From contig NZ_CAMZOF010000001.1 of assembly GCF_947331435.1 (NCBI RefSeq), positions 558,001 to 622,000 on the forward strand: a DNA stretch of 64,000 nt, read 5' to 3'. This document shows, one piece after another, positions 1 to 64,000 of this stretch. Under the pieces are notes generated by a model. It ran no database searches and was not told where the DNA came from. It saw only the letters and a list, made by a program, of their open reading frames with translations. The translations under genes were made by a program, and so were the position numbers. How positions within the stretch are numbered: position 1 is the stretch's first letter; every line of letters starts with the position of its first letter. The stretch comes from Pelagibius sp. Alg239-R121 (GTDB lineage Bacteria; Pseudomonadota; Alphaproteobacteria; Kiloniellales; Kiloniellaceae).

Positions 1-524
1 GCGATCGCTTCGAAGTCTTCCCAGGTCTTGGGCGCTTCGACGCCGGCTTTATCCAGAGCTGCCTTGTTGTAGTAGAGCAGCGGTGTGGAGCTGTTGAAAG
101 GCAGGCCGATCATCTTGTCGTCGGAATCCGCATAGAAGTAGCGGACACCGGAGATGTAGTCGTTGCTGTTGAAGCCTACACCATGCTCTTTGAGCAGGTC
201 GGCGACCGGGTAGACCGCACCCTTGGCGTTGATGATGGTCGCGGCACCAGCATCGAACACCTGAATGATGTGCGGCGCGTTCTTGGCGCGGAACGCGGCA
301 ATGCCCGCGGTCATGGTGTCTTCGTAGCCGCCCTTGTAAGTGGCGACGAGTTTGTATTCGGACTGGCTGGCGTTGTACTTATCGGCGATCTCGCCGACAA
401 CTTCGCCCAAGCGGCCACCCATTGCGTGCCACCACTGGATCTCAGTCGCCGCAAAGCTGGCACTCGCAGACCCGCCGACCACGGCCGCTGCTGCTAGCGC
501 GATAATATGTTGTTTCAGTTTCAT
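1..524 (-). CDS. ugpB: sn-glycerol-3-phosphate ABC transporter substrate-binding protein (partial, C-terminus outside window)
   Basis: Periplasmic binding protein that would deliver glycerol-3-phosphate or glycerophosphodiesters to the UgpAEC permease. Only the first ~174 residues are in the window; the frame runs open off base 1. Residues 1-25 form a Sec signal peptide (KLK, then an Ala/Val-rich core, then SASFAA). The mature part starts with QWWHAMGG and continues with YKGGYED (63-69), AGIAAFRAKNAPHIIQV and PFNSSTPLLYYNK (142-154), all typical of UgpB rather than a generic sugar-binding protein. The ATG at 522-524 has GGGAGA just upstream. Pho-box-like repeats lie ~100 bases further upstream, which fits phosphate control. 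The remaining ugp genes should lie to the left of the window. Confidence 0.85.
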   Translation of the reverse strand, partial: MKLKQHIIALAAAAVVGGSASASFAATEIQWWHAMGGRLGEVVGEIADKYNASQSEYKLVATYKGGYEDTMTAGIAAFRAKNAPHIIQVFDAGAATIINAKGAVYPVADLLKEHGVGFNSNDYISGVRYFYADSDDKMIGLPFNSSTPLLYYNKAALDKAGVEAPKTWEDFEAI

Positions 525-528
525 TTAA

Positions 529-1075
529 CGTCTCCCTAGAGATTGCGCCGGGACTGCCGCCTTGTGACGGTGTTTCGGATCGCGCGACCCTAACGGCGGG
601 CCGTGATTATTTTGTTACAAGGTTGTTAACGTTTTCATTTCCGAATGTTAAACCTTTCGTTACGAAAATATTACACTTTTTTTGCAATTCGGGCGAATTA
701 GCTCCGGATCGACCGCTTTGCCCGCATCACTTGCCCTGCGATTCATGAGAATTTTGAATCCTATAGGGACAAAATTACTCTCGACGGTTTCTGAAGGTGA
801 CAAGGCGGTTACGATCGCGCGAAAGGCATCGCGAGTGCCGGCAACAGATCAGTCAAAACGGCAAAGACTTAAAGTCAAACGGGCGGACTCCGGGCTCTTT
901 TTGGCATATGCTGGAAGTGTAACTGGTTCGGTTTTTGGACATCCCTAAACGAAGCTGTAGCGGTCACGCCCCCGAGATCGGCGTAGCGGCTGCGCAAGCT
1001 TCGGATAGCGGCCGCAAATCGAAAAGAGGTAGAAACCAGGCGTTGGTTCCATCGAAAGTGATGTAAGGATACTGG
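529..1075. other. Intergenic region between ugpB and ada, AT-rich near ugpB
   Basis: This divergent gap should carry the promoters of ugpB (minus) and the ada-like gene (plus). Bases 600-680 are AT-rich and hold four TGTTAAC/TGTTACA-like repeats, described separately. A possible 88-codon reading frame at 682-948 has no recognisable protein features and I do not call it. The ada start has a TAA in frame at 1064-1066, so no upstream extension exists. Confidence 0.6.
613..664 (-). promoter_or_regulatory. Candidate PhoB box (phased TGTTA repeats) upstream of ugpB
   Basis: The plus strand shows TGTTACA (613-619), TGTTAAC (624-630), TGTTAAA (646-652) and CGTTACG (658-664). The first two are 7 bases long with a 4-base spacer, an 11-base period, and the third falls two periods further on. 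Read on the minus strand, they give TGTAACA/GTTAACA units similar to the 7+4 layout of PhoB boxes. The ugp genes are classical Pho regulon members. The exact consensus match is imperfect. Confidence 0.4.
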
Positions 1076-1939
1076 ATGTCATCGTCTCCCAGCCCTGCAC
1101 AGGTCGATCTGGTTCGTGAGGCTTGCGCATACATCGAAGCGCGGGAAGACGAGCGGATCACGCTGGACGAACTTGCCCGGCAGGTTCGACTCAGCCCCTG
1201 GCATTTTCAGCGCCTTTTCAAGAAGATCATGGGAGTGAGCCCGCGTGACTATGCCGCCGCCCGCCGCAGCAAGAGATTTCGCGACGAATTGAAAAACGGT
1301 GAATCCGTGGCAGGTGCGACCTACGGCGCGGGTTACGGATCTTCGAGCCGGGTCTACGAGTCGGCACAGCGTCAACTCGGCATGACTCCCGCCTCCTATG
1401 CCAAGGGCGGCGAGGGCGCCAGGATTGCCTTCAGCATCGTCGAATCAATTCAAGGGCTGCTGCTTGTTGCGGCAACACAAAAGGGTGTCTGCTTCGTATG
1501 CCTGGGCGACGACGTGGGCGATCTGGAAAAACAGCTTCGAAAGGAGTTTCCACGCGCGGCTGAGGTTTTTCGCGACGACAGCACGATCGGCCCAGCGGTG
1601 GAAAGCGTCGCGGAATATCTTGCCGGTGAACTGCCGCAGATCGATCTTCCGCTCGATGTCCTTGCAACTGCCTTTCAGCGCCGTGTGTGGCAGGAGCTTC
1701 TGGCGATTCCTCTCGGCGAAACCCGTAGTTATTTGGAGGTTGCCGAAGCCATGGGATTGAGCCAGAGCCAACGCGCGGTTGCCAACGCCTGTGCACGCAA
1801 CCCCGTCGCCCTGCTGGTGCCCTGCCACCGTGTGATCCGCGAAGACGGCACCTTGGGTGGCTACCGTTGGGGCAGCGACCGGAAAACAGCCCTGTTGGCG
1901 CAGGAAGCCGCGATGGCGGAAGTGGTTCCCGCCCTCTAA
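1076..1939 (+). CDS. ada: Ada-like protein: AraC-type HTH fused to methylated-DNA-protein cysteine methyltransferase
   Basis: The protein likely repairs O6-methylguanine by transfer to its active-site cysteine and may regulate the alkylation response. Residues 10-107 are an AraC-type double helix-turn-helix (ITLDELARQVRLSPWHFQRLFKK, then GYGSSSRVYES). Residues ~115-280 are the methyltransferase domain with the PCHRV motif at 249-253 (Cys250) and GGYRWG after it. At 287 residues it is ~65 shorter than E. coli Ada (354). The N-terminal zinc domain that repairs phosphotriesters and triggers activation is absent; an in-frame stop at 1064-1066 shows this is not a start-choice artefact. AGGA precedes the ATG. 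Confidence 0.88.
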   Translation: MSSSPSPAQVDLVREACAYIEAREDERITLDELARQVRLSPWHFQRLFKKIMGVSPRDYAAARRSKRFRDELKNGESVAGATYGAGYGSSSRVYESAQRQLGMTPASYAKGGEGARIAFSIVESIQGLLLVAATQKGVCFVCLGDDVGDLEKQLRKEFPRAAEVFRDDSTIGPAVESVAEYLAGELPQIDLPLDVLATAFQRRVWQELLAIPLGETRSYLEVAEAMGLSQSQRAVANACARNPVALLVPCHRVIREDGTLGGYRWGSDRKTALLAQEAAMAEVVPAL

Positions 1940-1940
1940 C

Positions 1941-1957
1941 TTGCCTAGATTAGGCAT
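1941..1957 (+). terminator. Small hairpin just after ada, possible weak terminator
   Basis: TGCCTA and TAGGCA form a 6-base stem with a GAT loop directly after the ada stop codon, followed by a partly T-rich stretch (TTGGTCTTT). The stem is short and the T tract is interrupted, so termination would be weak at best. Confidence 0.25.
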
Positions 1958-2035
1958 TGGTCTTTGAAGCAGCCAAAACCTTTCAGTCAAGCGTCACTTG
2001 CCCTGAATCATATCAGGCGATATACAAAATAGGTG

Positions 2036-2740
2036 ATGCAAAATGTACTCGACCCCCAGATATTGCGGTTTGGTGACCGTCAGATCCCGCTTGAGGTCCG
2101 CAGGCACACCCGGGCGCGCCGCATCACTCTGCGCCTCTCGCCTGACGGCACGGGTGTCAAACTGGTGCTTCCGAAGCGCGCCGCCCTCAAGGAAGGGCTT
2201 GCGTTTGCTGAGCGAAACCGCAGTTGGATTCTGGCGCGGCTCTCAGAGCAGCCAGACAGGACTGTTTTTTGCGATGGCGCCACGGTTCCGGTTCTCGGTG
2301 AGACTCAGACCATCCGTCACGATCCGGCTGCCCGCCGTGGCGTCTGGCGTCAGGATGATGTTATCTGGGTTTCCGGATTCGCCGAGCATCTGCCCCGGCG
2401 GGTCACCGACTTCCTGAAGGCCGAAGCGCGCAGGGAAATTTCCGCAAGAGCGCGGTCGAAAGCCAGGTCCCAAGGCCTGAAGATCGCGCGGATATCGCTG
2501 CGCGACACCTCCAGCCGATGGGGCAGTTGCAGTTCCAGCGGCAACCTGAATTTCTCCTGGCGTCTGATCTTCGCGCCGGAACTAGTGCTGGATTATGTCG
2601 TCGCCCACGAAGTCGCCCATTTGCGCGAAATGAACCACGGACCCGCTTTCTGGCAATTGACCCGGCAAATGACGACTGATGTCGGTCAAGCCAAGACCTG
2701 GCTCAGCCGTCATGGGGCGTCATTATTACGATACGGTTGA
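2036..2740 (+). CDS. YgjP/SprT-like M48-type metallopeptidase (DUF45 family)
   Basis: Small cytoplasmic metalloprotein of the YgjP (DUF45) family; the substrate is unknown for the family. Near the C-terminus it has HEVAH at ~191-195 followed by a third histidine in MNHGPAFW, the usual HExxH plus H zinc set, and RWGSCSSSGNLNFSW at ~161-175, the second family signature. The length of 234 is normal. I use the ATG at 2036; a GTG sits one codon upstream at 2033. It is flanked by ada on the same strand and a convergent VOC gene, with no evident shared operon. Confidence 0.85.
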   Translation: MQNVLDPQILRFGDRQIPLEVRRHTRARRITLRLSPDGTGVKLVLPKRAALKEGLAFAERNRSWILARLSEQPDRTVFCDGATVPVLGETQTIRHDPAARRGVWRQDDVIWVSGFAEHLPRRVTDFLKAEARREISARARSKARSQGLKIARISLRDTSSRWGSCSSSGNLNFSWRLIFAPELVLDYVVAHEVAHLREMNHGPAFWQLTRQMTTDVGQAKTWLSRHGASLLRYG

Positions 2741-2791
2741 AAACGTTTTCAAATTTACCTGTGAAACGGCCCAAATTTTCGGTTTGCCGCC

Positions 2792-3211
2792 TTACTTCGC
2801 GAGACCAGGCACCCAAACATAGCCCGCCGGGTCAGCAAGGTAGCATTCACGTAACCCATGCGGCTTGTCTGCAGATTCCGCAATCACAGCGTAGCCCAGC
2901 TCTCGGGCGCGCTGCTCTGCCTGGTCCGGATCGATACCATATATACGCAGTTCAAGCCCAACACCACGCAATGCCCCGTCGCTGGTCAGAGCGAGCAGGG
3001 GGTGTGCGTGATAGGTATGATCGGCATGCAGCATCCAGCTATGGTCCCCATGGCTCAGAACTGCAAAATCGGCATCGCTGTAGACGGTCTCCAGTTCGAG
3101 AACCTTGGTAGTAAAGCTCAAAACCGGCTCAATCCGCGGCACCAGAAGATTAACCCCCATCCCGGTAAGAGATCGGCCGAAAGCGTCGGCAGGCATCCAA
3201 TCTTCAGGCAT
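2792..3211 (-). CDS. VOC-superfamily (glyoxalase/bleomycin-resistance fold) protein
   Basis: 139-residue single-module protein of the vicinal oxygen chelate fold, with a beta-alpha-beta-beta-beta pattern repeated twice. It begins GVNLLVPRIEPVLSFTTKVLELE and ends YLADPAGYVWVPG, which is characteristic of glyoxalase-like domains (substrate-binding or dioxygenase-like roles). A His-containing stretch (LHADHTYHAH) and a Glu (LELRIYG) could supply metal ligands. The substrate cannot be inferred from sequence or neighbours. It is convergent with the YgjP-like gene and divergent from the efflux pump. Confidence 0.75.
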   Translation of the reverse strand: MPEDWMPADAFGRSLTGMGVNLLVPRIEPVLSFTTKVLELETVYSDADFAVLSHGDHSWMLHADHTYHAHPLLALTSDGALRGVGLELRIYGIDPDQAEQRARELGYAVIAESADKPHGLRECYLADPAGYVWVPGLAK

Positions 3212-3360
3212 GAAATCTCTCGCTCATCAATTTGTGATCGCCCGCAAACGTTGCAAAAAGAAGTTTCTTTCTCGCAAGACTTTCGCTCAAGAGCGTTAAC
3301 GACTATAACCGCAGGTAGGTTCAGTCCGTAAAGGTCCACTCCTTCCGAGATTCGAGGTCC

Positions 3361-4620
3361 ATGTCCATCGCTTCGCAGCGTCACCGTGCGGAACAGCTCT
3401 CCGTCATTGCCTTCCTCACGATGGTCGTGGCCCTGGGGCCGATCTCAACGGATCTCTATCTGCCTTCTCTCCCTTCGATAGGGGTTGCCCTGGGCTCGGA
3501 CACAGCCGGGGTCCAGTTGACGCTCTCGGTCTTCTTGGCCGGTTTTGCGGTCAGCCAGTTGATTTACGGCCCGCTGTCCGATCGCTATGGCAGGCGTCCT
3601 GTGTTGTTGATCGCCCTGCTGATTTACTTCATGGCAACGGTTGCGTGTTGTTTTGCAGATTCCATCGAGTGGCTGATCGCGGCGCGCTTTGCCCAAGCGC
3701 TCGGCGCCTGCGCAGGACCGGTGGTCGGCCGCGCTGTTGTGCGTGATGTCTTTGGCAGGGACCGGTCTGCACGGGTATTGTCATATATGGCAACAGCCGT
3801 ATCCGTCGCACCGGCAGTCGGCCCAATCATCGGTGGTTATCTGGAAATAGGCTTCGGGTGGCGTGCTAGTTTCATCGCTCTGGGTGTGTTTGGCGCTTTG
3901 GCGTTCGCAGGCATCTACGCACTCTTGCCTGAAACAAACGTCCGTCGCGACCCGACGGCGACTCGGCCGGGAAAACTGATCTCTAACTATTTCTTCTTGA
4001 TGCGGACAAGGCACTACGTCGGCTGCGTCCTGATTTGCACCTTTTCTTATTCGGGAATTTTTTCGTTCATTTCAGGATCGCCCTTCATCCTGATCGAAAC
4101 GATTCAGCTCTCACCCAGCAGCTACGGGCTTTGTTTTACTGCAGTGGTAATCGGCTACATGTTGGGTTCATTCACCTCCGGGCGACTGACTCAGCGCGTG
4201 GGAACCAGCCAAATGATCCTGACTGGAACAGTCCTTCAGTGCGTCGGCGGCATGGCTGGAATCCTGCTCGCAATGTTTGGAATTCTCGACGTTTATTCGA
4301 TCGTGGGCCCAACCTTTGTGTTTCTCATCGGTACCGGACTGGCAATGCCGAATGCGATGGCCTCAGCCATTGGACCCTTCCCGCAAATGGCTGGCACCGC
4401 CTCTGCTTTGCTGGGCTTCACACAAATGACCGTTGCGGCTGTCGTCGGTATTGCCGTGGGGCACAGCGGTGACGGAACCGCATTTGGAATGATGGGTTCA
4501 ATTGCGTTGGTCTCAATTTTGGGGCTATTGAGTTTTGTTTTCCTGCTGGGGCGCAAGTTCGACTCTCGTGCTGGCGACAACACGGTCCTTGCACCCGCTA
4601 GCGATCCCGGTCGTTCTTGA
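3361..4620 (+). CDS. Bcr/CflA-family MFS multidrug efflux transporter
   Basis: A 12-helix inner-membrane proton antiporter of 419 residues. The N-terminal DLYLPSLP motif (31-38) is diagnostic of the Bcr/CflA branch. GPLSDRYGRRP (70-80) is MFS motif A between helices 2 and 3, and ARFAQALGACAGPVVGRAVVRDVF is the helix-4 signature. The family exports drugs such as bicyclomycin and chloramphenicol, and some members export cysteine or siderophores; the substrate here is unknown. GAGG lies close before the ATG. The last 23 bases overlap the convergent PBP gene. Confidence 0.85.
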   Translation: MSIASQRHRAEQLSVIAFLTMVVALGPISTDLYLPSLPSIGVALGSDTAGVQLTLSVFLAGFAVSQLIYGPLSDRYGRRPVLLIALLIYFMATVACCFADSIEWLIAARFAQALGACAGPVVGRAVVRDVFGRDRSARVLSYMATAVSVAPAVGPIIGGYLEIGFGWRASFIALGVFGALAFAGIYALLPETNVRRDPTATRPGKLISNYFFLMRTRHYVGCVLICTFSYSGIFSFISGSPFILIETIQLSPSSYGLCFTAVVIGYMLGSFTSGRLTQRVGTSQMILTGTVLQCVGGMAGILLAMFGILDVYSIVGPTFVFLIGTGLAMPNAMASAIGPFPQMAGTASALLGFTQMTVAAVVGIAVGHSGDGTAFGMMGSIALVSILGLLSFVFLLGRKFDSRAGDNTVLAPASDPGRS

Positions 4621-6718
4621 ACGGCTCCCACTTTGGCCGCTCACGTTTCTTTTCGGAATCCGAAACACCAAGATTACGCAAAATTCGACCGATGAACCCG
4701 CCACCTTGATCCTGTGCGGCATCACTCGCCGACTCCTCGGCTGAGTCTACAGCCGCAATAGCACCGACTGGTGCCGAGGTGGGGCCAGTACCCGGCAGAA
4801 CCTGTGGAGCGACGCCCTCGAGAGCGCTCGACATGACCCGCTTCCACAGCTGAGCCGGCAGGGAACCGCCCGTGACCTTGTTCATGGGCGCGCCGTTGTC
4901 GTTGCCGAACCAGACGCCGGTGACCAGCTCACCGGTATAGCCCACAAACCAGGCATCGCGGAAATCCTGACTGGTTCCCGTCTTTCCCGCCGCTCTGCGA
5001 TCGATTTGCGCCGCTTTTCCAGTGCCCCAGGAGACCACCGAAGACAGCATGTCGTTCATCATCAGCAGACGCTCTTTGGCAATGACCCGTCCGGTACCGG
5101 CGCCATCGCGCCGAAACAGCAGTTTGCCGCCTCGGCCACGTATTTCTTCGACGCCAAATGGCCAAACGCCGCTGCCGCCGTTAGCGAAAGCGGCGTAAGC
5201 GCCGGTCAGGTCCAGCAGTGTCACTTCGGAGGTCCCAAGGGCAATGCTGGCAGAGGTATCGATCTTTGAAGAAATACCCAGACGCCGGGCGACTTCCGCA
5301 ACGTTTTCGCGGCCGCTTTTTTCCGATACCTGAACGGCAACCGAATTCATCGAGCGTGCCATGGCCTCTCGCAGTGTGACATCGCCGTAGTAACGTCCAC
5401 CGTAGTTTCTGGGTGCCCAGCCTTTGATGCGAAGCGGCCCGTCAATCATGCGGCTATCGGGCGTAAGGCCGTGCTCTAGGCCCGCCAGAAAAACGAATGG
5501 CTTGAAAGCCGAACCCGGTTGCCGCAAGGCCTGCGTGGAGCGATTGAACTGGCTTGATACGTAATTGCGTCCGCCAACCATAGCCCGTACGGCGCCGTCA
5601 GGGGCCAGGACAATCACGGCCCCCTGTTCGACGGAGTTTGCCTTCCCTTCCTCGTCCAGCAAAACGGTCAACTCGCGCTCCGCCACTTTCTGCGTATGCG
5701 CGTTGAGCGTCGTGATGATCGTAAGATCGTCGTCCACCGCTCCAACATAACCTTCAATCTGCCGCATGATCCAATCGGCGAAGTAGCGGGCCTGCCGACC
5801 GGCACGCGGCCGGCCCCGGGCCTTGGCTTTCAATGACTGCTTGGCCTCAGCCTCGGAAATGAACCCGGCGTCGACCATCGCACCCAGCACAAGCGCTGTC
5901 CGCGTGTCCGCCCTCTCAGTGCTTCGCGCCGGGTTGTAGCGTGACGGCGCTTTCAGGAGGCCGGCAAGAAGTGCGGCCTCATACAACGAGACTTTACTCG
6001 CAGGCTTGCCGAAGTACTGCCGCGCCGCCGCATCGAAGCCGTAACTTCCGGTTCCCAGAAAGACGCGGTTCATATAGAGCGCAAAAATTTGATCCTTGGT
6101 GAACCGCTGTTCGAGCCGTAACGCGAGCAGGGCCTCCTGAATCTTGCGTTTCAGGGTCCGGTCCGGCGAAAGAAACAGATTCTTGGCAAGCTGTTGGGTT
6201 AGGGTAGAGCCTCCCTGCACGAAACGGCCCTTGCGGATGTTCGTCACCATCGCGCGCGCGATGCCCAGGACATCCAATCCAAAGTGATTGTAGAAACGAC
6301 GATCTTCGATCGCGAGGATTGCCTGGGGCAAATGAGGCGGCAGATCTTTGAGCGTGATGGGTTCGCCGTAGAAATCGCCGTAGGACGCAAGCTGCACGCC
6401 GTCAGCAGAAACCAGACGGATTGACGGGCGGCGGGTCATCTGTTCGATGGAGTTTACATCGGGCAGGTCGTAGGCATACCAAGCAATTACGCCCGTGAGG
6501 ATGACACCCGCCCAGATTGCCAGCACCAAACTCCAGGATGCGAGGCGCAACCCCCAGTGTCGGGAAGTCCTGCGGCGTGCCGGTGCTTTGCTACGCGCCT
6601 TGGTATTGCGCGCAGCCTTCTTTCTTCCCTTAACGGCCTTAGTGCCGGGAGAACCAGAACGCCGCGATTTATCGCCAGCCTTGGGTTTTGCCACGCTTTT
6701 CTTGCTACCTCGCGTCAT
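4598..6718 (-). CDS. Penicillin-binding protein 1A family, bifunctional transglycosylase/transpeptidase
   Basis: Class A PBP that polymerises and cross-links peptidoglycan at the cytoplasmic membrane. Residues 1-55 are a Lys/Arg-rich cytoplasmic tail, ~58-82 the membrane anchor. The glycosyltransferase domain has EDRRFYNHFG (138-147, catalytic Glu138) and GGSTLTQQLAKN (169-180). The transpeptidase has SAFK (403-406, nucleophile Ser403), SMN (456-458) and KTGT (579-582). The C-terminus is a short Ala/Ser-rich tail. At 706 residues it lacks the large extra OB-type insert of E. coli PBP1A and is closer to the compact alphaproteobacterial PBPs. It is convergent with the efflux pump and overlaps it by 23 bases. 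Confidence 0.93.
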   Translation of the reverse strand: MTRGSKKSVAKPKAGDKSRRSGSPGTKAVKGRKKAARNTKARSKAPARRRTSRHWGLRLASWSLVLAIWAGVILTGVIAWYAYDLPDVNSIEQMTRRPSIRLVSADGVQLASYGDFYGEPITLKDLPPHLPQAILAIEDRRFYNHFGLDVLGIARAMVTNIRKGRFVQGGSTLTQQLAKNLFLSPDRTLKRKIQEALLALRLEQRFTKDQIFALYMNRVFLGTGSYGFDAAARQYFGKPASKVSLYEAALLAGLLKAPSRYNPARSTERADTRTALVLGAMVDAGFISEAEAKQSLKAKARGRPRAGRQARYFADWIMRQIEGYVGAVDDDLTIITTLNAHTQKVAERELTVLLDEEGKANSVEQGAVIVLAPDGAVRAMVGGRNYVSSQFNRSTQALRQPGSAFKPFVFLAGLEHGLTPDSRMIDGPLRIKGWAPRNYGGRYYGDVTLREAMARSMNSVAVQVSEKSGRENVAEVARRLGISSKIDTSASIALGTSEVTLLDLTGAYAAFANGGSGVWPFGVEEIRGRGGKLLFRRDGAGTGRVIAKERLLMMNDMLSSVVSWGTGKAAQIDRRAAGKTGTSQDFRDAWFVGYTGELVTGVWFGNDNGAPMNKVTGGSLPAQLWKRVMSSALEGVAPQVLPGTGPTSAPVGAIAAVDSAEESASDAAQDQGGGFIGRILRNLGVSDSEKKRERPKWEPFKNDRDR

Positions 6719-6933
6719 GCCGCCGCTTTTAAAGCATCGCCGCCGTCACCGCCAGCGCTCCCGAGTTCGAGCCACGAATTTGCCTCGCGCCGTTGAAGCG
6801 GGAAACTATGGCCGTTTTATGACTGGCATCATTCGACAGTTGTGCCTTCGTACAATTTAACGACCAAAGGAGTCATTCATTGAACAAACCGCCTAGAATT
6901 GCATACCCACGTATTAGAGGAATGTTTGCCTAT

Positions 6934-6957
6934 TTGGGTGATGTTACACCACCCCAA
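6934..6957. promoter_or_regulatory. Imperfect inverted repeat upstream of the GNAT-fold gene
   Basis: TTGGGTG (6934-6940) and CACCCCAA (6950-6957) form an inverted repeat with one bulged base, 52 bases before the start of the GNAT-fold gene. A regulator gene of XRE type lies at the other end of this module, so it could be an operator. This is inference from position and symmetry only. Confidence 0.25.
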
Positions 6958-7009
6958 TGGAATTCGTCGTACACAATAATACCGACTAACAGTTGAAATG
7001 GAGCTAGTT

Positions 7010-7738
7010 ATGACATCGCACGCTATCGATTATTTACAAGTTTCACGCTACATCACGGATATCGATTCCTTTGCCAAATCGCGCGGAATACGATTAGCAA
7101 TCAAAAACGATTTTGATGAACTTCGGGATCTGTGCAAACGCCTACCCGGCAAACCGGTTCCTTTTGCGCCGTTTAACCCCGACTACACGGATGTCGGGCC
7201 GCACAACGCCTTCTGGATTGAGGGGAGAAACGGCGGGGGAGATGTCGTTCATGTTCAAGCGGTCAGATGTGACGATCTATCTGATACAACATTAGCCAAC
7301 CAAATACACTCCTTGCTAGAACCATATGCAACCCAAGAGGTGTTGGAAACGACGGAGGATCTGGACTTTTGCCAATCTCCTACCGCCAGAACAATAAGCG
7401 GCAAGGTGTGTTATCACGGTGAGATCTGGTTGCGCGGAGGTTCAAACGGTTATCGCGGAACTGGGCTATCCGGAATACTTCCCCGTCTTATTCTGGCGCT
7501 TTCGCTTGCTAAATGGGCGCCAGACTTCATATGGGGATTCGGTCATGCCTGGCTGGTCGAACGGGGTATTCCTCAGAAATACGGCTACCATAACATAGAG
7601 CCAAGAGGCGCTTACATGGAGACCAGCAAGCTCAGCAGACCAATAAACTCCTGGATCATGTGGCTTAGCCAATCGGACCTTATAGAATTGACGCATGATG
7701 AGCGTCAGACCGATTTGGCTGTAGGAATGGGATATTAA
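7010..7738 (+). CDS. GNAT-fold acyltransferase-like protein of unknown function
   Basis: I do not recognise a named family. The 242-residue protein has a C-terminal half resembling motif A of GCN5-type acetyltransferases: GKVCYHGEIWL (strand), then YRGTGLSG at ~148-155 (R/Q-x-x-G-x-G/A-like acyl-CoA loop), then a long helix (ILPRLILALSL). The N-terminal part has an alternating strand pattern (HNAFWIEG, DVVHVQAVR). The ATG at 7010 is preferred because GGAG sits 6 bases upstream; an ATG at 6998 in the same frame lacks such a site. It lacks LuxI landmarks. Its 3' end overlaps the convergent hypothetical gene by 59 bases. Base composition looks lower in GC than flanking genes. Confidence 0.6.
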   Translation: MTSHAIDYLQVSRYITDIDSFAKSRGIRLAIKNDFDELRDLCKRLPGKPVPFAPFNPDYTDVGPHNAFWIEGRNGGGDVVHVQAVRCDDLSDTTLANQIHSLLEPYATQEVLETTEDLDFCQSPTARTISGKVCYHGEIWLRGGSNGYRGTGLSGILPRLILALSLAKWAPDFIWGFGHAWLVERGIPQKYGYHNIEPRGAYMETSKLSRPINSWIMWLSQSDLIELTHDERQTDLAVGMGY

Positions 7739-8585
7739 CGTTCTCGGTTATGTCAGACAGACAAATGAAAACAGGGGTGCCGTCAGAGAGTTCGCTTGGA
7801 TAAAGCAATCTCTGATACGGCACCCAGAATGGTTCACTGTCGTCACGCCGGAACAGCGCTCGTACGTGGTGCAAACGGGGTTCTCGCTTCTGCAGAACCC
7901 CGTTGTACGCGGCTGATACCATCTTTCCGTATCGCCCACTCGGTCTCGAAACAACCCCCGAGGAGACAATTGACGAATAGGGAAGACTGGTTTGAGTCAC
8001 GCGTGCAATGGCGGCATTATGCCCAACGTGAAGCCGCAGGAAGAACTCTTCACTTTCGCCTTCTGCGTAGACTAATGCTTTGGAATACAAGGTTTTAAAC
8101 GCTTGTTCGTCGCCCACATCGAACAAGTGGCCCGTTTTCTCAAAGTACTCGTAGCCGCGCTTGATGACATCGCTACTGTCTTGTATCGAGTCGAATTGCT
8201 GTTCTTGAACAAAGATCGTATCGATCAGCTCAACCGCGCGAAACGACGTTGTCTGCCGAATACGCGCGACCGCTACGCTGGGTACATAGAAGGTTTCGGT
8301 AACCCAGCCGCCATAAAAGAAATCAAGAACAATCCGTCGGGGCTGCTTATCGATTTCCAGGAACTCGACCATCGATTCGATAGCCTCAGGCGCGGCGTAC
8401 CACACATCCCACCTGAAAGTGATCGTCGTTGGCGTCAACGAGGCCTTGACCAAGCCAAGCTGTCTGTACGCTGTCTGCTGTTCGCGCATGGCAGATCCTA
8501 TGGGAACGGCAGACTCTGCCCCTGTGCCGGGCAGCTCGGCTGCCCGCCACTTTCCCATATCATCTATCCACCAGTCTCCAAACAT
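7680..8585 (-). CDS. Hypothetical protein, possible PAS-like C-terminal region
   Basis: I do not recognise a family. The 301-residue protein is soluble (no signal peptide or membrane segment). The N-terminal half contains FGDWWIDDMGKW, FRWDVWYAAPEAIES and VLDFFYGGW; the C-terminal half (~200-290) ends in VPYQRLLYPSELSDGTPVFICLSDITE, which recalls the end of PAS-like sensor domains that carry RLLLP-type motifs. It follows the XRE gene on the same strand after 60 bases, so the two may be co-transcribed. The reading frame has ordinary codon usage for a real gene, and it overlaps the 3' end of the GNAT-fold gene tail to tail. Confidence 0.55.
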   Translation of the reverse strand: MFGDWWIDDMGKWRAAELPGTGAESAVPIGSAMREQQTAYRQLGLVKASLTPTTITFRWDVWYAAPEAIESMVEFLEIDKQPRRIVLDFFYGGWVTETFYVPSVAVARIRQTTSFRAVELIDTIFVQEQQFDSIQDSSDVIKRGYEYFEKTGHLFDVGDEQAFKTLYSKALVYAEGESEEFFLRLHVGHNAAIARVTQTSLPYSSIVSSGVVSRPSGRYGKMVSAAYNGVLQKREPRLHHVRALFRRDDSEPFWVPYQRLLYPSELSDGTPVFICLSDITENVNIPFLQPNRSDAHHASIL

Positions 8586-8645
8586 AACGCTATCCCATGC
8601 TCACTCGCCACGGGTGATGGCGAAGCAACTAAGAGGAAGACCGCG

Positions 8646-9017
8646 TCACACTTTTCCGCTGGTTGCCTTTAGCAATCGCAAGAATGAGGACTTAACATTC
8701 GTGTCTTCGATGGCGCCGAACGCCCGGGCCACCTCCACCATGCTGTGCGTTACCCTGGTATCCGCCAGCTCAGAAGCCGAAGTCGCCGTTTTACCCTTAT
8801 CTGCCAAGCCTTCGAAAAAATACACGATCGGGACATTCAGCGCTACGCTGAGATCCCAGAGTCGGCCACTGCCGATCCGGTTCAGTCCTTTCTCGTACTT
8901 CTGTATCTGTTGAAAGCTTACCCCCACCATGGAACCGAGGTCATCCTGACTCAAGCCTTGCGAAACGCGGGCCTGCAAGAGTCGTCTGCCAATATGTGCA
9001 TCCTTTTCACTTGCCAT
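8646..9017 (-). CDS. XRE-family helix-turn-helix regulator
   Basis: A 123-residue Cro/CI-type DNA-binding protein. The HTH covers ~10-62: GRRLLQARVSQGLSQDDLG, then the recognition helix region VSFQQIQKYEKGLNRIGSGRLWDLS. The rest (~65-123) is helical with no clear ligand domain. It is a paralogue of the regulator at 56471-56962: both share FQQ-[IV]-QKYE-[KR]-G-x-NR-[IV]-G and the following PIVYFF/SIGYFF strand-like segment. It probably controls its own module (the downstream hypothetical gene and perhaps the GNAT-fold gene). Confidence 0.8.
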   Translation of the reverse strand: MASEKDAHIGRRLLQARVSQGLSQDDLGSMVGVSFQQIQKYEKGLNRIGSGRLWDLSVALNVPIVYFFEGLADKGKTATSASELADTRVTHSMVEVARAFGAIEDTNVKSSFLRLLKATSGKV

Positions 9018-9211
9018 CGTCTTTCGCCGTTCCCTTCGCTTTCCGTATTTTCAATTTTGGCAACACCAATAAACGACCGTGTGCCTCATTGGTCTACGAT
9101 AAGTTGAACCACGTGACAAAAACAACCTGTTTGTGAACGCCCATTCCTCGGGCATCCGTTAACTTTAACAGGTTGGTTCTCTATCCCGCCGTCTTCCGCT
9201 CCCCAAAAAGA

Positions 9212-12894
<3,683 letters not shown>

Positions 12895-13128
12895 GGGGAC
12901 CTTGCCACCGCACCTTTGCCCCGGGACATCGCCAGACATCGCACGCAAAGAGCCATGCTCGATGCGATGCCCAGCTGTATGCACTCTGTCGGGGGCCAGG
13001 TCAGGGGCCATGTGATCCTTCTGATTAACGATCGCCATGCTCACGGCAGCGCGCTTGGCGATACACATGCGTTTCGGCTTGGATATGGCCAGTCCCGCGG
13101 CAAACCCCGTTCCAGGCCAGTCCGGCTA
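12895..13128. other. dnaN-recF gap (234 bases)
   Basis: The recF frame stays open through most of this gap but lacks a convincing start site before 12894. I see no terminator, tRNA or other gene. Co-transcription of dnaN and recF is possible but the spacing is larger than between recF and gyrB. Confidence 0.4.
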
Positions 13129-14247
13129 TCAGACACGCATCGGCATGAGAACGTAGAGAGCACTCGCGTCCTTGACGTCCTGCACAATCGTCGGTGACGC
13201 GGCGTCCGCCATGGCAAAAACCGCACTGTCACCCTCAATCTGCATGGCGATGTCCAACAAATAGCGGGAGTTGAAGCCGATCTCGATGGCGTCGCCACCA
13301 TAGTCGACCTCGATTTCTTCGACGGCACTGCCGTTTTCCGGGCTGGTTGCCGAGAGGGTCATGGCCGTGCCATTCAGCGCCATCTTCACAGCTCGTGACT
13401 TCTCTGTCGAAATCGTGGAAACGCGATCGACCGCCTGAGCAAAAGCCTTGCAGTCAACCTGCAGCATCTTGTCGTTCGACGAGGGAATCACGCGCTCGTA
13501 GTCCGGGAAGGTCCCATCGATCAGTTTCGACGTCAGGACGGTCGGACCGAAGGCGAAACGAACTTTGGTATCGGACAGCGCGATCTCGATGGCCTCGTCG
13601 CGCTCGTCGATCAGCTTTCTCAACTCGCCAACGGTCTTGCGCGGTACAATGACGCCAGGCATTTCGGCTGCCCCTTCCGGAAGCGGCATTTCGAAGCGCG
13701 CCAGGCGGTGACCATCAGTCGCGACCGCACGCAGCACAGCGACGCCATCGGACTCGGTGGCATGCACGTAGATACCGTTAAGGTAATAGCGCGTTTCTTC
13801 GGTCGAGATGGCAAAACGGGTCCGATCGACCAGGTTGCGCAGTTCGCCGGCCTGCACGGCAAAGGCCTGCGGCAGCTCACTATCGCCACCAGCCGGGAAA
13901 TCTTCCTTGGGCAGGGTCGCAAGCGTGAAGGTCGAACGTCCGGCCTTCAACGTCATCTGGGATGCCTCTCCACCGGCCGTCACCTCGACCTGTGCCCCGT
14001 CCGGCAGCTTACGCACGATGTCGTAAAAGGTATGAGCCGGTGCGGTCGTGGCACCCGGCTCTCCAACCGCCGCCTCGACCTCATCAACGATGGTCAGGTC
14101 CATATCGGTCGCGGTCAAAGACAGCTTGCCGTCGCCGGCTTCCAACAGAACATTTGACAGGATCGGGATTGTATTACGGCGTTCAACAACGCTTTGTACA
14201 TGAGCCAGCGACTTCAGTAGCGCGGCGCGTTCAATGGTCAGCTTCAT
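13129..14247 (-). CDS. dnaN: DNA polymerase III beta subunit (sliding clamp)
   Basis: 372-residue clamp that encircles DNA and tethers polymerase III. It starts MKLTIERAALLKSLAHVQSVVERRNTIPILSNVLLEA, the universal DnaN N-terminus, and consists of three repeated clamp folds of ~120 residues. The C-terminal ALYVLMPMRV ends with the conserved VMPMR-type tail that forms part of the client-binding pocket. Normal length and start (ATG). It sits between dnaA (361-base gap) and recF. Confidence 0.97.
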   Translation of the reverse strand: MKLTIERAALLKSLAHVQSVVERRNTIPILSNVLLEAGDGKLSLTATDMDLTIVDEVEAAVGEPGATTAPAHTFYDIVRKLPDGAQVEVTAGGEASQMTLKAGRSTFTLATLPKEDFPAGGDSELPQAFAVQAGELRNLVDRTRFAISTEETRYYLNGIYVHATESDGVAVLRAVATDGHRLARFEMPLPEGAAEMPGVIVPRKTVGELRKLIDERDEAIEIALSDTKVRFAFGPTVLTSKLIDGTFPDYERVIPSSNDKMLQVDCKAFAQAVDRVSTISTEKSRAVKMALNGTAMTLSATSPENGSAVEEIEVDYGGDAIEIGFNSRYLLDIAMQIEGDSAVFAMADAASPTIVQDVKDASALYVLMPMRV

Positions 14248-14608
14248 ATTGGTACGAAACGTCTTTCCCGGCGAGAGTTGTCTGTCACATTCACCTCCGG
14301 CAGCGATCCTGCAAAAAGACCGCGCGGAAGCCGTTATCCTTTACCCGTAAACCCTGCAGACTCTTGCCGAAAATCCACAGCGACTCGGGGGCGGCAGTAT
14401 AAACTGCGCTTCGGCATGAGGTAAACGTCTAGAGCAGCGAAATGCACCGATTCCGAACAAAAATCAGCTGGTTATGACGCTTTATCAGAAGGCTTCGAAA
14501 GGCAGGCAGAATATTGTCGATAGGAAGCGGATTTTACAGGAAGCACTGCGGCTGCGTGCAACTCCCTGCACACAGCCAATAATCAATTGAAAAGAAACGG
14601 ACTTTCGG
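14248..14608. other. dnaA-dnaN intergenic region
   Basis: 361 bases without a gene. It holds the AGAGCAG...GAAATGCAC element at 14431-14447 that recurs at 43.8 kb, GACTC/GATTC sites of the GANTC type, and a near-match to a DnaA box, AAATCCACA at ~14371-14379. The dnaN promoter is expected here. No strong hairpin is visible after the dnaA stop. Confidence 0.45.
14431..14455. repeat. Short intergenic repeat copy (AGAGCAG + GAAATGCAC)
   Basis: AGAGCAG (14431-14437) followed by GAAATGCAC (14439-14447) and CGATTC. The same two words occur in the pnp-downstream intergenic region (43812-43820 and 43846-43852). TAGAGCA-type short palindromic repeats are common between genes in alphaproteobacteria. 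Confidence 0.3.
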
Positions 14609-16150
14609 TCAGCCCTCCAGCATCCGGCGCAATAGCTCCACGTCTTCCGCAAAGCTCGAATCCGTCGATTTGAGCTCATCGATCTTGCGCACGGCATGCA
14701 TGACGGTCGTATGGTCCCGCCCGCCAAATTTCCGGCCGATTTCTGGCAGTGAACGCGACGTCAGGTGCTTCGACAGATACATGGCGACCTGACGCGGCCG
14801 CGCAATGGCACGGGCCCGCCGTGCCGAGTGCATATCCGCGATCCGGACATTGTAGTGTTCGGCAACGCGCTTCTGGATTTCCTCGATCGTTACCCGACGG
14901 TCGTTGGCGCGCAGGAGGTCGTGCAGCACCTCCTGCGTAGTCTCGAGCGTGACCGAGCGTCCTACCAGTGTGGCGTGGGCAACAATGCGGTTCAGCGCGC
15001 CTTCGAGCTCACGCACATTGGATGTGATTTTGTGAGCCAGAAACTCAAGAACCTTTGGCGGAATTTCGACATCTAGCTGTTCTGACTTGGACTGAAGGAT
15101 CCCAAGCCGAAGTTCGTAGGTCGTTGGATGGATATCCGCCACCAGCCCCCAGCCGAGCCGGGAGCGCATGCGCTCCTCAACTCCTTCAAGATCGGAGGGG
15201 CTCTTGTCGGCGGATATCACCACCTGGCGGTTTTGATCGACCAAGGCATTGAAGGTGTGGAAGAACTCTTCCTGAGTGGCTTCGCGTCCGCCGATGAACT
15301 GAACGTCATCGATCATCAGGATGTCGACAGAGCGGAACTGCTCCTTGAAGGACATGGTGTCCTTGGTCCGCAGCGCCTTGACGAACTGATACATGAATTT
15401 TTCGGCCGAAAGATAAATAATCCGGCGTTCAGGGGTCTGTTTTTTGATCTGCCAGGCAATAGCATGCATCAGGTGGGTCTTACCGAGACCCACACCACCA
15501 TAGAGAAACAGCGGGTTGAAGGGTGCGTTGCCGGCCTCCGCGACGCGGCGGGCAGCCGCATAGGCCAGCTCGTTCGGCTTGCCGACAACGAAATTGTCAA
15601 AGGTAAACCGCGGATCTAGCGGTGCCGAGATATCCCTATCCGAAGCGCGGCCCGATTCGACGTAAAGGCCTGAATCGCCGCTTTCCCGTTCGTCCTTGGC
15701 AGGTTTATCCATTGTAACGCCGCCCCGATTCCGATGATCCGGCTTATTCGACTTGCGGCTTCCCATGGAAGGGCCACTCAGCTCGGCCCCGGACAGTCTG
15801 CTGCGCATAGGTGCCGCGGACGCATAATCACCAGCGTCATCGGAGTCCGCCCGCCTTCCCTCGGGCCTCGGATTTGGCCGCGATGGGGGCTGTACCACAA
15901 TCTCGACAGACCGGACCGAATCGTTCTCGTCGCTCCAAAGCGCATGAATCCGCTCAGCATAGTTATCAGCGACCCAATCGCGCATGAACCGGGTCGGCAC
16001 CGACATGCGTACGACATTCCGCGTTTCGCTGACCAGGGTCAGCGGCTTCAGCCAGCTGCGAAAAGCGGCTTCACCCACTTCGGCCCGCAACCGTCCACGT
16101 ACCCGCGCCCACTGTTCCGTAACTCGCGCAGTTGCCTGCTCGCGCCCCAT
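14609..16150 (-). CDS. dnaA: Chromosomal replication initiator protein DnaA
   Basis: AAA+ initiator that binds DnaA boxes and melts oriC. Domain I is ~1-82 ([26 protein letters not shown]), domain II is an unusually long disordered linker (~83-178, rich in Arg, Ser, Asp, Gly). Domain III begins at [11 protein letters not shown] with Walker [14 protein letters not shown] (218-230) and Walker B LMIDDVQF (278-285). Domain IV ends with the DNA-binding signature [18 protein letters not shown]. Length 513. ATG 16150 has a GGGGGA site upstream; a TTG 12 codons earlier is the alternative. It heads the dnaA-dnaN-recF-gyrB cluster and faces away from the candidate oriC. Confidence 0.97.
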
Positions 16151-16645
16151 GCGTTCCCCCGCTTTGTCCACTATTGCGCCGACCAAACATTCTCGATTAT
16201 TGACCCGGATTTTTCACCAGCGATAAGCCCCCGCCAATGCAAAAGGTGAAGTGACCGCATCAACGAAATTCTCGACAAAATCCAATACCCTACACTCAAA
16301 AAACCCCACGACGCGATGTACGCATCATAGACTTCGTTTGCTTTATGTCGATTTGCCCGCCCCGTATATTCCTCAATACTAGGCAAAAAGAAGTATTCCC
16401 CATACCAACCGAGAATTCACGCTAACTTTGTCGTCAAGATTCCCTTGGGCAATTCTATTAAGTAGAATAGCCACAGCATTTTTTATTTATAATTTTGCCG
16501 AATTTATTGACACGCCAGAACCCGGCTGAGGACAAGTAGTGTACTCGTGAGGCCGCTTTCTGGCAACAAGATCGAATCAAGAACGCCGACTTTTTTTGCC
16601 TAAAAGACACAGTGTGTGTCTCCGAAATCACACTGGCCCTGAGAG

Positions 16646-16684
16646 GCTGATTGTTTCCTTGCGGCCGGAATTCAAACAATCAGC
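16646..16684. repeat. Perfect 11-base inverted repeat upstream of dnaA
   Basis: GCTGATTGTTT (16646-16656) and AAACAATCAGC (16674-16684) are exact reverse complements separated by 17 GC-rich bases. There is no T tract on either side, so it is not a terminator. It may be a protein-binding site in the candidate origin. Confidence 0.55.
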
Positions 16685-16887
16685 TGTTAGCAGAATAGGT
16701 TAGGTGGCGATCTGGATTCTCTAAAGTTTTAGTCGGGAATGATCACACCGCATTCACTATTTTTTCGTCAGCTCCACAATCCCGCTGACCGGCGAAGATC
16801 CTGCAGCCCGTCGCCTGCATCCGATACCAGCCGAAGATGTCATTGACGACACTGGCTTGAAACATCTGATCTCAAATACCAGCCACG

Positions 16888-16917
16888 AAAAACCGCGCCT
16901 CAATTTGGGAGGCGCGG
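16888..16917 (-). terminator. Rho-independent terminator of rpsT
   Basis: Perfect 9-base stem CCGCGCCTC (16893-16901) / GAGGCGCGG (16909-16917) with a 7-base loop, followed on the minus strand by TTTTT (16892-16888). It lies ~55 bases after the rpsT stop. Confidence 0.9.
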
Positions 16918-16971
16918 TGGCATCACTGTCTCTAACAGGCCGCGGCGGAAACCGCAGCCAAGATCAAAGAT

Positions 16972-17235
16972 TCAGGCCATCGCCTTGATGCGGGCGTTCA
17001 GGCGCGACAGCTTCCGGCCGACCGTGTTGGCGTGCATCACGCCAGCCTGGGCGCCGCGGTGCATTTCCGGCTGTGCTTCTTTGAAAGCGGTCTGCGCGGC
17101 AGCTTTATCGCCACCGGAGATCGCCAGCTCGACGTTCTTGACGAAAGTACGAATACGGCCGACGCGCGCGCGATTTACGTCCGTACGCCGCGCTGTCTGG
17201 CGGATCCGTTTCTTGGCAGACTTATGATGGGCCAT
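16972..17235 (-). CDS. rpsT: 30S ribosomal protein S20
   Basis: 87-residue, strongly basic small-subunit protein binding the 5' domain of 16S rRNA. The N-terminus [17 protein letters not shown] and the segment [18 protein letters not shown] are diagnostic. The family's C-terminal part [16 protein letters not shown] is intact. It is a single-gene transcription unit, with a strong promoter upstream (17277-17305) and a terminator downstream (16888-16917). Confidence 0.97.
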
Positions 17236-17276
17236 AGGAAAGACCTGTTGTTCTATGCATGTTGAATGAGGCGGGC

Positions 17277-17305
17277 GTTATAACCGCCGCCCAAAGCCCC
17301 GTCAA
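17277..17305 (-). promoter_or_regulatory. Sigma-70 type promoter of rpsT
   Basis: On the minus strand TTGACG (17305-17300) and TATAAC (17282-17277) are separated by exactly 17 bases, a near-consensus housekeeping promoter. The expected start is ~17270, giving a leader of ~35 bases before the rpsT ATG. Confidence 0.75.
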
Positions 17306-17373
17306 GCAATGAAAACCAGCAAAATTTCGCAATTTCCGCGACCTGAGGCGCTTTGTGCGCGGCGGGCGAAAAT

Positions 17374-18150
17374 TTACCTGTGTTTCCACTGTGCTGGACG
17401 CTTTTCCGCGAAGGCGGACATGCCCTCCTTTTGGTCTTCCGTCGCAAAAGAGGCATGAAACAGCCGGCGTTCGAACTTGACCCCTTCCGACAAGGTCGTC
17501 TCGTAGGCGCGGTTGACCGCTTCCTTGGCCATCATTACTGCAGGCAGCGATAGTCCGGCGATTTTCTCAGCCGTCTTCATCGCGTCCTCCAGCAACTCGT
17601 CGACCGGAACAACCCGGCTGACCAAACCCGAGCGCTCTGCCTCGGCAGCATCCATCATGCGGCCGGTCAGGCACATTTCCATCGCTTTGGACTTTCCGAC
17701 GAAGCGCGTCAGACGCTGCGATCCGCCGGAACCCGGTATGGTTCCAATCGTGATTTCCGGCTGGCCAAACTTTGCGTTTTCGGCAGCGATGATAAAGTCG
17801 CACATCATCGCCATTTCACAGCCGCCGCCCAAGGCATATCCGGAAACAGCAGCGATGACCGGTTTCCTGGTCCAGGTTACGCGTTCCCAATCGTGGGTGA
17901 TGAAATCCTCTGCATAGACATCCATGAAGGTCTTTTCCTTCATCTCCTTGATGTCCGCCCCGGCGGCAAAGGCCTTTTCCGAACCGGTAAGAACGATGCA
18001 GCGAACCTCCGGATCTTTTTCGAACCCATCGAGCGCCAGCGACAATTCATCGATCAAGGCCGCACAGAGAGCGTTCAGCGCCTTTGGCCGATTCAGCGTG
18101 ATCAACCCCACATTGCCGCGTGTTTCCACCAGAATGTTTTCATAGGCCAT
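17374..18150 (-). CDS. Enoyl-CoA hydratase (crotonase family)
   Basis: 258-residue soluble enzyme that hydrates trans-2-enoyl-CoA in beta-oxidation. It has the oxyanion-hole segment [10 protein letters not shown] (~61-70), the first catalytic Glu in [13 protein letters not shown] and the second in [18 protein letters not shown], both present, so it should be a true hydratase rather than an isomerase. Start ATG 18150 with GGAGAA upstream. Its place between rpsT and mutM matches other alphaproteobacteria, where it is often annotated as fadB1x. Confidence 0.92.
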
Positions 18151-18234
18151 CGTGTTGCGTTCTCCATCAATCGTAAGTGACCGGTGGCCGGTGGAGATTG
18201 CGATCTCCGAACCAGGACACCGGCAAGTTTTGGT

Positions 18235-18687
18235 TTATTTGGGGGAAAGAACAAATCGTACGGTGTGTCGAGTCTGTCCTTCCAGAATATGAATCTCCAG
18301 GCGCTCGCTTTCGCGGAAGAAAACACCGCTAGCACCCGTCTCGGACTCACTCGTCCAACCCAACTGCGGCAGGGTCTCGCGGTAGAAGCCGAGAACTTCC
18401 GCGCCCTCCACATCTCCTTCTGCATATGCCTCGACCAGACGTCCCGAGGGTTTGTCAAAGATAACCGCGGCGTCGGGGACATCCTGGAGCTGGGGCATGA
18501 GAGGGACATCCTCCATGCCGGTCACGAAGGCGGCCGGGTCTTGCGCAACAGCGAGCTGACTCGCGACAAGGGCGTTCAAGCCCAGAAACAGAACCAGCAT
18601 AACGCGGGAGAAGAGAGTGAAAGACGCAGCACTAAGGTGTTGCCCGCGGCACCGAACGGCATTCGTAGTTGTCTGCGCTCTTAGCAT
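18235..18687 (-). CDS. Exported hypothetical protein
   Basis: 150 residues. A signal peptide-like region (TLFSRVMLVLFLGLNALVASQLAVAQ) ends near residue 49; the mature ~100 residues read GFYRETLPQLGW, FFRESERLEIHI and HTVRFVLSPK, a small beta-rich domain. This pattern (GFYRETLPQLGW plus a later strand pair) recalls small periplasmic proteins encoded beside mutM in alphaproteobacteria, but I know no function. The start has AGGGAG just before ATG 18687. It follows mutM after 15 bases on the same strand, so the two are probably one operon. Confidence 0.65.
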   Translation of the reverse strand: MLRAQTTTNAVRCRGQHLSAASFTLFSRVMLVLFLGLNALVASQLAVAQDPAAFVTGMEDVPLMPQLQDVPDAAVIFDKPSGRLVEAYAEGDVEGAEVLGFYRETLPQLGWTSESETGASGVFFRESERLEIHILEGQTRHTVRFVLSPK

Positions 18688-18702
18688 GGCTCCCTGTCTA
18701 CC

Positions 18703-19575
18703 TTACCGTTGACAACTCGCACAATAGAAAGTGGAGCGGTTCGATTGAACGATACGCCGTACGACGACTGCGCCCGCGTCATCTGGCGAGCCGCCGCCCT
18801 TACCGCAGCGCCGGCAGAGTTCCCCCTCCCGGCCATAGACCACCCAGTCATGCTGAAAATACCCGAGCTCACCATCCACCTGAACGTAATCGCGCAAGCT
18901 TGAGCCGCCGGCCTCGATAGCGCGGCCCAGGACATCCCGTACCGCCGAAACCAACCTCTCCGCACGTTGCCCCTGCACCGTATAGGCCTGACGTTTCGGC
19001 GACAGTCCCGCAATGTGGAGCGCTTCACAGACATAGATGTTGCCCAGTCCGGCAACGACCTTTTGGTCAAGCAACGCCGCTTTGATGGGGGAACGTTTCC
19101 CTTCCAGGCGGCGAGCAAGTTCCGGTCCGTTAAAAGCATTGCCAAGAGGTTCGGGCCCCAGACCGCTGAGTAACTTGTGTTCATCGAGCTTGTCACCATC
19201 GATCAGATCCATAACCCCGAAACGGCGGGCATCGTTAAAACGGACTTCATCTCCATGATCAGTCTCGAAGATGACGTGATCATGAGCTTCCCAAGGCGAC
19301 TTTTCGCTTGTTAGATCTGAAGCATCGATGATGATCATGCGTCCGGACATACCCAGATGACACAACAGCACCTGTCCGTCGTCGAGCTGCATCTGTATGT
19401 ATTTCGCACGCCGCGACAGAGACTCGACCCTGCGCCCGGTCAGCCGTTGCACGAAATTGTCGGGAAAGGGGAAGCGCAGGTTGGGACGGCGCTGCGTCAC
19501 TTTGACCAATCGGCGGCCTTCGAGGCGCACGCGCAGACCGCGCATGACTGTCTCAACCTCAGGCAATTCAGGCAT
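18703..19575 (-). CDS. mutM: Formamidopyrimidine-DNA glycosylase (8-oxoguanine repair)
   Basis: Bifunctional glycosylase/AP lyase removing 8-oxoguanine and FapyG. The N-terminus PELPEVETV gives the catalytic Pro2 and Glu3. SRRAKYIQM carries the conserved lysine (~58), followed by CHLGMSGRM. The helix-two-turn-helix region contains DQKVVAGLGNIYVCEALH. A C-terminal zinc finger is formed by CRRC and CASCQR, with a longer loop between the pairs than in E. coli. Length 290. It is divergent from ubiE with a 96-base gap, the typical alphaproteobacterial arrangement. Confidence 0.96.
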   Translation of the reverse strand: MPELPEVETVMRGLRVRLEGRRLVKVTQRRPNLRFPFPDNFVQRLTGRRVESLSRRAKYIQMQLDDGQVLLCHLGMSGRMIIIDASDLTSEKSPWEAHDHVIFETDHGDEVRFNDARRFGVMDLIDGDKLDEHKLLSGLGPEPLGNAFNGPELARRLEGKRSPIKAALLDQKVVAGLGNIYVCEALHIAGLSPKRQAYTVQGQRAERLVSAVRDVLGRAIEAGGSSLRDYVQVDGELGYFQHDWVVYGREGELCRRCGKGGGSPDDAGAVVVRRIVQSNRSTFYCASCQR

Positions 19576-19671
19576 TTAGGATTACTCTGCTTCTTTCTGG
19601 ACGGGCTCGCAATGCGGGCAAACCGGTATGGAGAACGAATTCACGAAGCGACAGAGTAGCGCGGCGGGTGA

Positions 19672-20589
19672 GTGCGCGCTATGGTCCGCGCCATGTCAGC
19701 TAAATCTTCCTCAATTCCGGGCAGCGGCCAGGGCGATCCGAAGTCAGACGGCAGCACCCCCGACGCCGTCACACATTTCGGCTACCAGGACGTGCCGGTC
19801 GCTGAAAAGCGCGGCCGCGTGCAGGGCATTTTCGAGAGCGTGGCTTCGAACTACGACTTGATGAACGATCTTATGTCGGGAGGAATTCACCGCCTCTGGA
19901 AAAGCGCCATGATCGATTGGCTGGATCCGAAGCGGGGCCAAACTTTTCTCGATGTTGCGGGCGGCACCGGCGACATCGCCTTTCGCATCGACGAACGTTT
20001 GACTCAGAACAGGGATGACGTACCCGCCTCGATAACGGTCACAATGTCGAAACAGGATGCAGACTCTCATCAAGCTGCAACAATAAGCGATCCCCGACAC
20101 CCGATTACGGTCTGCGATCTTACGTTGGGTATGTTGGAAGTCGGTCGGGATAGAGGCCTCGACCGAGGAATCCTGCACAGCATGGATTGGGTCTGCGGCA
20201 ATGCCGAGAGCCTGCCGTTCCCCGACCGCAGCTTTGACGCTTATACCATCGCTTTCGGCCTGCGCAACGTCACGCACATCGATGCGGCTCTGTCGGAAGC
20301 GCGGCGCGTACTCAAGCCTGGTGGGCGTTTCCTCTGCCTGGAATTCAGTCAGGTCGTGATCCCGGCATTCGCGTCTCTCTACGACCTCTACTCCTTCAAG
20401 GTCCTGCCGGCGATGGGTGAGTTCGTGGCCAAGGACCGTGCGTCTTATCAATACCTGGCCGAAAGCATTCGGAAGTTTCCGCCGCAGGACGAACTTGCTG
20501 AACGCATGCAGGGCGCAGGGCTGTCCATGACCAGCTACCGCAACCTTAGCGGCGGCATCGCAGCGCTGCACTCCGGCTGGCGAATTTGA
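19672..20589 (+). CDS. ubiE: Ubiquinone/menaquinone biosynthesis C-methyltransferase UbiE
   Basis: SAM-dependent enzyme that C-methylates the quinone ring. Motif I is LDVAGGTGD (93-101); later motifs are FDAYTIAFGLRNVTHI and LKPGGRFLCLEFS, all diagnostic of UbiE. The protein is 305 residues, longer than the usual ~250: it has an N-terminal extension of ~35 residues and an insertion of ~28 residues (~110-143, rich in Asp, Gln, Ser) between motif I and the acidic loop VCDLT. The start is uncertain: GTG 19672, ATG 19681 and ATG 19693 are all in frame. Sixteen bases separate it from ubiB. Confidence 0.95.
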   Translation: MRAMVRAMSAKSSSIPGSGQGDPKSDGSTPDAVTHFGYQDVPVAEKRGRVQGIFESVASNYDLMNDLMSGGIHRLWKSAMIDWLDPKRGQTFLDVAGGTGDIAFRIDERLTQNRDDVPASITVTMSKQDADSHQAATISDPRHPITVCDLTLGMLEVGRDRGLDRGILHSMDWVCGNAESLPFPDRSFDAYTIAFGLRNVTHIDAALSEARRVLKPGGRFLCLEFSQVVIPAFASLYDLYSFKVLPAMGEFVAKDRASYQYLAESIRKFPPQDELAERMQGAGLSMTSYRNLSGGIAALHSGWRI

Positions 20590-20605
20590 AAGCGGCCATG
20601 ACTCT

Positions 20606-22147
20606 ATGATTCGCTCGGTCCGTATCCTGATTCGTCTCGTCACCATTGCCCGCACGCTTGCACGGCACGATGCGCTCGCAGCCCTGGAGGCGATGGGCAT
20701 TGCGCGTGGCGTGGTCTGGATCGCCCGGCTGGTCTCCCGGAAGAAAACTGCCGGCCGGCCAGGTCAGAAACTAGCACGCGCGTTGACGGAACTGGGTCCC
20801 AGCTTCATCAAGCTCGGACAATTCCTGTCCACCCGTGCCGACCTGCTTGGTGAAGAAATTGCCGGCGATCTGGCTCAGCTGCAGGACAACCTGCCGCCTT
20901 TCTCAACTGCAGAGGCACGCGCCACCATCGAGCGGGAACTGGAACATCCGGTCGGCAAACTGTTTGAGCGTTTTGACGACAAACCGATCTCCGCAGCGTC
21001 GATCGCCCAAGTGCATCTTGCCGTGACATCCGACGGACAGGAAGCGGCCGTCAAGATTTTGCGGCCCGGAATTGAACAGGCGTTCGAGCAGGACCTATCG
21101 CTTTTCTATGGACTGGCCGAACTGGTCGAACGCACGCAGCCCGCTCTACGCAGGCTCAAGCCGGTCGAGGTTGTCGGCACCTTTGAGGAAACGGTTCGCC
21201 TGGAAATGGATCTGCGCATGGAAGCCGCCGGCGCAACGGAGCTCAGCGAAAATTTTCAAGACGACTTCACCTATCGTGTCCCCGCAATCGACTGGCAAAG
21301 GACCTCGCGTCGGGTGCTGACCATGGAGCGGGTCGGCGGAATTCCGATGGACGACAAGGAAGCGCTTCTGGCCAACGGACACGATCTGGAAGACGTCCTC
21401 TATAAAGCCGCTGCAATCTTCTTTAACCAGGTCTTTCGGGACGGATTCTTTCACGGCGACCAGCATCCGGGGAACATGGGCGTCGATACGGACGGCAACA
21501 TCTTCGCGGTCGACTTTGGAATCATGGGTCGACTCGATTACCGGACGCGATGCTTCCTGGCCGACATGCTGATGGCAACCATCGCGCGCGATTATCAGCG
21601 GCTGGCAGAGGTGCAGGTCGAAGCAGGTTATCTCCCGGCGGGGCAGTCGCTCGATATCTATGCGCAGGCGCTGCGTTCGGTCTGCGAGCCGATTGCCGGC
21701 AAGCCGCTCCAGCAAATCTCCTTCGCGCGTCTGCTGGCACAGCTTCTGCAACTGACTGAATCCTTCGATATGCCGGTTCAACCTCAATTGCTGCTATTGC
21801 AGAAAAACATGCTGATGGCCGAGGGGGTCAGCCGTCGTCTCGATCCGGATCTCAACATCTGGGTCTTGGCCCAACCCCTGATCGAGGCCTGGATGCGCGA
21901 GCACCGGGGACCGGAAGCCCGTTTGCGCGACGGAGCTCTGCAGCTCTTAAGATCAGCGGAGCGCTTGCCTCAATTGATTTCCAATCTGGAGAAAGTCGCC
22001 CACGACGTGGCACACGGCGGCCTGGGTCTTCACCCCAAGACTTTTGAGGCACTGCAGGGACGCGCGCGCACGCAAAAACTCAGCTTGCTCCTAGGCGGAC
22101 TGTCGTTGGCGCTAGGTCTATTGCTGGCGGCCAGCATCTGGTTCTAG
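20606..22147 (+). CDS. ubiB: UbiB, atypical ABC1/ADCK-type kinase for ubiquinone biosynthesis
   Basis: Membrane-attached UbiB-family ATPase needed for coenzyme Q biosynthesis, probably by extracting lipid intermediates. It has the family's KxGQ motif in FIKLGQFLSTR, AAVKILRPG (ATP-binding lysine), GDQHPGNMGV and AVDFGIMGRLD (metal-binding loop). A C-terminal hydrophobic segment, KLSLLLGGLSLALGLLLAASIWF, is the membrane anchor. Length 513. Encoded directly after ubiE, so likely one operon. Convergent with chaC after 30 bases. Confidence 0.95.
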   Translation: MIRSVRILIRLVTIARTLARHDALAALEAMGIARGVVWIARLVSRKKTAGRPGQKLARALTELGPSFIKLGQFLSTRADLLGEEIAGDLAQLQDNLPPFSTAEARATIERELEHPVGKLFERFDDKPISAASIAQVHLAVTSDGQEAAVKILRPGIEQAFEQDLSLFYGLAELVERTQPALRRLKPVEVVGTFEETVRLEMDLRMEAAGATELSENFQDDFTYRVPAIDWQRTSRRVLTMERVGGIPMDDKEALLANGHDLEDVLYKAAAIFFNQVFRDGFFHGDQHPGNMGVDTDGNIFAVDFGIMGRLDYRTRCFLADMLMATIARDYQRLAEVQVEAGYLPAGQSLDIYAQALRSVCEPIAGKPLQQISFARLLAQLLQLTESFDMPVQPQLLLLQKNMLMAEGVSRRLDPDLNIWVLAQPLIEAWMREHRGPEARLRDGALQLLRSAERLPQLISNLEKVAHDVAHGGLGLHPKTFEALQGRARTQKLSLLLGGLSLALGLLLAASIWF

Positions 22148-22177
22148 ACGGCAATCATTCTTCGCGTAAAGGACGGT

Positions 22178-22912
22178 TCATGTTGGCTTGGCAAGGTAGT
22201 CCTCGACTTCCTGCAACAGAGCCGAGCAATCTTCATCGACAACGCCAAGGGCAGCAAACTGACTGACGATGTTGCCCAGGTATTCCATACTGGTTCCTAG
22301 AAAACCGGCGCCGCTCGCAATAAAACAGATCTGTTCTTCCCGGGTCAGGTCGGGACAAATCACGTCTGAAGAGTGATTGGCCGCGAAGGCCAGGGCTGTG
22401 ATGGTCTGATCGCCGAGTGTCGCCGCCACAAAGATCGGTTTGTAAGCATGACCGATCATTTCCCGCCGCCAGAGAATTTCAGTTTCAGTTTCAATGTCCT
22501 GCGCCGCAATCCGGAACACCAGCCCTTCACAGCAGTCGCCGTGATCAAGGGCGGCCATCAATCCTGGCGCTTCCCGGGTGCCACGCGCGCCGTAGGTGTG
22601 CTTCAAAACAAAACGCCGTTCGTATCCGGGGACGGTTGCGCGGCGGACCTCGGCGAAATGAAACGCGGGATCCCACATCAGCGATCCATAGGCGAAGACC
22701 CAGAGATCACCGCCTCGGTGATCGGCCAATGTCCGCATGCGGGAATCCTCGCGATCACTGTCGCTGCGCAATTCGTCCAGGACCCACTGCAATTCAGGTT
22801 TCTCCGAGAACACCGTTGCGATGTTGAAATTGCGAAAGAACGAGGCACGGGGATCGGTGATTTTCCCCTCAAGTTCCGGGTGGTGGGAAAAGGCGCTAGA
22901 CGGGGCTGGCAT
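22178..22912 (-). CDS. ChaC-type gamma-glutamylcyclotransferase
   Basis: Cytoplasmic enzyme family that degrades glutathione to 5-oxoproline and Cys-Gly. The glycine-rich substrate loop VFAYGSLMWDP (~71-81) and the following FHFAEVRRATVPGYERRF and APGLMAALDHGDCCEGLVFRI are characteristic of ChaC. Length 244 is usual. GGAG lies 7 bases before ATG 22912. The next gene upstream is a sulfurtransferase, which fits thiol/sulfur turnover, though this is only association. Confidence 0.9.
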   Translation of the reverse strand: MPAPSSAFSHHPELEGKITDPRASFFRNFNIATVFSEKPELQWVLDELRSDSDREDSRMRTLADHRGGDLWVFAYGSLMWDPAFHFAEVRRATVPGYERRFVLKHTYGARGTREAPGLMAALDHGDCCEGLVFRIAAQDIETETEILWRREMIGHAYKPIFVAATLGDQTITALAFAANHSSDVICPDLTREEQICFIASGAGFLGTSMEYLGNIVSQFAALGVVDEDCSALLQEVEDYLAKPT

Positions 22913-22993
22913 ACAAATACTCCGGGTATCGAAGGATTATGTTGCAGCCGGAGTTAACAGAAATGCAAAGCAAATCATGGCCACCGATCGTGA

Positions 22994-23869
22994 TCAGTCC
23001 GCGCGAAAGGATTGGGCGATTTCGCGGGAAGGGTCCTGTTTCCACTCGGCCATGGAACCGTCGAAAAGGGCAGATGCGACGCCCAGATGAGCCATTGCCA
23101 GCATCAGTACTGTTCCAGCATAACCGGACCCACAGGACGAGATAACCTGTGTCGTGCGCCAGTCCGGCGCTTCGCAGTCAAACACAGTGGTAAGTGCGTC
23201 ATCGGGTAAAAACAGGCCCGTTGTTTTATCCAGCATCGCGCTGTACGGAACATTTATCGCACCGGGAATATGGCCGCTCCGCGGGTCTTCTGGATTGCCT
23301 GCATAACCAACGGGACCGCGCCCGTCCAACAGGCAGGCCTCATCTTTACCTGCAATCACGCCCTCCACCGTCATTCTCATATCATCCTGAACGATAGGTT
23401 TGAACGAGCCTGCAACTGCATCGGGTTCTTCTCGCGCTGTTGGAAAATCCTGCCCAACCCAATGCGCCCAACCGCCATTCAACACCTGAACATTCCTAAA
23501 GCCATGATAGCGCATGGCCCACCAAACGCGGCCGGCCATCATATGGTGGTAGTCGTCATACAGCACAACGTGATCGTCAGCCGAAATGCCTAGGCGTTCA
23601 AACGATGTTGCAGCCTCTTCGGCTGTCGCAACCGGCGCAAGATTGATCGGCACACCCTGTTGCAAGAACTCAAGCGTCCAGTCAAGAAACGCCGCACCGG
23701 GAATGTGGCCGGCCAGATAGTCGTCGTGCAGCGCTTGTGGCGGGCTGCCCCATCTCCCCCGGACGTCAAAAATCCGAAGACCCGGCGTACCCAACCGCGA
23801 TGCCAAATCATCGCCCGGGATAAGGGGTGTCGAGGATGCCGTCACGCTCATACTTGATGCTTTATCCAT
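22994..23869 (-). CDS. sseA: Sulfurtransferase of the 3-mercaptopyruvate/thiosulfate type
   Basis: Two rhodanese domains (~14-145 and ~160-285). The C-terminal one carries the catalytic Cys246 in CGSGYAG, closer to the CGSGVTA loop of 3-mercaptopyruvate sulfurtransferases than to thiosulfate rhodaneses (CRxGxT). The N-terminal domain has VVLYDDYHHMMAGRVWW, with no cysteine at the equivalent place, as expected. Length 291. It probably handles persulfide sulfur from cysteine breakdown. AGGG lies close before the start. Confidence 0.85.
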   Translation of the reverse strand: MDKASSMSVTASSTPLIPGDDLASRLGTPGLRIFDVRGRWGSPPQALHDDYLAGHIPGAAFLDWTLEFLQQGVPINLAPVATAEEAATSFERLGISADDHVVLYDDYHHMMAGRVWWAMRYHGFRNVQVLNGGWAHWVGQDFPTAREEPDAVAGSFKPIVQDDMRMTVEGVIAGKDEACLLDGRGPVGYAGNPEDPRSGHIPGAINVPYSAMLDKTTGLFLPDDALTTVFDCEAPDWRTTQVISSCGSGYAGTVLMLAMAHLGVASALFDGSMAEWKQDPSREIAQSFRAD

Positions 23870-23887
23870 TACCCTGTCCTACCCAGT

Positions 23888-25147
23888 TCATGCTGCGATA
23901 CGGGCTTTTCTGCGATCTTGAACCGTCAGCCAAACCAACGCGCCACCTGCCAGCAGCAGGAACGGGATCATTGCAACATTCACGGCATTCCAGCCGTCAA
24001 CTGCTGTCCCGCCCGAACAGTTCATCAGACCGCCTGAAGCAAGACTGGCCATGGTGACACAGCCGAAGACCATCATATCGTTCAGGCCCTGTGTCTGGCC
24101 GCGTTCGTTCGGTGCATGCCCACTGGATAAGAGGGTCGTTGCGCCTACAAAACCAAAGTTCCAGCCCAGACCCAGAAGGATCAGAGCGATAAAGAAATTT
24201 CCAAGCGTCACGCCCGTCAAGGCAACCACACCCGCGAGCCCGAGGATCACGAGTCCTGCAATAATAATCCGCGTGACGCCAAAGCGCACAATGAGGTGTC
24301 CGGTAAAAAACGACGGAATGAACATTGCCAGGACATGAGCCGAAACGATGTCGTTTGCGTTGTCACTGCTTAACCCGCAGCCGACGACCGCAAGCGGCGT
24401 CGACGTCATGACGAGATTCATCAGGGAGTAGGCAACCATCGCGCAGATGATCGCAACCAGGATGGTTGGATTGCGCAGAAGCTCCAACCGCGACCTCCCG
24501 ATTGGTGCCGAGACTGCCGCCGCCTTGTTTTGGGCTCCGTTTGGCAGGTCGAGCAGCAAAAACAGGAACATCCCGAGAAGATTGATCGCGATAATGGTCA
24601 GGTAGGTTCCGATGAAGGGGATGGGTGGCAACGCGCCCCCGATGAACGGCAAGATCGAGCCATCGGACACAAGCTTATTCAGCTGCGGACCAAAGATTGC
24701 CGACAAAAGCCCACCTGCCATGACGTAAGAAATCGCCTTGGGTCGAAAAGCATCTGTGGCCGTGTCGGTCGCGGCAAATCTGTAGAAGCCTTGAGCAGAC
24801 ATATAGATGCCGGTGAAATAGGACCCGAGGAGAAGCAGTGGAAACGACGCGATGTACAAGCCGTACGCTGAGATCGCGGCCCCTATAGCTCCACCGATTG
24901 CACCAACGAAAAAGCCAAACTTACGCCCTTTGCGTTGCATCAATGGCGAAATCCAGGGTGCCGTGGTCATCGATCCGAAAACGATCACCGAGATAGGAAG
25001 CGTCGCAAAACAGGGATTGTCAGCCAGCATCCCGCCGGCAAGGCCGCCAACAACAAAAATCATTGGCATCTGCGCCCCCAGGACCGCCTGCGCGGCCACC
25101 AGAACCGCGACGTTCCGCTTTGCGCGCGTATCGTCTGTAATCGTCAT
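23888..25147 (-). CDS. MFS transporter of unknown substrate
   Basis: 419 residues with 12 predicted hydrophobic helices in two halves joined by a cytoplasmic loop around residue 200 (LPNGAQNKAAAVSAPIGRSRLELLRN). Motif A-like SPLMQRKGRKFGFF follows helix 2. The second half contains GLGWNFGFVGATTLLSSGHAPNERGQTQGLND, a pattern of YfcJ/YbfB-like and other MFS exporters with R-G-Q-x-Q-G before helix 10-11. Nothing identifies the cargo. It ends 18 bases before sseA, so the two may be co-transcribed. Confidence 0.8.
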   Translation of the reverse strand: MTITDDTRAKRNVAVLVAAQAVLGAQMPMIFVVGGLAGGMLADNPCFATLPISVIVFGSMTTAPWISPLMQRKGRKFGFFVGAIGGAIGAAISAYGLYIASFPLLLLGSYFTGIYMSAQGFYRFAATDTATDAFRPKAISYVMAGGLLSAIFGPQLNKLVSDGSILPFIGGALPPIPFIGTYLTIIAINLLGMFLFLLLDLPNGAQNKAAAVSAPIGRSRLELLRNPTILVAIICAMVAYSLMNLVMTSTPLAVVGCGLSSDNANDIVSAHVLAMFIPSFFTGHLIVRFGVTRIIIAGLVILGLAGVVALTGVTLGNFFIALILLGLGWNFGFVGATTLLSSGHAPNERGQTQGLNDMMVFGCVTMASLASGGLMNCSGGTAVDGWNAVNVAMIPFLLLAGGALVWLTVQDRRKARIAA

Positions 25148-25225
25148 CTAAGAGAAACCTTTGAGAGAGAGCTTAAGCAACCTGACACGCGCGGCCCTAC
25201 GGTTCAAAAACGATAGTTTGCGGCA

Positions 25226-26113
25226 TCAGGCCATCACCTTTTTTGGCGTTGTCGCCATGAAAACTCCCGCGCCCGCGATCCCCATGCCGAGCCAGGCCAC
25301 GGGCGGCATGACTTCATCTAACACAAGCCATGCAACAGCGGCGGCCAGCGGCGGCACCAAAAAGAAGAGCGCGGAAACACGAGAAACATCTCCCGCCCGG
25401 ATCATGGCAAGCAACAGGCCAACAGCAATCAGCGAGCTGCCGATGATCAGATAGGCCAGCGACACGGCCAGCTGCCACGACCACGTGATATGCATGGTCT
25501 CAAAGGCGACCGCGAAAGGTATAACGCCAATCAATCCAGCAGCGAAGCCGACCAGATTGGAGGTCACCGGATGATGCGAAACGCCATAGCGCTTTTCCCA
25601 GAGCGACCCGCCGGTGATGCCAAAGAGAGCAAGGGCAGCAAACAGAAACCCAAGGGCGGATGGGGCCGCAATCTCCGATCTCGCTGCGATGACAATCACC
25701 GCGCCCGCCAATCCCAGCAACAGACCGTTCCAACGGCGCCAACCGACTGTCTCACGGCTCCATCTCGGGGCAACCAGGCCGACGATGATGGGCTGAAGCG
25801 ACAGAATCAGCGCCAAGGTTCCTACCGCCAGTCCTGCTTTGAACGACATGTAGCACATCCCGAAATACATTGATTGCAACAGGAAGCCGACGGTTGCCAA
25901 GTGCATCCATTCCGCGCGCGACTTGGGTAAGGGCGGGCGTAAAACCATAAACAGCGCCGCCATAACGACGACAACGCAGGCAAACCGCAGCGTGAGAAAG
26001 GTCAAAGGCTCGATGTATCCAAGCCCGAATTTGGCCGCAACATAGCCTGTCGACCACATCACGAGAAAAATACCGGGCGCAAAAGCCAACCATTTGGGGG
26101 AGCTGCTGTTCAA
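25226..26113 (-). CDS. EamA-family (DMT) transporter
   Basis: 295 residues with ten hydrophobic helices arranged as two EamA repeats, starting FLVMWSTGYVAAKFGLGYIEPLTFLTLRF, a typical RhaT/EamA first-helix pattern. Members export amino acids or other metabolites. The start is a TTG at 26113 with AAGG ~11 bases upstream; the next ATG in frame is at 26059. It is divergent from the LysR gene, with which it shares a 159-base promoter region; LysR regulators commonly control such a neighbour. Confidence 0.82.
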   Translation of the reverse strand: MNSSSPKWLAFAPGIFLVMWSTGYVAAKFGLGYIEPLTFLTLRFACVVVVMAALFMVLRPPLPKSRAEWMHLATVGFLLQSMYFGMCYMSFKAGLAVGTLALILSLQPIIVGLVAPRWSRETVGWRRWNGLLLGLAGAVIVIAARSEIAAPSALGFLFAALALFGITGGSLWEKRYGVSHHPVTSNLVGFAAGLIGVIPFAVAFETMHITWSWQLAVSLAYLIIGSSLIAVGLLLAMIRAGDVSRVSALFFLVPPLAAAVAWLVLDEVMPPVAWLGMGIAGAGVFMATTPKKVMA

Positions 26114-26272
26114 AAACGATCTAACCTTTGTGGTCGATGTGACAAGACGGGAGCCGTACCTGAGTGTCGGTCTTTAACCCGACATCACTGAGTAAGCCGT
26201 CGGGCGAACTGAAACAAAGTGATATTGGGCTATCCTTTGCGATTAGAAAAATGAATTGATACGATTGTCTTC

Positions 26273-27160
26273 ATGAACACAAACGAACGCACTTCGCCGG
26301 ACAGCAGTCTTCTAAGAACCTTTTTGGAAATAGCTGACTGCGGAAACCTGACGCTTGCCGCTTCTCGCCTGAACCGAAGTCAATCTGCCATCAGCGTGCA
26401 GTTGCGCAAGCTTGAAACCGAATTGAACGTCTCGCTATTTGAACGTGACGCCAAAGGAATGGCGTTATCCGTAAATGGAGAGCGGCTCCTGCCTGTGGCC
26501 CGGCGTGTCCTCTCGGAACTCGGCCAGGTCCACGCACTGTTCCAACCGGCTCTCAAAGGTAAAATTCGGGTCGGTATACCAGACGATTTCGAAGAAAATG
26601 TCCTCGAACAGACGCTGGCTGACTTCGCCCGCAGCAATCCCGGCGTTGACGTCGTTGCGTCATCCGGCTGCACGGTCGGCTTTCCTGAGGCTATTCAGCG
26701 AGGAGCCTTAGATGTTGCCGTCTACTCGGGACCAGGAGAGATCGCAGGAGAAGTTTTTCTAACGCAAAAGCCGGTTTGGGTCGCAAGCGGGACGATGTGT
26801 CTCGGCAGGTCGGAACCGGTGCCGCTTGCAATCATGGACCGAGGTTGTTGGTGGCAGGATCTGCCCACAAAAGCGCTCGAACAGCAGGGACGCGCTTACA
26901 ACATTGCGTTCGAATGCAGCGGCCTCACGAGTCAGAAAGCTGCGATACGCGCCGGTTTTGCGATTGGAATACTCTATGAGAATAGTGTTGAGCAGGGCAT
27001 GAAGGTGCTGACACCACAGGACGGCTTTCCGCCATTGCCGTTGTCAAAGCGTTCCATCATCTTAAATCCTGACGCTCCAGAAAAGCTGACAATGGCAATG
27101 GCAAAGGCCATCAAAAACGCATCTTTACGCGGTCTTGCAAAACCACTTTCTGCTCTTTAG
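26273..27160 (+). CDS. LysR-family transcriptional regulator
   Basis: 295 residues. Winged HTH at ~10-70 (SLLRTFLEIADCGNLTLAASRLNRSQSAISVQLRKLE), followed by a linker helix and a periplasmic-binding-like effector domain starting at KGKIRVGIPDDF. It is closest in style to LrhA-type regulators, which also use this wording at the start of the effector domain. It is divergent from the EamA transporter, suggesting it controls that gene. The shared region has ATCACT (~26184) and AGTGAT (~26219) as a widely spaced dyad, which is weak evidence for the operator. Confidence 0.88.
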   Translation: MNTNERTSPDSSLLRTFLEIADCGNLTLAASRLNRSQSAISVQLRKLETELNVSLFERDAKGMALSVNGERLLPVARRVLSELGQVHALFQPALKGKIRVGIPDDFEENVLEQTLADFARSNPGVDVVASSGCTVGFPEAIQRGALDVAVYSGPGEIAGEVFLTQKPVWVASGTMCLGRSEPVPLAIMDRGCWWQDLPTKALEQQGRAYNIAFECSGLTSQKAAIRAGFAIGILYENSVEQGMKVLTPQDGFPPLPLSKRSIILNPDAPEKLTMAMAKAIKNASLRGLAKPLSAL

Positions 27161-27200
27161 ATTATCTACGCTAACTTACCGTTAAATAACGGGTGAAATC

Positions 27201-28445
27201 ATGACCGGTGATACCCGCGTACTGCTCGTCGTAGCTGGCGGAATCGCAGCTTATAAAGCTTTGGAACTGATCCGCCGCCTTCGCGAGCAGTCGATCAGGG
27301 TGCGGTGTATTTTAACCCGTTCCGGTGCGGAATTCGTCACGCCTCTCTCCCTGTCTGCTCTTACCGAGGATAAAGTCTACGGTGAGCTTTTCTCGCTGAC
27401 CGACGAAGCAGAGATGGGACATATTCAGCTGTCCCGCGACGCCGACCTGCTGGTCGTGGCCCCGGCAACTGCGGATCTGATTGCCAAGATGGCGACGGGC
27501 CAAGCCGACGACATGGCCTCCACGGCTCTACTGGCAACCGACAAAGACGTCCTGATCGCCCCAGCCATGAACGTGCGTATGTGGGATCACCCTGCGACAA
27601 GGGCTAATGTCGCGACATTGCAGTCACGTGGTGTCACCGTGATTGGCCCTAACGAAGGCGACATGGCCTGTGGCGAGTTCGGCTTTGGCCGCATGGCGGA
27701 ACCCAGCGAAATTCTAGCGGTTGTGTTGGATGCCCTGGGGCGCGCACCAACTGCCTCTAGCGGCGGCGGGCTTCTTGCAGGCCGCAGCGCCCTGGTCACC
27801 AGTGGACCCACTCATGAAGCCATCGACCCGGTGCGCTATATCGCCAATCGGTCTTCAGGCAAGCAAGGACACGCAATTGCCCAAGCCCTGACCAGCCTTG
27901 GGGCGAGAACAACCCTGGTGACGGGACCAACTCAGCTACAGGATCCGGCGGGCATGGATGTGGTTCATATCGAATCCGCCCAGCAGATGCTGAGTGCTTG
28001 CGAGAATGCCCTGCCGGCCGATATTGCTGTTTGTGCCGCTGCTGTCGCCGATTGGCGGGTCGCGACACAAAGCAACCGGAAAATCAAGAAAACAGGCGGC
28101 AACGGCTCCGGAGCCAAGGTGCCAAACTTAGAGCTGACTCCCAATCCCGACATTCTGGCATCCCTCTCCCAGCGAGGGAACGACCGGCCCGGACTCGTGG
28201 TTGGTTTCGCCGCCGAAACGGAGGACGTGGTAAGGCAGGCGACGGAGAAACGCACGCGCAAGGCCTGCGATTGGATCATCGCGAACGACGTATCCCCAGG
28301 CAGCGGCACTTTCGGAGGAGGTGATAACTCTGTCCATGTCATCGATGAGCAGGGCGCGGAAAGTTGGGAGCGCATGAGCAAGGTTGATGTCGCCCAGCGT
28401 TTGGCCGAACGCATCGCCGATCATTTTAGAGACGCACCAACTTGA
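27201..28445 (+). CDS. coaBC: Bifunctional phosphopantothenoylcysteine decarboxylase / phosphopantothenate-cysteine ligase
   Basis: Makes 4'-phosphopantetheine for CoA in two steps. The CoaC flavoprotein half (1-~185) has catalytic His74 in GHIQLS, PAMN (121-124) and the substrate flap cysteine Cys157 in ACGEFGFGRM. The CoaB half starts at ~195 with TSGPTHEAIDPVRYIANRSSGKQG, the CTP/ligase signature, and contains NPDIL and KKCDWIIAND-like KACDWIIANDV. Length 414. Usually followed by dut, as here. Confidence 0.96.
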   Translation: MTGDTRVLLVVAGGIAAYKALELIRRLREQSIRVRCILTRSGAEFVTPLSLSALTEDKVYGELFSLTDEAEMGHIQLSRDADLLVVAPATADLIAKMATGQADDMASTALLATDKDVLIAPAMNVRMWDHPATRANVATLQSRGVTVIGPNEGDMACGEFGFGRMAEPSEILAVVLDALGRAPTASSGGGLLAGRSALVTSGPTHEAIDPVRYIANRSSGKQGHAIAQALTSLGARTTLVTGPTQLQDPAGMDVVHIESAQQMLSACENALPADIAVCAAAVADWRVATQSNRKIKKTGGNGSGAKVPNLELTPNPDILASLSQRGNDRPGLVVGFAAETEDVVRQATEKRTRKACDWIIANDVSPGSGTFGGGDNSVHVIDEQGAESWERMSKVDVAQRLAERIADHFRDAPT

Positions 28446-28485
28446 TAACAGAGACCTGATGACAGAGCCCCGATAACAAAGACTG
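28444..28485 (+). repeat. Three imperfect 14-base tandem repeats after coaBC
   Basis: GATAACAGAGACCT (28444-28457), GATGACAGAGCCCC (28458-28471) and GATAACAAAGACTG (28472-28485) run head to tail from the coaBC stop codon. The shared core is GATRACARAG. No function is apparent. Confidence 0.5.
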
Positions 28486-28627
28486 AATGAACCCAGGTGG
28501 ATATTACTGACCGCACGATGCGCAATGTTCTGGAAGTGTGGATGAGCGCAATAAACAAGAGCAAGCGCAGGCAAAGAGCTTATCCAAGAAACAAGCCGGC
28601 CCGATAAGAAAATACGCAGGAGAGATC

Positions 28628-29119
28628 ATGAGCCCAATCACCATCGCCGTAAAACGTCTGCCCCATGGCGCGGACCTCGAATTGCCGGCTTATGCCACCG
28701 CGCAAAGTGCAGGCATGGATCTGGTGGCCGCCGTAGACGCTGACGTGACACTGGCACCTGGTGAACGCAAGTTGGTTCCCAGCGGCCTCGCGATTGCCCT
28801 GCCGGGCGGCTATGAAGCACAGGTCCGTCCGCGCTCGGGCCTCGCGCTCAAGAGCGGCGTAACGGTCTTGAACTCACCGGGCACCATCGACGCGGACTAC
28901 CGCGGCGAGGTCGGTGTCATCCTGATCAATCATGGCCAGGAGCCCTTTGTTGTTACCCGCGGCAGCCGGATCGCCCAGATGGTGATTGCTCCCTGCCTGC
29001 AAGGAAGCTGGCAGGTAAGCGAAGACTTGGAGGCTTCGGCACGTGGCACCGGTGGTTTCGGCTCGACCGGCACTGGACCTCAAGCTGTTCAGGCCGCAGC
29101 ACACGTAAACGGAGGATAG
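28628..29119 (+). CDS. dut: Deoxyuridine 5'-triphosphate nucleotidohydrolase (dUTPase)
   Basis: Trimeric hydrolase converting dUTP to dUMP. All five motifs are present: AGMDLVA (28-34), RPRSGLA (67-73), [11 protein letters not shown] (85-95), RIAQMVI (114-120) and the C-terminal P-loop-like [10 protein letters not shown] (139-148). Length 163. ATG 28628 has AGGAGA 4 bases upstream and matches the family start, although the frame is open from 28538. The Rrf2 gene starts 5 bases after the stop. Confidence 0.96.
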
Positions 29120-29124
29120 GGGAC

Positions 29125-29583
29125 ATGCTACGGCTGTCCAAGAAGCTGCTGTTCGCAATTGAGGCCGTGGTTGATATTGCCTACCACGCAGGCAGCGACA
29201 CCGTGCGCTCCAGCGACATCTCGCGGCGTCAGGGAATTCCGCGCCGATATCTCGAACAGGTCCTGCAACAGCTTGTCCATCACGGTATTCTTGCCGGACA
29301 GCGAGGTCCGCGCGGCGGCTATCGCCTGGCCCGGGAACGAAGGCGTATCTCGGTGGGCGAGATTATTCGCATCGTGCGCCAATTGGAGGGTACGATCGAT
29401 CCGGCCAGTGAACCGGACGGCTCTGAAATCGGCGTGAAGGTGGTGCGGCCCCTTTGGATCGACATGCAGCGCGAGATCATGGAACGCTTCGACAACACCA
29501 CCATCGAACAGCTTTGTGACCGGGCCCGGGAAAAGAACATCTCCCGGGAGACCGGTAGTATCATTCCCGACTTCTCGATTTAA
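29125..29583 (+). CDS. Rrf2-family transcriptional regulator
   Basis: 152 residues. Winged HTH: SKKLLFAIEAVVDIAYHAGS, then SSDISRRQGIPRRYLEQVLQQLVHHGIL and RGPRGGYRLAR, the standard Rrf2 pattern. It lacks the three clustered cysteines that hold the Fe-S cluster in IscR and NsrR; the only cysteine is near residue 133. In this it resembles CymR, which controls cysteine biosynthesis through CysK. The next gene is cysK, so a role in cysteine control is a reasonable inference. GGAGG and GGGGA precede the start; it overlaps the dut operon. Confidence 0.88.
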   Translation: MLRLSKKLLFAIEAVVDIAYHAGSDTVRSSDISRRQGIPRRYLEQVLQQLVHHGILAGQRGPRGGYRLARERRRISVGEIIRIVRQLEGTIDPASEPDGSEIGVKVVRPLWIDMQREIMERFDNTTIEQLCDRAREKNISRETGSIIPDFSI

Positions 29584-29631
29584 AGCAGGAATAAACAAGC
29601 ACCCGCTGAAGAAAATTTGCGCAACACAGAT

Positions 29632-30651
29632 ATGACGACAAATAAGAAGTCTCTCCCAACCAATCACGTCGATGCATCAGAACCTCTATCGCCAGAGTTC
29701 GAAGCGCCCGAATTCAGAGGCCGCATCTATGACAACGTTCTGCAGACCATTGGTGCAACGCCGCTGGTTCGGCTCAGCAGGTTGAAGGCTGCGCATGGAG
29801 CCGTCGCGGAGATCGCGGGGAAGTGCGAGTTCTTCAATCCTCTCACATCGGTCAAGGATCGGATTGGGTTGTCGATGGTTGAAGCCCTGGAGCAGGCCGG
29901 AAAGATTGGACCTGAGACAACCATCATCGAACCGACCAGCGGCAATACCGGCATCGCACTGGCATTCGTCTGTGCGGCCAAGGGCTACCGACTGATCCTG
30001 ACCATGCCCGAAACTATGTCCGTGGAGCGTCGCAAGATGCTGCGTTTCCTCGGCGCAGAGTTGATTCTAACGGATGGTGCTCTCGGTATGCGCGGTGCCG
30101 TCACAAAAGCCGAAGAGTTGCTGGAAGAACTCCCGGATGCGGTCATCCCGCAGCAATTCAAAAATCCCGCGAACCCAGCGATCCACCTGGCGGCGACGGC
30201 CGAGGAGATCTGGCGCGATTCCCACGGAGAGGTTGATGCGGTGGTCATGGGCGTGGGCACGGGCGGAACCTTGAGTGGAGTCGGTCAAGCACTAAAGGCG
30301 CGCAAGCCGGAGATCAAGATTATCGCCGTCGAACCCGAAGACAGTCCGATCCTCTCCGGCGGACAGCCTGGTCCCCACAAGATCCAAGGTATCGGCGCCG
30401 GCTTCGTGCCGGACATTCTGGACACCTCGCTGATCGACGAGGTCTTGCGGATCGGCAGTGATACAGCCTTCAGAACGGCCCGCGAAGCGGCCGCCATTGA
30501 GGGCATGCCCGTGGGTATTTCTTCCGGGGCTGCACTGGCAGCAGCGCTGGAGGTCGGTACGCGGCCTGATATGGAGGGCAAGCTGATCGTCGTTGTGCTG
30601 CCGTCCTTCGCAGAACGCTATCTCAGTACCGATCTCTTCGAAGGCTTCTGA
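29632..30651 (+). CDS. cysK: Cysteine synthase (O-acetylserine sulfhydrylase)
   Basis: PLP enzyme that makes cysteine from O-acetylserine and sulfide. PLP lysine is in [11 protein letters not shown] (~residue 75), the substrate loop PTSGNTG at ~101-107 and the phosphate-binding GTGGTLSG near 205. The C-terminal [19 protein letters not shown] is typical. The protein has a ~30-residue N-terminal extension before [19 protein letters not shown] 29632 is used; a TTG at 29617 is the alternative. It directly follows the Rrf2 regulator. Confidence 0.94.
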
Positions 30652-30702
30652 TCGCTCGACAGTAATCAAAGCCTGGCGTGCGTTGATTTTCTCTAAAACA
30701 GC

Positions 30703-30727
30703 GAAAAACGATCAGACTCTAATGAAA
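30703..30727 (+). repeat. Dispersed intergenic repeat, copy 1
   Basis: GAAAAACGATCAGACTCTAA begins at 30703, between cysK and the thiF-like gene. Its first 12 bases recur, on the minus strand, at 38444-38455 and 43789-43800. The part ATCAGACTCTAAT (30711-30723) recurs at 35363-35375. Confidence 0.4.
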
Positions 30728-30822
30728 TAGAGAGGGATTCGGTCTAAAGGAGGAAACCCTTGCTGGGTATCTCGTAAGCGATCCCCATATGGCAGGATAT
30801 AAGACCGACTTCGTCCGATGAG

Positions 30823-31659
30823 GTGACCGTGGAATTTACTGACGAACAGATCGACCGCTACGCCAGGCACCTGGTACTGCCGGAAATCGGCGATGGGGGC
30901 CAAGGCCGGTTACTCGAATCCAAGGTCCTGGTAATCGGTGCCGGCGGCCTGGGTTCACCGCTGCTCAGTTATCTGGCAGCAGCAGGTGTGGGTACGCTTG
31001 GAGTTATTGACGACGATGTCGTGGATTTGTCGAACTTACAGCGCCAGATCCTGCACGACACCTCGGCAATCGGTCAGCCGAAAGTTCGCAGTGCGCGCCG
31101 GCGCCTGGCTGAGATCAACCCGGAAGTCAAAGTGATCGAACACGCGGAACGCCTGACAACCGAAAACGCAATCGGCGTGATCGAAGGCTACGACTTGGTC
31201 GCTGACGGCTCGGACAATTTCGCGACACGCTATCTCGTCAACGACGCCTGTTTTCTGGCTGAGAAAACCCTGGTTTCAGCTGCCATCATGCGCTTCGACG
31301 GACAGATAGCGACCTTCAAGGCCTACAAGGAAGGCGAACACCCCTGCTACCGCTGCCTATTCGGCGCCCAGCAACAAGATATTAAGAACAGCTGTGCCGA
31401 TGTTGGCGTGCTCGGGGCTCTGGCCGGAACTATGGGATCGCTGCAGGCAGTCGAGGTCGTAAAGGAACTGCTGGATATCGGTGAGAGCCTATCGGGTTCA
31501 CTCCTGCTCTACGATTCCCTGGCAACGACATTCCGCAAGATCAAGACCCGCAGGGACCCTGCCTGCGAGCTCTGCGGACCGCAAGCCACTAACTTTGCCC
31601 AGCGCGCCAAGCTGTCGCGCGGTATCCTGCGGACTCTCAGCTCCGATCGCGAAGGCTGA
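30823..31659 (+). CDS. ThiF/MoeB/HesA-family sulfur-carrier adenylyltransferase
   Basis: E1-like enzyme that adenylates the C-terminus of a small sulfur carrier (ThiS or MoaD). It has the nucleotide loop GAGGLGSP (39-46), IDDDVVDLSNLQRQ (62-74), a catalytic-type cysteine in NSCADVG, and two CxxC zinc pairs (CYRC and CELC). Length 278, without a rhodanese domain. Whether it serves thiamine or molybdopterin synthesis cannot be told. GTG 30823 is given; GTG 30829 has a better-placed GAGG. Often linked to coaBC-dut in alphaproteobacteria; here Rrf2-cysK is in between. Confidence 0.9.
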   Translation: MTVEFTDEQIDRYARHLVLPEIGDGGQGRLLESKVLVIGAGGLGSPLLSYLAAAGVGTLGVIDDDVVDLSNLQRQILHDTSAIGQPKVRSARRRLAEINPEVKVIEHAERLTTENAIGVIEGYDLVADGSDNFATRYLVNDACFLAEKTLVSAAIMRFDGQIATFKAYKEGEHPCYRCLFGAQQQDIKNSCADVGVLGALAGTMGSLQAVEVVKELLDIGESLSGSLLLYDSLATTFRKIKTRRDPACELCGPQATNFAQRAKLSRGILRTLSSDREG

Positions 31660-31680
31660 TCGTTTCGAATTGATCGTTTT

Positions 31681-32667
31681 TTAGAACATCGCCTCGAGAA
31701 CCCGGTCGGGCGGCGTGTGGCCGTCGGCGAAGGTCTTGATGTTGATGATGACCTTCTCGCCCATGGCAATCCGGCCCTCGATGGTGGCCGAACCCATATG
31801 CGGCAGCAGGACCACGTTGTCGAGCTTCAAGAGCTTTGGGTTGACCGCCGGTTCGTGCTCGAACACATCGAGCGCAGCGCCCGCAATTTCCTTCGTCGTC
31901 AACATGCGGGTCAACGCATTCTCGTCGATCACTTCGCCGCGGCTGGTGTTAACGATGAAGGCCGTTTCATGCAGCAGCTTGAGACGCCGTGCCGACAGCA
32001 GATGGAATGTCGCCGGCGTGTGCGGGCAGTTGACCGAGATGATGTCCATGCGTGACAGCATCTGATCGAGACTCTCCCAATAGGTCGCTTCCAACTCTGC
32101 CTCGACATCGGGATGGACCCGGCGCCGGTTGTGATAATGGATCGAAAGGCCGAATCCTTTGGCGCGCCGCGCGACAGCTTGGCCGATTCGGCCCATGCCG
32201 ATAATCCCCAATCGCTTGCCCCAGATCCGATGTCCCAACATGCCTGTCGGGCTCCAGCCAGTCCAGTCGCCGGAGCGCACCAGCCGTTCGCCTTCCATCA
32301 GACGCCGGGGCAGGGCCAGCATCATAGCCACTGTCATGTCGGCGGTATCCTCGGTCAGGACACCCGGCGTGTTGGTTACGTTGATGCCACGCTGACGGGC
32401 GGATTTCAGATCGATGTGATCGACACCGGTGCCGAACGAGGCGATAAGCCGCAGATCCGGACCGGCCTGCGAAAGCGTGCCCGCGTCGATCCGGTCGGTA
32501 ACCGTAGGCACCAGGACTTCTGCCTGCTTCATGGCATCGATCAGGTCGGCTTGCGCCATCGGCCTGTCGTCCAGGTTCAGGCGGCAATCGAACAGCTCCA
32601 TCATGCGTGTTTCGATCACATCAGGAAGTCGCCGAGTCACGATGACGAGGGGTTTTTTCTGCGGCAT
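31681..32667 (-). CDS. D-2-hydroxyacid dehydrogenase (glycerate/hydroxypyruvate/glyoxylate reductase type)
   Basis: NAD(P)-dependent dehydrogenase reducing glyoxylate or hydroxypyruvate. The Rossmann motif is GMGRIGQAVARRAKGFG, followed by NRR (the basic residues suggest NADPH preference). The catalytic triad is visible as Arg in NTSRGEV, Glu in FEHEP and His in LLPHMGSAT. ATG 32667 with AAGG just before gives the canonical 328 residues; a start at 32706 lacks a ribosome binding site. It is convergent with the thiF-like gene. Confidence 0.9.
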   Translation of the reverse strand: MPQKKPLVIVTRRLPDVIETRMMELFDCRLNLDDRPMAQADLIDAMKQAEVLVPTVTDRIDAGTLSQAGPDLRLIASFGTGVDHIDLKSARQRGINVTNTPGVLTEDTADMTVAMMLALPRRLMEGERLVRSGDWTGWSPTGMLGHRIWGKRLGIIGMGRIGQAVARRAKGFGLSIHYHNRRRVHPDVEAELEATYWESLDQMLSRMDIISVNCPHTPATFHLLSARRLKLLHETAFIVNTSRGEVIDENALTRMLTTKEIAGAALDVFEHEPAVNPKLLKLDNVVLLPHMGSATIEGRIAMGEKVIINIKTFADGHTPPDRVLEAMF

Positions 32668-32915
32668 GAGCCTTGATCCATAAGGAAAGATAACGGTCCT
32701 TGCCATAGCAGGCGCAACCCCGTGTTGTCCAGCGCGACGGCGCCTTTCGCCGGGGCAATTTGACCAGAACCGGGCGGACGGTGAGTTGAACGAGACTACT
32801 GTCGTTCATCATCGACAGCGACGACGCCGTCCGGCATGATCCACATCCTAACTCACTTGGTTGAGCCCGCCACCGTTTGGACGGGAAACACCAGAAATTT
32901 TCGCCTCAAAGTTCA

Positions 32916-33500
32916 ATGATCTTGTTTGCAACAAAATCTCTTACCTTTGCCTTTGCGCTTCTTAGGTCCTCCGCAATTGGTTTGCTGTTCACCGTCCTGA
33001 TTATTTCTGCGGGCTCCGGCATGTTGCCGCTCAGTGCATCGGCTGAAGGCGCAAGCGCCGCGGCACAGGGCGCAACGCTGGGAAAGAGCGGCTTGCCACT
33101 GCCACGCTACGTCTCGCTGGCGAAACCCAAGGTAAACCTACGCAAGGGACCAGGCCTTCGGTATCCGATCGAATGGGTCTATCGCCGCAGCAATCTGCCG
33201 GTTGAAATCATCGCCGAGTTCGACACCTGGCGCCAGATCCGCGACTGGGAGGGAACTGTGGGCTGGGTGCACCGGAATATGCTCCAAGGCAAGCGATCGG
33301 TCATCATTAAGGACGAGATCAAGACTCTACGCCAGGATCCGGGTGAAGATGCGCCAGCCTTGCTGCGTGCCGAGGCTGGCGTTATCGGCCGCTTGATCGA
33401 ATGTTCCCGGACCTGGTGCCGAATCGAGGTCGCCGGCCGGCGGGGTTGGCTTAGGAACCAGGAGATCTTTGGTGTTTATCCGGATGAGGTCGTGAAGTAA
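32916..33500 (+). CDS. Exported bacterial SH3-domain protein
   Basis: 194 residues. An N-terminal hydrophobic segment (LLRSSAIGLLFTVLIISAGSGMLPLSASA) should be a signal peptide. Residues ~65-125 are a bacterial SH3 (SH3_4/DUF1058) domain: VNLRKGPGLRYPIEWVYRRSNLPVEIIAEFDTWRQIRDWEGTVGWVHRNML. A second SH3-like unit follows (LLRAEAGVIGRLIECSRTWCRIEVAGRRGWLRNQEIFGVYP). Such proteins bind the cell wall in the periplasm. ATG 32916 is preferred over a TTG at 32877. Confidence 0.85.
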   Translation: MILFATKSLTFAFALLRSSAIGLLFTVLIISAGSGMLPLSASAEGASAAAQGATLGKSGLPLPRYVSLAKPKVNLRKGPGLRYPIEWVYRRSNLPVEIIAEFDTWRQIRDWEGTVGWVHRNMLQGKRSVIIKDEIKTLRQDPGEDAPALLRAEAGVIGRLIECSRTWCRIEVAGRRGWLRNQEIFGVYPDEVVK

Positions 33501-33559
33501 CGCCCAGATACCGGGATTAATGCTCCTTGTTATTAAGAGGATTAGGGAGAAGCACTATC

Positions 33560-34576
33560 ATGGATGCCCCCGCGATCTATCGCGACAGCCTGGTCTGGGA
33601 CGATCACTGCGGCTTCGAAATGCTGCCCGACGCACCCCTGGCGCCGTTGCTTAAACCTTGGCGCGAGGCTGGAGTCGATTATCTCTCGATCAACGTGGGG
33701 TACGACGTCAAAGCCTGGACCCGCACCATCGAAAACATCGCAGCCTTGCGGCGGCGCCTGCCGACAGAAGCACCCTTTTGCCGTCTTGTCTCGACAGTCA
33801 GCGAAATAGATCAGGCGCGCGCGGACGGAAAGCTGGCAGTCACCTTCGATATCGAGGGCATGGATGCACTGGCAGGGCGGACCGACATGGTTCAGCTGTA
33901 CTACGACCTGGGTGTCCGGCACATGCTCTTTGCTTATAACCGTAACAATCTGGCCGGCTCCGGCTGCCATGACGAGGACACGGGCCTCACCGATTTCGGG
34001 CGACAGGTGATTGTCGAAATGAACCGGGTCGGCATGGTGGTGGACTGCTCCCACAGCGGTTTCAAGACCACCATGGCGGCCATGGAAATTTCAGCCGATC
34101 CGGTGGTCTTTTCGCACTCCAACCCCAAGGCGCTGGTCGACCATGGCCGCAACATCACCGACGAACAGATTAAGGCCTGTGCCGCCACCGGTGGGGTGAT
34201 TGGGATCAACGGCGTCAATCTCTTCCTGGGCGAAGAGGTTCCGAGTCCTTCGAACGTAGCCCGGCACGCGGCCTACATTGCCGAATTGACCGGCCCGGAA
34301 CACGTCGGCCTGAGTCTCGATTTCGCACCGAAGGAAGAAGACACGGAAGACGACGCGTCAGGGAACCAAGAATCCAGCGATGTCTCAGGATCGATTGCCC
34401 GTAACCCGCATTACTGGCCGCCCGGGACCGGCTACGAAAAGGGTGTCAGCTACCTGGATATCCGCCGCCTCCCCGACATTGCAACGGAACTGGCCACAGT
34501 TGGTTTCAGGAAGAGCGAGATCGCCGGCATTCTGGGGGGGAACTTCAGACGCATCGCGGAGCAGGTTTGGAAGTAA
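33560..34576 (+). CDS. M19-family (renal type) dipeptidase
   Basis: Zinc peptidase of 338 residues. Metal-ligand segments: WDDHCGFE near the N-terminus, FDIEGMDAL (bridging Glu), VDCSHSGFKT and FSHSNPKALVDHGRNIT (His ligands and the HxRN motif), and GLSLDF (Asp). The amidohydrolase TIM barrel is complete. A low-complexity acidic insertion (PKEEDTEDDASGNQESSDVSG, ~residues 254-274) is unusual. AGGGAG precedes ATG 33560. Substrates are probably dipeptides, but D-amino acid-containing substrates are also known for the family. Confidence 0.9.
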   Translation: MDAPAIYRDSLVWDDHCGFEMLPDAPLAPLLKPWREAGVDYLSINVGYDVKAWTRTIENIAALRRRLPTEAPFCRLVSTVSEIDQARADGKLAVTFDIEGMDALAGRTDMVQLYYDLGVRHMLFAYNRNNLAGSGCHDEDTGLTDFGRQVIVEMNRVGMVVDCSHSGFKTTMAAMEISADPVVFSHSNPKALVDHGRNITDEQIKACAATGGVIGINGVNLFLGEEVPSPSNVARHAAYIAELTGPEHVGLSLDFAPKEEDTEDDASGNQESSDVSGSIARNPHYWPPGTGYEKGVSYLDIRRLPDIATELATVGFRKSEIAGILGGNFRRIAEQVWK

Positions 34577-34644
34577 CACCTTTTGGAAGTAACACTTAGC
34601 AAACGGCTCCATCCAGATGTCCGGTGCATACAAGGAGCAGCAGG

Positions 34645-35280
34645 ATGTACAAACTCTACTGGGCTTTTGACACGGCCAGTTTCGGGCCGCATGCGGTGCT
34701 GGAAGAAGCCGGACTCGACTATCAACTGATCCCGGTCGATATCGCTGCCGGGGAGAACCGAAAGCGGGCCTACAAAACGATCAGCCCTCTGGGTAAGGTC
34801 CCGGTAGTCGAACTGCCTGACGGCCAGATCCTGTACGAGGCCACTGCCATTATGCTGTATCTGGCCGAGCAGCATGGACTGGATGATCTCATGCCGCCGC
34901 CGGGTCATCCGCTCCGCGCGCTGTTTCTCCGGTCTCTGTTCTATCTCTCCAACAACGTCCAGGACACCTACAAGCGATTTTACCATCCCCAGCGTTTTTC
35001 GACCGACCCGCTTGATGCCCCCAAGGTCAAGGCAAAATCGATCGACGCTTTGATGGAATGCTGGCAGCCGGTGGATGCACACCTGAGCGCAAACGGCCCT
35101 TTTCACCTGGGTTCACGCTTCAGTCTGGCGGACATCTACATGACCATGCTGGTGACGTGGTTCCGGCCGATGGAGCAATTGCTGGAAGCTTATCCGGCAA
35201 TCAGGGCGTGCCACGAGATCGTCGGTCAGAGACCCGCCATTGCGCGCTGCCTCAAACCACCACAGAACATCGACATCTGA
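34645..35280 (+). CDS. Glutathione S-transferase family protein
   Basis: 211 residues. N-terminal thioredoxin-like domain (YKLYWAFDTASFGPHAVLEEAGLDY ... GKVPVVELPDGQILYEATAIMLYLAEQ) with the cis-Pro VPVVEL and the Glu/Ala-Thr glutathione contact. C-terminal helical domain from ~88. AAGGAG sits 7 bases before ATG 34645. The substrate is unknown. It is on the same strand 68 bases after the dipeptidase and could be co-transcribed. Confidence 0.88.
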   Translation: MYKLYWAFDTASFGPHAVLEEAGLDYQLIPVDIAAGENRKRAYKTISPLGKVPVVELPDGQILYEATAIMLYLAEQHGLDDLMPPPGHPLRALFLRSLFYLSNNVQDTYKRFYHPQRFSTDPLDAPKVKAKSIDALMECWQPVDAHLSANGPFHLGSRFSLADIYMTMLVTWFRPMEQLLEAYPAIRACHEIVGQRPAIARCLKPPQNIDI

Positions 35281-35370
35281 TAAAAGAAGAAATTCCGGCG
35301 CTGCGAATCAGACAATCCGCAGGCTATAGAACGCGATCGTTCTCGGTCGCGTAAAGCAGTCAATCAGACT

Positions 35371-35961
35371 CTAATCGAAGTCTTGCGCCAGCGCCGCACG
35401 GACGGCTTCCGGCAAGACGGCCATGTGGCTATAGAACTCGTGCTTGAAGCCCAGGATCACCTGGTTGCCTTCGGACCGGAACTTGGCGACCTGGTCGGCG
35501 GTGAAAGGAAAGTGGATGAACTGTACTGCCGAGGCCTTGCCGTCGGCCGTGGTCCGATCAACATCCTCTTCGGGAACGCCTATCACGGTCTCACCGTCAA
35601 ACTGGAAGAAGGCCGTCTCCTCGACCCCGCCCAACTTTGAGAGAAAGGTCGCCCGGCGCACCGGTTCGTCGATTTCGAACATCACCGTGGCGACCAGTTC
35701 GCTGCCCTGGGGGATCAGTGGATTATAAGCCTCCAGCTCGTCCTTAAGCTGCTCGTCGCCGCCCTTTTCGATGTAGAGCATCTCCTGAACCTGAGACCAC
35801 ATGGTCTCGTAGTTCTCGAAATAAAAAGTGCAGACCGGGCCGACCTCAAGACGGCGGTGGCGCTTCACGTCGACCAGTGCTTTGCGTCGAGACTTGCGGT
35901 CGGCGGCATAAACCTCCATAGGCAGGATATCGTCAGCCGTAATCATGCGCTTTTCCGCCAT
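35371..35961 (-). CDS. DUF3501 family protein
   Basis: 196 residues, soluble. It shows the family pattern: MITADDILPMEVYAADRKSRRKALVDVKRHRRLEVGP, then FYFENYETMWSQVQEMLYIEKGG and VQFIHFPFT. The biochemical function of DUF3501 is not known to me. In many proteobacteria it is encoded next to rubrerythrin and the HdrD/GlpC-like Fe-S protein, exactly as here, so it probably takes part in the same peroxide- or redox-related process. AGGAGA lies upstream of ATG 35961. It is 68 bases after the Fe-S protein gene. Confidence 0.88.
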   Translation of the reverse strand: MAEKRMITADDILPMEVYAADRKSRRKALVDVKRHRRLEVGPVCTFYFENYETMWSQVQEMLYIEKGGDEQLKDELEAYNPLIPQGSELVATVMFEIDEPVRRATFLSKLGGVEETAFFQFDGETVIGVPEEDVDRTTADGKASAVQFIHFPFTADQVAKFRSEGNQVILGFKHEFYSHMAVLPEAVRAALAQDFD

Positions 35962-36029
35962 TGCGGTTTCTCCTGAAACTGACATTCATCTTCTCAATTT
36001 ACACGATAGGGAAAATCCTATCGCAGAGG

Positions 36030-37370
36030 TTACAAACCGTAGGCGCGCGCCATCAGCTCGATCGGATGCTGGGCTTCCTCGATCTGTGGCTTATCATCCA
36101 TCTTCAGGCGTTCGATACCCTGTAGGATATGGGTTCCGGCAAGTGGGCACTCGGAGGCAATGTAGGTCTTGCCGCTGCTGGCCGCCTGGCGGGCCGCGGT
36201 GCGCCCGACCTTGATAGCCTTTTCGAAATTGTCCTTCATACAGCCCCAGCTGCCGCCATGGCCCGAGCAACGCTCGATGACCTTGATGTCGGCTTCAGGC
36301 ACAAACCGCAGCATCTCGGCGGCCTTGGCACCCATGTTCTGCGCCCGCGCGTGGCATGCCATATGCAGCGCGACACCGCCATCCAATGAAGAGAGCCCAT
36401 CGGCCAAACCCTCTTTCTTGGCAATATCGACCACGTACTCGGTGATGTCCGAGGTTGACGCAGAAAGCTTCTTTACGCTCTCGTCATCCGGCAGGATCAA
36501 GGGCCATTCGAACTTTAGCATCAGGGCGCAGGATGGCGTCAGCGCAACAATGTCGTAGCCCTTATCGATCCAGGTCGACATCTCGGCGGCCACACGCTTC
36601 GCGGATTCGGCCACCTTGGCGATATCACCCTGCTCGAACTGCGGCATGCCGCAGCAGGACGGATAGACCACTTCGGTCTCGACGCCGTTGTGCGCCAGTA
36701 CGGCGCGGGCGGATTCCCCAATGGCCGGATTGTTGTAGTTCACGAAACAGGTGGCATAGAGCGCCACCTTGCGGCCGTAAGCCGGCGCATCCTTGTTGGG
36801 CGCAGTGCCATCGCTCTTGGCACGCAGGGCAAAGGTCTTGCCATGGAACTTCGGCAACGCTGCCTCTTTGTCGATACCCATCGTCTTTTCCAAGATCGGA
36901 CGGGTCAGACTGTTTCCGGTGTCGCTGGCCCAATTCGCCAAGCCGGGCATCATGCCGGCGAGTTTGCCGTTGCGGTCCGTCTTGGTCAGCTCCATGAGCG
37001 CCTTGTCTGCCTTGCCGGCTTTTAGTTCGGCGGCGCGGTAGCGAAGCATGAGGTGGGGGAAATCGAGATTGAATTCGTGCGGCGGAACGTAGGGACAGGA
37101 GACCATGAAACACATGTCGCAGAGCGTGCAGGCGTCTACGACCGGCTTATAGTCAGCAACATCGACCGTATCCAGTTCTCCGCTTTCCGAATCATCGATC
37201 AGGTCAAAGAGGATCGGAAAGGATTCGCAGAGATTGAAACAGCGCCGACAGCCGTGACAGATGTCGAATACGCGCTCCAGCTCGGCGTTGATCTTGTCGA
37301 AATCATAAAAATCGGGATCGTTCCAGTCGATCGCGTAGCGGACCGGTGCGCCCAAACCACCTTCGCTCAT
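36030..37370 (-). CDS. HdrD/GlpC-like Fe-S oxidoreductase with two CCG domains
   Basis: 446 residues, cytoplasmic or membrane-associated electron-transfer protein. Two 4Fe-4S clusters near the N-terminus: CHGCRRCFNLC (38-48) and CTLCDMCFMVSCP (81-93). Two CCG (cysteine-rich) domains follow, with CCGMPQFEQGD and CSGHGGSWGCMKDNF, as in HdrB/HdrD and GlpC. It probably passes electrons to rubrerythrin, judging by the cluster. GAGGG lies before ATG 37370; an upstream frame extension to 37475 is not supported by a ribosome site. A 441-base gap separates it from rubrerythrin. Confidence 0.9.
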   Translation of the reverse strand: MSEGGLGAPVRYAIDWNDPDFYDFDKINAELERVFDICHGCRRCFNLCESFPILFDLIDDSESGELDTVDVADYKPVVDACTLCDMCFMVSCPYVPPHEFNLDFPHLMLRYRAAELKAGKADKALMELTKTDRNGKLAGMMPGLANWASDTGNSLTRPILEKTMGIDKEAALPKFHGKTFALRAKSDGTAPNKDAPAYGRKVALYATCFVNYNNPAIGESARAVLAHNGVETEVVYPSCCGMPQFEQGDIAKVAESAKRVAAEMSTWIDKGYDIVALTPSCALMLKFEWPLILPDDESVKKLSASTSDITEYVVDIAKKEGLADGLSSLDGGVALHMACHARAQNMGAKAAEMLRFVPEADIKVIERCSGHGGSWGCMKDNFEKAIKVGRTAARQAASSGKTYIASECPLAGTHILQGIERLKMDDKPQIEEAQHPIELMARAYGL

Positions 37371-37811
37371 GGATATTGCCCTCTCAGCACTCTCAGGTCT
37401 CGCCCTCGCGATGTCGTCAACAGGGGGCAGACGCGCAGCGTAGCTCTGATTCGAAGTGACCCATCGATCAGGCACTCGTCAAGCTGCGCAGATCGTCCCG
37501 GCACGGCGCCTGCCAGGACATCCCCGCGCCCGGCAACAGCAGCCAGCAAATAAAGCCGGCGATCCCTTCAGATTGGAAAATAACGGGTTCGCGGGATCGA
37601 TCCGAAGAACGATCCTGCGAACCTTATGCGGTACTCAGCGAAAATAATGCGCCGCAGCTGCTCCGGTACCTTCCCAACACGGCACCACTCCACCGACAGA
37701 AGGGAATTCCACCACATAATCCGCGGAACAAGCACGCCCGTCACAAACCGGAACACCGGGAAGAAGATTTTCCTTCCCCGAAATCCGGCGATACAGCGGA
37801 CGCAAAGCGCC
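37371..37811. other. Gap between rubrerythrin and the HdrD-like gene
   Basis: 441 bases on the transcribed minus-strand path from rbr to the Fe-S protein gene. It holds a strong hairpin at 37586-37623 (separate entry) and a smaller one near 37757-37779 (CGGGAAG / CTTCCCCG). I see no coding sequence. The gap is long for an operon, and the hairpins may set unequal expression of rbr and the downstream genes. Confidence 0.5.
37586..37623 (-). terminator. Strong hairpin after rubrerythrin, possible terminator or attenuator
   Basis: GGTTCGCGGGATCG (37586-37599) and CGATCCTGCGAACC (37610-37623) form a 14-base stem with a single G.U pair and a 10-base loop. On the minus strand it is followed by CGTTATTTTCC, a moderate U tract. 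It lies ~190 bases after the rubrerythrin stop and ~215 bases before the next gene. Confidence 0.5.
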
Positions 37812-38225
37812 TTACATCGTGTCGAGTGCTTTCTGGAATCGGCCGGCGTGGCTCTTTTCAGCCTTCGCCAGAGTCTCAAACCAGTCTGCAATCTCGTCGA
37901 AACCTTCTTCACGGGCCGTGCGGGCCATACCCGGATACATGTCCGTGTATTCGTGAGTTTCGCCGGCGATGGCAGCTTTCAGGTTCAATGACGTTTCACC
38001 AATTGGCTCACCGGTAGCGGGATCGCCAACTTCCTCGAGGAACTGAAGATGGCCATGGGCATGACCGGTCTCGCCCTCTGCAGTCGAACGGAACACGGAA
38101 GCGACATCGTTGTAGCCTTCGACGTCAGCTTTTTGTGCGAAATAGAGATAGCGACGATTTGCCTGGCTTTCGCCGGCAAAGGCGTCTTTGAGGTTACCTT
38201 CGGTCTTTGAACCCTTTAGCGACAT
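37812..38225 (-). CDS. rbr: Rubrerythrin-family (erythrin) protein without rubredoxin domain
   Basis: 137-residue diiron protein, likely an NAD(P)H-linked peroxidase that reduces H2O2. The four-helix bundle ligands are visible: Glu in [15 protein letters not shown], Glu/His in [15 protein letters not shown], Glu in [11 protein letters not shown] and Glu/His in [10 protein letters not shown]. The usual C-terminal rubredoxin domain (two CxxC pairs) is absent, so electrons must come from a partner, plausibly the HdrD-like protein. An Irr-type operator lies ~180 bases upstream. Confidence 0.92.
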
Positions 38226-38404
38226 AGTATTCTCCCTCCAGAATGCGGGTTACGGATGCGACTGCCTCAGATCACAGCCGACTCCACGGTCATAGCATTA
38301 ATAACTAGCCGTGGTCCGAGCCAAGCATGACCGCCCTTGTTTTAAAGGGTGCCGATCAGACTCGATGAGGGTTAATACGACCTTCAAACGGTCATGTCAA
38401 ACCG

Positions 38405-38421
38405 TTTAGAATAGTTCTAGA
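38405..38421 (-). promoter_or_regulatory. Candidate Irr-binding site (ICE-type) upstream of rubrerythrin
   Basis: TTTAGAA (38405-38411), TAG, TTCTAGA (38415-38421): an inverted repeat differing at one position from the symmetric form TTTAGAA-N3-TTCTAAA that Irr recognises in rhizobia. It lies directly between irr and rubrerythrin. Confidence 0.65.
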
Positions 38422-38443
38422 AAGAATAATATCAGTAAGAGGT

Positions 38444-38455
38444 TGATCGTTTTTC
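38444..38455 (-). repeat. Dispersed intergenic repeat, copy 2
   Basis: TGATCGTTTTTC on the plus strand, i.e. GAAAAACGATCA on the minus strand, continuing ACCTCTTA. Identical over 12 bases to copies at 30703 and 43789. It is close to the Irr-type operator. Confidence 0.4.
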
Positions 38456-38540
38456 TTGAATCCAAAAATAACTGTGAATTCGCCTCAGATCAAACAGGCC
38501 GGGAGGCAATCAAGAACGATTGCGCTCCACAAATTAGATG

Positions 38541-38963
38541 CTAATCGTTCGCCGGGTTCAGGCGAATGATGACATCCACGCGCGAGACTTTCATGCCCTC
38601 GGGCGCATCAGGCAGCGCGGTCAGAACCACCTCGTCGCAATCGACATCCTGCAGCTCACCTGAACCTTCCATATAGAAATGGTGGTGATCATCCATATTG
38701 GTGTCGAAATAGGACCGTCCCGCCTCCACGACCACTTCGCGTAACAATCCGGCATCGTTGAACTGATGTAGAGTGTTGTAGACCGTGGCCAGGGAAACTC
38801 TGACTTCCGCACCCATGGCCTCGGCGTGAAGCTGCTCGGCCGTGAAGTGCCGGTTTCCACCTTCGAACAACAGCTTTGCCAGCGCCAGGCGCTGACGTGT
38901 CGGACGCAATCCGGCGGTCTTAAGCTGATCGATCAGGGCGCTATAGGGGCGTTTTGTGGTCAT
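38541..38963 (-). CDS. irr: Irr, Fur-family iron/heme response regulator
   Basis: 140-residue Fur-family regulator that senses heme status and represses or activates iron-use genes. DNA-binding wing: GLRPTRQRLALAKLLFEGGNRHFTAEQLH ... RVSLATVYNTLHQFNDAGLL. The HxH-type heme site is DDHHHFYMEG (HHH 93-95), diagnostic of Irr rather than Fur or PerR; the CxxC zinc motifs of other Fur proteins are missing. It lacks the N-terminal GCP heme motif of Bradyrhizobium Irr. Divergent from fabA, the well-known alphaproteobacterial order. ATG 38963; a GTG six codons upstream is possible. Confidence 0.92.
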   Translation of the reverse strand: MTTKRPYSALIDQLKTAGLRPTRQRLALAKLLFEGGNRHFTAEQLHAEAMGAEVRVSLATVYNTLHQFNDAGLLREVVVEAGRSYFDTNMDDHHHFYMEGSGELQDVDCDEVVLTALPDAPEGMKVSRVDVIIRLNPAND

Positions 38964-39317
38964 AAGTCTCAATATACGCACATCCGTACAAAATTAAAGA
39001 CTTTAGAACAGTAATCTGTTGTTTTTTTTGGAATGACTATAATCTGCAGCGACTCAAACCCCGCCGAAGCAGGCTGCCATTGGGTACAAATACATCTAGT
39101 CACGACTTTTTGCGTTTTCCATTGGGTCCTTGAGTTTGTTATGGTTTTTCTGGTAATGCGCTGTGCTATAGTCCGCGTCTTGGCTTAGGGGGAACTGTCG
39201 GGAACGCACTCCTGGTCGCCGTAAAAGACGGAGTTCAGGATCACCAAAAAAACGCCCTGAAAATCTACGTGATCCCCCGAGTTTGCGTAAAAGTACTAGT
39301 TTGTTGGATTGAGGCCT
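38964..39317. other. Divergent irr-fabA promoter region
   Basis: 354 bases. It carries a TTTAGAA Irr half-site at 39002-39008 without a matching second half, TATAAT at 39038-39043 and TATAGT at 39167-39172 as possible -10 boxes without convincing -35 partners, and a 9-base direct repeat CCATTGGGT at 39077 and 39119. No gene is seen. Confidence 0.5.
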
Positions 39318-39836
39318 TTGACCGAACGACCGAATAACTTCTCATACGAAGATCTGATCAAGTGCGCCCAGGGCGAACTCTTTGGCCCCGGTAACGCGCA
39401 GTTGCCAATGCCTCCGATGCTGATGTTCGACCGCATCACCAACATCACCGACGTCGGTGGAGAATTCGACAAAGGCGAGATCACTGCCGAGTTCGATATA
39501 AATCCTGATCTCTGGTTCTTTAAGTGCCACTTTGAAGGCGATCCGGTCATGCCCGGCTGCCTGGGTCTGGATGCGCTTTGGCAGCTTGTGGGATTTTTTC
39601 TTGGCTGGAAGGGAGCACCAGGCCGGGGCAGGGCGTTGGGTGTTGGCGAAGTCAGAATGAGAAACATGATTTTGCCTTCCGCAAAACAAGTCACGTACCA
39701 TATAGACTTCAAGCGCGTTATCATGCGTCGCTTGGTGATGGGCATTGCTGACGGTGTTGTGAAAGTCGACGGCGAAAATGCCTGCGAGGTCAAGGATCTG
39801 CGCGTCGGTGTTTTCACCAGCGATGCACCGGCGTAA
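39318..39836 (+). CDS. fabA: 3-hydroxydecanoyl-ACP dehydratase/isomerase
   Basis: Introduces the cis double bond at the C10 stage of unsaturated fatty acid synthesis. The hot-dog fold carries the catalytic His in [22 protein letters not shown] (His71) and Asp85. [31 protein letters not shown] is the family N-terminus. I place the start at TTG 39318 (MTERPNN...), which gives 172 residues like E. coli FabA; TTG 39309 is the alternative, and no ATG is available. It is followed by fabB after 42 bases. Confidence 0.95.
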
Positions 39837-39878
39837 AACACCGCTGAATATTTGATATCCGCTTCGGAGAGGCAGATC

Positions 39879-41099
39879 ATGCGACGAGTCGTCGTCACTG
39901 GGCTGGGCATTGTTTCCAGCATCGGCAACAACAAGCAGGAAGTTATTTCTTCCCTGCGTGAGGGCCGTTCAGGCATCGAGTTCTGTGAAACTTATGCCGA
40001 AATGGGCTTCCGTTCTCATATCCACGGTTCACTCAACATCGACCTCGATGCTGCGATTGACCGCAAGGTTCGCCGCTTCATGGGCGACGGATCGGCCTAT
40101 AACTATGTCGCCATGCAGGAGGCTATCGCCGACGCCGGCTTGACGGATTCCGAGATATCCCACGAGCGGACCGGACTCGTGATGGGCTCCGGCGGCCCCT
40201 CGACGTCCAATCAGGTGGCGGCCGCGGATATCACGCGGGAAAAGGGACCGAAACGGATCGGCCCCTATATGGTACCGCGCTGTATGTCGAGCACGAACTC
40301 CGCAAACCTTTCGACTGCATACAAAATCAAAGGTCTGTCCTATTCCATCTCCTCGGCCTGCTCGACTTCGGCGCACTGCGTCGGCAACGGTGCTGAGCTG
40401 ATCCAGATGGGCAAACAGGACATTGTCTTCGCCGGTGGCGGTGAAGAGTTGCACTGGAGTCTGACCGTTCTCTTCGATGCCATGGGCGCCCTCTCGAGCA
40501 AGTACAATGATACGCCGGAACGAGCCTCCCGGGCTTACGATGCGGATCGGGACGGCTTCGTGATCTCCGGAGGCGGTGGTGTGGTTGTGCTGGAAGAGCT
40601 TGAGCACGCCAAGGCCCGTGGAGCCAAGATTTATGGCGAAGTGGTCGGCTATGCCGCGACCTCCGACGGCGTGGATATGGTGGCCCCCTCTGGTGAGGGC
40701 GGCATGCGCTGTATGCGGTTGGCTATGGCCAATCTCGGCAATACGCCTGTCGACTACATCAATGCGCACGGCACCTCGACACCAGTCGGCGATATCATCG
40801 AGCTGGAATCCATTCGCGAGGTCTTCGGTGCCGATATGCCAAAAGTGTCTTCGACCAAGTCATTGACCGGTCATTCCCAGGGAGCGACCGGCGTCCACGA
40901 AATCATCTATTCGCTGCTGATGATGGACAACAACTTCCTGTGTGCATCGGCCAATATCGAGAACCTCGATCCCGGCGCAGAAGGATTTCCAATTGTGCGG
41001 GAACTGGACGAGAGCAATCAGATCAATTGTGTGATGTCCAACAGCTTCGGTTTTGGTGGCACCAACGCGTCGCTGGCATTCCAACGCTACAATAGCTAA
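39879..41099 (+). CDS. fabB: 3-oxoacyl-ACP synthase I
   Basis: 406-residue condensing enzyme that extends the unsaturated C10 intermediate. Thiolase fold with catalytic Cys in [15 protein letters not shown] and the two His in [11 protein letters not shown] and [11 protein letters not shown]. The C-terminal [17 protein letters not shown] is typical of KAS I/II. The fabA-fabB pairing identifies it as FabB. GGAGAGG lies 6 bases before ATG 39879. Confidence 0.96.
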
Positions 41100-41213
41100 C
41101 TCCCGAACAACAGGGAGAGAGCGGTTTTCGGGTAGTGGCAAGACTCACGCCACACCAGCATTAGGCACAGGCCGGGCAGGTGAACGCGTGAAAGATATTG
41201 AGGAACATATTAC

Positions 41214-42023
41214 GTGACGTCCAAGTCATCGCTAATGACGGGCAAGCGCGGCCTCGTGATGGGGGTTGCCAACGATCATTCGATCGCCTGGGGCATTGCA
41301 AAATCGCTACATCAACGGGGCGCAAGCCTGGCCTTTACATATCAGGGCGAAGCCTTTCACAGGCGTGTCGGGCCGCTCGCAGAATCGGTCGGATCGAACC
41401 TGCTGTTACCTTGTGACGTCGAGAACGAAGATGATGTGAAGCAGGTTTTCGCCTCGCTCGCGGAGTCCTGGGGCAGTTTGGATTTCGTAGTTCACGCTAT
41501 TGCCTATTCGGATAAGGAAGAGCTCAAAGGCCGCTATCTGGATACGACGCGCGAGAACTTTCGCCGCACCATGGCCATCTCCTGCCATTCCTTCACCGCT
41601 GTCGCGCAGCATGCCTCAGCCCTGATGACCGATGGTGGCAGCCTGCTGACGCTCTCTTATCTAGGTGCAGAGCGCGTGACGCCGAACTACAACGTCATGG
41701 GCGTCGCTAAGGCGGCACTGGAAGCCAGTGTCCGTTATCTGGCCGCCGACCTGGGACCACAGGGGATCCGGGTCAATGCCATTTCAGCGGGACCGATGCG
41801 CACCCTTGCCGGTTCGGCCATTGCAGACGCGCGTCATACCTTTCGTTTCAACCGGGACAATGCGCCTCTGAAGCGGAACATCCTGCTGGAAGAAGTCGGC
41901 TCGGCCGGGCTCTATCTGCTGTCGGATCTTTCGTCCGGCGTGACGGGTGAGATCCACCATGTCGATGCCGGCTACAATGTGATCGGCATTCCCTCGCCGG
42001 TGCGGGAAGAAAAGCCTGCCTGA
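41214..42023 (+). CDS. fabI: Enoyl-ACP reductase (NADH), FabI type
   Basis: 269-residue SDR that completes each elongation cycle and is the target of triclosan. NAD-binding GVANDHSIAWGIAKSL with the FabI-type SIAWG segment. The catalytic pair is in VTPNYNVMGVAKAALEASVRY, and IAYSDKEELKGRYLDTTRENF is the substrate-side loop. The C-terminal GEIHHVDAGYNVIG is present. Start GTG 41214 with GAGGA 9 bases upstream. Located 114 bases after fabB in the irr/fab cluster. Confidence 0.95.
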   Translation: MTSKSSLMTGKRGLVMGVANDHSIAWGIAKSLHQRGASLAFTYQGEAFHRRVGPLAESVGSNLLLPCDVENEDDVKQVFASLAESWGSLDFVVHAIAYSDKEELKGRYLDTTRENFRRTMAISCHSFTAVAQHASALMTDGGSLLTLSYLGAERVTPNYNVMGVAKAALEASVRYLAADLGPQGIRVNAISAGPMRTLAGSAIADARHTFRFNRDNAPLKRNILLEEVGSAGLYLLSDLSSGVTGEIHHVDAGYNVIGIPSPVREEKPA

Positions 42024-42106
42024 GGTTGGGATTGGGATTCAGCCCGACTTTAATTTTAGCCAAGCATTGATGACAACCAGAATTTAACAGCAGCCAAACT
42101 CGGGTT

Positions 42107-42472
42107 TTAGGCAGTCACTTGGACGTCGATTTCGGTAATCGATCCGGAGTCAGAAAACCGCAGGAGTTCGACTCCATTGCGCACGATGACTTCGCCGCTT
42201 TCCGCCTTGGTTGCTCGCATGGTGAAATCGAAGACGACGGCCCGGTTTCTATCCGGCCGGGTGTCCGCAATCTCCCAGGTTACATCTGGAAAGCTTTCGA
42301 AGAACGTCGTCATCATCTCCAGGATCGCCGCGCGGCCTTGATAAGTTCCGACGGATGACGAACGGTAAACAGCATCTTCCGCGAACATCGGCCCGATCGC
42401 GGCCAGATCGTGCCGGTTTGAGCATTCGACATAGTGCTGCGTCAACGCGGTCAGATCCCGGGTAGCGCTCAC
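42107..42472 (-). CDS. SnoaL-like / NTF2-fold protein
   Basis: 121 residues with the cone-like alpha+beta NTF2 fold: HYVECSNRHDLAAIGPMFAEDAVYRSSSVGTYQGRAAILEMMTTFF, then DVTWEIADTRPDRNRAVVFDFTMRATK and ELLRFSDSGSITEIDVQ. The early NxHD-x5-MFAEDAVY pattern is the SnoaL-like signature. Proteins of this fold act as isomerases, hydrolases or binding proteins; no function can be assigned. It overlaps the RidA gene by 4 bases, so translation is probably coupled. Confidence 0.85.
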   Translation of the reverse strand: MSATRDLTALTQHYVECSNRHDLAAIGPMFAEDAVYRSSSVGTYQGRAAILEMMTTFFESFPDVTWEIADTRPDRNRAVVFDFTMRATKAESGEVIVRNGVELLRFSDSGSITEIDVQVTA

Positions 42473-42888
42473 CTTTCGTGACCGGGACGGCCGGCGGCGA
42501 CCGCTTCGCCCTCGATTTCGACCAGAAAATCCGGACTGGCCAGCCCCGCCACCACGACATAGGTCGCGGCGGGCGCATGACCCTCAAGCACGCGGTCGCG
42601 GATCTCCCGATAGAGCGTCGTCGCATCGGACCGGGTGACGTAGACCGTAACCTTAATCAGGTCTCGCTTGGCCATGCCTTGAGATTCCAGGATGGCAAAG
42701 ATGTTGAGCCAGCAACGCTCCATCTGTGCGGCCATATCCCCCGCGAGGCTGCCATCGGGGTTGAGGCCCACCTGGCCGGCAATTACGAGCCGCCGTGCAG
42801 AATCGGACACCACGGCACCATGGCTGTAGTTCGACGCCGGCGCAGCAATGCCCTCCGGGACGATAAATTTTGTGGAAGATGTGCTCAC
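42469..42888 (-). CDS. RidA-family (YjgF/YER057c/UK114) deaminase
   Basis: 139-residue trimeric RidA-like protein. The signature is seen as VVSDSARRLVIAGQVGLNPDGSLAGDMAAQMERCWLNIFAILES, then DLIKVTVYVTRSDATTLY and a C-terminal PDFLVEIEGEAVAA. Canonical RidA Arg105-equivalent: in this region the sequence reads HAPAATYVVVAGLASPDFLVEIE, i.e. A-x-T-YVVV instead of PARS/TVGV, so the Arg that binds the imine carboxylate is not at the usual place. It may therefore be a Rid subfamily with a different substrate. It is followed by the NTF2-like gene. Confidence 0.88.
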   Translation of the reverse strand: MSTSSTKFIVPEGIAAPASNYSHGAVVSDSARRLVIAGQVGLNPDGSLAGDMAAQMERCWLNIFAILESQGMAKRDLIKVTVYVTRSDATTLYREIRDRVLEGHAPAATYVVVAGLASPDFLVEIEGEAVAAGRPGHER

Positions 42889-42965
42889 CTTGCGCCTCCC
42901 ATTCGTTTTCTAGGGCAATTGTAGGTTGTTTCAATAGAGAAACGACCGATTTTGGAGTTATCCGA

Positions 42966-43709
42966 TCAAGAAATCGCCTGGGCAATCACATCCGGCGCAT
43001 CAGTGATCAGGCAGTCAATACCCCATTCAAGCAGCTCCCGCGCCTGTTCCGGATCGTTCACCGTGTAGACTGCCAGGCCATATCCGGCAGCCTTGGTCTC
43101 GGTCACCTGCCTGGCCGTCACGGCCTTCGCGTAATGATGGATCGTGACACAGCCCAGATCCTTCGCAATCGATGACCAATCGTCTGGAAGTTCTTCCACA
43201 AGATAGCCGCGCGGCAGTTTTGGCGCTTGTTTCTGCAATGCTTCGAGGCTTCTACGCGAGAAACTGCTCATCAGCGGTGCCGGTGATGTTGCCGGCCAGA
43301 CCCGCTCAAGCACCTCAATAGTCTTCGTGACCGTATCGGCTTCTTCGCCCGGCGAGGGCTTGATTTCGATGTTCGCGGCCATGTCCAACTCCCGCAATAG
43401 CCCAAGGGTTTCCTCGAGGGAGGGTACAGTTTCACCGGCAAACTCCGGGCCAAACCAACTGCCGGCGTCGAGCGCCCTGAAATCTGCCAAGCTCAACTCG
43501 GACGCCAATGCGTCTTTTCCAGTGGTGCGCTTGAGAGAGTCATCGTGCATCAAAACCGGAATTCCGTCAGCGGTAAGCTTCACATCAAACTCAACCCAAA
43601 CAGCTCCATAGGCTGCAGCCTGGCGAATGCCGGCCAGAGTGTTTTCCGGCGCCGACGCAGCGGCACCGCGATGCCCCATAATACGCGGCAATGATACTAT
43701 TCCAGACAC
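42966..43709 (-). CDS. ugpQ: Glycerophosphodiester phosphodiesterase
   Basis: 247-residue GDPD TIM-barrel enzyme releasing glycerol-3-phosphate from deacylated phospholipids. It starts IMGHRGAAASAPENTLAGIRQAAAYGAVWVEFDVKLTADGIPVLMHDDSLKRTT, which gives the catalytic His pair, Glu and metal ligands. No signal peptide, so cytosolic, UgpQ type. GTG 43709 has GGGGAGA upstream. A functional link with the ugp transporter at the left edge is possible but they are 42 kb apart. Confidence 0.93.
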   Translation of the reverse strand: MSGIVSLPRIMGHRGAAASAPENTLAGIRQAAAYGAVWVEFDVKLTADGIPVLMHDDSLKRTTGKDALASELSLADFRALDAGSWFGPEFAGETVPSLEETLGLLRELDMAANIEIKPSPGEEADTVTKTIEVLERVWPATSPAPLMSSFSRRSLEALQKQAPKLPRGYLVEELPDDWSSIAKDLGCVTIHHYAKAVTARQVTETKAAGYGLAVYTVNDPEQARELLEWGIDCLITDAPDVIAQAIS

Positions 43710-43788
43710 AGCGTTCTCCCCAACGTCACCAGCCAGACAAAGTCTTGCTGCCCGCTAACGACGACACCGGGCGTTTCATCCTAGAACC

Positions 43789-43880
43789 TGATCGTTTTTC
43801 ACTGAATCTGTGAAATGCACGAATCAGCGTCTACATCAAATTGTTAGAGCAGTTCGTTTTAATGATTCACACCCTGGGGG
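43789..43880. repeat. Composite intergenic repeat region (copy 3 plus palindromes)
   Basis: TGATCGTTTTTC (43789-43800, third copy of the dispersed 12-mer), the inverted repeat TTTCAC/GTGAAA (43797-43802 / 43810-43815), GAAATGCAC (43812-43820) and AGAGCAG (43846-43852), the last two shared with 14431-14447. It lies between the GDPD gene and the pnp terminator. Confidence 0.35.
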
Positions 43881-43902
43881 CATAGCTAAAACTCACAAAA
43901 AC

Positions 43903-43932
43903 AAAGGGCGGATGCATCAGCACCCGCCCTTT
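43903..43932 (-). terminator. Strong terminator after pnp (could work in both directions)
   Basis: AAAGGGCGG (43903-43911) and CCGCCCTTT (43924-43932) form a stem that can extend inward through GTGC/GCAT pairs. On the minus strand it is followed by TGTTTTTG, on the plus strand by TTTATTTTTT. It lies ~45 bases after the pnp stop. Confidence 0.85.
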
Positions 43933-43976
43933 TTTATTTTTTCGGAAGCTCTTCAGTCGCCGAAGCCTCTAATCAA

Positions 43977-46085
43977 TCAGTCGGCAACAGCTTCCAGATC
44001 TGCGCCGGTTTCTTGATCGACGCGCTTCATCGACAGCTTGACCTTGCCGCGCTCGAGGCCGATGCACTTGACCTTAACCTGATCACCTTCCTTGACCACG
44101 TCGCCCACGGTTCCGACCCGCTCCTTCGCGAGCTCGCTGATGTGAACGAGACCGTCGCGCGGCCCCATGAAGTTCACAAAAGCGCCGAAGTCCATGATCT
44201 TGACGACCTTGCCGTCATAGATCACGCCAACTTCGGGTTCGGCCGTAATGGACTTGATCCAGTTGATCGCCGCTTCACCCTGCTCCTGATCAACAGCCGC
44301 GACCTTGATGGTGCCGTCGTCTTCGATGTCGACCTTGGCGCCGGTGGTCTCGCAGATTTCACGGATCACCTTACCGCCCGTACCGATCACTTCACGGATC
44401 TTATCTTTGGGGATCGTGAAGGTCGTGATGCGCGGCGCGTGATCCGACACACCTTCGCGGGCGTCCGTCAAAGCCTTCGACATTTCGCCCAGAATATGGA
44501 GACGGCCTTCACGCGCCTGACCCAGAGCGATTTCCATGATCTCCTTGGTGATCGAGGTGATCTTGATGTCCATCTGCAGCGAGGTGATGCCACCGTCGGT
44601 GCCGGCCACCTTGAAGTCCATGTCACCAAGGTGATCTTCGTCACCAAGGATATCGGAGATGACCGCGAAGTCGTCACCTTCCTTAATCAGACCCATCGCG
44701 ATGCCGGCGACCGGGCGCTTCAGAGGCACACCCGCATCCATCAGGGACAGCGAAGCGCCACAGACCGAAGCCATGGAAGAGGAACCGTTAGATTCGGTGA
44801 TCTCGGACACCACGCGGATGGTGTAGGGGAAATCTTCTTTAGCCGGCAGCAACGGACGCGCTGCACGCCAGGCCAGCTTGCCGTGGCCGATCTCGCGACG
44901 GCCCGGGGACTTCAGGAAGCTTGCCTCACCGACCGAATAGGGCGGGAAGTTATAGTGCAGCATGAAGTGTTCGCGATAGCTGCCCTCGAGCTGGTCGATG
45001 ATCTGCTCGTCCTGGCCAGTGCCGAGCGTGGTGGTAACCAGCGCCTGCGTTTCGCCACGGGTGAAAAGCGCCGACCCATGGGTCAGCGGTAGAACGCCGA
45101 CCTGACAATCGATCGCACGCACATCCTTGCTCGAACGACCGTCAATCCGCGGCTGACCCTTCAGAATGTTGCCGCGAACGACATCGCTTTCCAGGGACTT
45201 GAAGAGACCACCCGTGAGGGGCATTTCTTCTTCGCTGAGATCGGCAGCGGCAGCTTCCTTGACCGCAGCAACCTTGTCCTGGCGCAGCAATTTGTCCGCT
45301 TCGCCGTAGGCTTCCGACAGCTTGTCGATGATTCCACCGGCCAACAGCTTCTCGCGCAGAGCTTCGACTTCCGGCGGTGGCGGCGGCACGTCGCGCGGTT
45401 CGCGTGCACAGCGTTCAGCCAACTCGATAATGGCCTTGATCACCGGCATCATGGCTTCGTGACCGAAGTTGACGGCGCCGAGCATGACGTCTTCAGGCAG
45501 TTCCTGGGCCTGCGACTCGACCATCAGGACGCCTTCGCTGGTGCCAGCAAGCACCAGATCAAGATCGGACTCTTCCATCTCGTCCATGCGTGGATTGAGG
45601 ATGTATTCGCCATCCTTGTATCCCACGCGCGCACCACCGATCGGCCCCAGGAAGGGGAGACCTGAAATCGTAAGAGCGGCGGAAGCACCAACCATGGCGA
45701 CGATGTCTGGATCATTCTCCAGATCGTGGCTGATGACGGTACAGATCACCTGGGTCTCGTTCTTGTAGCCCTTGGCGAACAGGGGACGCAGTGGTCGGTC
45801 AATCAGGCGCGAAGTCAGGGTTTCCTTTTCGCTCGGACGGCCTTCACGCTTGAAGAAGCCACCTGGGATTTTACCCGCAGCGAAGGTCTTTTCCTGGTAG
45901 TTGACCGTGAGTGGAAAAAAGTCGATGCCCGGTTTGGGCGACTTCTGACCAACTGCCGTGCAAAGCACGACCGTATCGCCGTAGGTTGCGATAACTGCAC
46001 CGTCCGCCTGGCGAGCCACACGGCCCGTCTCCAGTTTCAGGGTGCGTCCGCCCCACTCGATTTCTTTGGTGTATATGTCAAACAT
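43977..46085 (-). CDS. pnp: Polynucleotide phosphorylase
   Basis: 3'-5' phosphorolytic exoribonuclease and degradosome component. Two RNase PH domains (~10-140 and ~320-455), with [32 protein letters not shown] in the first and [18 protein letters not shown] in the second. A KH domain follows ([34 protein letters not shown]) and a C-terminal S1 domain ([32 protein letters not shown]). Length 702, normal. AAGGA lies 12 bases before the ATG. It follows rpsO after 266 bases containing two large inverted repeats, which suits self-regulation of pnp mRNA. Confidence 0.98.
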
Positions 46086-46130
46086 CTTATTATGGATCCT
46101 TAGAGATTCACGTCGGAATCAAAAAAACAC

Positions 46131-46201
46131 CGGACCCACGTAAGGGTCGTAACGGCGGGCATAAGCTGCCCCTTGCCGCAACGACCCTTACGTTGGCCCG
46201 G
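46131..46201 (-). promoter_or_regulatory. Long hairpin in the pnp leader
   Basis: ACGTAAGGGTCGT (46138-46150) and ACGACCCTTACGT (46181-46193) are exact reverse complements over 13 bases. The stem can continue outward (CGG/CCG, CC/GG) with two mismatches and inward (GGCGGGCA / TGCCC). It lies ~50-120 bases upstream of the pnp start codon. In E. coli a leader hairpin of pnp mRNA is cut by RNase III for autoregulation; this is a candidate equivalent. It may also end the rpsO message. Confidence 0.6.
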
Positions 46202-46227
46202 CTCATATCGCATATTGCGCCGACGTA

Positions 46228-46324
46228 CCCGCAATACCGTTTTCATTGGATATCCCGCCATTGGCCCGCCCGAACCTCTGCCCGTCTGGTCGAAACCGAA
46301 ACGGGTTCAGAGCGGTATTGCGGG
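46228..46324 (-). promoter_or_regulatory. Second large inverted repeat just after rpsO
   Basis: CCCGCAATACCG (46228-46239) and CGGTATTGCGGG (46313-46324) are exact 12-base reverse complements enclosing 73 bases, within which CTCTGCCCGT (46276-46285) can pair with ACGGG and CAGAG (46301-46312). It starts 28 bases after the rpsO stop. Confidence 0.55.
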
Positions 46325-46351
46325 CGGAGCCTCATGGCGAGTGCCCTACAC

Positions 46352-46621
46352 CTAGCGGCGCAGGCCTAAGCGCTGGATCAAGCTGTCGTAACGGCTCTGC
46401 TCCTTGCGCTTTAGATAATCCAGCAGGCGGCGGCGCTGACCAACCATGATCAAAAGTCCGCGGCGCGAGTGGAAATCTTTTTTATGCGTCTTGAGGTGCT
46501 CAGTGAGGTTGATAATCCGTTCAGTCAGAATCGCGACCTGTACCTCAGGTGAGCCGGTGTCGCCCTCGTGCGTGGCGTATTCTTTAACAAGTTCGTTCTT
46601 TCGCTCAGTCGTAATCGACAT
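46352..46621 (-). CDS. rpsO: 30S ribosomal protein S15
   Basis: 89-residue 16S rRNA-binding protein. The diagnostic segments are [74 protein letters not shown]-like; the sequence follows the family from end to end. Lies upstream of pnp in the conserved rpsO-pnp order, downstream of truB. Confidence 0.98.
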
Positions 46622-46693
46622 CGCAGTATCCTCGTCTTACAGGTTAGAGAGCGACCCACAGGCTTGAATGCTTCAAGCAAGAATGACCGCACT

Positions 46694-47632
46694 CTAGAGG
46701 TTGAGTACTCGGACCGGGTGAATATCGCCCGCTTCATAACGCGCCAAGGCCACCGGTGTATCGCCGGTCTTGGCAAACACAATAGATCCGCTATTCAGCA
46801 TGCGAACTTGATCGCTTCGGCTGCGGGCCAACATGGACACCGACTGACCGGATCGCAATCTCGCTGCCTCGGTCTCGGATAAGGCCAGCGCCGGGATGTC
46901 GTCCAGCGCGGTCTCTACCGGGAGCAATAGCTCCAAGGCGGCGGGACTATGCCCTAACGCTTCAAGAGATTCCAGCGAAATCGCGTCGTTTTCATGGAAA
47001 GGTCCCACCGACGTCCGACGCAAAGCACTGACATGCCCGACCGTCCCCAGTTTCCGGGCCAGATCGCGCGCCAGTGAGCGTACGTAGGTGCCTTTTCCGC
47101 AGTCGACCTCGAAACTCGCAAGGTCAGGGTTGAAGGTATCTCTGTCCGAATCGCAAAGGACAAACCTTTCAATCTCAACGGGCCGCGCCGCCAACTCGAA
47201 TTCGCGATTTTCCCGTGCCAAATCGTAGGCGCGCTCTCCCTGCAGCTTGATGGCGGAAAAACGGGGTGGGATCTGCGCGATCGTGCCATGAAAGTCCGCC
47301 AGCGCAGCTTCGATTTCTGCTCTTTCGGGCCGGTGGTCAGAGGTTTCAGTGACCTCGCCTTCACGATCGTCCGTCGATGTGGCTTCGCCCCAGCACACCT
47401 CGAAACGATAGGTCTTGCGACCGTCCATAGCGTAGGAAACGGTTTTGGTTGCCTCGCCCAAAGCAAGCGGCAGAACCCCGGTCGCTAATGGATCGAGCGT
47501 ACCGCCGTGTCCAATTTTTTGAGCATCAAGTGCACGGCGAACCCGGCCGACAATCTGGGTCGAAGTTACGCCGAGCGGCTTATCGACAATCAGCCAGCCA
47601 TGAACAGGGCGGCCTTTGCGCTTACGCGCCAT
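46694..47632 (-). CDS. truB: tRNA pseudouridine(55) synthase
   Basis: Makes pseudouridine 55 in the T-loop of tRNAs. The catalytic Asp is in GHGGTLDPLATGVLPL, after HGWLIVDKPLGVTS. KTYRFEVCWGEATSTDDREGE and RDLARKLGTVGHVSALRRTSVGPF follow the family. The C-terminal part ends in a PUA-like region. ATG 47632 lies inside the end of rbfA (11-base overlap) with GAGG upstream; the longer frame to 47668 is less likely. Length 312. Confidence 0.96.
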   Translation of the reverse strand: MARKRKGRPVHGWLIVDKPLGVTSTQIVGRVRRALDAQKIGHGGTLDPLATGVLPLALGEATKTVSYAMDGRKTYRFEVCWGEATSTDDREGEVTETSDHRPERAEIEAALADFHGTIAQIPPRFSAIKLQGERAYDLARENREFELAARPVEIERFVLCDSDRDTFNPDLASFEVDCGKGTYVRSLARDLARKLGTVGHVSALRRTSVGPFHENDAISLESLEALGHSPAALELLLPVETALDDIPALALSETEAARLRSGQSVSMLARSRSDQVRMLNSGSIVFAKTGDTPVALARYEAGDIHPVRVLNL

Positions 47633-48062
47633 GGTCCTCGTCGCCCTGATCTTGAGCGGCATCCTCAAAGTCCGGTTGTTCGGTCAGATCACGCCGGACG
47701 CTTGGTTGGCTGAGGATAGCGTCAATCTTGTTGGCTTCGTCAAAAGAGCGATCCGCTGCAAATGTCAGGCGGGGATTATTGCGCAGATCGACAACACGTG
47801 CGATCTGGCCGCGAAAGTAGCTCGCTGCTCGATTGAGGGCTTCGACTTTGTTTTCCAGCTCGGCTCCGCCGAGGGGAATGACAAAGACGGTCGCATTTCG
47901 CAGGTCTGGACTCAGACGCACTTCAGTAACGGTTAGATTTGCGTTCGAAAGGGCAGGGTCAGAAAGTCCGCCCCGAGAAATAATCTCTGACAGAACATGC
48001 CGCAGCTCTTCGCCCACACGAAGTTGCCGCTGGCTCGGAGCCCGGCTCCGGCTTCGCTTCAT
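47622..48062 (-). CDS. rbfA: 30S ribosome-binding factor A
   Basis: 146-residue KH-fold factor for late 16S rRNA maturation. QLRVGEELRHVLSEIISRGGLSDPAL, then LTVTEVRLSPDLRNATVFVIPLGG and AASYFRGQIARVVDLRNNPRLTFAADRSFDEANKIDAIL follow the family. The C-terminus has a short acidic tail. AAGGA precedes ATG 48062. Translationally coupled to truB; 130 bases after infB. Confidence 0.96.
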   Translation of the reverse strand: MKRSRSRAPSQRQLRVGEELRHVLSEIISRGGLSDPALSNANLTVTEVRLSPDLRNATVFVIPLGGAELENKVEALNRAASYFRGQIARVVDLRNNPRLTFAADRSFDEANKIDAILSQPSVRRDLTEQPDFEDAAQDQGDEDHGA

Positions 48063-48191
48063 GATCGTTCCTTAGTTTTCAACCGGAGCAGTGGCGAATT
48101 AATGGCCACTCGTCCAATCATTGGAGTCGCAGATTAGCTTCGCGCGAAGTCGGCCCGGAGCAAAACCCCGGGCCAGTACTTCGTTTCCGAG

Positions 48192-50828
48192 CTATAGCTC
48201 GCGCGCGATCTCCTCGACTTCATAACACTCAATTTGGTCGCGGACCTGAATGTCGGTGTAGTTTTCGAACGCCATGCCGCATTCGTAACCATCCCTGACT
48301 TCCTTGACCTCGTCCTTAAAGCGGCGAAGCGTCTTGAGCGTACCGTCATGGATGACCACGCTATCGCGCAACAACCGAACCTTGGCACCGCGCTTGACGA
48401 TACCTTCAGTGACCATACAACCGGCGACCTTACCGACCTTGGAATTGCTGAAGACCTCACGGATTTCAGCGTAACCCAGGAAGTTTTCACGCTGCATCGG
48501 CGACAACATGCCGCTCATGGCCGCTTTGATATCATCGACCACATTGTAAATGATCGAGTAGTAGCGGATATCGACACCGTCACGGCGAGCCATCTCGCGT
48601 GCTTGCGGGTTGGCCCGGACGTTGAACGCAATAATCATCGCACCGGTCGAACGGGCCAGCGTGGTATCCGATTCATTGATACCGCCGACACCGGCATGCA
48701 GGATGCGCGCCTTGACCTCGTCGGTTCCCAGTTTTTCGAGGCTGGAAACGATCGCTTCGAGCGACCCCTGAACATCCGACTTGATGACAACCGGCAGTTC
48801 GGAAGCTTCACCCTCTTTGATTCGGTCGAGCATCTGCTCGAGGGTCCCGCGACCGGACGCCGCCATCTCTTTCTCGCGCTTGGTCTGGCCACGGAATTCG
48901 GCGATTTCACGGGCACGCGCTTCATGTTCGACAACGATGAAATCGTCGCCGGCCAGAGGTGCACCGTTCAAGCCCAGAACCTCGACCGGAAGTGCTGGTC
49001 CAGCTTCCACGATCGAATCTCCATGCTCGTTGAGCATGGCACGGACACGGCCCCATTCCGAACCAGAGACAAAAATGTCACCGATTTTCAGGGAGCCGCG
49101 CTGAACGAGTACCGTCGCAACAGGACCCCGGCCGCGCTCGAGCTTGGCTTCGATAACGACGCCCTGCGCCGAACGGTCGGGATTGGCCGAAAGCTCCAGC
49201 AACTCAGCTTGCAGCAGGATCGCCTCGATCAGCTTATCGAGATTGGTCTTCTCTTTTGCTGAAACTTCGATTGCCAGGATGTCGCCACCCATGTCCTCGA
49301 CGACCAGCTCATGCTGCAAAAGCTCGGTTTTGACGCGATTGGGATCGGAATCCGGCCGATCGATCTTGTTGATGGCAACGATGATCGGAACCTCAGCAGC
49401 CTTGGCGTGATTGATCGCCTCAACAGTCTGTTCCATGATTCCGTCATCTGCCGCAACCACCAGGATCACGATATCGGTAACGGTAGCACCGCGTGAACGC
49501 ATTTCGGTAAAGGCGGCGTGGCCCGGTGTATCGATAAAGGTAACCTTATCGCCGGAATCCACCGTAACCTGATAGGCACCGATGTGCTGGGTGATACCGC
49601 CGGCTTCGCGATCGGCCACGTCAGTCGAGCGCAACGCGTCAAGCAACGAGGTTTTACCATGATCGACGTGACCCATAATGGTCACGACCGGCGGACGCGG
49701 CTGAAGGCTGCCCTCATCATCCTCGTCTCCGCGCATGCCGATTTCGACATCTGCGGCTGTCACACGCTTGATCTTGTGGCCAAACTCTTCCGTCACCAGC
49801 TCGGCGGTGTCCGCATCGATCGTCTGATTGATGGTCGCCATTACACCCAGTTTCATAAGAGTTTTAACAACTTCGACACCGCGCTCGGCCATCCTGTTCG
49901 CCAGCTCCTGGACCGTAATGGTCTCGGGAACGACAACTTCGCGGATTACCTTGTGTGGGAGCTGTGCACTGCCGCCACGCTCCAGCGCCTTCATCTTCTC
50001 GCGCTGCCGCTTGACGGACGCCAACGACCGCTGACGGCCTTCGCGGCCTTCCAATGCCTGGCTGATCGTCAGCTTGCCATGACGGCGACGCTGATCGGCT
50101 TCACGACGGCTTGGGGTTTTAGGAGCAGGCGCCACACTCTTGCGCTTGATACGTCCTCCCAGATCTTCTTCCAGCTTGATCCCGCCCTTGCGTGCCGGGG
50201 CCTCATCAGATTTCGGTTGATCTTTGGTTGGTGCGGGAGCGGCTTCTTTTGCGACCGGCGCTTGCTTGGCGGCCGGCTGCCGAGGCTCTTCGGCGGTCGG
50301 GGCAGTCTGCACGACAGGTTCTGCCGCGGCGCGCTTGGCCTCCTCTTCAGCCTGCCTTTTTGCTTCCTCTTCGGCGCGCTGACGGGCTTCTTCCTCTTGC
50401 GCTGCAACCCGAAGCTCTTCTTCCGCCCGCTGACGGGCTTCTTCAGCTTCGCGAACCTTACGCTGTTCTTCTTCCTGCTTGGCCGCTTCCAGAACCTTGA
50501 TGCGCTTGGCCCGTTCATCCTGGGTCAGATGCGACAGATCCTTGGCGATCGCAGCCTGCTCGTCCTGCGGTTCCACAACGTCGGCCTCGCCGGCAGGCAC
50601 AAAAGCCTTCTCGGCGACTTCGCGACTTTGCGTCACTTCGGTCATTCTGCCGCCTTTACCGGGCGCAAAGGTCCTACTGCGCTTGACCTCGACGGTAACG
50701 GCCTTGGAGCGCCCATGGCTAAAGCTCTGCCTGACCTGACCCGTCTCGATCGTCTTCTTGAGCTCGAGAGTGCCCGGCCGACTCAGCTTCAGCGGCTTCT
50801 TGGATTCTTTTTCGTTGCTCGTCGTCAT
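48192..50828 (-). CDS. infB: Translation initiation factor IF-2
   Basis: GTPase that delivers fMet-tRNA to the 30S subunit. Residues 1-300 are a long, charged N-terminal region; ~105-170 is a Glu/Arg/Ala-rich coiled coil ([22 protein letters not shown]). The IF2_N motif [24 protein letters not shown] is at ~304-328. G domain: GHVDHGKT (386-393), DTPGH (433-437), NKID (487-490). Domains II-IV follow to residue 878. It is preceded by ylxR (13 bases) and nusA, as in most bacteria. Confidence 0.97.
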
Positions 50829-50841
50829 CTCTTCCCGGCAC

Positions 50842-51549
50842 TCACTTTCCAGGTCGTCGTCCGTTCGGGATTGTCCCGCGCGGAGGTTCTATTTCGCCAT
50901 GCCGGACACCCGCCAATCTTGCCGCCTCGGCGACAATACGATCAGCAAAGCCGCCCGGCGCGACGGCAATATGTACCGACGCCGGACGACCGAGTGTACG
51001 CCCCAGTTGCTCAGCATCAAACAGTTCTAACACCGGCAATCCGGGCGTTACCGCCCGGCCCAGCGCACGCAGCTTACCGCGCCCGTCTTCGGCTGCATCC
51101 ACAGCCTGGATCAGAAGACCCACTTTACCCGCCGCAAGCCACGACTTCACTTTATCGTGGCCGGCAACCAACTGTCCGGCACGCTTTGCAAGACTAATAA
51201 GCTCAAGACACCGACTGGCGAGCAATCGTTCGACCAGCGTCGCCAAATCCTCAGGTACGTGCACAGCCGATTTCGCCGCTCTGGCGAAAAGATTGCGGGT
51301 ACGAGCCTTGTCTATCATATCTCGGCGTGGAGACAACCACAATCCGCGTCCCGGCAGTTTACCGGCAAGATCAGGGACAAGGATTCCATCGGGCCCCACG
51401 ACAAAGCGCAGCAACTCCACAGGCGGTTTTCGCTCGCCGCTGACGATGCAACGCCGCAGGGAACTCTCGGCAGAACGGCGCGTGACCGGCCCAGGTGACT
51501 CCTTTGAGCCCCCGTTAGCTGACTGCGCCGTTTCCGCCTCCGATATCAT
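50842..51549 (-). CDS. ylxR: YlxR (DUF448) domain fused to an L7Ae-like RNA-binding domain
   Basis: 235 residues. The N-terminal YlxR domain has [51 protein letters not shown], with the GRG[AL]W motif. The C-terminal half (~115-200) resembles L7Ae-type RNA-binding domains ([21 protein letters not shown] ... [19 protein letters not shown]). Alphaproteobacteria usually have these two fused, whereas Firmicutes have separate ylxR and ylxQ. Its exact role in translation is not settled. It sits between nusA (25 bases) and infB (13 bases). Confidence 0.93.
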
Positions 51550-51574
51550 CTGTGACCCTCACCACTGCCTGCGC

Positions 51575-53173
51575 TCAGGCTTCGGGCTGGGGCTCGGACT
51601 GAGCCTCCGCCTCGGCGCCTGACTGGGATTCCGCAGCGGACACATCGGCGGCATTCGGTGTTGAAGTATCGTCATCATCGAACCAATGCGCACGGGCGGC
51701 CATGATGATGTCGTTTGCTTCCTCAAGGCTCGGGGCCAGATCACCGAGCATCTCAACCAGTTCATCGCTGGCCAGATCACCGAGGTCGTCGAGGGTTTTG
51801 ATTTCCGCTTCACCGAGCTTGATCAGCATCGCAGGTGTGATTCCGGTAATGGCGGCGATGGCATCGTCGACCCCCAATTCGCGCCGGCCTTCTTCGAACT
51901 GCCGGTTCTGCTCTTCGAGGAAACCCCTGGCGCGAGCGCGCAGTTCCTCTGCGACATCTTCATCAAAGCCCTCGATCGAGGCCAATTCCGCGATCGGAAC
52001 GAAGCCAACCTGCTCGATGGCCTGAAATCCTTCAGCCACAAGCAGGTGCGCGATAACGTCATCAACGTCGAGCGCGTCGATGAACATCTGGGAGCGCTGT
52101 TTGATTTCTTCCTGCCGGCGCCGGGACTCTTCCTCCTCGGTCATGATGTCGATATCCCAGCCACTCAAAATCGACGCGAGGCGTACATTCTGACCGCGCC
52201 GGCCGATCGCGAGCGAGAGCTGCTCATCGGGCACCACAACTTCAATACGGCCCTGTTCTTCGTCCAAGACCACCTTTGAGACCTCAGCAGGTGCCAGAGC
52301 ATTGACCACAAAGGTCGCCGTGTCGGGCGACCAGGGAATAATGTCGATTTTCTCGCCCTGCAGCTCGCTGACCACAGCCTGAACGCGGCTGCCCCGCATA
52401 CCGACACAGGCACCGACCGGATCGATCGAGGAATCGTTCGAGATGACTGCAATCTTGGCCCGGCTGCCCGGATCACGGGCGACCGCCTTGATCTCGATGA
52501 TGCCGTCATAAATCTCAGGCACTTCCTGCGAGAAGAGCTTCGCCATGAACTGCGGGTGGCTACGAGAAACGAAAATCTGCGGGCCTCGCTGTTCTTCACG
52601 AACGTCGTAGATGTAAGCCCGGACCCGGTCGCCGGTGCGGAAAGATTCACGCGGCAGGGTTTCATCGCGCCGCATCATGGCTTCTGCACGGCCCAAATCG
52701 ACCGTGACATTGCCGAACTCGTTCCGCTTGACGATGCCGTTGATCACCTCGCCGACACGGTCCTGGTATTCCTTGAACTGCCGCGAACGCTCGGCTTCAC
52801 GCACCTTTTGAACAATCACCTGCTTGGCGGTCTGCGCGGCAATCCGGCCCAAATCGATCGGCGGAAGATCTTCGATGATGAACTCGCCCAACTCGATCCC
52901 GGGCTGGCGCATCTGTGCGTCCTTGAGGATCATCTGAGTCTGCTCGTTCTCTATCTCTTCGACAGCTTCCACAAAGCGCCGCAAGTGGACTTCACCGGTC
53001 TTGCGATCGATTTCGGCGCGGATGTCGTGCTCGTGACCGTACTTGGCCCGCCCTGCTTTTGAGATCGCCTGCTCCATCGCCTCGAGAACCTCGTCCCGTT
53101 CGATAGATTTCTCTCGTGCGACCGCATCAGCAACTTGCAAAAGCTCGGTCTTATACAGAACGTTCGTTTCCAT
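51575..53173 (-). CDS. nusA: Transcription termination/antitermination factor NusA
   Basis: RNA polymerase-associated factor controlling pausing, termination and antitermination. N-terminal domain (LYKTELLQVADAVAREKSIERDEVLEAMEQAI), S1 domain (~135-200), two KH domains (PVGACVGMRGSRVQAVVSELQGEKIDII and LSLAIGRRGQNVRLASILSGWDIDIM) and C-terminal helical repeats with an acidic Glu/Ser tail. Length ~532. ATG 53173 is given; GTG 53179 has an equally good ribosome site. The gene lies between rimP and ylxR. Confidence 0.96.
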   Translation of the reverse strand: METNVLYKTELLQVADAVAREKSIERDEVLEAMEQAISKAGRAKYGHEHDIRAEIDRKTGEVHLRRFVEAVEEIENEQTQMILKDAQMRQPGIELGEFIIEDLPPIDLGRIAAQTAKQVIVQKVREAERSRQFKEYQDRVGEVINGIVKRNEFGNVTVDLGRAEAMMRRDETLPRESFRTGDRVRAYIYDVREEQRGPQIFVSRSHPQFMAKLFSQEVPEIYDGIIEIKAVARDPGSRAKIAVISNDSSIDPVGACVGMRGSRVQAVVSELQGEKIDIIPWSPDTATFVVNALAPAEVSKVVLDEEQGRIEVVVPDEQLSLAIGRRGQNVRLASILSGWDIDIMTEEEESRRRQEEIKQRSQMFIDALDVDDVIAHLLVAEGFQAIEQVGFVPIAELASIEGFDEDVAEELRARARGFLEEQNRQFEEGRRELGVDDAIAAITGITPAMLIKLGEAEIKTLDDLGDLASDELVEMLGDLAPSLEEANDIIMAARAHWFDDDDTSTPNAADVSAAESQSGAEAEAQSEPQPEA

Positions 53174-53277
53174 GATCACTCGTTTCCTGATTCCATCATC
53201 ACCGCCATCTGGCTTCCATCAGATAAGGTGCTTGTCGGCAAAGAGCCAGACCCTGCATCCCCACCGCTTTCAGCGGA

Positions 53278-53811
53278 CTATTGAGTTTCCTGATGTGCGG
53301 CAATCAATTCGTCGGTCAGCACCAATTTCGCCTTAGCGATATCATCGAATGGCAAAACCACCTCTTCGCCATCCACGGTCAACTTCACATTCTCTCCGTC
53401 GACGCCGAGTAGGCGGCCGGAAAACCGACGGCGGCCATCACGTAGCATCGAGGTCTCGACTTTCGCTTCAAATCCGGCAAAGCGGTCAAAATCCGCGAGA
53501 CGCGTCAAAGGCCGGTCCAACCCGGGAGAGCTGACTTCGAGTTCATAGGCTCCAGAGATCGGATCCTCGACATCCAGGATCGCTGCAGATGCCCGGCTGA
53601 TATCCGCGCAATCCTCAACGGTCATTGCCGCCCCATCGACACGTTCGGCCATGATCTGCAGGACAATCCGCCGGTCGCCACCTAGGCGCACACGGACAAT
53701 GTCGTAATCCATGGACTCGATCATAGGCGCGATCAGTTCCTCGACCCGCGCCGCCAGGCCCTCACTGGTCTTGGCACGTCTGATCACCGCCTTTTCAGAG
53801 GCTTCGTTCAA
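53278..53811 (-). CDS. rimP: Ribosome maturation factor RimP
   Basis: Helps assemble the 30S subunit. VEELIAPMIESMDYDIVRVRLGG, then RIVLQIMAERVDGAAMTVEDCADISRASAAILDVEDPISGAYELEVSSPGLDRPL is the family signature. The C-terminal SH3-like part is FEAKVETSMLRDGRRRFSGRLLGVDGENVKL. I place the start at TTG 53811, after GGAG, giving 177 residues; the open frame goes on to 53889 but would run through the terminator hairpin at 53842-53864. First gene of the nusA-infB superoperon. Confidence 0.9.
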   Translation of the reverse strand: MNEASEKAVIRRAKTSEGLAARVEELIAPMIESMDYDIVRVRLGGDRRIVLQIMAERVDGAAMTVEDCADISRASAAILDVEDPISGAYELEVSSPGLDRPLTRLADFDRFAGFEAKVETSMLRDGRRRFSGRLLGVDGENVKLTVDGEEVVLPFDDIAKAKLVLTDELIAAHQETQ

Positions 53812-53841
53812 CCACAGAACTCCATAACGAGAACATCTAAT

Positions 53842-53864
53842 AAAAAAGTGGGCCGGAGGCCCAC
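53842..53864 (-). terminator. Rho-independent terminator between trmB and rimP
   Basis: Perfect 7-base stem GTGGGCC (53848-53854) / GGCCCAC (53858-53864) with a 3-base loop, followed on the minus strand by TTTTTT (53847-53842). It ends transcripts coming from the trmB side just before rimP. Confidence 0.88.
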
Positions 53865-54125
53865 CTGTTCGGTAGCCCGATACAGCCAACTCGATCAGAC
53901 CGCATCAAACTCATATAACGGCGGCAATCTAACGCTGGAAGCGGCTGTACCGCAAGATTTTTCTGAAGCGGCTACACGCCGCCGTCACAGCCGGAAACCC
54001 TGCTGCAGCCGGGCTGTCGTTATGCAGCGCCCTTAATCACATCCACAGCGCAAATACCTGCGGTTAAGTATTGCCGGTGCTGGAGGTGGAAAGGGCGAAG
54101 AACAGTGCAAGTTTTTCCCAAAACA

Positions 54126-54863
54126 TCAATGACTTCGCCGGCAGCGACGGAACTTCAGATAGGCAGGTTTCCGGCCCGCCTCGATCGCCTTGCGCTCATA
54201 GCGGGTCTGCGGCCAATCCTCCGTCCGCACCCGCCAGTCCTGCGGGCCACGCGCCGTCCAGACGAAATCGTCGCGGCGCATCAGATACTCAAGCATCCAG
54301 TTCAGATAGCCAGGATCGTCCGTACCCAGACGAAGTTCCGCGCCATCAGCCATTACGCGTGCCAATTCGTCGAGCGTTTCATCCTGCACCAAACGCCGTT
54401 TGTTGTGACGGGATTTTGGCCAGGGGTCGGGAAACAGGATGAATACGCGAGTTAGCGACGCATCCGGTAACTTCGGCAGGAGATCTCGGACATCGCCTTC
54501 GTAAACACGTAAATTTTTCAGCTGCCTGTCGTCGATATGGCGCAGCAGGCTGGCAATACCGTTGAAAAAGTATTCTGCGCCAATAAAGCCAACCTCGGGA
54601 TGGTGCTCAGCCTGCCACGCCAGATGCTCGCCGCCACCGAATCCGATTTCCAGCCAAAACTCTGCATTGGGTGCCGCAGCGAATGTGGCTTCGCCACTGA
54701 AGAGTTCCCTCGGGTCCACGTCCGGAACCGTCCCCTCGGTCAGTTCGATCCGAACCTTTGGTAACAGGGTCTCGACCAGATTTCGCAGCTTCGCCCTTAA
54801 AGGGCGTCCGTGACGGCGTCCGTAAAAATGACGTGCCGCCGTGTCTGGCGATTTTGACATCAT
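54126..54863 (-). CDS. trmB: tRNA (guanine-N7-)-methyltransferase
   Basis: Methylates G46 in the variable loop of tRNA. SAM motif I is WLEIGFGGGEHLAWQAE (GFGGGEHL), followed by GAEYFFNGIASLLRHI. The catalytic region is LIFPDPWPKSRHNKRRLVQDETLDELARVMADGAELRLGTDDPGY with the PDPWPKxRHxKRR motif, diagnostic of TrmB. N-terminal RHFYGRRHGRPLRA is typical of alphaproteobacterial TrmB. Length 245. A poly-G run (54943-54951) lies in the gap towards metK. Confidence 0.96.
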   Translation of the reverse strand: MMSKSPDTAARHFYGRRHGRPLRAKLRNLVETLLPKVRIELTEGTVPDVDPRELFSGEATFAAAPNAEFWLEIGFGGGEHLAWQAEHHPEVGFIGAEYFFNGIASLLRHIDDRQLKNLRVYEGDVRDLLPKLPDASLTRVFILFPDPWPKSRHNKRRLVQDETLDELARVMADGAELRLGTDDPGYLNWMLEYLMRRDDFVWTARGPQDWRVRTEDWPQTRYERKAIEAGRKPAYLKFRRCRRSH

Positions 54864-55006
54864 TCAGAATCCAGCGCCGCACAAACAGCTTCGCGCGGTC
54901 GGTGCATACAAAACAAAGGCCCGATAACTTCAGCCTAAAGAAGGGGGGGGGCGGGTCCAGTCCAGGATCAAGCGAACGATCAGACCCTTGCCGTGCCCGC
55001 AGTATC

Positions 55007-56194
55007 TTAAGCGCCGAAGGCTGCCTTCAGGCTGGCTGCCAGATCCGTCCGCTCCCACGAAAAACCGCCATCGGGATCAGGTGCTCGCCCGAAATGGCCA
55101 TAAGCAGCGGTCCGAGCATAGATTGGCTTGTTGAGACCAAGGTGCTGGCGGATTCCGCGTGGCGACAGGTCCATGTTCTGATTCAACAGGTCGGGCAGGC
55201 GTGTATCGTCGACCTTCGCGGTGCCATGGGTGTTCACATAGACCGACAGCGGCTTTGCGACACCAATAGCGTAGGACAGCTGGATCGTGCAGCGCTCTGC
55301 CAGTTCTGCCGCGACAACATTCTTGGCGAGATAACGTGCCGCATACGCTGCCGAACGATCGACTTTGGTCGGATCCTTGCCGGAGAATGCGCCACCGCCA
55401 TGCGGGGCTGCACCACCATAGGTATCAACAATGATCTTGCGTCCGGTGAGTCCGGCATCGCCATCCGGACCGCCTATGACAAAGCGACCAGTCGGGTTTA
55501 CGTAGAATTCGTGCTCGTCGCACATCCAGCCTTCCGGCAAAACGTTGACGACGTGAGGGCGGACGATTTCACGAACCGCATCCTGATCGAGATCTCCAGC
55601 ATGCTGTGTCGAAACCACGACGGAAGTCGCCCGCACCGGCTTGCCCTCGCGATACTCCAGAGTTACCTGACTCTTCGCGTCGGGACCAAGTCCGGGCTCG
55701 GCGCCGGAGTGCCTGGCTTCGGCCAACGAACGCAGGATGTTGTGGGCGAAGAAGATCGGAGCCGGCATCAGGCTCTCGGTCTCACGGCAGGCGTAACCGA
55801 ACATAATGCCCTGGTCGCCCGCGCCTTCGTCCTTATTGCCCGCCGCATCGACACCAACCGCAATATCTACTGACTGCTCGTGAACGTAGTTATTGACGTC
55901 CATTGTCTTCCAATGAAAGCCGTCCTGCTCGTAACCGATATCCTTGACGGCGTGACGTGCGACCTGCTCAAGCAAGTCTGAATTAACCTCGGCAGGACCA
56001 CGGACTTCCCCTGCCAACACGATCCTGTTGGTTGTTGAGAGGGTTTCAACCGCAACGCGCGCTTCAGGGTCATGCGTTAGGAATGTATCGACCACGGCAT
56101 CCGAGATTCGGTCGCAGACCTTATCGGGATGACCTTCAGAGACTGATTCGCTGGTAAACAGAAAACTCTCGTCGCGCACTATTAGGTCCCCCAT
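55007..56194 (-). CDS. metK: S-adenosylmethionine synthetase
   Basis: Makes SAM from methionine and ATP. The N-terminus [26 protein letters not shown] is diagnostic. The methionine-binding [11 protein letters not shown] and the phosphate-binding P-loop [19 protein letters not shown] are present. The protein is ~395 residues; ATG 56194 starts MGDLIVRDE, while a TTG five codons upstream is also open. No SAM riboswitch was recognised upstream. It probably feeds TrmB and UbiE, both SAM-dependent. Confidence 0.97.
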
Positions 56195-56311
56195 AAGCAC
56201 TGGTTGCAATCCGATCCCGGATGGTCGGACTAACTTTTAGAATCCGTTCGCCAAGCAGCATCTTAAAGTGGCGAGCAATATGGCGCTTCTAGAAACAAAA
56301 TGCGCGCGAAA

Positions 56312-56317
56312 GGTCAA
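56312..56317 (-). promoter_or_regulatory. Possible -35 box of metK
   Basis: TTGACC on the minus strand, ~120 bases before the metK start and directly after the hairpin at 56324-56351. No clear -10 box at 16-18 bases spacing, so this is weak. Confidence 0.25.
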
Positions 56318-56323
56318 GAACAA

Positions 56324-56351
56324 ACGCGACCAGCTTGAAAGCTGATCGCGT
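56324..56351 (-). terminator. Terminator-like hairpin between the XRE gene and metK
   Basis: ACGCGA-C-CAGCTT (56324-56336) pairs with AAGCTG-A-TCGCGT (56339-56351) with one mismatch and a 2-base minimum loop. On the minus strand TTTGTTCTT follows. It should separate the XRE transcript from metK. On the plus strand TTTTG follows too. Confidence 0.65.
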
Positions 56352-56470
56352 TTTGCACCTAAAATCAACGTTATGTCCAAAAAAAACACATGGACTTAAG
56401 AGCTCTGCAGCTTCGCACGTAAAAGCAATAAAGTTACGCGGTCACGAGGCTCTTTGCCAACGGGCTCCGA

Positions 56471-56962
56471 TCAGTCGCTCTCGGAAGCAGCACCCAGGGC
56501 TTTAGTCATCTCAAACAGACGCTTGCGAACCTGCGGATCCGATATTTTGTAATAGGCCCGGACCAGCTCCAAGGTCTCGCGCTTTGCCATCGGATCCGGC
56601 TCGTGGGTATACATCTCCTCGTCCGTAACACCCATATCGCGGATCTGCACCGGCGATTGCGCGGCAACCGTGTCGGGCATTTCGGCAAAAAAGTACCCGA
56701 TCGAAACGTCTAGCACGCGCGACAAGTCATAAAGACGACTTGCGCCAACGCGGTTTGCGCCGCGCTCGTATTTTTGAACCTGCTGGAACGTCAAGCCGAT
56801 CGCTTCGCCCAATTTTTCCTGGCTCATACCCAAAAGGGTACGGCGAAGCCGAATGCGGCTACCGACGTGTACATCGATAGGGTTTGGCTTGCCTTTTCCG
56901 CGCACCGGCTGCATTTCCTGAACGCCACTCATCGTCGCATTATCCTTAAGCTTATCCACCAT
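56471..56962 (-). CDS. XRE-family helix-turn-helix regulator
   Basis: 163 residues. HTH at ~28-85: [62 protein letters not shown]. The C-terminal half ([27 protein letters not shown]) is a conserved helical tail in alphaproteobacterial regulators encoded between lnt and metK. I know no agreed target. ATG 56962 is used; ATG 56932 has AAGGA 10 bases upstream and is a real alternative. A nested palindromic site lies right upstream (56967-56996), suggesting autoregulation. It is a paralogue of the regulator at 8646-9017. Confidence 0.9.
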
Positions 56963-56966
56963 TACT

Positions 56967-56996
56967 ATGCTTACTTATAAGCATACCACTGTATGC
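56967..56996 (-). promoter_or_regulatory. Nested palindromic operator upstream of the XRE gene
   Basis: ATGCTTA (56967-56973) / TAAGCAT (56978-56984) with a 4-base spacer, and overlapping it GCATAC (56981-56986) / GTATGC (56991-56996), also with a 4-base spacer. Both repeats are exact and share a GCAT half. The array lies 5-34 bases before the start codon. Confidence 0.6.
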
Positions 56997-57050
56997 GGTC
57001 AATGGCTTTTCGCGACTTTATGTCCGGTTAGTACCCAAGCTATTCAAGTT

Positions 57051-58649
57051 TTAGCTGAAATTTCTTAGCCCGAATCCGATAACAATGAACAGGAACAACT
57101 GTGTGATCAATTTCCAACCACTTGAAATTGAAACGATCTTTTGATCATCAACAGGCTTGGGAAGTGCGATATCGAGGATGCCCTCTGTTCCGAGTGCCAT
57201 TTCTCCTAAAACCCGACCGTAACCGTCAATGACACCAGAGATTCCTGTGTTGGCCACTCGAATTACGGGAATGCCCTCCTCCACTGCACGCATGCGTGCA
57301 GTCGCGAAATGTTGCCTGGGGCCGGAAGAATCGCCGAACCAGGCATCATTGGTGACATTGAGCATCCAGCTCGGCCGGTGGTCAGGATCGACGACCTGAC
57401 CAGGAAAGATAATTTCATAACAAATCAAAGGGCTTACAGGGGGAAGTCCAGGAAACGACAGTGTCGTCATACCAGGCCCCGAGGAAAAATCGCCGCGGCC
57501 AGCCGTCAGTTTTGAGAATGACAACAACCAGCGCAACGGCACATATTCGCCGAACGGAACCAGGTGGAATTTGTCATAGGTCTCTCTCGCCGTTCCAGTG
57601 GCGTCTAGGGCAATCAGACTGTTCCAAGTCAAACGCCCGCCTCCGACAGACCGCTCGGTCGACCCACTTCGGCCATCGCCGGCGCGTGGCGCCCCTGTCA
57701 ACAGCAGGCCGTTCGCCGGCGATGCCGCTGCAACCAGGCTGCGCAGATCCGCATCTCTCGAATCGTTAGAAATCAGGTAGGGAATGGCGGTTTCCGGCCA
57801 GATGACATGTGTCACCGCCTCGAAACCGGGGCTGCGACTCAGGCGGATCAGATCGTCTAGGTGACCGCGCCTTAGGTCACGCTGCCATTTTCTGGATTGC
57901 TCGACGTTGGGTTGAACCAGCCGCAGCGTGACCCCCTCGACCACATGTGTTTCGGGGATCGGCGCTGAAGCAAGCCGAACCGCCCCGCCGGTCCAGGCGA
58001 GAGCCGGCAAAAGGAAAAACAAGCCAACGACCAAGCGCACCCGTATTTTTGGCTCGTCGCCTCCTGCCAGAGCCGCGGGCACACTGGCCGCCAAAAGGGT
58101 CAAGAACGACAGCCCCCAAACGCCGGTCAGGGCCGCCAACTGAAGCATTTCCGGCGAGAATGTCCAGACGCTTCCCATGAGGTTCCAAGGAAACCCGGTA
58201 AAAATCCAGGAGCGCAACCACTCCGACAAGACCCAGAAAACCGCCAGCGCAACCCCACGCGCAACGCCCCGCCAGCTAAGCTGAGCAACAGCGTAAATAG
58301 CCAGCGCCTGAAAGACGGCGAGCAATGCCGCCAGACCGGCAACGGCGAACGGCATAAGGAACCCGAACTGAGCGGCATCGACCAGGAAGGCGTAACCCAC
58401 CCAATAGAGTCCGACGAGTCCGTGTCCGAAACCAAAACTCCACCCCAGGAACAACGCCTGCCGGGGCCGGCCAACGCCGTCCAGCAGCCAGAGCAGGCCG
58501 CAAAAAGCCGGAATCAAAAGTGGGATAAGATAGACAGGGGGTAAAGCGGCTGCACCCAATGCGCCGCAAACAGCAGCAGCCGCATGACGGCGCCAACCAG
58601 TCAACGCCGCAAGAAATCCGGCGCAGCGCCCCAGAAACGTTTCACTCAT
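57051..58649 (-). CDS. lnt: Apolipoprotein N-acyltransferase
   Basis: Inner-membrane enzyme adding the third acyl chain to lipoproteins. The N-terminal ~210 residues have six to seven hydrophobic helices (GLYWVGYAFLVDAAQFGFLMPFAVAGLAALLAVF, GFPWNLMGS). The carbon-nitrogen hydrolase domain (~230-500) contains the catalytic triad Glu in IWPETAIPY, Lys in YDKFHLVPFGEYVPLR and Cys in LICYEIIFPGQV. Length 532. It overlaps corC by 8 bases. Confidence 0.96.
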   Translation of the reverse strand: MSETFLGRCAGFLAALTGWRRHAAAAVCGALGAAALPPVYLIPLLIPAFCGLLWLLDGVGRPRQALFLGWSFGFGHGLVGLYWVGYAFLVDAAQFGFLMPFAVAGLAALLAVFQALAIYAVAQLSWRGVARGVALAVFWVLSEWLRSWIFTGFPWNLMGSVWTFSPEMLQLAALTGVWGLSFLTLLAASVPAALAGGDEPKIRVRLVVGLFFLLPALAWTGGAVRLASAPIPETHVVEGVTLRLVQPNVEQSRKWQRDLRRGHLDDLIRLSRSPGFEAVTHVIWPETAIPYLISNDSRDADLRSLVAAASPANGLLLTGAPRAGDGRSGSTERSVGGGRLTWNSLIALDATGTARETYDKFHLVPFGEYVPLRWLLSFSKLTAGRGDFSSGPGMTTLSFPGLPPVSPLICYEIIFPGQVVDPDHRPSWMLNVTNDAWFGDSSGPRQHFATARMRAVEEGIPVIRVANTGISGVIDGYGRVLGEMALGTEGILDIALPKPVDDQKIVSISSGWKLITQLFLFIVIGFGLRNFS

Positions 58650-59577
58650 CCGCAGTTTCGGCCACTGTCCGCTCTGGAAGCTGACGAACGCGCAGCCGCT
58701 TCACGCGCCTCGGATCAGCTTCAAGAATTTCAAAACACACACCGCTCGACGGATGTACAATCAATTCACCACGCGTCGGTACCCGACCGGCCAGAGAGAA
58801 CACGAGGCCGCCAAGTGTATCGATATCCTCTTCGCGCTCCTCGTCCGAAAGAATGGGTCCGACCATTTCTTCGAACTCTTCGACAGTTGCCCGCGCATCT
58901 GCGGCAAGCAAGCCGTCCGACCGCTCGACAAGTTTCGGACCTTCCTCGACGTCATGCTCGTCCTCGATCTCTCCAACGATCTCCTCCAGCAGATCCTCTG
59001 TGGTCAAAAGGCCGTCGATACCGCCGAATTCGTCGACTACAAGTGCCAGGTGAACGCGGGAGAGCCGCATTTCCAGCAATAGATCCAGGACGCGCATGGA
59101 AGGCGCCACGATCAGAACTTTGCGGACAATGTCGGCAAGATTAAAGGGCTTTTGCTCCCTGGTGTTTTCGAGCAGGTCCTTGATGTGAACGATTCCAACG
59201 ACGTCATCGAGGGTTTCGCGAAACACCGGCAATCTTGAGTGTCCGGCACGGCTCATCACCTCTACCAGCTCTTTGATGGGCGTATTAATGTCGACAGCAA
59301 CGATATCGGCCCGGGGAACCATGACATCGTAAGTCGTGAGGTGACGAAGTTTGAGGATGTTGCCCAGCATCATCCGCTCGTCGGTGCTGATTGGCGTCGA
59401 GGCTTCGCTCTCGTCCTCGTTTTCCTGGATCTCGACAATGATCTCTTCAATCGTTTCACGCAGCTGCGAATCGCCATTGCGTGATTTGAAAAGCGTCGAA
59501 AACCATTGCTTGAGCCCGCCAAACAAGGTGGGCACGGCAGTCCTGGTAGGCTTTTCGTTACCTGCCGCTTCACTCAT
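58642..59577 (-). CDS. corC: CorC/HlyC-type CBS-domain protein (hemolysin family)
   Basis: 311-residue cytosolic protein with a CBS pair (~70-200: VMVPRADIVAVDINTPIKELVEVMSRAGHSRLPVFRETLDDVVGIVHIKDLL and APSMRVLDLLLEMRLSRVHLALVVDEFGGIDGLLTTEDLLEEIVGEIEDEHD) and a C-terminal CorC_HlyC domain (~215-295). It lacks the DUF21 membrane domain, so it is the short CorC type, associated with magnesium/cobalt efflux. It overlaps ybeY by 4 bases and lnt by 8, so the three are translationally coupled. Confidence 0.94.
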   Translation of the reverse strand: MSEAAGNEKPTRTAVPTLFGGLKQWFSTLFKSRNGDSQLRETIEEIIVEIQENEDESEASTPISTDERMMLGNILKLRHLTTYDVMVPRADIVAVDINTPIKELVEVMSRAGHSRLPVFRETLDDVVGIVHIKDLLENTREQKPFNLADIVRKVLIVAPSMRVLDLLLEMRLSRVHLALVVDEFGGIDGLLTTEDLLEEIVGEIEDEHDVEEGPKLVERSDGLLAADARATVEEFEEMVGPILSDEEREEDIDTLGGLVFSLAGRVPTRGELIVHPSSGVCFEILEADPRRVKRLRVRQLPERTVAETADE

Positions 59578-60167
59578 CGCGTCGCCACCGTCTGTTCAAA
59601 ATCGGTTTGAGCCGGGCCATCGGTTCCGATTTGATAGGGATTGCCGACTCCCAACGACGCCAGGATTGTTATCTCAAGCGCTTCCATTTCGTCGGCGTCT
59701 TCATCTGTCTCGTGGTCTAAGCCCAAAAGGTGAAGAACGCCGTGCACCACCAAATGGCTGATGTGATTTTTCACGTCCTTGGACTGCGCCGCTGCCTCTT
59801 TTATAAGGGTTTCGCGTGCAAGGATCACATCGCCCAGCAATACAGGTGTTTCCACCGGCACTGCATCTAAGTCCTCGAGCGCCGCAAAGGACAACACGTT
59901 CGTAGGTCTGTCAAAACCACGATAGTCTCTGTTCAGAGTCTGGATGTGTGCATCATCGACCAGCACAAGGCTGATCTCGACCGGGCAATTCCGGAAAACC
60001 GCCGGCGCGGCGGCGACAAACGCCGCCCTAACCGCCGGCAAGACAATAGCGTCGGAGGTCACCGCTTCGTCATCAGACGGAGGCAGATCAGGAAAGATTT
60101 CGCGCCACAGGGGATCGAGGACTGCGATCTCAACATGTAAGCTGGTACTATCAGGGTCGTCGTTCAT
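59574..60167 (-). CDS. ybeY: Endoribonuclease YbeY (16S rRNA maturation)
   Basis: Zinc endoribonuclease for 16S rRNA 3' maturation and ribosome quality control. The triple His motif is in HLVVHGVLHLLGLDHETDEDADEMEALE (HGxLHLxGxDH). The middle part has the fold's VDDAHIQTLNRDYRGFDRPTNVLSF, with the RDYRGxDxPTNVLSF signature. Length 197 from ATG 60167; the open frame continues to 60257. It lies 278 bases after phoH. Confidence 0.95.
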   Translation of the reverse strand: MNDDPDSTSLHVEIAVLDPLWREIFPDLPPSDDEAVTSDAIVLPAVRAAFVAAAPAVFRNCPVEISLVLVDDAHIQTLNRDYRGFDRPTNVLSFAALEDLDAVPVETPVLLGDVILARETLIKEAAAQSKDVKNHISHLVVHGVLHLLGLDHETDEDADEMEALEITILASLGVGNPYQIGTDGPAQTDFEQTVATR

Positions 60168-60444
60168 CGTCTCAAGCGAACTGCCGTCACTTCCAAGCAC
60201 CCGAAACGGTCGTGTTCCGAGGCACTCGTCCAGAGGGTACTCGTTCCCGATTGGCAAAATCTAGAACGAGAGCCGCCCTCGAACTTACTGAATGAGAAAC
60301 TGATTTGCGTTTCAATTCGACCTGAAATGAAACGATCATGCCCCAGTCCCTTAACTCCAAAACGCTAGCACAGTAAAACCATCTTCTACGACGCACACCT
60401 GCAACCGCAAGACTACAGCCCGCTCTTCATACAATCCGATCTTG
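60168..60444. other. phoH-ybeY gap
   Basis: 277 bases without a recognisable gene or terminator. The ybeY reading frame stays open to 60257 (upstream) without a convincing start. GAAACGATCA near 60330 resembles the dispersed GAAAAACGATCA repeat, and GTTTCA/TGAAAC (~60309-60332) form a spaced inverted repeat. Confidence 0.35.
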
Positions 60445-61467
60445 TCAAGAGCCTGAGGATTTGTCACGCGCTTCGTAGGCTTTTACGATCTTGGTCACAA
60501 GGTCATGCCGCACAATATCGGCGTTGGTAAACTCCACGAAGGACAATTCCTTCATGCTGCGCAATGTGTCGAAAGCATCCTGCAGCCCGGAAAGCTGACC
60601 GCGGGGGAGATCGACCTGCGAGAGATCTCCCGTAATAGCCATCCGGCCGTTCTCGCCCAGTCGGGTCAGGAACATTTTCATTTGAACCGGCGTCGTGTTC
60701 TGCGCCTCATCAAGAATAACGAAGGCATTGCTCAGAGTCCGGCCGCGCATGAACGCTAGTGGCGCGATTTCGATTTCTCCGCTTTCCAGGCGACCCGCGA
60801 TCTGTTCTGCAGGCAACATATCATGCAGAGCATCGTAAAGAGGTCTCAGATAGGGATCGACCTTGTCACGCATATCACCGGGCAGGAACCCCAGACGTTC
60901 TCCGGCTTCGACCGCCGGACGCGAGAGGATAATACGTTCCACACGGCCAGTGATCAGCATCGAGGTGGCTACGGCAACCGCAAGATAGGTCTTGCCGGTA
61001 CCCGCTGGCCCAAGGCCAAACACCAACTCATGATCATTTAGTGCAGCGATGTACCGGGCCTGCCCAGGAGAGCGCGGCGTCAACTTCCGGCGCCGTGTGA
61101 CAATGGTCAGGTCATCGCCATGCATTGATTCGACGGCCGCTTTCTTGTCAGGTTCCTTCGGATCAGCCTGCACCAGTCGCGCGGCCGCATCCACTTCCCC
61201 TTCACCGACATCCATACCTTTGCGCAAACGTTCGTAGAGCGCCTTAACTGCCTCGCTCGCGCCTTTGACCTGCTCGGGAGGGCCTGAAATCGACAAGCGG
61301 TTCCCGCGTGACGCAACCCGTACGCCGAGCCGTTGTTCAAGGCGCACGAGATTTTGGTCATGCTCGCCGTAAAGCAACGGCAAAAGGGCGTTATCATCAA
61401 ATTGAATAACAATCGGTCCGTCGGACTTCGTCACTTCGGAGCCTTCTCCCGAGGATGAAGCGCTCAA
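60445..61467 (-). CDS. ybeZ: PhoH-family ATPase (YbeZ)
   Basis: 340-residue ATPase. Walker [18 protein letters not shown] (~151-167), the conserved [34 protein letters not shown], and [40 protein letters not shown] (Walker B and later motifs). Works with YbeY in RNA metabolism in other bacteria. Start is a TTG at 61467 preceded by GGGAG, sharing the bases TTGA with the miaB stop (4-base overlap). No phosphate-control site was noticed. Confidence 0.95.
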
Positions 61468-62975
61468 GTTCCAGCTCCCACCACTGACTGCACGACCTGA
61501 TCCGAAGACCGGCCCACTTCAGCAGGTAATGTTGTATAGCTGCCGGTGACGACCGAGCCTTCGAGGCTGCGGGCATGGGCTTTTTCGATCCGAACCTCCA
61601 CAATCTCGCCCAGTAAACGGCGATTAGCCTCGACAAACACCGATTGCATGAAGGGGCTCCGCCCCGACAGCTGGTTATTTCGCCGTCCGGCCTTCTCCAG
61701 AAGCACAGGCATAGTTTGTCCTACCGTCGACTGGTTAAAGGCAAGCTGCTGAGCGCCTAACAGACCTTGCAGAGTTTCCAAGCGTTCGCTCTTATCCGCT
61801 TCGTCGATCTGCTGTTCGATGGACTCAGCCGGAGTGCCCGGACGTGGGCTGTATTTGAACGAATAGGCCTGGGCGTAACCAATATCAGTCACCAGCCTCA
61901 AAGTTGCAGCAAAATCCTCGTCCCGCTCACCTGGAAACCCAACTATGAAATCAGACGAAAGGGCAATATTCGGGCAAGCCGCACGCAGCCTGTCAACAAT
62001 CCGCCGATAGTCGTCAGCCGTATGCCGGCGATTCATGGCGTCCAAGATCCGGTCCGCACCGGACTGCACTGGCAAATGAAGATAAGGCATGACCTTAGGC
62101 TCTTCGCCATGTACAGCGATCAACTCGTCGTCCATGTCCCGCGGATGCGACGTGGTGTAGCGCAGCCTTTCCAAACCTTCTATCTCCGACAGGTATCGCA
62201 ATAGCCGACCCAGGCCCCAGGTCGACGTTTCCTTTAGAGTGCTGCTTGCGGCAGGTGCGGTAGCAAAGCTGCGGATTGGCGCTTCACCGTGATAGGCATT
62301 CACGTTTTGACCCAATAGGGTGATTTCACGCGCGCCTGCAGATACCAACCGCTTGGCCTCGGCAAAGATGTCAGCCGCAGGGCGTGAGAATTCTGCGCCG
62401 CGAGTGTAGGGGACCACACAGAACGTGCAGAACTTGTCGCACCCTTCCTGAATCGAGAGGAATGCTGCCGAACCCTGAACAACGGAATCCTCCGGCAGAG
62501 AATCGAACTTTGATTCAAGCGGAAAGTCGATATCCAAAACGCCTCGGGACTTTTCATCGCGCAGCGTCCGCGTCACCAACTCGGGTAAGCGATGATAGGT
62601 CTGAGGACCGAACACCAGATCTACCTGGGGCGCGCGCCGTAAAATTTCGTCACCCTCTGCCTGGGCGACGCACCCGGCAACGGCCAAAATCATGCGGCCT
62701 CCGTCTTCGGCCTTTTCCTGCTTTATCTGCTTCAACCGGCCAAGTTCGGAAAAGACCTTTTCAGAGGCTTTCTCGCGAATGTGGCAGGTGTTCAGGATAA
62801 TCATGTCGGCACCGTCGGGATGATCCGTCGGCGCATAGCCCAGGGGCGCCAGAACATCCGACATTCGCGTCGAATCGTAGACGTTCATCTGACAGCCGTA
62901 GGTTTTTATAAAAAGCTTTTTTGCCAATTTTGTTTCACCAAGAAGTCCGGTGCAGCTGGTCGGTCCAGCATTCAT
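61464..62975 (-). CDS. miaB: tRNA-2-methylthio-N6-dimethylallyladenosine synthase
   Basis: Radical SAM methylthiotransferase for tRNA A37. The N-terminal UPF0004 domain has [20 protein letters not shown] and VAGCVAQ with three cluster cysteines. The radical SAM cluster is [18 protein letters not shown] (CxxxCxxC). The C-terminal TRAM region ends at ~470. Length 503; an insertion (~[19 protein letters not shown], around residue 232-250) is absent from E. coli MiaB. It is the first gene of the miaB-ybeZ-ybeY-corC-lnt series. Confidence 0.96.
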
Positions 62976-63008
62976 CCTGCCGTCGGCAGCCTGCCCGAAA
63001 CGTTGTAT

Positions 63009-63986
63009 TCATTCCTTCGCCGGATTTCCGGACGAATCCGGTTCCGGCAGTTCGGCGGCGGCAGATTGCTGCTCGGCGGCTTCCCGCTCCTCTTTCGAGC
63101 GTCCATCGACCAAACGTGCCAATTCCCGAGCCGCCGAAAGCTGTTCGATCCGGCGGCGCGGACGCCCGGAAAGAGCCGCTGCGACACCGATCGCGACCTG
63201 TCGATGACAATGATCGCTCATGGCCTTCCGAGAACTAAATTCAGCAAGTGTGACCGGAGGGTGGAAGTCCACCACTACGGTAACCCACCCCAAACCGACT
63301 GCGCGCCAAATATGGCTCGCCAACTCCATATCGCCATACCAAGCGAAGAACGGTCTTAGATAACGTCCCATTGGCACGCCGTCGAGTCTCGTATAGGCAA
63401 GCGATACAGGTTGTACCGTAATCGGCTGACCATCGAATTCTGTATTGGCGGCCGCGAAGAGTGCGGATTTGAAAGGTAGAACCCAGTTGCCGTCGTTCGA
63501 AGTCCCCTCGGGAAACAGAACCAGATCATCGCCGGCTTGAAGCCGCGTCGTCATTTCATCGCGGCCTTCGCCTGATTTATGCCGACGTCGCTCGACAAAT
63601 ACCGACCGCTGAAGTTTTGCCAGCCAGCCGAAAAACGGCCAGCTAGCCACCTCGGACTTCGCAATGAACGACGCAGGCAGCAATGATCCCAGGACCATTA
63701 TGTCGATATATGAGGAATGATTGGAGACATAGAGAGTGGGATGCACTCGTGACTGTCGTCCGCGCCGCTCGACCCGAAAACCCAGAATCTTACAGCACTG
63801 CCGATGATACCATCGCGGCAGTCCACGCCGCAGTGTCGATCCCATGCGAATGGCAATGTATTGAATTGGTATAATCGCAAGTGTAAAGGTCACGTAGACC
63901 AGGATACGACCTAGTGAGCGAAGGAATGATCCCGGGTTGGGGTCCGTCGACTCGCGCCTCGGATCCATCAGATCGACGGAGTCCAT
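63009..63986 (-). CDS. plsC: 1-acyl-sn-glycerol-3-phosphate acyltransferase family protein
   Basis: 325-residue membrane acyltransferase for phosphatidic acid synthesis. Hydrophobic helix at ~25-50 (ILVYVTFTLAIIPIQYIAI). Motifs: NHSSYIDIMVLG (HX4D) at ~89-100, then FVERRRHKSGEG, and FPEGTSNDGN (FPEGTxS-like), and VQPVSLAY. The N-terminal and C-terminal tails are unusual: the latter (~270-325) is a charged Ala/Glu/Arg-rich segment not needed for catalysis. Upstream of miaB by 33 bases, so possibly the same transcript. Confidence 0.92.
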   Translation of the reverse strand: MDSVDLMDPRRESTDPNPGSFLRSLGRILVYVTFTLAIIPIQYIAIRMGSTLRRGLPRWYHRQCCKILGFRVERRGRQSRVHPTLYVSNHSSYIDIMVLGSLLPASFIAKSEVASWPFFGWLAKLQRSVFVERRRHKSGEGRDEMTTRLQAGDDLVLFPEGTSNDGNWVLPFKSALFAAANTEFDGQPITVQPVSLAYTRLDGVPMGRYLRPFFAWYGDMELASHIWRAVGLGWVTVVVDFHPPVTLAEFSSRKAMSDHCHRQVAIGVAAALSGRPRRRIEQLSAARELARLVDGRSKEEREAAEQQSAAAELPEPDSSGNPAKE

Positions 63987-64000
63987 ACTAACCGTCGTCC

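Follow-up and report, generated by a model that had tools for sequence, protein, structure and literature searches.

Gene order and a conserved palindrome at the irr-rbr locus

The window, by which we mean the entire 64,000-nucleotide stretch of DNA that was analyzed, belongs to an 8.02-Mb genome of the Kiloniellaceae type and carries, in minus-strand order, irr, an Irr-type operator, rbr, a gene for a GlpC-like Fe-S protein, and a gene for a DUF3501 protein. Counted from its ATG, irr occupies positions 38541 to 38963 (the mechanical open reading frame begins at a GTG at 38981). Its product matches the Pfam FUR profile, passes two curated NCBIfam models (NF045678 IrrA, 217.9 bits, cut-off 150; NF045677, 194.6 bits, cut-off 170), and is 88 to 90% identical to the Irr proteins of Denitrobaculum tricleocarpae and two uncultured Kiloniellaceae. 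The rbr gene (37812 to 38225, minus strand) encodes a rubrerythrin-type protein of 137 amino acids with a ferritin-like diiron domain (Pfam Rubrerythrin PF02915, 107.7 bits). On the NCBIfam rubrerythrin model, it scored 138.4 bits and did not reach the cut-off of 200. The protein aligned to positions 3 to 143 of the 194 positions of the full rubrerythrin model and has no C-terminal rubredoxin domain. Together with rbr, the minus-strand genes for the GlpC-like Fe-S/CCG-domain protein (36030 to 37370; sub-cut-off scores on GlpC models, synteny with relatives) and the DUF3501 protein (35371 to 35985; profile match and synteny) form a conserved block at 35371 to 38225, and the GlpC-like protein possibly passes electrons to a rubrerythrin that lacks its own rubredoxin domain. 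The arrangement of irr, rbr, and the two downstream genes was kept in those rbr-bearing loci that were long enough to show it, and the short irr-operator-rbr block was also present in D. tricleocarpae R148 (L052). In Rhodobacterales loci, the fab-irr arrangement was retained and rbr was absent within the DNA examined.

The operator lies at 38405 to 38421 and reads TTTAGAATAGTTCTAGA, an ICE-like palindrome of the form TTTAGAA-TAG-TTCTAGA that deviates at 1 of 14 positions from TTTAGAA-N3-TTCTAAA, which we take to be the consensus of the Irr target (ICE). In the literature searched, we did not find these letters printed together with Irr terms. The original prediction had described an inverted repeat one base away from perfect, just after irr and about 180 bases before the rubrerythrin gene; coordinates and letters proved exact, and the measured distances were 119 nt past the irr stop codon and 179 nt ahead of the rbr start codon. 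A predicted rbr −35 element, TTGACA (38395 to 38400, minus strand), begins 4 nt downstream of the operator and is followed, after a 17-nt spacer, by a predicted −10 element, TATTAA (38372 to 38377, minus strand), so that the minus-strand promoter reads TCTAGAACTATTCTAAA-CGGT-TTGACA-17-TATTAA. This −10 element was not listed by a generic promoter scan that demanded T as the final −10 base. Transcription of rbr would be expected to start near 38365, which would place the operator centre near −48, touching the −35 element.

We then asked how well the palindrome is kept in the irr-rbr gap across relatives, a comparison that the original prediction had proposed. Our sample comprised 54 loci with adjoining irr and rbr genes, reduced to 50 distinct gaps, our own included, after four identical gaps were dropped; loci with irr and no rbr in the available DNA were left out, and the rbr loci used were those belonging to 30 of the 48 rbr matches, the ones with loci. 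The palindrome was present with at most 3 mismatches in 14 positions in 42 of the 50 gaps, compared with 1 of 50 for the reversed-motif control. The best match per gap had 1, 2, 3, 4, or 5 mismatches in 12, 19, 11, 7, and 1 gaps, respectively, so that 8 gaps showed 4 or 5 mismatches. The position relative to the promoter was nearly fixed: scored as the best pair of elements without a shuffled control, and leaving out the one gap with five mismatches, a TTGACA-like −35 element sat 3 or 4 nt past the operator in 47/49 gaps, and the spacer measured 17 nt in 39/49. We conclude that the operator is genuine and that relatives retain it at this promoter; the loss of the repeat in relatives with irr-rbr, which the original prediction would have taken as refutation, did not occur.

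A class-wide scan for the exact operator followed by TTGAC returned 29 places in 28 of 385 genomes and none for the reversed control. According to tblastn searches on these loci, the next gene was rbr in 24 of the 28 genomes, katG in 2, and a catalase gene in 1, and 1 was left unassigned; irr stood directly upstream in 26 (the 24 with rbr and the 2 with katG). Within the class sample, neither our own genome nor any of the four further genomes from its order matched the strict composite pattern exactly. Several variants of the arrangement were seen. In L258 and L259, the gene that follows irr is katG in place of rbr, and this operator lies between the two genes. In genome G043, irr adjoins katG twice: a one-mismatch site lies between the two genes on contig C115, and no site with fewer than six mismatches was found on C181 (L149), where katG directly follows irr. 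Five loci from lineages represented by metagenome-assembled genomes (L057, L060, L065, L067, and L070) retained the left half-site (TTTAGAA or TTTAGAG), with a right half ending in TAAAAA or TAAAAG ahead of a retained −35 element, and the operator may have drifted in these lineages.

Matching sites at other peroxide-defense genes

To find further sites, we counted mismatches to the palindrome and to its reversed motif across the genome, a form of the genome scan suggested in the original prediction. With at most one mismatch, there were five sites in our own genome and none for the reversed motif; the irr-rbr operator was among these five best places, and the others precede a gene for a Dps-type protein, dps (two sites), and katG (two sites). 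The second refuting outcome named in the original prediction, a site ranking below random matches, was not seen in this mismatch count. A looser threshold of three mismatches gave no enrichment either in the window (2 found, 1.03 expected) or in the genome (142 sites, compared with 212 for the reversed control), and because of the latter comparison, this threshold is uninformative genome-wide. A degenerate pattern with at most two mismatches yielded 48 sites in our own genome and 27 in the control.

Across 58 genomes, comprising our own and its relatives, sites with at most one mismatch numbered 78, against 29 in the control, and 21 of those 29 control sites came from a single genus (g4). The exact sequence WTTAGAANNNTTCTAAW was more discriminating, with 41 sites versus 2 in the control. 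Thirty-six of the 41 precede peroxide genes: 6 rbr, 11 dps, 9 katG, 2 catalase genes (one of them a broken frame), 6 ahpC, and 2 genes for Prx5-like proteins of the Redoxin family. The remaining five (G035:C119:27861, G012:C19, G020:C50, G016:C97, and G036:C1:1083989) have no assigned target. For the ahpC sites found in genus g4, a different gene begins across the site from ahpC and could be the target instead. We also examined 400 nt upstream of the 30 best-match loci each for dps and katG. A site with at most three mismatches was present in 23/30 dps regions (control, 1/30) and in 16/30 katG regions (control, 0/30), leaving 7 and 14 regions, respectively, without a site at this threshold.

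Judged from these sites, the predicted gene set of the operator is of the PerR type and is wider than rbr. The original prediction had placed a peroxide-defense cluster under the heme/iron regulator Irr. Its Irr-type operator at irr-rbr stood, as a conserved element, and the link to peroxide is stronger than was then thought, since further genes share this operator: dps and katG in our own genome and, among relatives, the genes for catalase, AhpC, and Prx5-like proteins. In the literature searched, we found no description of an irr-rbr operator or of a dps/katG Irr regulon, although the operator may have been predicted earlier.

Other candidate targets were set aside. Own-genome sites with two mismatches before dusB-like, malate synthase-like, and cytochrome c-like genes (labels assigned by eye from the translations) and before an ArsP_2 exporter gene were weak and were not counted as targets. 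An ArsP_2 gene was likewise rejected as the target at L183, where the gene ends before the site and a broken catalase reading frame stands after it. At G000:C5:249121 in our own genome (L236), a catalase gene and an oxyR-like gene face each other with an ICE-like site, ATTAGAATGATTATAAT, between them, one mismatch from the degenerate pattern; this placement raises the possibility of a promoter shared by Irr and OxyR. At G000:C9:167020 (L015), ATTAAAATTATTCTAAA lies about 62 nt upstream of a gene for a 10TM metal exporter (PF11449), making a metal-export link to the Irr regulon possible. An exact ICE was also found near a small open reading frame with a weak match to EF-Tu domain 3 (L200; 25.5 bits, Pfam cut-off 27) and near a second frame that appears similar to it by eye (L201).

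Promoter geometry and the probable regulator

The reading we prefer, and consider reasonably likely, is that Irr represses the peroxide-defense genes through this operator and frees them when heme is sufficient or peroxide is present. The palindrome would be the operator of the rbr promoter, bound by Irr from the neighboring gene. Signal-free Irr would abut the −35 element on its upstream side and keep rbr expression down; dps and katG, and in relatives the catalase, ahpC, and Prx5-like genes, would be governed by Irr through the same operator. Plentiful heme or iron, or peroxide oxidizing a PerR-like metal site, would make Irr let go, and the iron-using defense enzymes would then be made. As the same operator stands before all these genes, Irr would thereby govern a PerR-type peroxide-defense regulon.

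The arrangement of operators and promoters at the other genes bears on the sign of control. The dps promoter of our own genome (TTGATA-17-TATATC) begins 5 nt past one operator, and a second operator lies just beyond the expected transcription start. At katG, two operators are spaced 26 to 27 nt apart, centre to centre, in our own genome and in L147, L148, L150, and L168; in L168, by eye, a promoter (TTGTTA-17-TATATG) runs through the first operator, and the second lies just past the −10 element. The own katG sites are located 270 to 296 nt before the ATG used, much farther out than those of some relatives (14 to 60 nt); this distance counts against our reading, as do the dps and katG regions that lack a site, the katG of L149 among them, and the eight irr-rbr gaps with 4 or 5 mismatches. 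Occlusion of the promoter is the simplest single account of this geometry, and we regard repression by Irr, rather than activation, as probable. Passages of a study on Rhodobacter sphaeroides map the ccpA transcription start some 40 nt past the Irr-box and give ccpA expression as 1.8-fold higher in an irr mutant under iron limitation (PMC3413700), and excerpts of a review describe Irr as a repressor or an activator depending on position (PMC7762939).

An unlikely alternative is that Irr activates rbr when iron is limiting: flush against the −35 element, it would recruit RNA polymerase as at ICE-activated genes. An operator centre near −48, with the −35 element 3 to 4 nt away in nearly all gaps, is a classical place for an activator, and direct activation is, in the same review excerpts, far commoner for Irr than for Fur and position-dependent (PMC7762939). 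Moreover, in the portions seen of a study on "Ca. Pelagibacter ubique" (SAR11), rbr transcripts rose 1.57-fold upon iron limitation (PMC2864753), a rise that opposes repression by iron-starved Irr only if the SAR11 rbr gene is an Irr target. Against activation, the rbr −35 element of our genome is near consensus, with a spacer of 17 nt, and needs no help. In several relatives, the katG promoter and the paired operators overlap by eye; in the genus, dps has its second operator just past the expected start, likewise by eye.

Very probably, Irr is the protein that recognizes the palindrome. We think it quite improbable that another regulator, either the Fur-like protein encoded just outside the window (G000:C1:623057) or OxyR, binds here with irr as a mere neighbor. 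Fur has been located on the Magnetospirillum katG promoter by ChIP, according to sections of PMC3251581, and the own-genome oxyR-like gene opposite the catalase gene has an ICE-like site beside it. However, the operator follows irr in 26/28 of the class-wide composite matches, including the two in which katG stands in place of rbr, and in the available text of PMC3413700, the target of Irr goes by the name ICE/Irr box. One residue also argues for Irr: Asn occupies the ATVYN position in 87/87 Irr proteins, whereas the Fur-like protein reads ATVYR. The residue at this position is a switch between PerR and Fur boxes. That the palindrome is a chance match without function is practically out of the question: matches with up to three mismatches are common in the genome and unenriched, but the conservation in 42/50 gaps and the controls of the exact, one-mismatch, and composite scans speak against it.

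The Fur family of our genome comprises four genes, namely, irr, one Fur-like gene, and two for which Zur was the best model; the latter three all fell below curated cut-offs and were placed partly by their neighbors. PerR was not seen among the four in a PerR-directed search of our own genome. An IrrA match over the cut-off was present in 56 of the 58 genomes, the exceptions being a genome of 77% completeness and another whose Irr is fragmented, and further IrrA matches in these genomes are, by score, probably Fur-like genes.

Irr as the proposed sensor and comparison with known systems

In the Irr of our genome, the HXH heme-binding motif is present (DDHHHFY), and both outer histidines are kept in 87/87 Irr proteins. 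The N-terminal Cys-Pro heme regulatory motif of the B. japonicum type was not found in the Irr of our genome; CP strings occurred in 2 of the 87 proteins (L068 and L113) and, by eye, probably precede the true start. Because the HXH-sensing Irr of the R. leguminosarum type is not known to have a Cys-Pro heme regulatory motif either, this absence leaves Irr membership intact. Heme sensing at HXH by that type of Irr is described in review excerpts.

In an alignment to Bacillus subtilis PerR (2fe3), all five ligands of the PerR regulatory site (H37, D85, H91, H93, and D104) matched in Irr, and all five were retained in 87/87 Irr proteins. Passages of PMC4700492, from which the ligand numbers are taken, state that B. 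japonicum Irr has these five residues too and is oxidized at that site. The Irr protein failed the PerR family models, scoring at most 74.5 bits against cut-offs of 180 to 250; though not classed as PerR, it may work like PerR. The question of release by heme seems to us evenly balanced, and direct release by peroxide falls somewhat short of that. A bolder version, put forward only tentatively and in our view rather unlikely, is that in Kiloniellales and other alphaproteobacteria that lack PerR, its place is taken by an Irr without a heme regulatory motif. Loaded with metal, such an Irr would repress rbr, dps, katG, catalase, and ahpCD until hydrogen peroxide turned it off directly by oxidizing its metal-site histidines; heme would provide a second input. 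In R. sphaeroides, manganese favored Irr-DNA complexes, according to passages of PMC3413700.

The closest parallels are the Irr-ICE control of blr7895 and bfr in Bradyrhizobium and that of mbfA and ccpA in R. sphaeroides, where, as here, Irr and an ICE/Irr-box are combined with iron-using genes that serve iron handling or peroxide defense. Unlike in those systems, the predicted target here is a soluble 137-amino-acid rubrerythrin encoded beside irr, together with dps and katG; relatives add catalase, ahpC, and Prx5-like genes. According to excerpts of PMC3413700 and PMC7762939, blr7895 is homologous to MbfA, which is rubrerythrin-like and also has a membrane exporter domain; in the former, the R. 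sphaeroides katE gene is not bound by Irr.

The regulon of PerR in Bacillus and its relatives contains catalase, Dps-type, and AhpC genes and, in some, rubrerythrin. The system described here resembles it in the gene set and in the five metal ligands of the sensor. It differs in that the protein is an Irr by family model (217.9 bits, compared with 74.5 or less for the PerR models) and in that the operator is TTTAGAA-N3-TTCTAAA, not the PerR box, which is a different sequence. Magnetospirillum katG offers a further comparison, likewise from the Alphaproteobacteria and with the same peroxide gene, but in the available portions of PMC3251581 and PMC12912731, the regulator named is Fur or OxyR, versus Irr as proposed here; the IrrB paper (Wang 2015) is cited in that literature. 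Irr is known as a heme/iron regulator. If a conserved operator ties it to most of the genes that PerR controls elsewhere, the regulation of this set in alphaproteobacteria without PerR would be accounted for, and the published likeness between the metal sites of Irr and PerR would become a testable in vivo role.

Finally, we examined the region upstream of irr. A TTTAGAA half-site is indeed present at 39002 to 39008 (plus strand), but the autoregulation that the original prediction had tentatively attached to it did not hold up: there is no full operator, and the best match upstream of irr in our own genome has four mismatches. Four genus members were examined, and all retained it as a half-site and nothing more; it is not general in the order. 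Of 90 distinct irr-upstream regions, 16 contained a site with at most three mismatches (control, 0/90), an excess that is due in part to a TTCCAA/TTCTAA element found 61 to 67 nt upstream of irr in 26 of 55 regions (L020 to L078) and mostly not a full palindrome. The window copy of this element, ATTATAGTCATTCCAAA, lies at 39027 to 39043 on the minus strand; the element may be bound by a different regulator or form part of a promoter.
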